Shown here: piece by piece, positions 1-41,993 of the stretch
Position numbering within the stretch: the stretch's first letter is position 1
How the letters are laid out: the number at the start of each line of letters is the position of its first letter
Assembly: GCA_902607625.1 (NCBI GenBank)
Contig: CACLKR010000009.1
Span: 1 to 41,993 of the forward strand
Reading direction: 5' to 3'
Source of the DNA: an uncultured Pelagibacteraceae bacterium
Lineage (GTDB): Bacteria; Pseudomonadota; Alphaproteobacteria; Pelagibacterales; Pelagibacteraceae
Length of the DNA stretch: 41,993 bases
Made by a program: the position numbers and the translations under genes
Notes under the pieces: model-generated
Database searches by the model: none
Told to the model about the DNA's origin: nothing
What the model saw: only the letters and a program-made list of their open reading frames with translations

Positions 1-326
1 AAAAAATCCTGGTCTCGGGCGCAATAAGTAAATTTGATGGACAGGTTTATACCTTTAATTTTTCTAAAAAAAACTCTCCATGTTTGAGGTGCTTTATTAC
101 TCATGCCCCAGTTAGCTTAGACATTGATAATTGTGAATATGAAGGCGTCCTAGGTACCTTGGGTGGCATAATTGGCAGCATTCAAGCAAATGAAGTTGCT
201 AAAGAAATTCTAGGGATCGGGGATACGCTTTGCGGCTACATTCTAATAATAGATGCGCTAAAACTCACATTTAGAAAAGTAAAACTTAATAAACGCTCTG
301 ATTGTTTTTGTAATGAGAAAAAATAA
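1..326 (+). CDS. HesA/MoeB/ThiF-family adenylyltransferase, C-terminal part (5' end outside window)
   Basis: The reading frame is open from the window edge (first full codon at position 3) to the stop at 324-326, so only about the last 107 residues are visible. They match the C-terminal half of MoeB/ThiF E1-like enzymes, which adenylate the C-terminal glycine of a small sulfur-carrier protein such as MoaD or ThiS. Visible hallmarks are SGAISKFDGQVYTF, then PCLRC, then GVLGTLGGIIGSIQANEVAKEIL, and a final C-x-C (DCFC). In the family a CxxC pair in each place binds zinc; here the second pair has one residue between the cysteines, a small deviation. The nucleotide-binding N-terminus is not in the window, so MoeB and ThiF cannot be told apart. 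It overlaps the next gene by 14 bases, which suggests one operon. Confidence 0.85.
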   Translation, partial: KILVSGAISKFDGQVYTFNFSKKNSPCLRCFITHAPVSLDIDNCEYEGVLGTLGGIIGSIQANEVAKEILGIGDTLCGYILIIDALKLTFRKVKLNKRSDCFCNEKK

Positions 327-786
327 CAAACATTACTTAATTATTTTTATTTTATTTTTTTTAATTTTATGTTTTTTTCCAAAATCTTTTGCAAATGAAA
401 GTAAAAAATTTTTATCTTTAAAAAATAACGAGGTAAATTTAAGACAAGGACCATCCTTTGAATATCCTGTCAAATTTATTTACAAAAAAAAATATTTACC
501 CATGGAAATCTTAGATAAATCGGAAACTTGGAGAAAAATAAAAGATTTTGAAAATAACTCAGGTTGGATACATGCTTCACAACTATCTAAAAAAAAATCT
601 GCTATATGCAAAAAAAATAATTCTGTGCTTTATAAGAAACCTACTATTTTTTCAAAACCAATAGCAAAACTTGAAATTGGAAGATTGGTTTTAATAAAAA
701 AATGTAAAGTAAAATGGTGCAAAATTAGTTCTGGTGGGTTCAGTGGATGGATTTATAAAAATTCATTATGGGGAAAAATTAATTAA
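313..786 (+). CDS. Secreted bacterial SH3-domain (SH3_4-type) protein
   Basis: The 157-residue protein has a basic start (MRKNNKHY), a hydrophobic stretch over residues 9-22 and a likely signal peptidase site after SFA (residue 27), so it is probably periplasmic. Two SH3-like repeats follow. The first covers about residues 33-92, with VNLRQGPS and GWIHASQL. The second covers about residues 97-153, with the closing GGFSGWIYKNSLWG typical of this alphaproteobacterial family. Such domains usually bind cell-wall peptides or peptidoglycan; the precise role is unknown. The ATG lies 14 bases inside the preceding gene, implying translational coupling. It converges on katG with a 12-base gap and no GC-rich terminator between them. 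Confidence 0.8.
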   Translation: MRKNNKHYLIIFILFFLILCFFPKSFANESKKFLSLKNNEVNLRQGPSFEYPVKFIYKKKYLPMEILDKSETWRKIKDFENNSGWIHASQLSKKKSAICKKNNSVLYKKPTIFSKPIAKLEIGRLVLIKKCKVKWCKISSGGFSGWIYKNSLWGKIN

Positions 787-798
787 AATATTTAAATT

Positions 799-3050
<2,252 letters not shown>

Positions 3051-3108
3051 TCGATCCAAAACCAAATATATTTAATAACATATATTAATCAAGTATTAGT
3101 TTACTGGT

Positions 3109-3615
3109 ATGACAAAAAAACACAGCTTCAAATATGAAGAATTAATTGGTTGCGCCAACGGGGAATTATTTGGACCCGGAAACGCAAAACTTCCATTACC
3201 TCCTATGCTGATGTTTGATAGAATTACAAACATTCAGGAGATAAAAGGAAAATTTGATAAAGGAATAATTGAAGCTGAACTAGATATAAAAGAAAAAATG
3301 TGGTTTTTTGATTGTCACTTTAAAGAAGATCCTGTAATGCCCGGTTGTCTAGGATTAGATGCAATGTGGCAATTAGTGGGATTTTTTTTAGGTTGGATAG
3401 GAGAACCGGGCAAAGGAAGAGCACTTGGAGTAAATGCTGTAAAGTTCACTGGTGAAGTTCTTAAAAATGTCAAAATTGCCAGATATGAAGTCGATATAAA
3501 AAAAATTTTAAGAAAAGAGGGTGCTGTTGTAGGCTTAGCTGATGGAAAATTATATTCAGACAATAAAGCTATATATCTGGCAGAAGGATTAAAGGTGGGA
3601 CTTTTTAAATCATGA
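3109..3615 (+). CDS. fabA: 3-hydroxydecanoyl-ACP dehydratase/isomerase FabA
   Basis: FabA dehydrates 3-hydroxydecanoyl-ACP and isomerises trans-2- to cis-3-decenoyl-ACP, the branch point of anaerobic-type unsaturated fatty acid synthesis in the cytoplasm. The 168-residue protein is full length. The active-site segment [21 protein letters not shown] has His70 and Asp84, the catalytic pair of FabA. KFTGEVL and GLADGKLY are further family blocks. The presence of fabB directly downstream (4-base ATGA overlap) separates it from the related FabZ, which lacks isomerase activity. It is the first gene of fabA-fabB-fabI. No good Shine-Dalgarno sequence precedes the ATG. In many alphaproteobacteria this operon lies next to irr; here katG occupies that side. 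Confidence 0.97.
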
Positions 3616-4829
3616 GAAGAGTAGTAATTACAGGTATTGGAATAGTTTCGTGTATTGGTAACAACAAAGGTGAGGTGCTAGATTCTTTACTAAATACAAA
3701 ATCAGGAATAGTTTTTTCTGAGGAACATAAAAAATATAACTTTAGAAGTCATGTTATTGGATCTGTTAAAAATTTAGATTTAGACAAACATATAGATAGA
3801 AAAATAAAAAGATTTATGGGAGAGGGTTCTGCTTATACCTATATATCTTTAAAAGAAGCAATAGAAGAATCTGGCTTAGAAGAAAAAGATATCAGTAACG
3901 AAAAAACAGGAATTGTGATGGGATCTGGTGGGCCTTCAATAAAAAACGTTTACTTTGCTGTAGACACTATAAGAAAATCTGCACCAAAAAGAATGGGTCC
4001 TTATATAGTGCCCAGAACAATGGCAAGCACATGCTCAGCAACACTTGCTGTACCGTTTAAAATTAAAGGAGTAAATTATTCAATTAGTTCAGCCTGCGCA
4101 ACAAGTGGGCATTGTATCGGAAATGGAATGGAACTTATTCAATATGGAAAACAGGATATAGTATTTGTTGGTGGTGGAGAAGAATTAGATTGGGCTCTTT
4201 CAGGAATGTTTGATGCCATGCCTGCATTATCTTCAAAATACAACAACACTCCAAAAGAGGCGTCAAGACCTTATGATGCTAATAGAGATGGATTTATTAT
4301 TGCAGGAGGTGGTGGAGCTCTTGTTTTGGAAGAATATGAACATGCAAAAGCCAGGGGAGCAAAAATATATGCTGAATTAACTGGTTATGGAGCTACATCG
4401 GATGGATATGATATGGTTGCTCCTTCTGGTGAAGGCGCGACTAGATGTATGAAAATGGCTTTAAAAACAACAAGAAATAAAATTGATTATATCAATACTC
4501 ATGGTACATCAACACCAGTGGGTGATATTACAGAGTTAAATGCAATAAAAGAAACATTTCAAAAAAAAATTCCTAAAATTAGTTCAACAAAATCTCTCAC
4601 GGGTCACCCTTTAGGTGCCGCATCTGTCCACGAAGCAATTTATTCTTTAATCATGATGAAAAATAATTTTATAGCAGCTTCTGCAAATATTAAAAATATG
4701 GATGATGATGCAAAACCTTTTCCAATAGTTACGAAGGTAGAAAAAAATGTTTCATTAAATGCTGTTATGTCAAATAGTTTTGGTTTTGGTGGTACAAATT
4801 CAACATTAGTTTTTGAAAAATTAAATTAA
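3612..4829 (+). CDS. fabB: 3-oxoacyl-ACP synthase I FabB
   Basis: This 405-residue ketoacyl-ACP synthase elongates the cis-3-decenoyl-ACP made by FabA and so commits it to unsaturated fatty acids. The Cys-His-His triad is clear: Cys162 in [14 protein letters not shown], His297 in [11 protein letters not shown] and His332 in [11 protein letters not shown], with the structural Lys327 just before. The glycine-rich SFGFGGTNS near the C-terminus completes the thiolase fold. The start overlaps the fabA stop in ATGA, and the stop is followed five bases later by fabI, so the three genes are almost surely one transcript. Pairing with FabA argues for FabB rather than FabF. Confidence 0.96.
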
Positions 4830-4834
4830 AAAAA

Positions 4835-5620
4835 ATGTCACTATTAAAAGGAAAAAAAGGACTAATAATGGGAGTGGCCAATGACAGATCTATTGCTTGG
4901 GGTATTGCTAAAAAATTAGCAGGGCATGGTGCAGAATTGGCTTTTACTTATTTGGGTGATACTTTGAAAAAAAGAGTGGTTCCTTTAGCCCAATCGCTAA
5001 AATCTAGTTTTACTCTAAACTGCGATGTAGAAAAAAAAGAAGATGTAGTAAGAACATTTGATGATATAAAAAATAAATGGGGAAATTTAGATTTTGTTGT
5101 TCATGCAATTGCTTTTTCTGATAGATCCGAGCTTTCAGGAGAATTTATTAATACATCAAGAGAGAATTTTTTAAAAAGTATGCTCATTTCCTGTTTTTCA
5201 CTTACTGAAGTGGCGAAAGAAGCATCAAAAATCATGAGTAAAGGATCAAGTATGTTAACTTTAACTTATGAGTCCTCTAAAGTAATTCCAAATTATAATG
5301 TTATGGGAGTTTGCAAAGCAGCTTTAGAATCTAGTGTAAAATACCTTGCAAGAGATTTGGGTTCAAGAGGAATAAGAGTAAATGCAATTAGTGCTGGTCC
5401 AATTAAAACATTGGCAGCATCTGCAATAGGTGATGCAAAATTTTTATATAAATGGAATGAGAATCATTCTCTTTTAAAAAGAAATGTTGATATTAATGAT
5501 ATTGGTGGATCAGCCGTATATTTATTAAGTGACTTAGCTGCTGCTGTAACTGGAGAAATACATTACGTTGATGCTGGATATAATAAGGTAGGAATGCCCA
5601 ATCCGAAAAATATCACTTAA
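4835..5620 (+). CDS. fabI: Enoyl-ACP reductase (NADH) FabI
   Basis: FabI reduces trans-2-enoyl-ACP in the last step of each elongation cycle. The 261-residue protein has the FabI-type cofactor loop [14 protein letters not shown] in place of the usual short-chain dehydrogenase GxxxGxG. The catalytic signature is Tyr145, Tyr154 and Lys161, in [15 protein letters not shown] and VCKAALE. The C-terminal [19 protein letters not shown] is also diagnostic. It is the last gene of the fabA-fabB-fabI operon. Its stop codon shares the four bases TTAA (5617-5620) with the stop of the convergent pnp gene, leaving no room for a terminator. Confidence 0.96.
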
Positions 5621-7686
5621 CTGGCTTCTTTTATCGAAAGCTTAACCTTGCCCCTATCAAAACCTATAACTTTAACAGAAACTTCATCGCCTTCCTTTAC
5701 AACGTCAGAAACTTTAGCAACTCTTTTCCCAGCAAGTTGTGAAATGTGAACTAAACCATCTTGTTTGCCTAAAAAATTTACAAAAGCTCCAAACTCCATT
5801 ATTTTAACCACTTTGCCTTTATAAATTTTTCCCATCTCAGGTTTTGCAATAATATTTTTTACCATTTCCATTGCTTTTTTTCTCGAATCTTCATCAGGAG
5901 CTGCAATGGTAACTTCTCCCGTATCTTTAACATCTACCTTAGCTCCAGATAATTCAACAATTTCTCTAATTGTAGCTCCACCTTTGCCTATAACTGCAGC
6001 TATATCTTTTTTATCGACTTTTATAGTTTCAATTTTAGGAGTGTATTTGGACACCTCTTTTCTTGACGATTTAATTGCCTTATTCATTTCAGCCAAAATA
6101 TGTCCCCTTCCATCTTTAGCTTGATTTAATGCCTGCTCCATAATTTCAAAAGTTATTCCAGTAATTTTTATGTCCATTTGTAATGAAGTAATCCCATCTT
6201 TTGTACCTGCTACTTTAAAATCCATATCTCCTAAATGATCCTCGTCACCTAAAATATCAGATAAAACTGAAAATTCTTTTTTCTCTTTTATTAAACCCAT
6301 TGCTATTCCGGCAACTGGCTCAGCTATTGGGACAGCTGCATCCATAAGTGCTAAAGATGCTCCACAAACGGTAGCCATTGATGAAGAGCCGTTGGACTCT
6401 GTTATCTCTGAAACAATTCTTAAAGTATAAGGAAATTTTTCTTTTTCAGGCAATGATGAATTTAAAGCTCGCCATGCTAACTTTCCATGGCCTACTTCTC
6501 TTCTGCCTGTACCTATTCTTCCTGTTTCACCAACTGAAAATGGAGGAAAGTTGTAATGTAACATAAATCTTACTCTTTTTTGTCCTTCCAAACTTTCAAT
6601 TCGTTGTTCATCTTCTGTCGTTCCCAAAGTTGTAGTAACTAATGCTTGAGTTTCACCTCTGGTAAATAAAGCAGATCCATGAGTTCTGGGTAATACCCCA
6701 ACTTCACACTTAATTGGTCTCACATCTGACAATCCTCTTCCATCAATTCTTTTTTTACTCTTAAGTATCTTTGTTCTTACTATATCTTTTTCTAAATTTT
6801 TTAATTGTAAGGATATTTCAAGCTCCGAATAAGTGTCATCTCCTTCGAATAAGGATTTACATTTTTCGGACGCTAAATTAACTAATTCCGATCTTTTCTT
6901 TTTGTCTTTTTCAGAAAAAGCTTTTTCTAAATCTTTTGTTAGTTCTTTTGAAATTTTATTTTTTAATTTGCTATGATCTTTTTCTTCTATCTTCCACGCT
7001 TCTTTTGAACTTTTTTTAGCTAGAGATTCTATTGCTTTTATTACTGGAATAAATTTTTCGTGTCCGAATTTAACTGCATCTAACATCTGTTTTTCGGTTA
7101 AACTTGATGCTTCAGATTCTACCATTAATACTGCATCTTTTGTGCCAGCAACAACTAAGTCTAATTTGGACTCTTTTAACTCTTCTTTAGATGGATTTAA
7201 TACATAATTATTATTTATATAACCTACTCTTGAAGCAGCTATAGGTCCTTGAAAAGGTAAGCCCGAAATTGCTAAAGCAGCTGACGATGCTATAATTGCC
7301 AATATATCCGCCTCGTTCTCATTATCGTAAGAAAGTACTGTTGGTAAAATTTGTACTTCATTTCTAAAATTTTCTGGAAATAATGGACGAATCGGTCGAT
7401 CAATTAATCTTGAAGTCAAAGTTTCAGATTCAGTTGGCCTTGCTTCTCTCTTAAAATAACCTCCTGGTATTTTGCCAGCCGCATAATATTTTTCTTGATA
7501 ATTTACTTGTAGTGGAAAATAATCAGTTTCTGGATCAACTTTTTTTGACCCTACAACTGTTGAAATAACAACGGTTTCTCCACAAGTTGCAATTATGGCT
7601 CCATCTGCTTGTCGAGCTATTTTCCCCGTCTCTAAAGTTAATTTTTTTTCTCCTAATTGTATTTCTTCTTTAAATATTTTAAACAT
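5617..7686 (-). CDS. pnp: Polyribonucleotide nucleotidyltransferase (PNPase)
   Basis: PNPase degrades RNA 3' to 5' by phosphorolysis and is a core degradosome enzyme. The 689 residues contain, in order, a first RNase PH domain (about 10-145), a helical linker (about 230-305), the catalytic second RNase PH domain (about 315-540), a KH domain with the GKGG loop ([12 protein letters not shown], 562-572) and an S1 domain (about 618-686). Catalytic Asp483 and Asp489 lie in [13 protein letters not shown], and Arg395-Arg396 in [10 protein letters not shown]. The protein ends right after S1, without the longer acidic tail of many homologues. It follows rpsO with no gap (7687/7686), the classic rpsO-pnp pair. 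The family is commonly autoregulated at its leader. Confidence 0.97.
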
Positions 7687-7947
7687 TTATTTTCTTAAAT
7701 TTAATTTTGTTAATACGTTTTTATACGATTCTGCGTTATTGTTTTTAAGATATTCTAATAAACGCTTCCTTTGATTTACAGCTTTTAATAATCCTCTTGT
7801 AGAATGTTTATCTCCCTTATTTTGTTTAAAATGATCAGATAAATTATCTATTTTTTCACTTAATAAACCAATTTGAACTTCAGATGACCCGACATCCTTA
7901 GAACTAATTTTTAAGGAATCAACGCTTTTTTTTTTTTTTATTTTCAT
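7687..7947 (-). CDS. rpsO: 30S ribosomal protein S15
   Basis: This 86-residue primary 16S rRNA-binding protein of the small-subunit platform is slightly shorter than the E. coli protein. Family blocks are SSEVQIGLLSEKIDNLSDHF, HSTRGLLKAVNQRKRLLEYL and the C-terminal LTKLNLRK. The usual DTGS before EVQ is DVGSS here. The start MKIKKKKSVDS is encoded across a run of 14 A residues on the coding strand (plus-strand T at 7926-7939), an unusual homopolymer for a ribosomal protein gene. It sits between rbfA (2-base gap) and pnp (0-base gap). In most alphaproteobacteria truB would lie between rbfA and rpsO; it is missing here. Confidence 0.96.
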   Translation of the reverse strand: MKIKKKKSVDSLKISSKDVGSSEVQIGLLSEKIDNLSDHFKQNKGDKHSTRGLLKAVNQRKRLLEYLKNNNAESYKNVLTKLNLRK

Positions 7948-7949
7948 TT

Positions 7950-8318
7950 TTATTTATTTTTTTGTATTAGCTTTTCTATTTTTTCTGCATAATCAAACGA
8001 TTTATCACTAACAAAAGAAACTTTTGGTAAAAATTTCATGTCAACTTTTTTTGATAAAGCTTTTCTAATTAAATGTGAAAATTCAGTTAGAATATCAACT
8101 GCTCTATCTGTATTTTTTCCACCCAATGGTATAACATATGCTCTGGCACTCTTGAGATCTGCACTCATCCTGACTTCGGTAACAGTAATATTTTTAGTTT
8201 CTAAAATTGGAACTTTTGCCTCATCTCTCAAAAAAATTTGTCCTAAGGACTGCTTTATTAATTCCCCTACTCTTAATTGTCTTTGAGAAAAAGGAATATT
8301 GTTATTCTGTTTAATCAT
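7950..8318 (-). CDS. rbfA: Ribosome-binding factor A
   Basis: RbfA is a KH-type factor that binds the 30S subunit and helps mature the 5' end of 16S rRNA, especially in the cold. The 122-residue protein shows the family start (SQRQLRVGELIKQSLGQIFLR), the central block ITVTEVRMSADLKSARAYVIPLG and the late KKVDMKFLPKVSFVSDKSFDYAEKIEKL. Its start codon overlaps the infB stop by one base (TAATG), so translation is probably coupled. The context infB-rbfA-rpsO-pnp agrees with the call. Confidence 0.93.
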   Translation of the reverse strand: MIKQNNNIPFSQRQLRVGELIKQSLGQIFLRDEAKVPILETKNITVTEVRMSADLKSARAYVIPLGGKNTDRAVDILTEFSHLIRKALSKKVDMKFLPKVSFVSDKSFDYAEKIEKLIQKNK

Positions 8319-10552
8319 TAGATTCTTCTTTCTGTTTCGATAATTTTGTAAACCTCGATTACATCTTTTTCTTTAAAATCTGCAAAATCTTTAAGGGTTA
8401 TACCACACTCAAGACCCGCTGCGACTTGTTTGGCAGCATTTTTTTCCCTGAAAATACTACCTATTGATCCTGTATATAATACATTTCCATCTCTTATCAA
8501 CCTAGCATTCAGATTGTTTACTATTTCTCCATTTATAACTTTTGATCCAGCCACACTGCCAATCTTTGAAACTTTAAAAATTGCCTGAACTTCTGCTGAT
8601 CCTACAATTTCCTCTTTTACATCTGGTTTCAACAAGCCAGATAGTGAATTATTTATAAAATCTAATACTTCATATATTATGTTAAAAAATTTTACTGTTA
8701 TTTTGTGATTCGCCGCTAATAGCTTAGCTTCTTTGTTGGGTCTTACATTAAAACCTATAAGTATTGCATTTGATGCTCTTGCGAGAGTTACATCTGTTTC
8801 TGTAATTACCCCAATATCCGATAAAATTATTTTTGGAGCAACTTCAGCATGTATAATTTTTTCAATTGCATTTTTTAGTGCTTCACTGGATCCATGAACA
8901 TCAGATTTAATAATTATAGCCAATTCCTTTGGTTCTGAAGTATTGTCAAAAGCAGATTCTTTGTTTACCAAAATTGGTGATGTTTGTTTTGATTTGTTAG
9001 TTACGATTCTGTAATCATTTATCTCTTTAGCTTTTTCTTCAGAAACTACTACTACAAAATCATCACCGGCAAATGCTGATTTATTCATACCTAAAATTTC
9101 AACTGGAGTTGATGGCAATGCCAAATCTGTATTTTGGCTTTTATCATTTATCATTGCTCTTATTTTTCCCCAAGTATTTCCACATACAAAAAAATCTCCT
9201 TTTTTTAAACTTCCATTTGTTACTAATACAGTTGATACAGGTCCTTTACCTTTATCTATTCTAGATTCCAAAACAACTCCAACGGCAGATCCTTCAAAGT
9301 TTGCTTTTAAATCAAGAAGATCTGCTTGAAGAATAATATTTTCTTTTAACTTATCTAAATTTTTTTTTGTAGTAGCAGAAACTTCGGTAAATAAAGTATC
9401 TCCACTTAATTCTTCTGCTATTAGCTCATATTGCAAAAGATCATTTTTTATTTTTTGAGGGTTGGCTGAAGGAAGATCAGATTTATTAATTGCAACAATA
9501 ATTGGAACTTTTGCGGCTTTAGCGTGTTTTATTGCTTCTATTGTTTGGGGTTTTACTCCATCATCAGCAGCCACAACAAGAACGACGATGTCTGTTACTT
9601 TTGATCCTCTAGCTCTCATTTCAGTAAAGGCAGCATGACCTGGCGTATCAATAAATGTTATATATTTACCTTTCTCTGTTTCTATTCTGTAAGCTCCTAT
9701 GTGTTGCGTTATTCCTCCATATTCATCAGCAACAACATTTGTTTTTCTTAAAGCATCAAGTAATGAAGTTTTTCCGTGATCAACATGTCCCATAACGGTT
9801 ACAATTGGAGGTCTTAATTTTAAATTTTTGCTGTCTTTTTTTTCTGGTTTTAAAATATTTAAATCTGGTTTTTTTTCTCTAATTGGGATATTGCCAAATT
9901 CTTTTACAAGATATTCCGTTGTATCAGCATCAATAGTATGATTGATAGTCGCAACAACTCCCATACCTAAAAGATGTTTGATTACATGGCTTGCTTGAAT
10001 TGCCATTCTATTTGAAAGTTCTTGTATAGTAATTTTATCTGGAATATTCACTTCATGAACAATTTTTTTTATTTCGGGATGTTTCTTTTGTAAATCCTGG
10101 CTTTTCTTTTCTTTGAGTCTAGCTCTTTTTACTGATGCCAGACTTCTCATTCTTCCATCTAAAGCTTCGTCATCTAAAGCTTTTGATAAAGTAAGTTTGT
10201 ATTCTCTTTTTGAGGCAAAGTTTTTGTCTTTACCCAGGCTACCTTTTTTTTGTTGTAAATTTTCTGTTTTTAAATTTTCAAATCTTTTTGTGGCTCTTTC
10301 TTCAGCCATTTTTCTAATATCAAAATTTCTGTTAATTGGTGTTTTTTTTGGAGAAAAGTTACCGGTTGATTTAGGTTTATTAAAATTAGCATCTCTTGAT
10401 TGAAATTTTTTTTCACCCCATTTTCTTGGAGGTTTTTTTTCTATAACTACAGAAGTTTTTTGTTTATTTTTTACATAATGCTGAATATTATGAGTGGCTT
10501 TTGATGAAACACTTAAAGTAAGTTTTTTTTTCTTTTTTTCTATTTCCTTCAT
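8318..10552 (-). CDS. infB: Translation initiation factor IF-2
   Basis: IF-2 is the GTPase that delivers initiator tRNA to the 30S subunit and promotes subunit joining. The 744-residue protein has a lysine-rich, low-complexity N-terminal region (about 1-165), the IF2 N-terminal helical domain (about 170-222), then the G domain with GHVDHGKT (255-262), DTPGH (302-306) and NKSD (356-359). The beta-barrel and C-terminal tRNA-binding domains follow. The N-terminal extension is short compared with many alphaproteobacterial homologues, as expected for a reduced genome. The gene lies 15 bases after nusA; the small ylxR gene often found between them is absent. Confidence 0.97.
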
Positions 10553-10567
10553 AAAAAAACATCTCCC

Positions 10568-12115
10568 TTATTTAAATACAATATTTCTAGCATTTATAAT
10601 TAAATCATCGGCTTCTTTTTTGGTTAAAGCAAACTCTTCAAGGTATCCATCAATTTTAAATTTAACACCTTTTTTTTCATCATAACTGCCTATCAGTTCA
10701 TCGGTTGAAAGTTCAGCAAAATCTTTTAAAGTTTTAATTTTTTTTACTCCCAATGTTAACAACATTCCTGGGGTAAGTCCTTTATGATTAATTAAATTTT
10801 CTTCAACACCAAGATCTTTTAATTTTTTTCCAATATTTTCTTTTTCTTTAACAAGATATTCTTCCGCTCTTTCTTTTAATTCTTTAGCTGTGTTTTCATC
10901 AATACCTTCAATTTTTGAAATCTCTTCTGGATTTGATTTATAAATTTCATCTATTGAAGAAAACCCTTCAGCAACCAGAAGTTGTCCCAGAGTTTCATCG
11001 ACTTCTAAATTATTTACAAAAGTTTCAGTTTTTTCTTTAAACTCTAATTGTCTTTTTTCAGACTCTTCTTTTTCGGTCAATATATCTATTTCAAAATCAA
11101 TTAATTTTGATGCTAATCTAACATTTTGTCCTCGTCTACCTATTGCTTTGCTTAAATTTTCTTCAGTTAAAATAACTTCTATTCTCCTACTTTGATCATC
11201 AATGATCACTTTTTGAATTTCTGCAGGTGATAAAGCGCTCACAACAAGAGCCGCAACATCTTCTGACCAATGAACTATATCTATTTTTTCTCCAGAAAGT
11301 TCATTTACTACAGACTGAACTCTACTTCCTCTCATGCCAACGCATGCTCCTACCGGATCAATAGAAGAATCTTTTGAATGAACACAAATTTTTGCTCTAC
11401 TACCAGGATCTCTGGCAGATGATTTAATCTCAATAATTCCATCATAAATTTCCGGAACTTCTTGAAAAAATAATTTTTCCATAAATTTTGGATTTGCTCT
11501 GGACAAAAATATTTGTTGCCCCTTATTTTCTCTAATCACATCGTAGCAATAAGCCTTGATTCTATCTCCGGTTTTTAGAACTTCTCTTGGTATCAGCTCT
11601 TCTTTTCTTATAATAGATTCTGCTCTATTTAGATCTATAATTACATTCCCGTATTCTAATCTTTTTACAATACCACTTAAAATTTCACCTTTTTTATCAA
11701 TAAAATCGTTATATTGTCTTTCTCTTTCTGCGGCTCGAACGCTTTGGGTTATTACTTGTCTAGCAGTTTGAGCGGCGATTCTTCCAAAATCCACGGGGGG
11801 CAATTCCTCAAATATTTCATCGCCTATTTTTACGTTTTCATTGTTTTCTATTTTTATGGCATGCTTTAATGAAATTTCGATATCTAGGTTTTCTGGTTTT
11901 TCTACAATTTTTAATACTTTGTGGAGAGTTATATTCCCACTTTCTCTGTCAATTTTTGCTCGTATATCATTTTCAGATCCAAAACGTGTTTTTGCAGCTT
12001 TTTGTATGGCAGTCTCCATTGAATTTAGAATAATTTCTTTATCAATAGATTTCTCTATAGCCACAGCTTCAGCTATTCTTAAAAGTTCAACTTTATCAGA
12101 TCTTTGATTCAACAT
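10568..12115 (-). CDS. nusA: Transcription termination/antitermination factor NusA
   Basis: NusA binds RNA polymerase and nascent RNA to modulate pausing, intrinsic termination and rRNA antitermination. The 515-residue protein shows the N-terminal polymerase-binding domain (about 1-125), an S1 domain (about 135-200, GEILSGIVKRLEYGNVIIDL), two KH domains (including IGRRGQNVRLASKLI) and two C-terminal helix-hairpin-helix repeats (about 365-515), the alphaproteobacterial layout. rimP normally lies directly upstream in this operon, but only 106 bases separate nusA from metK here. Those bases hold a terminator-like hairpin with an alternative pairing partner, which may regulate nusA (see 12143-12164). 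Confidence 0.96.
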   Translation of the reverse strand: MLNQRSDKVELLRIAEAVAIEKSIDKEIILNSMETAIQKAAKTRFGSENDIRAKIDRESGNITLHKVLKIVEKPENLDIEISLKHAIKIENNENVKIGDEIFEELPPVDFGRIAAQTARQVITQSVRAAERERQYNDFIDKKGEILSGIVKRLEYGNVIIDLNRAESIIRKEELIPREVLKTGDRIKAYCYDVIRENKGQQIFLSRANPKFMEKLFFQEVPEIYDGIIEIKSSARDPGSRAKICVHSKDSSIDPVGACVGMRGSRVQSVVNELSGEKIDIVHWSEDVAALVVSALSPAEIQKVIIDDQSRRIEVILTEENLSKAIGRRGQNVRLASKLIDFEIDILTEKEESEKRQLEFKEKTETFVNNLEVDETLGQLLVAEGFSSIDEIYKSNPEEISKIEGIDENTAKELKERAEEYLVKEKENIGKKLKDLGVEENLINHKGLTPGMLLTLGVKKIKTLKDFAELSTDELIGSYDEKKGVKFKIDGYLEEFALTKKEADDLIINARNIVFK

Positions 12116-12142
12116 AGTTTTATATTTATTGCCCTCTAAAAA

Positions 12143-12164
12143 AAAATGGGCAAAAGCCCATTTT
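12143..12164 (-). terminator. Intrinsic terminator or attenuator between metK and nusA
   Basis: On the minus strand a 9-base perfect stem (AAAATGGGC and GCCCATTTT) with a 4-base loop is followed by a run of nine T residues in all, a complete intrinsic terminator shape. It lies after metK and only about 27 bases before the nusA ATG. The descending arm can instead pair through TTGCCC (12153-12148) with GGGCAA (12134-12129) just downstream, which would break the terminator. It could therefore simply end the lnt-metK transcript or act as an attenuator of nusA. The hairpin is certain from sequence; the regulatory role is inference. Confidence 0.7.
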
Positions 12165-12221
12165 CATTTATCCAGGTAACTTAAAATATTATTTAATTTA
12201 TATTTTAACTTTTTTCAAGTT

Positions 12222-13385
12222 CTACTTTTTAAAAACTGCAGTTTTATCTGTTTTTTCCCAAGAAAAAGAACCATTTGATCCTGGTTTTCTACCAAAATGG
12301 CCGTATGCGGCAGTACACTCATATATTGGATTATTTAAAGATAACATTTCTCTAATTCCTCTAGGAGACAGGTCAAAATTATCTTTTATTAATTTTTCTA
12401 CATGTATTGACTTTTCACCATCACCATCAAAAAGATTAACATAGATTGACAAAGGTTTAGAAACACCAATGGCATAGGCAAGTTGAATTAAACATTTGTC
12501 GGCAATTTTTGAAGCAACAACATTCTTAGCTATATACCTTGCGACATAAGCAGCTGATCTATCCACTTTACTTGGATCTTTTCCAGAAAAAGCTCCTCCA
12601 CCGTGTGGTGCAGCTCCACCATAAGTATCAACAATAATTTTTCTTCCAGTTAAACCTGTGTCACCTTCAGGCCCACCGATTATAAATTGTCCAGTTGGAT
12701 TTACATAAAACTCTTCTTCTTTTAAACCTGACAATAATTCTTTAGAAATAGATTTTTCCAAGTAAGGTCTTACTATCTCTTTAACTTTGGCCTGATCTAT
12801 CTCAGGTGAATGTTGAGTAGAAATTACAACGGAAGTTACTGTTGTTGGCTTTCCATTTTCATACATCATTGTAACTTGACTTTTTGAATCTGGTTCCAAC
12901 TTACTTGCAATACCTTTTTTTCTATCGGCAGCCATTAGCTCTAAAATTTTATGTGAATAATAAATAGGTGCTGGCATTAAAACTTCGGTTTCATTACATG
13001 CGTAACCAAACATTATTCCTTGATCTCCAGCTCCTTCCTCTTTATTACCTTTTGCATCTACTCCCATGGCAATATCTGGCGACTGCGAATGCAAATGAAC
13101 ATCTATGTTACAATTTTTCCAGTGGAATCCTTTTTGTTCATATCCAATATCTTTAATACAATTACGAACTTTCTGAATTAGATTATCTTTTTTTATTTCG
13201 GGTCCTCTTGTTTCTCCAGCTAAAACAACTTTATTTGTCGTAGTTAAAGTTTCGCATGCTACTCTTGAAAAAGGTTCCTTTGCTATATAGGTATCGACAA
13301 CCATGTCTGATATACGATCACAAACTTTATCTGGATGACCTTCTGAAACAGATTCGCTTGTAAACAAATATGATTTTTTATTCAT
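12222..13385 (-). CDS. metK: S-adenosylmethionine synthetase
   Basis: MetK makes S-adenosylmethionine from methionine and ATP. The 387-residue protein is of normal length and carries [12 protein letters not shown] near the N-terminus, [12 protein letters not shown] (ATP-binding signature) and [19 protein letters not shown] (second signature). The three-domain core is complete to the C-terminal YGHFGRK. Its start overlaps the lnt stop by one base (TAATG), so it is expressed from the lnt message. This leaves no space for a SAM riboswitch directly upstream. In many alphaproteobacteria trmB and rimP follow metK; both are missing here. Confidence 0.97.
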
Positions 13386-14959
13386 TAGATTTTAAGTTTT
13401 TTAAAAATTAAAGTTAGCAATATATATAACAAAATTATTAGAAAAAATATTTTATTTCCGTAATTTGAAAATAAAGTGGGTTGATTAAAATAAGGAAAAT
13501 TTAACTCAATACTACCAGACTCTCCTGTATTAAGCGATTTAAGCACCCTACCATTTGGATCGATAAAAGCAGAAATTCCCTTATTAGCCGATCTAGCAAT
13601 AAAAATTCCCTCTTCAATCGATCGATAAATTGCTTTTGAGAAATGTTGATAGGGACCAATTGATTGCCCAAACCAAGCATCTTCTGAAATATTAATCACT
13701 AAGTCCGGAAATTGATTTTTTTTTTTTATTTTTCCAGAATAAATAATTTCATAACAAATCAAAGGAAGAACTAATTTTTCATCAAATTTACTTCCTAAAT
13801 TTAATGTTGTTCTTATATCTCCAGCTGAAAATGAATTATATCCTGGAGTTATTTTTTTTAGACCAAATTTAGATAAAATTTTTTCAAAAGGTAAAAATTC
13901 TCCAAAAGGAACAAGATTAATTTTATTATATACAGATAATATTTCTAGTTTATTATTTAAAATTACTAAACTATTAAAATATTTTTGATTCTTTTGGTTT
14001 TTGAAATTAGCAAAATTATTTACACCTAAAATAATTAAATGATTTTCAGAAAATTTATCAACAAATAAATTTTGATATTGTTCAATATCTTGTAAATAAG
14101 ATTCGTAAAAAATTCCTTCTGGCCAAATAAATAAGGTTTTTTTATTTTTCTCAGGATTGCTAATTTTTATTAATCTCTTCAATTTGAAAATTTCGCCTTG
14201 AGCATTATAATCTTTGAGCGAAAAATTAGGAGAAACTACCTTAACATTAATTCCTTTATCAAAATTATAAGCATCATTATCAATTTTATATAGTCCATAT
14301 AAATAATTGCCAATAAAAATAATTAAAAAAATTAAAAAGAAAATAACATTTTTTTTAATAATTTTCTTTTGAAAAAAAAGAAAAGGAAGACAAAAAAAAG
14401 TTACAGAAATCAAACTTAATGCATATGTACCTATTAACGATAGTATTTGTATAGATTCAATTGACCAAGACCAAGTATAAGAAATTAAATTCCATGGAAA
14501 ACCTGTTAATAAATTTCCTCTCAAAAATTCAAATATAGAAAAAATTAAAGAAAAAAATAAAATAAAAGATATATTTTTCTCGGAAAAAGGTGCCACTATT
14601 AAAATAGCTAATCCAAAAAATAATGATAAAAATAAAGGGATTAATATAATAGCAAAAGGTATTAAACCTTTGAACATTTCATCGTGGGTTAAAGATATAG
14701 AAATCCAATAGTTGCCTAATAAAAAAAAACCAAAGCCAAATGCACATCCTAAATAAAAAAAGTAACGATTAGATTTTTTTTTTCTATATTTAAATTGCGT
14801 TTTTTTTTTAATCACTAAAATTAAAAATAATAAAATTGAAAATGTAAAAAAATTTACAAATGTTATATTATATGGCGCAAAGCCAAGTGTTGTTATTGCG
14901 CCAAGTAAAAACGGAGCTAAAAATATAACAAATAATTTATTATTTAGTAAACCCGTCAA
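13385..14959 (-). CDS. lnt: Apolipoprotein N-acyltransferase
   Basis: Lnt transfers the third acyl chain to the N-terminal cysteine of lipoproteins in the inner membrane. The 524-residue protein has several strongly hydrophobic segments up to about residue 225 and a last one near the C-terminus (about 500-518). Between them lies the periplasmic nitrilase-like domain. The catalytic triad is visible as Glu281 ([11 protein letters not shown]), Lys346 ([16 protein letters not shown]) and Cys402 ([11 protein letters not shown]). Substrates in this window include the DolP-like and DUF3576 lipoproteins. It sits between ybeY (16-base gap) and metK (1-base overlap). corC, usual between ybeY and lnt, is absent. 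Confidence 0.95.
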
Positions 14960-14975
14960 ATGAAATTCCTTATTA

Positions 14976-15434
14976 TTAATAAATTAAATTTAAAATTCTT
15001 TTCTCAATTCTATCCATTCTAAAATAATCTTTATTTCTAATATGGTTATAACCCACCAAGTGTAAAAGTCCATGAATCCAAACCTTGTCAAATTCTAAAA
15101 AGAAATTATTTTTTTTAGATCGAGAATCAATAATTTCATAAGATATAGCTATATCACCTATATAAAAATTTTTTTCTTTTATTGATTGCAGATTTTTTGA
15201 TGAAAAAAAAGGAAATGATAAAACATCCGTAGAATTATTACGTTTTCTAAATTTTTTATTAAGTTTTTTCATGTTTCGAGAATTCGTTAACAAAATAGTA
15301 AAAATTATATTTTTCCCTTTAAAAAATCTAATAATTTTTGAAATTTTTTTTAATTTTTTACTGAAATATTTCTTTGGGTTGTTAATTTTTTTATGCCAAG
15401 ATTTACTTTTTATCTCAACATTAACCTTTATCAT
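14976..15434 (-). CDS. ybeY: Endoribonuclease YbeY (rRNA maturation factor)
   Basis: YbeY is a zinc-dependent single-strand endoribonuclease involved in 16S rRNA 3'-end maturation and ribosome quality control. The 152-residue protein has the metal site HGLLHLVGYNH with His121, His125 and His131; the usual sequence is HGxLHLxGYDH, so only the Asp before the last His is changed (to Asn130). RNNSTDVLSFPF is the second family block. The N-terminus is very lysine-rich. The start lies 14 bases inside the end of phoH, and phoH-ybeY is the conserved pairing. Confidence 0.92.
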   Translation of the reverse strand: MIKVNVEIKSKSWHKKINNPKKYFSKKLKKISKIIRFFKGKNIIFTILLTNSRNMKKLNKKFRKRNNSTDVLSFPFFSSKNLQSIKEKNFYIGDIAISYEIIDSRSKKNNFFLEFDKVWIHGLLHLVGYNHIRNKDYFRMDRIEKRILNLIY

Positions 15435-16437
15435 TACTATTCTTTTGATAAGCTTCTACTATTTTTGTCACCAATGGATGTCTCATTACATCTTGATGAT
15501 CAAAATTTATAACTGATATTTCTTTGACATCTTTTAATATAGCTTGTGATTTTATTAACCCTGATTGATTTTTATTTGGCAAATCTACTTGTGATGGATC
15601 TCCATTGACAACTAGCCTTGAATTTTCTCCAATTCTAGTTAAAAACATTTTAATTTGCGTTTCAGTTGCGTTTTGAGCTTCATCAAGAATTGCAAAAGAA
15701 TTTTTTAAAGTACGTCCTCTCATAAAAGCGAGGGGTGCTATTTCAATAGAGCCAGACTCAATTTTTCTTTGAATTTTATCGTAGTCTAATAAATCATAAA
15801 GAGAATCATATAAAGGTCTTAGATAAGGATCTATTTTATCTTTCATGTCACCAGGTAAAAAACCTAATCTTTCTCCAGCTTCAACTGCTGGTCTTGATAG
15901 TATTATTCTTTCAACTTTTTTCTCCAAAAGCATTGACAAGGCCACAGCAACAGCTAAATAAGTTTTGCCCGTTCCAGCTGGCCCCAGAGACATCACTATT
16001 TGGTTCGTTTTGAGCGCTCTAACATATTCTTTCTGTTTTTTTGATCTAGAAATAACGGATCTTTTTGGAGTTTTAATTGCCTCCTCAAGAGACTGTATAG
16101 TTGATTGATTTTTTTTATCTTTTATCATGTCTTTATTTAACGATGTAATTATGTCATTTCCATCTATTTTTTTATCAGATCTAAAACGATCAATTAAATA
16201 TTCAATTGCATCTTTAACTTTTTCATTCGCATATTTATCTCCCTTAATAGAGATTGAATTACCTCTGAAATAAATTTTTGAACCGCTAACTTTTTCTAAT
16301 TCCTTAAGATTATTATCAAAGGATCCGGCCACCTCCATTAAAACTTCATTATTAAATATGTTAACATTTATTGAATTATCTTTTCCATATATTATAGAAA
16401 ATTCCTTACCATTTTTATTTTGTTTACTTATTTTCAC
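15421..16437 (-). CDS. phoH: PhoH-like ATPase (YbeZ)
   Basis: This cytoplasmic P-loop ATPase usually forms a pair with YbeY and is thought to act in rRNA processing or decay. The 338-residue protein has an N-terminal KH-like region (about 25-100), Walker A GPAGTGKT (152-159) and Walker B ILDEAQNA (250-257), with the PhoH blocks SRPAVEAGERLGFLPGD and VNGDPSQVDLP. It is 5 bases after miaB and overlaps ybeY by 14 bases. This agrees with the miaB-phoH-ybeY-lnt operon common in proteobacteria. The name phoH reflects homology; there is no sign of phosphate control here. Confidence 0.94.
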   Translation of the reverse strand: MKISKQNKNGKEFSIIYGKDNSINVNIFNNEVLMEVAGSFDNNLKELEKVSGSKIYFRGNSISIKGDKYANEKVKDAIEYLIDRFRSDKKIDGNDIITSLNKDMIKDKKNQSTIQSLEEAIKTPKRSVISRSKKQKEYVRALKTNQIVMSLGPAGTGKTYLAVAVALSMLLEKKVERIILSRPAVEAGERLGFLPGDMKDKIDPYLRPLYDSLYDLLDYDKIQRKIESGSIEIAPLAFMRGRTLKNSFAILDEAQNATETQIKMFLTRIGENSRLVVNGDPSQVDLPNKNQSGLIKSQAILKDVKEISVINFDHQDVMRHPLVTKIVEAYQKNSNDKG

Positions 16438-16442
16438 TATAG

Positions 16443-17780
16443 TTATGCTGCTTTCACGTTATTTATTTTATGAAAACCAAATAAATTATTATGATTAAAA
16501 GAAGTAACTTTCACATTTATTAATTCACCAAGTTTGCAATTATCTGACTCAAATATAATTGGGGTCATAAATTTAGTTCTTCCAAAATATTTTTCTTCGT
16601 CATTTAATTTATTTTCAACTAATACTTCACAATATTGATCGAGATGAATTTTATTGTTTTTGAGTTGAAAATTTTTTAAAATATCCTGTAATTTTTTTAA
16701 TCTTTCTTTGCTTTCTTGTAAATCATTTAATTTTCTTTTTGCAGCAGGCGTTCCAGATCTTGAACTAAAAATAAATGAATAAGAGTTGATAAAACCTACT
16801 CTCTCAATAAGATCAACTGTATCTTTATAATCTTTTTCAGATTCTCCTGGATAGCCAATAATAAAATCACTTGAAAATTTAATATCCTTGTTAATACTTT
16901 TCAATTTTTCAATAATTCCTAAATAATATTTTTTATTATGTTTTCTATTCATTAAATTAAGAATTTTATCTGAGCCACTTTGAACAGGAAGATGTAAAAA
17001 TGGCATAAGTTTTTTGCAGTCTCCATAACAACTAATTAAATCTTCTGTCATGTCTTTGGGGTGCGAGGTTGTAAATCTAATTCTCTTTAAATTTTTAATA
17101 TTATTTAATTCTCTTATTAATGAGGAAAGTTTGTAATTTTTATTATTTTTTAAAAAATTATAAGCATTAACATTTTGTCCAAGTAAAGTAATTTCTTTAA
17201 CACCATTACCAACTAAATTGTTGGCCTCATTAATAATCTGTTCAAAGGGTCTTGAATATTCTGGTCCTCTTGTATATGGAACCACACAAAAATGGCAAAA
17301 TTTATCACAACCCTCTTGAATTGTTAAATATGAAGAAATTTTATTTTGAGAATTAGAAATTTTTTCTAATTCGTCAAATTTTTTTACAACATCAAATTCT
17401 GTTGCATTAATTTTTTCTTTTTTCCTTTGATATTTTAAAATCAAATCTCCAATTTTATGATAAGATTGAGGACCAATCACCATATCGATGTATGGTTCTC
17501 TTTCTAACATTTCTTGTGACTCTGCTTGGGCTACACAACCAGAAACAATAACTAAAGGTTTTTTTAAATTTTTAAAAACTTTTCTTATTCTTCCAATTTC
17601 GTGGTAAACTTTTTCTGTTGCTTTTTCTCTTATGTGGCAAGTATTTAATACAAAACAATCTGCTTCATTTTTTATATCAGTTTTGCTAAAACCTACTGTA
17701 GAAACTAAATCATAAATACGATTTGAATCGTATTCATTCATTTGACATCCAAATGTTTTAATAAATATTTTTTTAGACAA
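16443..17780 (-). CDS. miaB: tRNA-2-methylthio-N6-isopentenyladenosine synthase MiaB
   Basis: MiaB is a radical SAM methylthiotransferase that modifies i6A37 of tRNAs reading codons starting with U. The 445-residue protein has the N-terminal UPF0004 domain with cluster cysteines Cys12 (FGCQMNEYDS), Cys48 (LNTCHIREKA) and Cys82 (VSGCVAQAE). The radical SAM motif CxxxCxxC follows (Cys158, Cys162, Cys165 in EGCDKFCHFCVVPYTRG), and a TRAM domain is at the C-terminus. NTCHIREKA identifies MiaB rather than MtaB or RimO. It lies between fur and phoH with 5-base gaps on both sides. Confidence 0.96.
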   Translation of the reverse strand: MSKKIFIKTFGCQMNEYDSNRIYDLVSTVGFSKTDIKNEADCFVLNTCHIREKATEKVYHEIGRIRKVFKNLKKPLVIVSGCVAQAESQEMLEREPYIDMVIGPQSYHKIGDLILKYQRKKEKINATEFDVVKKFDELEKISNSQNKISSYLTIQEGCDKFCHFCVVPYTRGPEYSRPFEQIINEANNLVGNGVKEITLLGQNVNAYNFLKNNKNYKLSSLIRELNNIKNLKRIRFTTSHPKDMTEDLISCYGDCKKLMPFLHLPVQSGSDKILNLMNRKHNKKYYLGIIEKLKSINKDIKFSSDFIIGYPGESEKDYKDTVDLIERVGFINSYSFIFSSRSGTPAAKRKLNDLQESKERLKKLQDILKNFQLKNNKIHLDQYCEVLVENKLNDEEKYFGRTKFMTPIIFESDNCKLGELINVKVTSFNHNNLFGFHKINNVKAA

Positions 17781-17785
17781 TTTTC

Positions 17786-18196
17786 TTACTTTTTAATTTT
17801 TGAACCATACAATTCCAACCGATGATCAATAAGTTTATAACCAAGTTTTTCAGCTACCTTTTCTTGTAATCTCTCAATATCCTGATTAACAAATTCAGTA
17901 ATTTCTCCTGTATTAATATCTATTAAGTGATCGTGATGTTCATGCGAAGCCTGTTCATATCTCGCTTTGGTACCCTTAAAATCATGCTTTGAGATAATTC
18001 CAGCTTCTTCAAATAACTTTACTGTTCTATAAACAGTTGCAATACTAATTTTAGAATCAAATTTGCTAACTCTTTTATGCAATTCATCAACATCTGGGTG
18101 ATCATGTGATTCTGACATAATTTTAGCTACTAGTTTTCTTTGCTCGGTAAGTCTAACACCCTTTTCAATACATTTATTTTCTATATCACTTTTCAT
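17786..18196 (-). CDS. fur: Fur-family metalloregulator (Fur/Mur)
   Basis: This 136-residue DNA-binding repressor has a winged helix (recognition helix around ISIATVYRTVKLFEEAG) and a C-terminal dimerisation domain. Metal-site residues are visible: the HEHHDH cluster (His85, His87, His88, His90), His31-His33 (HDHPD) and His125. The CxxC pairs that hold structural zinc in some Fur proteins are absent, as in alphaproteobacterial Fur/Mur. LIDINTGEITEF resembles that subgroup. In rhizobia the orthologue (Mur) senses manganese, so the metal here is uncertain. The location next to miaB is conserved. A promoter overlapping a palindrome precedes it (18217-18244), consistent with autoregulation. Confidence 0.9.
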   Translation of the reverse strand: MKSDIENKCIEKGVRLTEQRKLVAKIMSESHDHPDVDELHKRVSKFDSKISIATVYRTVKLFEEAGIISKHDFKGTKARYEQASHEHHDHLIDINTGEITEFVNQDIERLQEKVAEKLGYKLIDHRLELYGSKIKK

Positions 18197-18216
18197 ATTT
18201 CATATTTTATATTTTT

Positions 18217-18244
18217 ATTCTACAGTCAAAACATATGTTTTCAA
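18217..18244 (-). promoter_or_regulatory. Putative fur promoter with 14-base palindrome
   Basis: In the 55-base gap between tsaB and fur, the minus strand reads a -35-like TTGAAA (18244-18239) and a -10-like TAGAAT (18222-18217) with a 16-base spacer. A perfect palindrome, AAAACATATGTTTT (18228-18241), overlaps the -35 box and most of the spacer, a typical repressor-site position. It does not match the classic 19-base Fur box. Autoregulation is inferred only. Confidence 0.4.
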
Positions 18245-18251
18245 AAAGACT

Positions 18252-18857
18252 TTAACTCAAATATAATGGTTTAATCAAATCTTCATTTAATAAACCTTTT
18301 AATTTGAGAAATTCAAGCTCATTATGGTTCAAATCTACGATGTTTAGATTGTTAAGTTTTAATATTTTGTCACTAAAATATTTCATCATACTTTTTGGAA
18401 TTACTTTAAATTTATTATCATATTTTTTTATTATTTCACTTTCAGAAACTTTTTCTACTTTTGAAATACTTTTAAGATTTTGATCAAATTTTTTAATAAA
18501 ATATTTATCTCTGAATTCAATAAGGCTGTAAATAAAATCTTTTTTTTTAAAAAATTTCGTGCAAGACCATATAAATGTATTGTAACCAAATAAATTTAAA
18601 TTTTTTGACAAACTTACTCCCTTAGCTATTGCCAAAGATCCTCTCAATCCTGAGAAATTTCCTGGTCCTTGATTCACGAAAATTTGGGATATTTCATCAA
18701 ATTTAAGATTGTTTTCTTTAAAAAAATCTAAAATTTGTTTCATTAATAAATCATTATTTGATTTATCACTTTGCAAAACTTTATTAAATGTTTTATTTTC
18801 AATTTTTACAAATAATGAACCTATAGCTGTGCTACAATCTATTGATAAGAAATTCAT
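18252..18857 (-). CDS. tsaB: tRNA threonylcarbamoyladenosine biosynthesis protein TsaB
   Basis: TsaB (YeaZ) partners TsaD in making t6A37 of tRNAs. The start chosen at 18857 gives 201 residues beginning MNFLSIDCSTAIGSLFV, which aligns with the family start (L-x-I-D-T/C-x-T). The frame stays open to an ATG at 18941, but those 28 extra residues have no counterpart in the family. The diagnostic block is GPGNFSGLRGSLAIAKGVS, usually GPGSFTGLR. The C-terminal half is short and divergent. rimI, which normally follows, is missing and fur comes next. Its 5' end overlaps the 5' end of the divergent deacetylase gene. Confidence 0.87.
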   Translation of the reverse strand: MNFLSIDCSTAIGSLFVKIENKTFNKVLQSDKSNNDLLMKQILDFFKENNLKFDEISQIFVNQGPGNFSGLRGSLAIAKGVSLSKNLNLFGYNTFIWSCTKFFKKKDFIYSLIEFRDKYFIKKFDQNLKSISKVEKVSESEIIKKYDNKFKVIPKSMMKYFSDKILKLNNLNIVDLNHNELEFLKLKGLLNEDLIKPLYLS

Positions 18858-19884
18858 AATATCTGTATTGATACTACTAATACTATCAATAAGTAAATCC
18901 TTTGGAATAGACATAAACAACCTAAATACAAAAGAAGGCATAATAACTTTGATGTATCATAGGTTTGAAGAAAATAAATATCCATCGACTAATATAAGAA
19001 ATGAAATTTTTTTAGAACATTTAAAGGAAATAAATAACTTAGGAATTGAATTTATCACTTTTAAAAAATTTGAAAAAATTATTAAAACGAATATAGATAA
19101 AAACTATTTACTCCTAACAATTGATGATGCATTTGAGTCGTTTTACTTAAATGCTTGGCCAATACTTAAAAATAAAAGAATTCCATTTGTACTTTTTGTT
19201 AGCACAAGAGAAATCGGTAAGTATGGTTATATGACTTGGAGCAACATAAAAGAAGTTGCAGCAAGCAACCTTGTTACAATAGGAAATCATAGCCATACTC
19301 ATGAATACCTGATTGATTGGGAAGATAACAAAATAAAATCTGATTTAGTAACTTCTATGCAAATTTTTAAAAAAGAACTTGGGTATTCACCCAAAATTTT
19401 TTCTTATCCCTTTGGAGAATATAGTACTAATTTAAAAAAAATTGTTTCTGATCTGAATTTTGAATTTGCATTTGGACAACATTCTGGCGTAATCGATCCC
19501 AGCAAAGATTTTCTAGAATTGCCAAGATTTCCCATAAATGAAAAGTACGGTGAGTTAAAAAGATTTAAGTCTATACTTCAAACTTTACCTTTTCCATACG
19601 AAAAAATCACACCTGAAAATAGATATCTTAAAAAAGATGAAAATCCACCAGATATTAAAATTAAATTTTTTGAAAACTTAATTAATATTCAAAATATAAA
19701 CTGTTACTCTAACGAGGGTAATATTTGGAGAAAATCTGATATTCAATTCATAGGTAAAAATGAATTAATGATTTTACTAAAAGAAAAATTTAAAAGCGAG
19801 AGAGGAAGAATAAATTGTTCACTTTGGGAAGAGGATGGAAAATGGAGATGGTTAGGTATTCAATATGTTATTGCAGAATATTAA
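18829..19884 (+). CDS. Secreted polysaccharide deacetylase (NodB-type)
   Basis: Members of carbohydrate esterase family 4 remove acetyl groups from N-acetyl sugars such as peptidoglycan or exopolysaccharide. Using the GTG at 18829, the 351 residues begin with a convincing signal peptide (hydrophobic core FIISVLILLILSI, about residues 9-21). The NodB domain follows: LMYHRF, LLTIDDAF (motif 1, usually TFDDG, here with Gly to Ala; Asp98-Asp99), GNHSHTHEY (motif 2, His153 and His157) and SYPFGEYS (motif 3). No ATG lies between 18709 and 18949 in this frame. The ATG at 18949 (MYHRF) would remove the signal peptide, and the one at 18709 would be antisense to well-conserved tsaB, so GTG 18829, TTG 18868 or ATT 18841 are the realistic starts. 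It converges on a glucosaminidase gene. Confidence 0.78.
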   Translation: MLQSIDKKFIISVLILLILSISKSFGIDINNLNTKEGIITLMYHRFEENKYPSTNIRNEIFLEHLKEINNLGIEFITFKKFEKIIKTNIDKNYLLLTIDDAFESFYLNAWPILKNKRIPFVLFVSTREIGKYGYMTWSNIKEVAASNLVTIGNHSHTHEYLIDWEDNKIKSDLVTSMQIFKKELGYSPKIFSYPFGEYSTNLKKIVSDLNFEFAFGQHSGVIDPSKDFLELPRFPINEKYGELKRFKSILQTLPFPYEKITPENRYLKKDENPPDIKIKFFENLINIQNINCYSNEGNIWRKSDIQFIGKNELMILLKEKFKSERGRINCSLWEEDGKWRWLGIQYVIAEY

Positions 19885-19895
19885 TAATTAAATAC

Positions 19896-21104
19896 TTATA
19901 AATCTAATCCTTTTTTAAATTTCGTAGGCAACAAGTTTGCTTTATCAAAATCTGTTAGGGAATTTTTTTCTATAATATCATCAAGAATAGCTACATATTT
20001 TTCGCCTATTGAGGCATAAGCTTTTAAATACTTTGTTAAATCTAATCCAATAATTTGTTTACCTTCTTGTCTTAGCTGTGCTCTCACTTCTCTGAACTCT
20101 TTATAAGCGTTGTGGGTATTTAGATTATTTTTATAGGCTCTGACTGAAGCTTTAAGAACTTGAAATTGTAAAATTTTATGACTTTGGTTAGGATCTTTAT
20201 TTTTTGGAGAAATACCTTTTTTGCTCCAAGTCCATTGACCAAATAAAGCATTGCCTTCTAAGGCAAATCTAGACGTTCCCCATCCACTTTCATTTGCTGC
20301 TTGAGCTAATGCAATAGAAACAGGAATAATATCCAATCTCATCTTGAGTTTTGATAAATCTCCATCATCAATCTTATATTCCTTAAATCTTCTTTTAAGC
20401 CAGACTCTTTCACCAACCGTGTTAAAATTTTTACCTAATATTTTAAAAAGTTTTTTTCTATCTTTAATAATTTTATCATTTTCATCGAGTATCAAAGGTA
20501 AAATAATTTTAATAAATAATTCTCTTTTTAGTTTTGTATTACCTAAACTTTTAAGGTCTTTTGGAAGTTTGGTAAGATATATTGGTTTCACTTTTTGACC
20601 AGCTCTAACACTCTTAAGATCATAACCTAAATCATTAAAAAGATTTGAAGTAGTTTCTGCATTTAAACTTATCGTATTATCATGTTGCTCGGCAAACTCT
20701 TGCTCTTCGACTGTTTCGGTTTTTTTCTTTTTTGTTTTGAGTTTTTTACTGGGTTCTTTTATTTTATATTCTTCAGCAACATAAGTAAATTTAACTTCAT
20801 TAACTACATTTTTTATGTATGGTCTTATTAGGATTAAACTGCCTATAAAAAAAATAACAAAGAATGATAAATAAATATTTGTTATGGTGTTTTGTTTTAA
20901 TTCTTGTTTTGCAATCGCTTTATCACTAGACCGATTGATTGGTAATTTAATATGATTTTTGATTAACAATAACTCTAATTGAGAAATTGTAAGTCTTTTT
21001 GCACTTCTAGCATAACTTTTTACTTCAACTACACCATATAATTTTGCAAGATGCAGAAGTTGCTCTCGGTATGACTTAAAGAGTTTTTCTATTTTTGTTG
21101 ACAA
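19896..21104 (-). CDS. Membrane-anchored Bax-like glucosaminidase domain protein
   Basis: The 402-residue protein has a cytoplasmic N-terminal region (about 1-73), one transmembrane helix (about 75-95), a lysine-rich linker (about 115-135) and a periplasmic C-terminal region. The region around residues 258-375 resembles the mannosyl-glycoprotein endo-beta-N-acetylglucosaminidase/E. coli Bax family (GH73-like). It shows IALAQAANESGWGTSRFA with the likely catalytic Glu272, then GNALFGQWTW and ASVRAYKNNLNTHNAY. It probably cuts peptidoglycan glycan strands. It lies 3 bases after nfu and faces the deacetylase across an 11-base gap. That suggests a small wall-remodelling pair inserted in the nfu-tsaB interval. 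The N-terminal cytoplasmic segment is not one I recognise. Confidence 0.78.
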   Translation of the reverse strand: MSTKIEKLFKSYREQLLHLAKLYGVVEVKSYARSAKRLTISQLELLLIKNHIKLPINRSSDKAIAKQELKQNTITNIYLSFFVIFFIGSLILIRPYIKNVVNEVKFTYVAEEYKIKEPSKKLKTKKKKTETVEEQEFAEQHDNTISLNAETTSNLFNDLGYDLKSVRAGQKVKPIYLTKLPKDLKSLGNTKLKRELFIKIILPLILDENDKIIKDRKKLFKILGKNFNTVGERVWLKRRFKEYKIDDGDLSKLKMRLDIIPVSIALAQAANESGWGTSRFALEGNALFGQWTWSKKGISPKNKDPNQSHKILQFQVLKASVRAYKNNLNTHNAYKEFREVRAQLRQEGKQIIGLDLTKYLKAYASIGEKYVAILDDIIEKNSLTDFDKANLLPTKFKKGLDL

Positions 21105-21107
21105 TTT

Positions 21108-21683
21108 CTAAATAGCCTCCACACTTTTTACTTCGGGTATATAGTGGCATAAAAGATTTTGAACCCCCTGCTTAAGGGTCATAATAGAACTTGGACATCC
21201 TGAACAGCTACCTTTAAGTTCAACAGTAACTATTCCATTATTAAAGGATTTAAATTTTATATCTCCTCCATCTCTAGCAACCGCAGGTCTAATTTTTGAA
21301 TCTAAAACTTCATTAATTTTATCAATTATTTCATTTGATTGAACCGGTTTAGAGTCTGAAGTTGAATTATTTAAAATCTTTGCCAATTCTAAATCTTTAC
21401 CGACAACAACCTCATTTCCTTTAGAATAATAATCATTAATTTCGGAAATAATGCCGCGTTTTAGATCCTCCCAATTTAAGTCTTTTTCTTTTTTTACGGT
21501 AATAAAATCCTCTCCAAAAAATACCATTGTCGTTCCTTCTAAAGATAATATTTTATTCGCTAATGATACCTTGATATTTTTATCATTTTTTAAAAATTCG
21601 ATTGGACCTACCTCAGAAACTTTTTTTCCAGGTAAAAATTTCAGTGTATTGGGATTTGGAGTATGCTCTGTCTCTACTATCAT
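21108..21683 (-). CDS. NfuA/NifU-type iron-sulfur cluster carrier
   Basis: The 191-residue protein combines the Nfu N-terminal domain (MIVETEHTPNPNTLKFLPG, about 1-88) with a C-terminal NifU domain (about 118-191). The cluster-binding CxxC is Cys160 and Cys163 in LKGSCSGCPSSIMTLKQGVQ. It delivers 4Fe-4S clusters to client enzymes; possible clients in this window are MiaB and Nth. It follows trpS by 34 bases. trpS-nfu is a common alphaproteobacterial neighbourhood. Confidence 0.93.
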   Translation of the reverse strand: MIVETEHTPNPNTLKFLPGKKVSEVGPIEFLKNDKNIKVSLANKILSLEGTTMVFFGEDFITVKKEKDLNWEDLKRGIISEINDYYSKGNEVVVGKDLELAKILNNSTSDSKPVQSNEIIDKINEVLDSKIRPAVARDGGDIKFKSFNNGIVTVELKGSCSGCPSSIMTLKQGVQNLLCHYIPEVKSVEAI

Positions 21684-21717
21684 AATAAATACTTAATATT
21701 ATACAAAAAATCGCTTA

Positions 21718-22728
21718 TCAAGTGAACTTTGTGAGTCCTATTATCTCATATATTTCTTTAAGATTATTTTTGGCTATTATATCTGCTTTTTTTGAACCTT
21801 TCTCTAAAATTTTATTGAGGTAATTTTTATCTTTTAATAATTTTTTTATTTCGCTACCTATTGGACAAATTCGCTCAATAAGTGATTCGCTTAATTTACT
21901 CTTAAAAGTAGAAAAATTTTTACCACCAAATTCTTTTAAAACTTTGGCTACTTCAATTCCATTGATGCTTGCATAAATCGATATAAGATTTGTGGCTTCG
22001 TGTCTATTTTTTAATCCAATTATTTCTGATGGAATAGAATTATTATCAGTTTTAGCTTTTTTAATTTTTTGATCAATTAAATCTTTATCATCTTTTAAAT
22101 TTATTCGGCTTTGGTCGGAATCTTCAGATTTGCTCATTTTTTTCATTCCATCTCTTAAACTCATTACCCTGGAAATTTCTTTAGGAATCAATGGTTCTAC
22201 TATTGGAAAATAATTGTCACATTTAAAATCATTATTAAATTTTTTTGCAATATCTCTCGTTAACTCCAAATGTTGTTTTTGATCCTCGCCTACTGGAACA
22301 TGGGTAGCTTTATATATAAGTATATCAGCTGCCATTAAATTAGGATAAACCAACAGACCTACACTGGCATTTTCTTTATTAGTACCTGCTTTTTCTTTAA
22401 ATTGAGTCATTCGATTCATCCATCCAATTCTAGCAACGCAATTAAATATCCACGCCAATTCACTATGCGCAGCTACGCTAGCTTGGTTAAATATGATATT
22501 TTTTTCAGAACTTAAGCCCGATGCAATAAAGCTGGCGACAGTCTCTAAAATATTAGATTTTAATTCTTTTGGATCTTGATGGTTAGTAATTGCATGTAAG
22601 TCAACTATACAATAAACACATTCAAATTTATTTTGTAAATCAACAAAATTTTTTATTGCTCCCAAATAGTTTCCTAAATGTAAATTTCCTGTAGGCTGAA
22701 CTCCCGAAAATACTCTTTTTTTATGCAT
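21718..22728 (-). CDS. trpS: Tryptophanyl-tRNA synthetase
   Basis: This class I aminoacyl-tRNA synthetase is 336 residues, normal for the bacterial enzyme. The HIGH-type motif is TGNLHLGN (13-20) after FSGVQP, and the KMSKS loop is exact at 197-201 (DGMKKMSKSEDS). GEDQKQHLELTRDIA and MAADILIY are further family blocks. It follows murJ with a 12-base gap and precedes nfu. No T-box or leader structure fits in the gap, so it is probably transcribed with murJ. Confidence 0.97.
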   Translation of the reverse strand: MHKKRVFSGVQPTGNLHLGNYLGAIKNFVDLQNKFECVYCIVDLHAITNHQDPKELKSNILETVASFIASGLSSEKNIIFNQASVAAHSELAWIFNCVARIGWMNRMTQFKEKAGTNKENASVGLLVYPNLMAADILIYKATHVPVGEDQKQHLELTRDIAKKFNNDFKCDNYFPIVEPLIPKEISRVMSLRDGMKKMSKSEDSDQSRINLKDDKDLIDQKIKKAKTDNNSIPSEIIGLKNRHEATNLISIYASINGIEVAKVLKEFGGKNFSTFKSKLSESLIERICPIGSEIKKLLKDKNYLNKILEKGSKKADIIAKNNLKEIYEIIGLTKFT

Positions 22729-22740
22729 ATATAAAATTTT

Positions 22741-24267
22741 TTATTTTAATTTAATATCTTTAAATTTAAAAGCTCCCGAAAAATTTGAAATTAAAAAATA
22801 ACTTATTAAACTAACTATCACTATAATAAATAAGTAAATAGATTTCCAACTTTCATTATAGTCAAATTTATCTGAAAAAAAGCCTAACAATAAATACAAA
22901 ATTATTCCCATTACAACCACAGATAATATCATACGGGGAAATTTATAAATAAATTTACTATCAAAAATATGTAGGTCTCTTTTTTTTATAAAATAGTAAT
23001 ACATTAAAACGCTTATCCAGGAAGAAATTGAGGTTGCTATCGGTATTATAACAAAACCAAACCTGTTAAATAAAGATACGCTAATTATTATATTTAAAGT
23101 TACCGAGACAACTGATAGGTAAAATGGTGTCTTGGTATCGTTTCTGGCAAAAAAGAAATTTGAAAAGATTTTTAATATAGAAAATGCGGGAACACCAAAT
23201 GCAAAAAAGGTAAGTGCAATAGCAGTATTAGTAACACTTAAATTATTGAATGAGCCATAACCAAATAATGATGTAATAACTTCCTCTGATGCTAAAACTA
23301 GAGCGGTTGCGGCTGGTACAGATAAAAATAAACAAAGTTCCAAAGCTCTATTCTGTAAATCAGTAATCTGTTCAGAGTTATTATTTTTGACATATTTTGA
23401 TAATTCTGGAAGCATAACCGTACCAACTGCAATTCCAGCAACAGCAAGATTTATTTGATACACTCTGTCTGCATAATAAAGGTAGGAAACCGCGCCTGCT
23501 TGAAAAGAAGCAATTATAGTTCCAACCAAAATATTAATTTGTGTTACACCAGACGAAAAAATGCTCGGGAGTAATTTACGAAAAAAGAACTTTATTTTTT
23601 CATCTATTTTTATTTTTAAAGTTAAGATTGGTTTAAAATTTTTTCTAACAAAAAATAATAAAATTAATAACTGTAATAAACCTGCAAATGATACAGCATA
23701 GGATAATGTTGTGACATCGGATATATTTAGCCTCTGGGAAAGGAATAATGATCCAATTAATATCACGTTTAATATAATTGGAGCTGCTGCTGCAACAGCA
23801 AATTTATTATATGAATTAAGTATTGCCGCAAAAAAAGAAGCTAAACATACAAAAAATAAAAATGGGAAAGTTATTCTGCTTAAATCAACTGCAAGTTCTA
23901 ATTTTTGGGGATCTTTATAAAATCCTGGAGCTATTAAATAAACCAGCTGTGGCATAAAAATTTCTGCCACCAAAACAAAAAATAATAAAATAATAAAAAG
24001 TAAATTGAATATATTCCTGGCAAAATGGTCTGCCTGTTCTTTATTTTGAGCTAACTCACTAGCATAACTAGGAATAAAAGCAGCATTGAATGTTCCTTCA
24101 GCAAATAATCTTCTAAAAGTGTTAGGCAGTCTAAAGGCTACGAAAAAAGCATCAGCAAAAAAACTCGTTCCTAAAAAAATTGCAATTAATATGTCTCTCA
24201 CGTAGCCAAGTATTCTGCTTATTAGAGTAAAAAAACTAAATGTAGAGGTAGATGCTATTAAGTTCAT
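22741..24267 (-). CDS. murJ: Lipid II flippase MurJ
   Basis: MurJ moves lipid-linked peptidoglycan precursor across the inner membrane. The 508-residue protein is hydrophobic throughout, in the pattern expected for the roughly 14-helix MOP-superfamily fold. It begins with the family signature ISRILGYVRDILIAIFLG, followed by ADAFFVAFRLPNTFRRLFAEGTFNAAFIPSY. It is the first gene of the long minus-strand block murJ-trpS-nfu. It is divergent from maeB with a 52-base gap if maeB starts at 24320. Confidence 0.95.
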   Translation of the reverse strand: MNLIASTSTFSFFTLISRILGYVRDILIAIFLGTSFFADAFFVAFRLPNTFRRLFAEGTFNAAFIPSYASELAQNKEQADHFARNIFNLLFIILLFFVLVAEIFMPQLVYLIAPGFYKDPQKLELAVDLSRITFPFLFFVCLASFFAAILNSYNKFAVAAAAPIILNVILIGSLFLSQRLNISDVTTLSYAVSFAGLLQLLILLFFVRKNFKPILTLKIKIDEKIKFFFRKLLPSIFSSGVTQINILVGTIIASFQAGAVSYLYYADRVYQINLAVAGIAVGTVMLPELSKYVKNNNSEQITDLQNRALELCLFLSVPAATALVLASEEVITSLFGYGSFNNLSVTNTAIALTFFAFGVPAFSILKIFSNFFFARNDTKTPFYLSVVSVTLNIIISVSLFNRFGFVIIPIATSISSWISVLMYYYFIKKRDLHIFDSKFIYKFPRMILSVVVMGIILYLLLGFFSDKFDYNESWKSIYLFIIVIVSLISYFLISNFSGAFKFKDIKLK

Positions 24268-24319
24268 CTTGACATGTAAGCCTTATTTTTGTGACAATTA
24301 TAAGATACTTGTTTTTCAA

Positions 24320-26605
24320 ATGAAGAAAAAGTCCAAAATAGAAAGATACACAGATCAAGAAGCTTTAGATTATCATAACAGTGGAAAATCAGGAAAAATA
24401 GAAATCAATTCCTCTAAACCAATGTCGACACAAAGAGATTTGGCGCTTGCTTATTCGCCTGGAGTGGCCGCTCCAGTCAAAGTAATAGCAAAAAATCCAG
24501 ACGCAGCTTACGATTACACTACAAAAGGTAATCTGGTAGCAGTAATTAGTAATGGCTCAGCAATACTTGGTCTGGGTAACTTAGGTGCTTTAGCTTCAAA
24601 ACCCGTTATGGAAGGTAAAGCAATATTATTTAAACGTTTTGCAGATATAAATGCCATTGATTTAGAAATTGATTCTTCCGATCCAAATGAAATTATAAAT
24701 AGTATAACAAAGTTCGGAAAAAGTTTTGGAGGTATCAACCTAGAAGATATTGCGGCTCCTGATTGTTTTATTATAGAACAAAAACTAAAAGAAAAATTAG
24801 ATATTCCAGTGTTTCATGATGATCAACATGGTACAGCTATAACAACTCTAGCAGGTTTAATTAATGCTTTAGAGATTGTTGGTAAATCAATTAAAAATAT
24901 AAAAGTTGTTGTAACTGGAGCTGGAGCCTCCGCAATTGCTTGTACCAATCTATTTAAAGTCAGTGGTATTCCAAATGAAAATATAATTATGCTTGATAGC
25001 AAAGGGGTTTTATATAGGGGAAGAGATAACCTCGACCAATGGAAATCATCTCATGCCATAGATACAAAAATTAGAACACTTGAAGAAGCTATTGATGGAG
25101 CGGATGTATTTTTAGGATTATCTAAAAAAGATATTCTCACCAAAGATATGGTAAAAAAAATGGCGAAAAATCCAATAATTTTTGCCTGTGCAAATCCGGA
25201 TCCAGAAATTAAACCTGAAGATGTTTATGAAGTAAGAGACGATGCTATTGTAGCTACAGGAAGATCTGATTATCCAAATCAAGTAAACAACGTAATAGGC
25301 TTCCCTTACATATTCAGAGGAGCTTTAGATGTAAGAGCAAAAACAATCAACGAAGAAATGAAAATAGCAGCTGCGCACGCAATTGCGTCGCTTGCTAGAG
25401 AAGATGTGCCTGATGAAGTTGCGGCTGCCATGGGTGGAGAAAGACCACGCTATGGAAAAGAATATATTATTCCTTCAACTTTTGACCCTAGGTTAATTAG
25501 TGTAATCCCAGTAGCTGTAGCAAAAGCTGCAATGAAAAGTGGAGTTGCAAGAAAAGAAATTAAAGATTTTGAAGTTTATAAAGATCAATTAAAACAAAGA
25601 CTCGATCCTTCTGTAACTATCATGCAAGGTATTAATTCACACATTAAAAAAACTCAGAAAAGAGTTGTTTTTGCTGAAGGAGAGGATGAAAATACTTTAA
25701 AGGCGGCAATTGCTTTTAAAAATAGTGGATTAGGAACTCCAATTTTAGTGGCAAAAGATGAAAAAGTTAAAGAAAGATTAAGAGAAATAGGTCTCGACGA
25801 AAATTTTAAAATAGAAATAGTCAACTCAACAAATAAAGAAAAGAGAACAAAATATACTCAACTGCTTTATGAAAAATTACAACGAGAGGGACTGTTAGAA
25901 ATAGATTGCGATAGATTAATTAGAAACGATCGAGTTATGTTTGGATCGTGTATGGTGGCTAGTGGTGATGCGGATGCCATGGTCACAGGCAATACTAGAC
26001 GTTACTCTGCATCTTTAGATAAAATTAAACGTGTAATACCTCCTCGACCAGGTGAAATAATGTTTGCTCTAAGTATGGTGGTAAGTAAAGGTAAAACTAT
26101 ATTTATGGCAGATACACATGTTCATGAATATCCAAATGCACAACAGCTTGCTGATATAGCAACATCATGCGCAAGAGTTGTTAGATTGTTTGGTTTCGAT
26201 CCCAAAATTGCTTTCTTATCTCATTCAACTTTTGGAATACCAATAACTCAGAGAACAAAACATATAAGAGATGCCGTTGAAATATTGAAAAATAAATCTG
26301 TTGATTTTAAATTTGATGGAGAAATGCAGCCAGATGTAGCTTTAGATGAAGAATATAAAGAACTTTATCCTTTCTCGAAAATTGTAGGAAACGCTAACGT
26401 ATTAATTATGCCAGCACAACATAGTGCGGCGATCTCCTTAAAGATGATGAAAACTTTAGGTGGTGCAAAAATTATTGGACCATTTTTAGTTGGACTAGGA
26501 CAGCCTATTGAAATTGCACCATTAAGGTCATCCACCGGGGATATATTAAATTTAGCATCAGTAGCGGCCTATTCTTCTGAGGTAATTGATTATAAAAAAA
26601 ATTAA
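24320..26605 (+). CDS. maeB: NADP-dependent malic enzyme (phosphotransacetylase-fused type)
   Basis: The enzyme decarboxylates malate to pyruvate while making NADPH. From the ATG at 24320 it has 761 residues, the length of the MaeB class. An upstream ATG at 24269 would add 17 residues with no family counterpart and leave almost no space before murJ. Visible blocks are YSPGVAAP (45-52), FHDDQHGTA (165-173) and VTGAGASA (198-205, nucleotide binding). The C-terminal part from about residue 430 is a phosphate acetyltransferase-like domain, usually regulatory rather than catalytic, with MVTGNTRRY and the closing GDILNLASVAAYSS. It converges on dolP with a single base between stops. Confidence 0.95.
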   Translation: MKKKSKIERYTDQEALDYHNSGKSGKIEINSSKPMSTQRDLALAYSPGVAAPVKVIAKNPDAAYDYTTKGNLVAVISNGSAILGLGNLGALASKPVMEGKAILFKRFADINAIDLEIDSSDPNEIINSITKFGKSFGGINLEDIAAPDCFIIEQKLKEKLDIPVFHDDQHGTAITTLAGLINALEIVGKSIKNIKVVVTGAGASAIACTNLFKVSGIPNENIIMLDSKGVLYRGRDNLDQWKSSHAIDTKIRTLEEAIDGADVFLGLSKKDILTKDMVKKMAKNPIIFACANPDPEIKPEDVYEVRDDAIVATGRSDYPNQVNNVIGFPYIFRGALDVRAKTINEEMKIAAAHAIASLAREDVPDEVAAAMGGERPRYGKEYIIPSTFDPRLISVIPVAVAKAAMKSGVARKEIKDFEVYKDQLKQRLDPSVTIMQGINSHIKKTQKRVVFAEGEDENTLKAAIAFKNSGLGTPILVAKDEKVKERLREIGLDENFKIEIVNSTNKEKRTKYTQLLYEKLQREGLLEIDCDRLIRNDRVMFGSCMVASGDADAMVTGNTRRYSASLDKIKRVIPPRPGEIMFALSMVVSKGKTIFMADTHVHEYPNAQQLADIATSCARVVRLFGFDPKIAFLSHSTFGIPITQRTKHIRDAVEILKNKSVDFKFDGEMQPDVALDEEYKELYPFSKIVGNANVLIMPAQHSAAISLKMMKTLGGAKIIGPFLVGLGQPIEIAPLRSSTGDILNLASVAAYSSEVIDYKKN

Positions 26606-26606
26606 T

Positions 26607-27197
26607 TTATTCTTTTTGCCTACTTAAATCAGAAACCATTAAAATACTAGACACAAGTTCCTCAAGATCTACTATTTGTTTTGCTTCTTGAATAATTTCT
26701 TTTTTTTCATCCTCGGTATGTGCGATTCCAAAAATATATGTTTTTTTATTAATTGTATCGATATTAAAATTGGCTGCTTTTATATTTTTATTTAAAATTA
26801 GTGCTGTTTTCAGTTGAGAGGTTATTAAAAAATCTATGGCTGAATTTTTAAAAGAAAATTTTTGTTTAATTGCAATATTATTTTTTACAGATCTCACGCC
26901 TTTAGTTTCCCATGCTATTTTTGTTATTTTCAATTTTTCTTCAGGTTCATCTACTTTTCCTCGTAAAAAAATTCTTCCATCTAAAACTTTTACAGATAGT
27001 TTGACTAGATATTTTTTCTCGTTTAGAGCTAGTCTCGCTATTAAATTTTTTTGCATAATTGAATCATCTATTTGAGTACCCAATGTTCTAGGATCCAAAG
27101 CTATACTTACTCCAGTACCAAACAAGCCGCTTGACGAAGAACCAACGCAAGAGTTTAATGATAATAAAAAAAATAATATTATAAAATTTTTTTTCAT
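26607..27197 (-). CDS. dolP: Outer-membrane lipoprotein with two BON domains (DolP/YraP-like)
   Basis: The 196-residue precursor has a signal sequence ending in the lipobox LNSC (lipidated Cys17). Two BON domains follow, about residues 45-112 (VKLSVKVLDGRIFLRGKVDEPEEKLK) and 118-190 (FNIDTINKKTYIFGIAHTEDEKKEI). This is the architecture and size of E. coli DolP, which helps maintain outer-membrane integrity. The neighbours support the call: in E. coli rsmI, lpoA and dolP are also close together. Here it lies one base downstream of rsmI on the same strand. Function in this organism is inferred from architecture and synteny. Confidence 0.83.
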   Translation of the reverse strand: MKKNFIILFFLLSLNSCVGSSSSGLFGTGVSIALDPRTLGTQIDDSIMQKNLIARLALNEKKYLVKLSVKVLDGRIFLRGKVDEPEEKLKITKIAWETKGVRSVKNNIAIKQKFSFKNSAIDFLITSQLKTALILNKNIKAANFNIDTINKKTYIFGIAHTEDEKKEIIQEAKQIVDLEELVSSILMVSDLSRQKE

Positions 27198-27198
27198 T

Positions 27199-28047
27199 TT
27201 ATTTCTTTAACTTTAAACAAAAATTATAAATTAATTTTTTTGGTAAATTTTCTTTTTTTGAAATAAACTCAACTACGTCCTTATGACTATATTTCTTTAA
27301 CATTTTTTTTATTTCAATTTTAACTGATTCGGTAACCTGTTTTTTAACATTTTTTTCACCCATTTTTTCAGATAAAATAACCGTTAATTCACCTTTTAAA
27401 TTTTCGGATAAATCTTTAATTGATTTAATTTCACCTCTGATAAACTCTTCATGCATTTTTGTCATTTCTTTTGCTATTACTATTTTTCTATCAAAAAAAT
27501 ATTCTCTAAATTTTGAAATATAAAAGTTAATTTTTGAAGCAGGAACAAAAAAAACTACTGAATAGTTTAAATTACTTAAATTATTTAGCGCATTATTTAT
27601 CTCATTTTCCTTCTTTGCTAGAAATCCATAAAATAAATATTTATCACAAAATCCTGAAACGCTAACCGCTGAAGTCACCGCAGAAGAACCCGGAATTGGA
27701 TAAACAATTAAGTTTTCTTTTATACATTTGTTAACAAGTATCATGCCCGGATCAGAGATAGTTGGGGTTCCAGCGTCAGAAATCATTGAAATAACTTTAT
27801 TTTTTTTTATCAATTCTACTATCTTATTACTAACTTTATTTTCATTAAATTTATGGTAGGGAAGAAGTTTATTTTTTATTTGAAAATAAGAAAGCAATTT
27901 CCCTGATCTCCTAGTATCTTCACATAAAATAATATCTGATATTTTTAGGACATTTATAGCTCTAAAGGTAATATCTTCCATATTACCGATTGGAGTAGAC
28001 ACTAAGTAAAGCCCAGGTTTAAAAATTTGTTGTTTATTTTTGTCCAT
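27199..28047 (-). CDS. rsmI: 16S rRNA 2'-O-ribose C1402 methyltransferase RsmI
   Basis: This SAM-dependent methyltransferase modifies C1402 in the ribosomal P site. The 282 residues are full length and show LYLVSTPIGNMEDITFRAINVL, IILCEDTRRSGKLL and MISDAGTPTISDPG, the tetrapyrrole-methylase-fold signatures of RsmI. The C-terminal part is lysine-rich. It is divergent from the LpoA-like gene across 45 bases, the same arrangement as in many proteobacteria. dolP follows with one base between them. Confidence 0.95.
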   Translation of the reverse strand: MDKNKQQIFKPGLYLVSTPIGNMEDITFRAINVLKISDIILCEDTRRSGKLLSYFQIKNKLLPYHKFNENKVSNKIVELIKKNKVISMISDAGTPTISDPGMILVNKCIKENLIVYPIPGSSAVTSAVSVSGFCDKYLFYGFLAKKENEINNALNNLSNLNYSVVFFVPASKINFYISKFREYFFDRKIVIAKEMTKMHEEFIRGEIKSIKDLSENLKGELTVILSEKMGEKNVKKQVTESVKIEIKKMLKKYSHKDVVEFISKKENLPKKLIYNFCLKLKK

Positions 28048-28092
28048 TTGATGCCTAAATTACATTTTATCCTACTTGAATAATTCAGATTT

Positions 28093-29271
28093 ATGAAAAA
28101 ACTAATTATTTTTTTAATATTAACTTATTTATTATTTACAATAAATAGTACTGCTATTAATGAAAACTCTAATGAAAACAATTTAGAAAATGAAAAGGTT
28201 CTAAAAATAGGTGTTCTGCTTCCTTTATCAGGAGAATTCCAAGATATAGGTGAATCTTTTTTAAAAGCCATTCAGTTAGCCTTATATGATATATCAAATG
28301 AAAACATAAAAATTTTTCCTAAAGATAGTAAAGGAAATGCTTTAAATACATATGAATCGGCTAAAGAATTTGAAGAACGAGGTATTAATATTGTTATAGG
28401 TCCAATTTTTCATGAAAGTTTGGAAAGACTGGGTGAAATAAATAAAATTACTTTTATTTCATTAACTAATAAAACTGAAAAAATTCCAAAAAACGCGATT
28501 GCTTTTGGAATTAACATTGATTCACAAATCAATGCTTTAAAAAAATATTTTAATGAAATAAAAATTTCTAAAACATTGCTTTTATCACCAAAGTCAGAAT
28601 TTATTTATCAGTCACAATCTGTTGCCAAAAAAGATATATTAAAATTTTACAGAACATATTCATATGACACCAATCCAAAAAAAATAACTGGGGAAATAGA
28701 AAAAATAACTAAATATAGAGAAAGAAAAAAAGATCTAGAAAGAAGAATTAAGATATTAGAAAAATCAGATTTACTTAAAGACAAAAATGAATTGAAAAAA
28801 TTAGAGCAGATGCATACATTGGGTAAGATAAATTTTGATTCTGTTGTTGTTGTAGATTTTGGCGAAAGACTAAAAAGCGTTTTATCATCTTTTATGTTTT
28901 CTGATGTTACAAGCAATGAAGTAAACTTTTTTACTATTAATCAATGGTTTGATGAAACTTTTTTTAGTGAAAATGCCATGCAAAATTTACATTTTCCGTC
29001 AATCGATTTTGATAATTTAAAAAAATTTAACAAAAAATTTTCAAATAAATTTAATGAAAAGCCTCATAAAGTTTCTATACTCGCATATGATGCTTTGGGA
29101 TTAATTTATTATTGTTGGTCCAATAATAATTTTCAGTTTAAACAAGAGCAATTATATAACAAAAAAGGATTTAAAGGTCTTCAAGGAGAATTTTATATAG
29201 AAGACAATCTGAGTAAACAAAAGTTAAAAATTTACAAAGTCTCAAAAGAAGAATTTATTAAAGTATATTAA
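28093..29271 (+). CDS. LpoA-like periplasmic penicillin-binding-protein activator
   Basis: The 392-residue protein has a signal peptide (about 1-21, MKKLIIFLILTYLLF) and then a type 1 periplasmic-binding fold of the LpoA/YraM kind. The fold begins LKIGVLLPLSGEFQDIGESF and includes VIGPIFHESLERLGEI. A lysine/glutamate-rich helical segment (about 205-240) interrupts it. Position next to rsmI in divergent orientation supports an LpoA relative that activates a class A penicillin-binding protein. Unlike E. coli LpoA there is no lipobox; the only cysteine is far downstream (YYCWSN), so it should be soluble in the periplasm. A branched-chain amino-acid binding role is less likely because no ABC transporter genes are near. 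Its stop shares TTAA with rdgB. Confidence 0.78.
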   Translation: MKKLIIFLILTYLLFTINSTAINENSNENNLENEKVLKIGVLLPLSGEFQDIGESFLKAIQLALYDISNENIKIFPKDSKGNALNTYESAKEFEERGINIVIGPIFHESLERLGEINKITFISLTNKTEKIPKNAIAFGINIDSQINALKKYFNEIKISKTLLLSPKSEFIYQSQSVAKKDILKFYRTYSYDTNPKKITGEIEKITKYRERKKDLERRIKILEKSDLLKDKNELKKLEQMHTLGKINFDSVVVVDFGERLKSVLSSFMFSDVTSNEVNFFTINQWFDETFFSENAMQNLHFPSIDFDNLKKFNKKFSNKFNEKPHKVSILAYDALGLIYYCWSNNNFQFKQEQLYNKKGFKGLQGEFYIEDNLSKQKLKIYKVSKEEFIKVY

Positions 29272-29864
29272 GTAAAGAATTTCTTAATTTTTAGAAATGC
29301 ATTATATCTATGATCAATAGACGTCTTTAGTTTAAATTTCATTTCGCCAAAAGTTTGGCTATATCCATTTGGGATAAAAATTGGATCATATCCAAATCCA
29401 TTTTCCCCTTTTTTTAGGGTTGAAATTTTTCCTTTTACAGTTCCTTTGCCTAAATGGTTTTTTCCATCGGGCCAGAAAAGTGTCATACAACAAACAAATC
29501 TTGCTGTATTATCGTTTCGCCAGTTTGTTTTTATACTGTTCATTTTTACAAAAATTTTTTTTATCGCTAAATCAAAATTATTTTTTTCACCACTCCACCT
29601 TGAAGAATAAATTCCGGGTTCACCTTTTAAAAGATCTATTTCTAGTCCCGAATCATCAGATAGGCAAATCAAATTCATTTTTTTTGAAAAATATGAAGCT
29701 TTAATAAATGAATTTTCCTCAAAACTTTTTCCTGTTTCTTCTGGTGTCAAAATACCATATTCTTTTGGAAAGTACTTTTTTACATTCTTTGGCAGTAAAT
29801 CACATATTTCCTTATATTTTCCTTCATTATTTGTTCCAATTATAATTTCTTCAATTTTATTCAT
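29268..29864 (-). CDS. rdgB: Non-canonical purine NTP pyrophosphatase (dITP/XTP) RdgB
   Basis: RdgB hydrolyses dITP, ITP and XTP to monophosphates to keep deaminated purines out of nucleic acids. The 198-residue protein has the family start IIIGTNNEGKYKEI, the active-site segment LSDDSGLEIDLLKGEPGIYSSRWSG, then FGYDPIFIPNGYSQTFGEM and DHRYNAFLKIKKF. Size and all motifs fit. It is divergent from grpE (43-base gap). In many alphaproteobacteria rph and hrcA lie in this junction; both are absent here. Confidence 0.95.
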   Translation of the reverse strand: MNKIEEIIIGTNNEGKYKEICDLLPKNVKKYFPKEYGILTPEETGKSFEENSFIKASYFSKKMNLICLSDDSGLEIDLLKGEPGIYSSRWSGEKNNFDLAIKKIFVKMNSIKTNWRNDNTARFVCCMTLFWPDGKNHLGKGTVKGKISTLKKGENGFGYDPIFIPNGYSQTFGEMKFKLKTSIDHRYNAFLKIKKFFT

Positions 29865-29870
29865 TTTGCA

Positions 29871-29901
29871 CTAGCAATTTTTTTTTAAGTGACCATATAT
29901 C
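29871..29901 (+). promoter_or_regulatory. Possible RpoH-type promoter of grpE
   Basis: CTAG (29871-29874) and CCATATATC (29893-29901) are 18 bases apart. This is the same spacing and the same -10 sequence as the better motif before dnaK. The -35 core differs from the consensus CTTG at one base. It lies in the 43-base rdgB-grpE gap. Confidence 0.4.
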
Positions 29902-29907
29902 ATACGA

Positions 29908-30504
29908 ATGACAAAATCAGAAAAAAAAGAGCAAGAAAAAAAGCCCGCGCAAGATGAGAATATGATTGAAAAAAACGAACAAAAAGAAAAAAAAAATATT
30001 CCAGTAAAAGACGAAACTCCTGAAGAAAAGCTCAAAACTGTTCAAGAAAAACTGCTTAGAACAATGGCTGAAATGGAAAACCAAAGGAGAAGATTTGAAA
30101 AGGAAAAACAAGAAGCATTCGAATTTGGTGGCTTCAACTTTGCAGTAGAATCTTTATCTCTTATAGATAATATTGATCGTGCTGTTGTTTCATTTAAAAA
30201 TGATGAAAGTTTAAAAAATAATAAAGATTTAAATAAAATTATTGATGGCATAGAAATTGTAAAAAAGGACTTAGTATCTATTTTTAAAAAAAATGGAGTC
30301 GAACCAATAGAATCTATTAATAAAAAATTTGATCCAAATTTTCATCAGGCGATGTTAGAAGTTGAAAATAATACGAAAGAATCTGGAATTGTCGTTCAAG
30401 AAATACAAAAAGGCTATATGATGAAAGGTCGTTTACTTAGACCTTCTCTAGTTGGAGTTGCTAAAAAGAGAGAGGAAAAAGAAAAAAAAGGTGAAAAAAA
30501 ATGA
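29908..30504 (+). CDS. grpE: Nucleotide exchange factor GrpE
   Basis: GrpE releases ADP from DnaK and works as a thermosensor. The 198 residues start with a highly charged Lys/Glu tract (about 1-40), followed by a long coiled coil (about 38-95, with RTMAEMENQRRRFEKEKQEA). The C-terminal beta domain follows (about 135-190), with KFDPNFHQAMLEV and GYMMKGRLLRPSLVGVAK, both diagnostic. The lysine-rich end is typical of the lineage's AAA-biased codons. It starts the grpE-dnaK-dnaJ cluster, 60 bases upstream of dnaK. Confidence 0.95.
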   Translation: MTKSEKKEQEKKPAQDENMIEKNEQKEKKNIPVKDETPEEKLKTVQEKLLRTMAEMENQRRRFEKEKQEAFEFGGFNFAVESLSLIDNIDRAVVSFKNDESLKNNKDLNKIIDGIEIVKKDLVSIFKKNGVEPIESINKKFDPNFHQAMLEVENNTKESGIVVQEIQKGYMMKGRLLRPSLVGVAKKREEKEKKGEKK

Positions 30505-30513
30505 CTTTTTTAG

Positions 30514-30543
30514 CTTGTAGACTACAAAAAAGCACCCATATAT
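30514..30543 (+). promoter_or_regulatory. RpoH (sigma32)-type heat-shock promoter of dnaK
   Basis: In the 60-base grpE-dnaK gap, CTTG (30514-30517) is followed after 17 bases by CCCATATAT (30535-30543). This closely fits the sigma32 pattern CTTGaa-N(about 13-15)-CCCCATnT as well as the alphaproteobacterial RpoH version. A Shine-Dalgarno-like AGGAAG at 30551 and the dnaK ATG at 30565 follow at sensible distances. No CIRCE repeat is present. Confidence 0.68.
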
Positions 30544-30564
30544 CAACGAAAGGAAGCAAATTTT

Positions 30565-32520
30565 ATGAGTAGAGTTATAGGAATTGATTTAGGAACAACA
30601 AATTCTTGTGTGGCCGTAATGGAAGGCTCACAAGCTAAAGTATTAGAAAATGCTGAGGGGGCAAGAACTACTCCTTCTGTTGTTGCGTTTGGTGAAAATA
30701 ATGAAAAACTAGTAGGTCAATCGGCAAAAAGACAAGCTGTAACTAATCCAGAAAATACTTTATTTGCAGTAAAAAGATTAATTGGAAGAAATTTTGATGA
30801 TAAAACTGTTAAAAAAGATGTTGCAAAAGCGCCGTATAAAATTATTAAATCTGACAATAACGATGCCTGGTTAGAAGCAAGAGGACAAAAATATTCTCCT
30901 TCACAAATATCTGCTTTTATTTTACAAAAAATGAAAGAAACGGCAGAAAAATATTTAGGACAAGAAGTTAAACAAGCTGTTATTACGGTACCTGCGTACT
31001 TTAATGACTCTCAAAGACAAGCAACAAAAGATGCAGGTAAAATTGCTGGTTTAGAAGTTCTTAGAATTATTAATGAACCTACCGCAGCCTCACTAGCTTA
31101 TGGTCTAGATAAAAAGGGAGGAAAAAAAATAGCAGTATATGATTTGGGAGGTGGCACATTTGATGTTTCAATCCTTGAAATCGGTGATGGTGTATTTGAA
31201 GTTAAATCTACAAATGGAGACACTTTTTTAGGTGGAGAGGATTTTGATGATCAAATTGTCGACTATTTAGCTGATGAATTTAAAAAAGATAATGGGATAG
31301 ATTTAAGAGCTGATAAATTAGCTCTTCAAAGACTTAAAGAAGCTGCTGAAAAAGCAAAAATAGAACTTTCCTCTGCAACGCAAACTGAAATTAATTTACC
31401 ATTTATCACTGCTGATAAAACTGGTCCAAAACACATAAATATAAAATTAACTAGAGCAAAATTAGAAGCGCTTGTTGAAGATTTAGTTAAAAGAACACTT
31501 AAGCCGTGTGAAACAGCTTTGAAGGACTCTGGATTTAGTGCCGCGGAAATAAATGAAGTAGTTTTAGTTGGAGGAATGACAAGAATGCCAAAAATAGTCG
31601 AAACTGTTAAAACTTTTTTTGGCAAGGTTCCAAACAAAAGTGTTAATCCAGATGAAGTTGTGGCAATGGGAGCAGCTATTCAAGGTGGAGTTCTTCAAGG
31701 TGATGTAAAAGATGTACTTCTTTTAGATGTAACGCCTTTATCCTTAGGAATCGAAACATTAGGAGCAGTTTCTACAAAACTTATTGAAAAAAATACAACA
31801 ATTCCTACAAAGAAAAGCCAAGTCTTTTCCACTGCTGAAGATAATCAACCCGCCGTTTCTATTAGGGTTTTACAAGGTGAAAGGGAAATGGCTGCTGATA
31901 ACAAATTGTTAGGAAATTTTGAATTGGTTGGTATACCAAATGCACCAAGAGGAGTTCCACAAATTGAAGTAACTTTTGATATTGATGCAAATGGAATAGT
32001 AAGTGTTTCTGCAAAAGATAAAGGAACTGGAAAAGAACAAAAGATACAAATTCAAGCTTCTGGAGGTCTTAGTGAAGATGAAATTAAGAAAATGGTAAAA
32101 GATGCAGAAGCAAACAAAGAAGTAGATAAGAAAAAAAGAGAAACAGTAGATGCAAGAAATCAAGCTGACACGATTATTCATACAACAGAAAAAAACTTAA
32201 AAGAGTATGGAAGTAAAATTTCAGATGGTGATAAAAAAGCTATAGAAACTGGAATTTCTGATCTAAGAAATGCGCTTAAAGGCACTGATATAGAAGAAGT
32301 AAAGAAAAAAACACAGGCTTTAGTACAATCTTCGATGAAACTTGGAGAGGCCATATACAAAAGTCAACAAAAAGATGCTGGAAAAAAAGGTACAAAACAA
32401 AACCAAAGTTCAGAAAATAAAGAGCAGAGCAAAGAAAATGTCGTTGATGCAGATTTTGAAGAAGTAAAAGAAGATAAAAAAAAAGATAAAAGCGACAAAG
32501 ACAAAGAAAAAAGAGCCTAA
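30565..32520 (+). CDS. dnaK: Molecular chaperone DnaK (Hsp70)
   Basis: The 651-residue ATP-dependent chaperone is full length. The ATPase domain begins [16 protein letters not shown] and contains [25 protein letters not shown] and [11 protein letters not shown]. The linker [16 protein letters not shown] leads to the substrate-binding domain and helical lid. The C-terminal tail keeps the conserved DADFEEV but continues into a lysine/aspartate-rich stretch ([16 protein letters not shown]) instead of ending soon after. Expression is probably from both the grpE promoter and the RpoH-type promoter directly upstream. dnaJ follows after 30 bases. Confidence 0.98.
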
Positions 32521-32550
32521 GACTAAAAACATAAAAATGTCGGTAAATAT

Positions 32551-33693
32551 ATGGCAAAAAGAGATTACTACGAGGTCTTGGGCGTTGTTAAATCTTCCTC
32601 CGTTGATGAGATCAAAAAAGCTTATAGAAAATTAGCTCTAAAATATCATCCAGATAGAAACAAAGGCGATAAAGCTGCGGAAGCAAAATTTAAAGAAGCT
32701 AGCGAAGCTTATCACATTCTTTCTGATAAAGAACGTAGAACTAACTACAATCAATTTGGTCATGCAGCTTTTGAAGGAGCGGGCGGAAGAGGAGATTTTT
32801 CAAATTTTGATTTTACAAATGCTTTTTCAGATATTTTTGGCTCAGACATTTTTGATGACTTTTTTGAAGGTTTTGGAGGAACAAGAGGAAGGAGACGAAG
32901 AAGATCTTCAGATTTTAGAGGTGGAGATTTAAGATATGATTTATCCATTTCTCTAGAAGATGCTTATAACGGTAAAAAACAAGAAATTAATTTTTCATCT
33001 TCAGATAAATGCGAAACTTGTGATGGATATGGAGCAGAACCAGGAACTAAACCCATTTCTTGTTCCGCGTGTGGAGGTCAAGGTCAAGTAAGATCAAGCC
33101 AGGGTTTTTTTACAATTCAACAAACTTGTCCAGAATGCGCTGGTTCTGGAGAGCAAATTTCTAGTCCATGCAAAGAGTGCAAAGGAATAGGTAAAAAACA
33201 AACTAAAAAAAAGATATTCACTAATGTTCCAAAAGGCGTTGATGATGGCACAAGAATTAGATTATCAGGCAAAGGAGAAGCAGGTATAAAGGGTGCAGGA
33301 AGCGGTGATTTGTATATTTTTGTATCAGTAGAACCCCATAGTATTTTTAAAAGATCAGAAGAAAATCTTTTTTTTGAATTTCCTATTTCATTAGCTGATG
33401 CAGCACTTGGAGCCATTGTTGAAGTACCAACTATTGATGGAGGAAAAGCAAAGGTAAAAATTCCAGCAGGAACGCAAAATGGGAAACAGTTTAGATTAAG
33501 AGAAAAAGGAATGCCGATGATGAGAAATAAAAATTATGGTGATTTATATATTCAAGCAGTAACCGAAGTTCCTGTTTCTTTAACCAAGGAACAAAAAAAT
33601 CTATTAGAAAAATTTAAAAAACTAGAAGATACGAAAACAAATCCAATTATGAAAGATTTTTTTGAAAAAGCTAAAAAATTTTGGAGAAATTAA
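32551..33693 (+). CDS. dnaJ: Co-chaperone DnaJ (Hsp40)
   Basis: DnaJ delivers unfolded proteins to DnaK and stimulates its ATPase. The 380-residue type I protein has a J domain with HPD at 33-35, a Gly/Phe-rich region (about 70-115), four CxxCxGxG zinc repeats ([32 protein letters not shown]) and the C-terminal substrate-binding domains ([19 protein letters not shown]). Nothing is missing. The stop TAA is directly followed by the dapB ATG (33693/33694), so dapB, nth and the kinase gene behind it are probably co-transcribed with the chaperone genes. Confidence 0.98.
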
Positions 33694-34470
33694 ATGAAAA
33701 AAATTAATTTAGCAATTACAGGATGTCTTGGAAGAATGGGGCAACAACTTGTTAAATCATCTAAAAGTGCAAAAAATTTTAAACTAGTTTCAATTACAGA
33801 AAATAGAAAAATTGATAAAAAAGTATCTGGTTTGAAGCCTCAATTAAATTCAGAATCTGCATTTAAAAACGCAAATATAATTATAGATTTTACAATTCCA
33901 AAATGCACATTAGAAGTACTAAAAATTGCCTCTAAATTAAAAAAAAGAGTAGTTATTGGAACTACTGGTTTTTCTAAAAAAGAAGAAAATTTAATAAAAA
34001 AATATTCCAAAAAAATACCCATACTTAAAGCTGGTAATATGAGTTTAGGAATAAATTTATTGATGTATTTAACTGAAATAGCCTCTAAATCACTTGGAAA
34101 TAATTTTTTAAGCAAAGTTTTTGAAGCACATCATAAACATAAAAAAGATTACCCATCAGGAACAGCCCTGATGCTTGGAAGGGGTATAGCAGTAGGAAAA
34201 AAGAAAGATTTTTATAAATTACTGGGAAAAAAATATTTAAATAAAAAGTCCTTTCCTTACAGCAAAAAAATCAATTTTGCTTCAATTAGAAAAGGTGAAA
34301 TTGTGGGAAATCATAAAGTTCTCTTCTCAAGTGGAAAAGAAACTATTACTTTAGACCACGAGGCATTTGATAGAGCTCTGTATTCAGAAGGTGCATTCAC
34401 TGCAGCTAAATGGTTAATGAGTAAAAAATCTGGTCTCTACTCAATGAGAAACGTTCTGAACTTTAAATGA
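33694..34470 (+). CDS. dapB: 4-hydroxy-tetrahydrodipicolinate reductase DapB
   Basis: DapB carries out the second committed step of meso-diaminopimelate and lysine synthesis, feeding peptidoglycan. The 258-residue protein shows the dinucleotide-binding start NLAITGCLGRMGQQL and GTTGFS (89-94). The active-site block is EAHHKHKKDYPSGTALMLG with His146-His147 and Lys151; the usual DAPSGTA is DYPSGTA here. It follows dnaJ without a gap and overlaps nth by 4 bases (ATGA), placing it in a heat-shock gene cluster. Confidence 0.95.
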   Translation: MKKINLAITGCLGRMGQQLVKSSKSAKNFKLVSITENRKIDKKVSGLKPQLNSESAFKNANIIIDFTIPKCTLEVLKIASKLKKRVVIGTTGFSKKEENLIKKYSKKIPILKAGNMSLGINLLMYLTEIASKSLGNNFLSKVFEAHHKHKKDYPSGTALMLGRGIAVGKKKDFYKLLGKKYLNKKSFPYSKKINFASIRKGEIVGNHKVLFSSGKETITLDHEAFDRALYSEGAFTAAKWLMSKKSGLYSMRNVLNFK

Positions 34471-35102
34471 AATCTAGAGAAATAAATTCTCTTTTTAAAA
34501 ATCTAAGCAGAGTAATAAGAAATCCTAAAAGTGATCTTAAGTACAAAAGTAAATTTACTCTTTTAGTGTCGGTTGTTTTATCTGCCCAGTGTACTGACGT
34601 TAATGTTAATAATGTCACTAAAAAACTTTACAAGAAATATAACAAGCCCGAACATTTTGTAAAACTTGGTAGAAAAAGAATTGAAGTCCTAATAAAAAAA
34701 ATTAATTTTTTTAGAAATAAAGCAAAAAGTGTTTATCTATTATCGAAACAGTTGATTGAAAGACACAATAGCCAGGTTCCAAAAAATTTTGAAAAATTGA
34801 TTGCTCTACCAGGTGTTGGACGAAAAACTGCAAGTGTCTTATTGAATGAAGGATTTGGATTGCCCACTATTGCAGTTGATACGCACGTGTTTAGAGTTAG
34901 TAATAGAACGGGTTTAGCTAGTGGTAAAAATCCTGATGAAGTTCAACAAAATTTATATAAGGTAGTTCCTAAAAAATACTTAAAAAGAGCTGGTCATACC
35001 CTACTGCTTCATGGAAGATATACTTGCAAAGCAAGAACACCTTCGTGTAAGACATGTGTAATAATCAAATATTGTAAATACAATAACAAGGAACTCATAT
35101 GA
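34467..35102 (+). CDS. nth: Endonuclease III (DNA glycosylase/AP lyase)
   Basis: Nth excises oxidised pyrimidines and cuts the abasic site. The 211-residue protein has the helix-hairpin-helix LPGVGRKTASV with catalytic Lys120, Asp138 in VDTHVFRVSNR and the 4Fe-4S loop Cys187-x6-Cys194-x2-Cys197-x5-Cys203, which is the exact Nth spacing. Both ends overlap neighbours by ATGA (dapB stop and kinase start), so translation is coupled across dapB-nth-kinase. Confidence 0.96.
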   Translation: MKSREINSLFKNLSRVIRNPKSDLKYKSKFTLLVSVVLSAQCTDVNVNNVTKKLYKKYNKPEHFVKLGRKRIEVLIKKINFFRNKAKSVYLLSKQLIERHNSQVPKNFEKLIALPGVGRKTASVLLNEGFGLPTIAVDTHVFRVSNRTGLASGKNPDEVQQNLYKVVPKKYLKRAGHTLLLHGRYTCKARTPSCKTCVIIKYCKYNNKELI

Positions 35103-36028
35103 AAGTATTAGGAATTGGAAATGCTATAGTTGATGTAATTTGTAAAATAGAGGAAAGTTTTTTATCTGAAAATAATCTTACAAAAAGTACAATGAAACTT
35201 GTTGATGAAGTTGAATTTAGAAAACTATTATCAAATTTGAAAATTGAAGAAACAATAGCAGGAGGTTCGGTTGCAAATTCTATTGTTGGTTTATCACAAT
35301 TAGGTAATACAGTTTCTTATATTGGAAAAGTAAATAATGATGAATTAGGTAACAAATATGAAAAAAGTTTAACAAATGAAAAGGTAAAATATTGTTATCA
35401 AAAAAAAAAAGAATCCATTCCAACAGGAACTTGTTTAATTCTAATTACCCCGGATTCTGAAAGAACAATGTGTACCTTTTTAGGTATCGCGGGGAAAATT
35501 AACGATAAAGATATTGATGAAAATGCAGTTAAAAATAGTGAATTAATTTTTTTAGAAGGTTATTTATGGGATGAAGGAGATCCTCAAAAAGCATTTAATA
35601 AAGCTATCAGTATATCCAAAAAAACATCGATGTCATTGTCAGACCAGTTTTGTGTAGATCGTCATAAAAAAAGTTTTTTTAATTTAGTAAAAAATAAATT
35701 AGATATTACTTTTGCCAACGAACAAGAAATTTTATCTTTAATTAACGCTAAAAGTTTTGATGAAGTTATTTCATTTGGCAAACAACTAGGAAAACTTCTT
35801 GTTATTACTCGAGGTGAAAAAGGAAGTATTGGAATACAAAAAAATGAAGTGGTTGAATGCAAAAGTAAAAAGAATTTAAAAATTGTTGATTTAACAGGTG
35901 CAGGGGATCTATTTGCTTCAGGTTTTTTACACGGATACATTAATAATTTATCTATAAAAGAAAGTTTAAAAAAAGGAACTGAAATGTCTTCAAAAATAAT
36001 ACAAAAAATTGGTGCTAGGTTAGAATAA
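35099..36028 (+). CDS. PfkB-family carbohydrate kinase, probably adenosine kinase
   Basis: The 309-residue protein is a ribokinase-fold sugar or nucleoside kinase. It begins KVLGIGNAIVDVICKI and has the substrate-side glycine pair in ETIAGGSVANSIVGLSQLG. It ends with the ATP/anion-hole motif DLTGAGDLFASGF, where Asp270 is the catalytic base. The N-terminal pattern resembles alphaproteobacterial proteins annotated as adenosine kinase; a different nucleoside or sugar substrate cannot be excluded from sequence. It is the last gene of the dnaJ-dapB-nth run and overlaps the 3' end of the convergent ArfA-like gene by 14 bases. Confidence 0.85.
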   Translation: MKVLGIGNAIVDVICKIEESFLSENNLTKSTMKLVDEVEFRKLLSNLKIEETIAGGSVANSIVGLSQLGNTVSYIGKVNNDELGNKYEKSLTNEKVKYCYQKKKESIPTGTCLILITPDSERTMCTFLGIAGKINDKDIDENAVKNSELIFLEGYLWDEGDPQKAFNKAISISKKTSMSLSDQFCVDRHKKSFFNLVKNKLDITFANEQEILSLINAKSFDEVISFGKQLGKLLVITRGEKGSIGIQKNEVVECKSKKNLKIVDLTGAGDLFASGFLHGYINNLSIKESLKKGTEMSSKIIQKIGARLE

Positions 36029-36140
36029 CTTTCTTTTTTCTTTTAAAACTTCCTTTGCCCTTTTTAGATTTAACAACTCGTTTCCTATATTTTGAAGAAA
36101 ACAAATCTCTAGCAATAAAATTTCGTACTTTTCTTTTCAA
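36015..36140 (-). CDS. arfA: ArfA-like alternative ribosome-rescue factor (41 residues, TTG start)
   Basis: Reading the minus strand from TTG at 36140 to TAG at 36017-36015 gives 41 residues that are extremely basic. The central part, RKRVVKSKKGKGSFKRKKK, closely matches the core of E. coli ArfA ([20 protein letters not shown]), including the invariant KKGKGS. ArfA recruits release factor 2 to ribosomes stalled on mRNAs lacking a stop codon. The TTG overlaps the TGA of the upstream regulator gene in TTGA (36137-36140), a typical coupled start; there is no ATG. The 3' end overlaps the convergent kinase gene by 14 bases. The protein ends soon after the functional core, unlike E. coli ArfA, whose longer form is made unstable. 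Homology is by pattern recognition only. Confidence 0.78.
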   Translation of the reverse strand: MKRKVRNFIARDLFSSKYRKRVVKSKKGKGSFKRKKKVILT

Positions 36141-36760
36141 ATATAATACCCCATCTTATTATTTTTAATAAAATTATTATCACCAAATTTCTTTGAAATT
36201 TTTTTTCTAAGCCTGTGTATATGTGTTTCTACTGTATGTGTTTCAGTTTTTTCGGAATACTTCCAAACATTTTTTAAAACCAAATTTTTGTTTATTGGTT
36301 TTTTACTTGCGCTAAATAAAATAAGAAAATTAACTTCTTTTTCAGAAAGTTTAAGTTCTAAATTATTTCTTTTAATCTTACGCTCGTTTTTATCAATTAT
36401 GTAACCACTTAAACGTATTAAAGAATTTTTTTTAAATTCATTTTTAGCAATAAGTGAAACAATTTTTTTTTTAAAATCTAGTATTGTAAATGGCATATTC
36501 AATTGCTCATTAAAATCACCAAACAATCTACTTATTGCTTTAGAGGGCTTGACAATTAAAATTGATGGAAAGTTATTTATTTTAATTTTATTCAACGGAT
36601 TATTAAAAAAGACAACTAATTGATTTTCTTTTTCCGCTTCTTTTACACATAAATCTAAGTCCTCGTAATGTTTGATTTTAAATTGAGAAAACAACTTTAT
36701 TTCCTTAATAATTTCAAAAAAGATTTTATTAGCAAAAATTGATATAGTGTAACTGTTCAT
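36137..36760 (-). CDS. OmpR/PhoB-type winged-helix regulator with degenerate receiver
   Basis: The 207-residue protein has a C-terminal winged helix (about 113-207) of the Trans_reg_C type. It shows LELKLSEKEVNFLILFSA, LVLKNVWKYSEKTETHTVETHIHRLRKKI and the wing NNKMGYYI. The N-terminal half (about 1-108) has receiver-like length and beta-alpha alternation. At the end of the third strand, where the phosphoacceptor Asp belongs, it reads VVFFNNP, so it is probably not phosphorylated, and no histidine kinase gene is near. It is divergent from an L,D-transpeptidase gene with only 14 bases between start codons and overlaps the ArfA-like gene by TTGA. A role in controlling the transpeptidase is plausible but unproven. 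Confidence 0.83.
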   Translation of the reverse strand: MNSYTISIFANKIFFEIIKEIKLFSQFKIKHYEDLDLCVKEAEKENQLVVFFNNPLNKIKINNFPSILIVKPSKAISRLFGDFNEQLNMPFTILDFKKKIVSLIAKNEFKKNSLIRLSGYIIDKNERKIKRNNLELKLSEKEVNFLILFSASKKPINKNLVLKNVWKYSEKTETHTVETHIHRLRKKISKKFGDNNFIKNNKMGYYI

Positions 36761-36774
36761 TAATAATTATTTTT

Positions 36775-37266
36775 ATGAATATTATAATAAAAAATCATTT
36801 TCTATTATACAAAGGTTATAAATTAAAATGTAGTATAGGTAAATCCGGCTTAACATGTTCCAAAAAAGAAGGAGATTTAGCGACACCCAAAGGACTTTTC
36901 AAACTTGGCTTACTTTACTACAGAAAAGATAGAATTAAATTGGGTAAATGTGTAATAAAAAAAAAAATTATAAAAAAGAGTATGGGATGGTGTAATGACA
37001 TTAGAAGTAAAAAATATAATAAAGAAATATCTTTTCCATTTAAATATAGAGCCGAAAAGCTTTATCGAAAGGATAATATTTATAATATTTTTATTAATAT
37101 AAAATATAATCATTCACCGGTTATAAAAGGAAAAGGAAGTGCTATTTTTTTACATATATGTAAAAAAAAATATAAAGCAACAAGTGCGTGCGTAGCTCTA
37201 GAAAAAAAAGATTTTTTAAAAATAATTCCCTTAATCAACAAAAGAACAAAAATTTCGATTATGTAA
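36775..37266 (+). CDS. L,D-transpeptidase (YkuD) domain protein
   Basis: The 163-residue protein resembles the short alphaproteobacterial YkuD proteins. It has CSIGKSGLTCSKKEGDLATPKGLF at the start and the catalytic region SAIFLHICKKKYKATSACVALEK with His127 and nucleophile Cys139. The usual [S/T]xGC is TSAC here, Gly to Ala before the cysteine. Such enzymes make 3-3 peptidoglycan cross-links or attach proteins. There is no obvious signal peptide, which is common for this subgroup in annotation but leaves its localisation open. It overlaps the convergent yggS by 8 bases. Confidence 0.82.
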   Translation: MNIIIKNHFLLYKGYKLKCSIGKSGLTCSKKEGDLATPKGLFKLGLLYYRKDRIKLGKCVIKKKIIKKSMGWCNDIRSKKYNKEISFPFKYRAEKLYRKDNIYNIFINIKYNHSPVIKGKGSAIFLHICKKKYKATSACVALEKKDFLKIIPLINKRTKISIM

Positions 37267-37927
37267 GATTTCTCTCTCCCAAGATCAAAGTTCCCAATCT
37301 CAAATATGTAGATCCATTTAATACGGCTTGTTCAAAATCTGAGCTCATGCCCATACTTAATTCACTTAAATTCAATTTTAAAGCAGTATCTTTTAATAAT
37401 TTAAAATATTCGCCTGAATTGGAATCGATTGGAGGTAAACACATTAATCCGATAATATTCAAAGATAATTCTTTAGAACAATAATTATAAAAATGAGTAA
37501 GTTCGTCTAATTCAATACCTGCTTTGTGTTTTTCATTAGCTAAATTTACTTGGATAAATAATTTTACGTTTTTATTTAACTCCTTTTGATATTGAGATAA
37601 TTTTAAAGCCAATTGATCATTGTCAAGTGAATGAATATAATCGAATAAAGAAACTGCTTTTTTAGCTTTATTAGTTTGGAGTTTGCCAACCATGTGTAGT
37701 AATAAATTTTTATAATGTTTCTTTGCATCTGACCATTTCTTTTCCGCTTCTTGAATTTTATTTTCAGCATAATGAAGGTGTCCATTTTCCAAAAGTGGTT
37801 TAATATTAATTAGAGGAAAAGTCTTTGTAACAACAATAATTTTTGGTTTAGTTTTCAGTTGTTTTTTATCAATTATATCTTTAACCTTATTTTGAATAAG
37901 ATTTAACTTTTCTAAATTCGAATGCAT
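37259..37927 (-). CDS. yggS: YggS-family pyridoxal-phosphate homeostasis protein
   Basis: This single-domain alanine-racemase-fold protein binds PLP and balances vitamin B6 and amino-acid pools. The 222 residues show the PLP lysine Lys35 in IIVVTKTFP, then HYAENKIQEAEKKW, LHMVGKLQTNKAKKAV, LFIQVNLANEKHKAGIE, LSMGMSSDFEQAVLNGSTYLRLGTLILGER, all in family order. Its ATG is the minus-strand half of the hexamer ATGCAT at 37922-37927, whose other half is the start of the divergent gene. No alternative start exists before residue 90 or so. Confidence 0.94.
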   Translation of the reverse strand: MHSNLEKLNLIQNKVKDIIDKKQLKTKPKIIVVTKTFPLINIKPLLENGHLHYAENKIQEAEKKWSDAKKHYKNLLLHMVGKLQTNKAKKAVSLFDYIHSLDNDQLALKLSQYQKELNKNVKLFIQVNLANEKHKAGIELDELTHFYNYCSKELSLNIIGLMCLPPIDSNSGEYFKLLKDTALKLNLSELSMGMSSDFEQAVLNGSTYLRLGTLILGERNLT

Positions 37928-38500
37928 AAAAGTTTACCAAAATTTTTTATTTTTTTAGACAAATACAATAGTGAAATATTTGAAAATAATAACATAAATA
38001 TAGGTATTATTTATAGGAATTATAAAGATAGAAATAGAGAAAACCAATTAATAAAAATTGCTAAAGCCTGTAGAAAAAAAAGATATCAACTTTTTGTTTC
38101 AAATGACCTAAAACTAGCCTACAAAGTTAAGGCAGACGGTCTATATGTGCCTGCCTTCAATAAAACAAAAAAATTTTCAAATTTAGAGAAAAAAAATATA
38201 ATAATAGTAGGATCCGCGCACAATCAAAAAGAAATTCATAAAAAAATGATACAAAATTGTAAGGCAATATTTCTTTCTCCTCTTTTTCAAGTTGAAAAGT
38301 CCAAGACCTTTTTAGGTTTACATAAATTTAATTATTTAACATACATGAACAAAGCAAATATCTTAGCGCTGGGTGGAATATCCGAAAATAATATCTGCAA
38401 ACTTAAATTGCTATGCGTTAAAGGCTTTGGTGGAATTCGAATGTTCAAAAAAAAACCGGCCTTTAAAAGGCCGGTTTTTATAAAAAATAATTTTTTTTAG
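37922..38500 (+). CDS. ThiE/TenI-fold protein (thiamine phosphate synthase-like)
   Basis: The 192-residue protein follows the beta/alpha-barrel pattern of ThiE: IGIIYRNYKDRNRENQ (Arg and Lys as in the diphosphate site), LFVSNDLKLAYKVKADGLYVP, IIVGSAHN, AIFLSPLFQVEKSKT and ILALGGISENN. The Asn-Asp pair is kept, but the usual DGVHLGQxD is DGLYVPAFN, so the metal-binding Asp there is missing. It may be a divergent thiamine phosphate synthase or a TenI-like paralogue. Its start shares ATGCAT with yggS. A strong hairpin (38451-38479) lies inside its last codons, so the C-terminal residues KKKPAFKRPVFIKNNFF are encoded through a terminator. Confidence 0.75.
   Translation: MHKSLPKFFIFLDKYNSEIFENNNINIGIIYRNYKDRNRENQLIKIAKACRKKRYQLFVSNDLKLAYKVKADGLYVPAFNKTKKFSNLEKKNIIIVGSAHNQKEIHKKMIQNCKAIFLSPLFQVEKSKTFLGLHKFNYLTYMNKANILALGGISENNICKLKLLCVKGFGGIRMFKKKPAFKRPVFIKNNFF
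38451..38479. terminator. Bidirectional intrinsic terminator inside the ThiE-like 3' coding end
   Basis: A perfect inverted repeat of 14-base arms around one central base (core AACCGGCCTTT / AAAGGCCGGTT) is one of the few GC-rich hairpins in the window. A T run follows on the plus strand, and a longer one (from nine A in the plus sequence) on the minus strand. On the minus strand it lies 25 bases after the porin stop, an ideal terminator for the highly expressed porin genes. On the plus strand it falls before the ThiE-like stop codon at 38498. Confidence 0.88.
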
Positions 38501-38503
38501 TTG

Positions 38504-39562
38504 TTAGAACGCTAATCCTAGTGAAACTACTGTGGCACTTACGTCGCCCGAAGCTGCACTATTGAATAAAGCATTATCAGCTTTAACATCAGCAACTCTT
38601 AATGACGCTCCGCCCATTGTGTAAGCGATTTGCCATGAGTCTACTGTGACTCTACGGCTAGCCTCTGTACCTTGCACATTAGAATTGTTGTACGCTGCTT
38701 TACGACTTTCCCACTTACCATAACTCACTGACAGGTCGTCATTTACATTAAATGCGACACCATAAGCACTAGCTTTGTAAGTGTTATAAGCGGTAGCACT
38801 GCTTTCCTCACCTGAGTATTCAGCAGATGCTTGTACACCAAGAGAAAGTGGACCTATATCATAAGTCACACCAGCAACACCTTGGTATGCATCCGTGTCA
38901 AGAGTAGCACCATCATAGATTGTCTCATTGTGTGCACCAGCGAAAATATTCAGGCCTGATAAAATCTCAGTACCTAATGAAGGATTCATATTAATTGTAA
39001 TATCAATACCTCCGTTATTATCCGCCGCCGCAGGAACACCACCACCAGTTTTGTCAGCAGTATCCGTTGTTCCCATAACAGGAGCATAAGCAACCTTAAG
39101 TGTAGTACCCACAACTGTAGGGAAAGTATACTGAACGTTCATGTTTGGACCAACACCTGATACTAGACCTCTCATACCTGTTGCGAGACCTGCACCCCAT
39201 GGTTCCTCCCATGCCGTAGGCATTTTATCATCATATGCCTGTATACCGTTTCCGCTATCACCTGAGTTGAAGTTTAAGCTTCCAAGACCACCCATGTTCA
39301 AATCAATTACTGAAGACGAATACGCATTTGCATTCGTATTTGCAATTGTAAGAGCAAAGGTCCAACCGTTATCAAGTTCTCCACTACCTTTTAAAGAATA
39401 GTTAGAACCCATACCAATTGGGTTACCTGTCGTATCTGCGCCTAACGAAATATACGTTAAGTCAGCACCACCAGTTACTGTAAGATCACCTGCGTTAGCA
39501 GCTGAAATTGCAGCTAGAGATCCGCAAAGAGCTGAACAACCAACTTTAGTTAATTTATTCAT
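38504..39562 (-). CDS. Outer-membrane porin, copy 1
   Basis: The 352-residue precursor has a signal peptide cleaved after AANA (residue 24) and a mature part beginning GDLTVTGGADLTYISL. The mature protein is rich in Gly, Ser, Thr and alternating beta segments, and the last strand ends VVSLGLAF with a terminal Phe, the standard outer-membrane barrel signal. FNVNDDLSVSYGKWES and ASLRVADVK are barrel-strand patterns shared with the adjacent paralogue. It is probably a general diffusion porin of the alphaproteobacterial type; substrate preference cannot be read. Codons are less AT-biased than in the neighbours, as in highly expressed genes. It lies 25 bases after copy 2 and is followed by a strong terminator. 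Confidence 0.85.
   Translation of the reverse strand: MNKLTKVGCSALCGSLAAISAANAGDLTVTGGADLTYISLGADTTGNPIGMGSNYSLKGSGELDNGWTFALTIANTNANAYSSSVIDLNMGGLGSLNFNSGDSGNGIQAYDDKMPTAWEEPWGAGLATGMRGLVSGVGPNMNVQYTFPTVVGTTLKVAYAPVMGTTDTADKTGGGVPAAADNNGGIDITINMNPSLGTEILSGLNIFAGAHNETIYDGATLDTDAYQGVAGVTYDIGPLSLGVQASAEYSGEESSATAYNTYKASAYGVAFNVNDDLSVSYGKWESRKAAYNNSNVQGTEASRRVTVDSWQIAYTMGGASLRVADVKADNALFNSAASGDVSATVVSLGLAF
39475..39507 (-). repeat. 33-base identical segment shared with porin copy 2 (5' coding region)
   Basis: This segment encodes the signal-peptide cleavage region and the first mature residues (SAANAGDLTV). It is identical base for base to 40505-40537 in the other porin gene, while flanking codons differ even at silent positions. 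This suggests recent gene conversion or a duplication with local constraint. Confidence 0.85.
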
Positions 39563-39587
39563 AATTTACCTTTTGCCTTTCTCTAAG

Positions 39588-40592
39588 TTAAAACGCTAAG
39601 CCCAAAGATATAACTGTTGCATCTAGCTGTGAAGTAGCTGCAGTAGAATATGATTGGTTTGATACATCAATTTCAGCAATGCTAAACGTTGCACCACCCA
39701 TTGTGTAAGATGCTTGTAAAGAATCAGCTTCTGCTGTGTTTGAGTTTTCTTTTGTTGACTCAACATGCCCATAACCGATTGACAAATCATCATTAACGTT
39801 AAATGTAACGCTGTACGCTGTATTGTCATACTCTCCGTTTGTAGCAAGACCCGTATCATCACGACTTTGTTGGAAACCAACTGTAAATCCACCTGAAGCG
39901 TATTTAATACCAACTACTCTTTCAGACGAATCACCACTGATTGTTGTCGCGTTTTGGAATTGGTTAACTTCTGACATACCACCGTAGATAGTTAAACCAC
40001 CTACACCGTGTAAGTCCTCACTAGCTTCTACAGCTAAATCCCAACCTGAGTCTAATGTACCACCACCTGTACCTGCAGCTTTATCACTTGCTGGTTCGTC
40101 ATCCGCATTAGGAGAGAACGCAATATATGCTGTAAGTCCATCTGGAGTAGCTTCTGGTTTCAACTCAATTGTTGCACCACCTGAAGTACCAGCTATTGTA
40201 GTAATTCCAGCGCTTAGTCCAGCTCCATCAGCTTCTTCCCAAACTGTTGGCGTGTTATCGTCGTAACGATCGATACCTGTTCCAGATCCACCTTGGTTAA
40301 CTAAGATAGCTCCGACACCGGGTACTGTTACTGTAACGCTTGTATTTGAATAAGCGTTAGCATTAGTCATCGCAATGGATAAATCAACTGTCCAACCGTT
40401 TTCAAGTTCTCCTGAGCCAGCAAGGCCAAAGTTAGAACCCATACCGATTGGGTTACCAGTGACTTGGTCAGATAATGATATCCATGTCAAATCTGCTCCA
40501 CCACTTACTGTAAGATCACCTGCGTTAGCAGCTGAAAATGCAGCCAGAGATCCGCACAATGCAGATGCTCCGATTTTGTTTAATTTATTCAT
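39588..40592 (-). CDS. Outer-membrane porin, copy 2
   Basis: From the ATG at 40592 the precursor has 334 residues. This start is preferred over the one at 40625 because AAGGAG (40604-40599) lies 6 bases upstream and the protein then begins MNKLNKIGASALCGSLAA, as in copy 1. Cleavage after AANA gives a mature GDLTVSGGADLTWISL. The C-terminus ends VISLGLAF. Signal peptide, first strand, GNPIGMGSN, NDDLSIGYG and C-terminus match copy 1, while the long middle region is very different, suggesting diversified surface loops or pore. It is the promoter-proximal member of the porin pair and has the only textbook Shine-Dalgarno sequence I noted in the window. Confidence 0.85.
   Translation of the reverse strand: MNKLNKIGASALCGSLAAFSAANAGDLTVSGGADLTWISLSDQVTGNPIGMGSNFGLAGSGELENGWTVDLSIAMTNANAYSNTSVTVTVPGVGAILVNQGGSGTGIDRYDDNTPTVWEEADGAGLSAGITTIAGTSGGATIELKPEATPDGLTAYIAFSPNADDEPASDKAAGTGGGTLDSGWDLAVEASEDLHGVGGLTIYGGMSEVNQFQNATTISGDSSERVVGIKYASGGFTVGFQQSRDDTGLATNGEYDNTAYSVTFNVNDDLSIGYGHVESTKENSNTAEADSLQASYTMGGATFSIAEIDVSNQSYSTAATSQLDATVISLGLAF
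40505..40537 (-). repeat. 33-base identical segment shared with porin copy 1 (5' coding region)
   Basis: This is the partner of 39475-39507. It lies at the same codon position in the paralogous gene and is identical over 33 bases. Confidence 0.85.
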
Positions 40593-40703
40593 AATTAACT
40601 CCTTCTTGTTGTTATTTGTATTCATATGAATTGTGCCAAAATAACACTGTAATAAGCGAAAAAAAATTGAAATAGATTAGCAATATCAATATTTTTTAAA
40701 TAT

Positions 40704-40719
40704 GTTGTATATTTGCAAC
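40704..40719. promoter_or_regulatory. Imperfect dyad GTTG-N8-CAAC upstream of the porin genes
   Basis: The sequence GTTGTATATTTGCAAC is an interrupted inverted repeat in the 224-base region between the porin pair and the DUF3576 gene. It is about 110 bases upstream of the porin start. It could be an operator; no known regulator motif is matched. Confidence 0.35.
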
Positions 40720-40733
40720 AATAATCCTTATTG

Positions 40734-40754
40734 ATAAATTAGCGGCTAATTTAT
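40734..40754. promoter_or_regulatory. Perfect 21-base palindrome between porin and DUF3576 genes
   Basis: Ten-base arms ATAAATTAGC and GCTAATTTAT flank a single G, with perfect symmetry. There is no T run of terminator type next to it, and it lies between two divergent genes rather than after one. A dimeric regulator site is therefore more likely than a terminator. Confidence 0.45.
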
Positions 40755-40779
40755 TGATCTTTTGTGGTTTTTAATAGTC

Positions 40780-40795
40780 ATTTTCAAATGAAAAT
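40780..40795. promoter_or_regulatory. Inverted repeat ATTTTCA-AA-TGAAAAT near the DUF3576 start
   Basis: Seven-base arms are perfectly complementary around a 2-base spacer, 21 bases before the ATG at 40817. It is the third dyad in the same intergenic region. It is AT-rich, so chance is possible. Confidence 0.3.
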
Positions 40796-40816
40796 TAATG
40801 TAATAAACATAGATCA

Positions 40817-41386
40817 ATGAGTATTTTAAATTATATGCCAAAAAAGCTCTTATTGTTGATAACTGGGTTAATTATTTTCTCTTTTTTGAATTCTTGTGGA
40901 ATTTATAATCCTTCAGATGCCAGGAAAGTTTCACCCAATTCAAAAGAAAGAGTAAAAAAAAATTTAGAAGAAGGTAAAGGATTCTCCATTGCAAAAACAC
41001 TTGGAGGATCTGAAGGAACTAATTATCAGTTCGCCAGTTCTAATCCTATGTGGAGAGCAACATTGGAAATACTTGATTTTTTACCTTTAGCAAATGTCGA
41101 TTATTCAGGAGGAATTATAACAACCGATTGGTATAACGAAGGAACCTCGCTGGATGAATCTATTAAAATTACAGTAAGATTTTTAACTAATGAAATAAGA
41201 TCAGATGGACTTAAGATAATTGTACATAAAAAACGTTGTAGTTCTCTACAAACATGTCAGGTAGTAAAAATTAGCTCAGCACTAGAGCATGAACTTCAAG
41301 TAGCTATTCTTAAAAAGGCAATTCTTTTTGACAAAGAATTCAGCAAAAAATATGGAAAAAAGTACAAAAGAGCTGAAATAAAATAA
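40817..41386 (+). CDS. DUF3576-family lipoprotein
   Basis: The 189-residue precursor has a hydrophobic signal ending in the lipobox LNSC (Cys27 from the first ATG), so it is a lipoprotein. An internal ATG at 40835 (MPKKLLLLI) gives a tidier signal peptide; neither start has a clear Shine-Dalgarno sequence. The body, with [31 protein letters not shown] and [22 protein letters not shown], matches the alphaproteobacterial DUF3576 family as I know it, whose gene usually precedes leuS, as here. The function is unknown; envelope assembly is a guess from location. A CSSLQTC pair may form a disulfide. Confidence 0.85.
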
Positions 41387-41414
41387 CTTATTTTGTAAAA
41401 TTTATTCTCTAATC

Positions 41415-41993
41415 ATGGAAAGATACAATATCAAAATTGTTGAAAAAAAATGGCAAGATATTTGGTCTAAAAATAAAACTCATGCCGCTATATTAGATAA
41501 AAACAAAAAAAAATTCTATTGTCTTGAAATGTTTCCATATCCATCTGGAAAAATTCATATGGGACACGTTCGTAATTATACAATTGGAGATGTTTTGGCC
41601 CGCTATAAAAAACTTCGTGGTTATAATGTTTTACATCCAATGGGTTGGGATTCGTTTGGACTCCCTGCAGAAAATGCTGCTCGTGAAAATAAACTACATC
41701 CTAGAGAGTGGACAAAAAAAAATATAGGAACCATGAAAAAACAATTAAAGCTTTTAGGTCTTTCATTAGATTGGGATCGTGAAATATCTACTTGTGACCC
41801 AGAATATTACAAACATCAACAAGAATTTTTTTTAGAATTATTTAAAAAAAAATTAGTTTATAAAAAAGATACTTATGTAAATTGGGATCCCGCTGAACAT
41901 ACAGTTTTAGCAAATGAACAAGTTATTGATGGTAAAGGGTGGCGCTCAGGTGTAGCTGTAGAAAGAAAGAAACTTTCACAATGGTTTTTTAAC
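41415..41993 (+). CDS. leuS: Leucyl-tRNA synthetase, N-terminal part (3' end outside window)
   Basis: The first 193 codons are visible and open to the window edge. The protein begins [17 protein letters not shown] and carries the HIGH-type motif in [20 protein letters not shown] (HMGH at 48-51). [13 protein letters not shown] and [17 protein letters not shown] are further leucyl-tRNA synthetase blocks. [19 protein letters not shown] marks the approach to the zinc and editing domains, which lie outside. It is 28 bases after the DUF3576 gene, the usual alphaproteobacterial arrangement, and is probably in the same transcript. Confidence 0.97.

Follow-up and report, generated by a model that had tools for sequence, protein, structure and literature searches.

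Two divergent genes of an uncultured Pelagibacteraceae bacterium, yggS and a ThiE-like gene, share the hexamer ATGCAT as their start, with one ATG on each strand. The whole stretch of DNA analysed, hereafter the window, comprises 41,993 nucleotides. It represents contig 9 in an incomplete genome sequence of 927,452 bases and 33 contigs. The junction is probably a real and inherited divergent arrangement lacking any spacer, whose promoters would lie inside coding sequence and which would mark an extreme of SAR11 genome streamlining.

Two Start Codons in a Single Hexamer

The features that define the junction are the following:

37922..37927, no strand assigned: ATGCAT, which supplies each gene with its start codon and its second codon (His), conserved in 90/160 relatives
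37259..37927, minus strand: yggS, PLP-binding protein family, 222 aa (TIGR00044 match)
37922..38500, plus strand: ThiE-like gene (192 aa), a member of the TMP-TENI fold family by its PF02581 match but no thiE equivalog

Both ORFs begin in this hexamer, just as the earlier note had read it, the ThiE-like gene being read from its ATG along the plus strand and yggS along the minus strand. The plus frame is closed upstream of the ThiE-like ATG by a TAA at 37913-37915 (positions -9 to -7), which is followed by ATT CGA ATG, and the minus frame is closed upstream of the yggS ATG by a TAA at 37936-37934 (also -9 to -7), followed by ACT TTT ATG. An upstream extension with ATG, GTG or TTG is impossible for either gene, and none of these codons occurs as an alternative within 25 codons of either start. 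The claim that no other plausible start exists nearby is thus borne out for these three common codons, as distinct from rarer ones such as ATT. As the starts are shared and no other common start is near, it follows, as that note had deduced, that the promoter of each gene, with any leader, is situated inside the coding sequence of the opposite one, or else that the messages are leaderless. The alignment with the YggS profile TIGR00044 begins at residue 1 of the minus-strand protein. With genes on opposite strands, shared 5' bases and both starts backed by orthologues, the junction is a divergent overlapping pair. ATGCAT is necessarily palindromic because two ATGs sit on opposite strands, and for this reason the hexamer itself was dropped as a candidate regulator site.

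The minus-strand protein belongs to the YggS family of PLP homeostasis (TIGR00044, E 1.3e-41, 142.7 bits against a cut-off of 106.25, residues 1-219). Its partner matches PF02581 (E 4.2e-14) and falls far below the thiE equivalog cut-off (TIGR00693, 39.6 bits against 145.1), and is not assigned to ThiE. Since the same genome holds a full ThiE elsewhere (locus L221, 157.9 bits against 145.1), the sequence comparison identifies the ThiE-like gene as a paralogue. In true ThiE the GQxD motif has a catalytic role. This motif, GQKD in the full ThiE, is absent from the ThiE-like family, in which most of 18 diverse aligned sequences have PAFN or PSFN instead. The same 18 sequences show 18 invariant columns and all of them keep Arg-Asn, Gly-Ser-Ala-His and Leu-Gly-Gly. 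The pairing of yggS with a ThiE-like paralogue recurs in other alphaproteobacteria.

Conservation of the Junction in SAR11

Profile searches of 297 Pelagibacteraceae genomes gave a yggS match in at least 257 and a ThiE-like match in at least 260. The comparison of the junction across relatives, as proposed in the earlier note, was carried out in 160 genomes, those among the matches listed for both genes whose junction was fetched. ATGCAT with both ATGs in frame was found in 90 of the 160, spread over six genera: 17/17 genomes in the genus of the window (g1), 68/86 in g3, 2/2 in g6, 1/1 in g11, 1/2 in g12 and 1/1 in g14, with none in g2 (0/9), g4 (0/33), g7 (0/2), g9 (0/6) or g10 (0/1). This recurrence exceeds chance. 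Eight further genomes show the same geometry through ATGCAA (6), GTGCAT (1) and ATGCAC (1), with start codons on both strands, a result that is partly built in, start codons being a condition of the start-pair assignment. By that assignment the overlap is of 6 bases in 97/159 junctions (89 ATG/ATG, 6 with a TTG and 1 with a GTG for yggS, 1 with a GTG for the ThiE-like gene), and junctions without ATGCAT mostly abut (CATATG, 31/159) or share CATG (6/159). The contrary case that had been named, orthologues starting clearly elsewhere, was looked for and is not borne out: of the 159 junctions that could be assigned, 154 fall within 9 bp of zero, and the other five were assigned values of -11 to -18, some of them with weak start codons. 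Among individual genomes, G189 scores -18 by start-pair assignment yet ATGCAT by the direct in-frame count, G181 has no assignable start pair and G281 has no ThiE-like gene in the stretch fetched.

A further 64 named genomes, which are those nearest to a Pelagibacter alignment and hence a set biased to that genus, gave 60 cases of ATGCAT, two of GTGCAT, one abutting pair and one at +9. On a 151-genome FastTree phylogeny, built leaving out the first 12 residues and with 50 of its 148 inner branches weakly supported, the state with an overlap of 6 requires only five changes.

Origin of the Spacer-Free State

In a sample of 152 alphaproteobacteria, a count by eye found at least 28 genomes in which members of both families lie side by side in divergent orientation. 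All 20 outgroup pairs fetched were divergent, and the gap between best starts was 28-199 bp in 18 of them; the other two had best-start gaps of 1 and -2 bp, with homology-expected gaps of 85 and 115. Because other alphaproteobacteria with the same divergent pair mostly keep these 28-199 bp, the simplest account is that the spacer was probably lost within the SAR11 lineage. The junction state of the sister family f140 (53 genomes) is uninformative in this respect, since among the matches listed yggS occurs in many genomes and TMP-TENI matches in just six, all of them weak.

How tight divergent pairs are in SAR11 generally was gauged with a simple custom gene caller applied to 442 kb, drawn from the window together with five relatives. 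The 438 genes include 56 divergent pairs, two of them the yggS/ThiE-like junction itself, with a median gap of 54 bp; in 17 of the 56 the gap was 25 bp or less, four of these 17 being long overlaps with probably miscalled starts. Two enzyme pairs reach the same extreme geometry in some relatives:

L214:7353-10221: histidine kinase/ispDF, spacer-free pair (CATG)
L213:10628-14743: YdiJ-like/BhcA-like, spacer-free pair (CATATG)

The histidine kinase/ispDF junction has CATG in 4 of 28 scored genomes, lies at 5 bp or less in 10/28 and keeps about 24-51 bp in the other 18/28. CATATG joins YdiJ-like and BhcA-like genes in two of the six genomes in which this pair lies within 40 bp; elsewhere the two genes are more than 1.2 kb apart (6 genomes) or have no neighbour match (3 genomes). 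As other SAR11 pairs are also tight or spacer-free, the yggS junction lies at the far end of a graded series, and is steadier than the two pairs compared: histidine kinase/ispDF is spacer-free in some genomes only, whereas the yggS junction stays near zero in 154/159. The earlier description of an extreme case of compaction holds in this sense, but the case is not singular.

Candidate Promoters inside Coding Sequence

The minimal -10 pattern TANNNT was counted upstream of each start and compared with synonymous-codon shuffles of the overlapping gene (the null values below). These shuffles ignore shared ancestry, and the resulting z values are therefore not probabilities. Candidate elements in the window are the following:

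37904..37909, plus strand: candidate -10 of the ThiE-like gene (TAACTT), within yggS codons 7-8 and 12 nt before the ATG; putative function
37881..37886, plus strand: possible -35-like TTAACC, 17 nt before that candidate -10; picked by eye, without statistics
37965..37970, minus strand: candidate -10 of yggS (TATTGT), in the ThiE-like gene and 37 nt before the yggS ATG; putative function
38019..38024, minus strand: alternative yggS -10 (TATAAT), 91 nt ahead of the yggS start codon and conserved as the protein motif alone would predict

On the ThiE-like side, TANNNT at offset 12 in g3 was present in 67/71 genomes (null 45.6), and in a thinned set of 36 of these 71 it reached 35/36, the sole position at or above 85% among 633 in yggS. 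In g4, offset 6 (23/24, null 10.3) and offset 27 (22/24, null 9.8; 24/24 in the comparison with all positions) have the two highest z among 642 positions, and in g2 offset 10 (6/9, null 1.5) ranks first of 646 by weight-matrix mean score. The counts for g9 were 3/5 at offset 7 (null 1.7), and those for the genus of the window 12/17 at offset 12 (null 8.6) and 15/17 at offset 34 (null 10.2). When scored with a weight matrix, six of seven subsets have positions 6-12 nt away from the ATG of the ThiE-like gene among their six highest mean scores, the exception being g1; by z, several intragenic positions outrank those at the junction (e.g., g3 offset 567, z 12.3). At 242 ordinary gene starts, antisense TANNNT showed no excess (z -0.3 to 0.9), which indicates that the excess at the junction is not a general codon bias of 5' ends. 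Hexamers resembling a -10 element at 6-12 nt before the ThiE-like start are thus conserved beyond what protein and codon usage explain in three genera, and weakly so in the genus of the window. The coupling of promoter to protein evolution that had been suggested gains support from these hexamers, clearly in g2, g3 and g4 and weakly in the genus where it was proposed.

The candidate promoter of yggS is less clear than that of the ThiE-like gene. Offset 37 carries TANNNT in 13/17 genomes of g1 (null 6.2) and 23/24 of g4 (null 15.9), being in g4 the sole position at or above 85% among 561, while g3, g2 and g9 show no clear TANNNT excess near the yggS start and g3 no codon-level excess. In g1, the hexamer at offset 37 is equalled or surpassed in score by those at offsets 69 and 91; the TATAAT at offset 91 has the highest mean score of 538 positions, 5.07 bits against a null of 4.18, which is what the protein motif alone leads one to expect.

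A sigma-70 consensus scan gave 12 matches against a shuffle mean of 7.0, none of them at the junction, the nearest for yggS lying at 38026-37997, 69 nt upstream. The initial -10 weight-matrix profile had no single clean peak, and the positional -10 profile of 48 ordinary well-spaced divergent starts had no sharp peak for calibration. Rfam at gathering thresholds gave no match, and hence no known riboswitch, in the window. Shine-Dalgarno cores are nearly absent from the junction (1/159 ThiE-like and 9/159 yggS starts) and rare at SAR11 starts generally (15/112 and 46/227).

How the Junction May Work

From this conservation we infer that the hexamers may act as promoters, with the consequences for leaders and for the persistence of the geometry that are set out here. 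An ancestral alphaproteobacterial pair of yggS and the ThiE-like paralogue would have had an intergenic promoter region, and the spacer would have shrunk to zero or below during SAR11 genome streamlining, leaving each gene with a promoter embedded in the opening codons of the other. Transcription of the ThiE-like gene would probably begin 0-6 nt before its ATG and give a nearly leaderless message (about 6 nt in this genome if the candidate -10 is right), and that of yggS would probably begin some tens of bases within the ThiE-like gene and give a message read without a Shine-Dalgarno sequence. An overlap of no less than 6 nt between the two messages would follow, rising to about 40-100 nt should offset 37 or 91 be the one used by yggS. 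Such a geometry may be locked, as there would be no site left for a harmless indel and most base changes in ATGCAT would kill a start codon; it would rarely change because no spacer remains. It is conceivable, and in our opinion quite doubtful, that the junction works as a switch of face-to-face promoters, in which polymerases starting inside each other's gene would yield messages complementary over their first 40-100 nt, with both start codons covered, so that mutual masking or interruption would link the ThiE-like protein with PLP homeostasis through YggS and explain why the geometry is kept across SAR11.

Local promoters would not be needed if the genes formed a non-contiguous operon, with yggS transcribed from the porin side, antisense through the ThiE-like gene, and the latter from the YkuD side through yggS. 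The layout would allow it, since yggS is preceded by a porin gene (38504-39562) and the ThiE-like gene by a YkuD gene (36775-37266), each on the same strand as the gene it would serve, and the consensus scan finds nothing at the junction. Such read-through is nevertheless unlikely: a strong hairpin with a T run on the minus strand (38451-38479, z -4.1) stands between porin and yggS, and the codon-level conservation of hexamers near the starts would be left unexplained. We regard as improbable, too, a symmetric promoter over the junction firing both ways, in the manner of the bidirectional promoters of Escherichia coli, which are reported to be common in prokaryotes (PMC12825309). The junction is AT-rich, palindromic by necessity, and resembles them in that divergent transcription would arise from very little DNA, but its conserved candidate -10s face each other about 55 bp apart without overlapping, and a shared, conserved -10 was not seen over ATGCAT.

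The overlap would be an artefact of ORF calling if one start were wrong, either because a rare codon such as the ATT two codons upstream of the plus-strand ATG is used or because an internal start went undetected, and surveys do attribute divergent overlaps of more than 60 bp to mispredicted starts (PMC2478687). Here the overlap is just 6 bp, both frames are stopped upstream and the position is kept in most relatives, which makes an error of this kind very improbable. Hardly any credence can be given to the ThiE-like ORF being a decaying paralogue whose start is free of functional constraint; its score below the equivalog cut-off beside a full ThiE would fit decay, yet the gene is present in at least 260/297 family genomes and retains 18 invariant columns in 18 diverse sequences, Gly-Ser-Ala-His among them. 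A spacer-free junction with promoters inside coding sequence is thus the reading we retain.

Relation to Known Overlapping and Leaderless Genes

Divergent overlaps are a known and rare kind of arrangement, of which the yggS junction is a clear example. A survey of 58 genomes reports 331 of them against 12737 codirectional overlaps and attributes their rarity to the need for upstream regulatory elements (PMC2174442). As in those pairs, the head-to-head genes at the yggS junction share 5' bases; in contrast to them as described there, the junction is kept across several genera, its starts are backed by orthologues and -10-like elements in the opposite gene were tested. This rarest class is often dismissed as start-calling errors, long cases (>60 bp) being usually start miscalls according to PMC2478687, and a junction backed by orthologues across a family shows that a bacterium can dispense with a divergent intergenic region over long evolution.

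Leaderless genes are known, for example, from actinobacteria, and leaderless starts are described in PMC5397173 and PMC3848588, the second of which reports start codons located at transcription start sites (TSSs) or no more than 10 nt away. The TSS predicted for the ThiE-like gene in g2, g3 and g4, which falls on the ATG or precedes it by a few bases, would resemble them; unlike them, yggS is predicted to have a leader, and the TSSs at the junction are predictions from sequence. The phrase 'start codons overlap' in PMC3848588 was discarded as a precedent, as it refers to start codons overlapping TSSs and not each other. Within literature on SAR11 TSS and leaderless data and on overlapping divergent starts, considered mostly at the level of titles and abstracts, we found no report of the yggS/ThiE-like junction.

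The natural variants of the junction (ATGCAT, ATGCAA, GTGCAT, CATATG and CATG) offer material on the mutual constraint between promoter and protein N-terminus. If the candidate elements are promoters, searches restricted to intergenic DNA will miss such promoters in streamlined genomes.

Surroundings of the Junction

The hairpin at 38451-38479, by its T run on the minus strand a terminator of the porin side, falls within the final coding stretch of the ThiE-like gene (stop codon at 38498-38500). Of the 17 genomes of g1, 12 have this stop codon entirely past the hairpin, three have it overlapping the last base of the hairpin and two have it within the hairpin. If the hairpin also terminates the ThiE-like message, that message would lack its stop codon. 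Further on, two tandem and similar porin-like genes occupy 38504-40625 on the minus strand, 'porin' being a label given from the sequence; the first of them has no match in Pfam or NCBIfam. At its other end yggS overlaps the YkuD gene by 8 bp (3' ends, 37259-37266), and it therefore overlaps neighbours at both ends. A second tight divergent junction, of 14 bp (36760-36775), separates the YkuD gene from a gene with a response-regulator DNA-binding domain and no Pfam receiver match, and the equivalent junction in L219, from a genome of the same genus as the window, is also of 14 bp.
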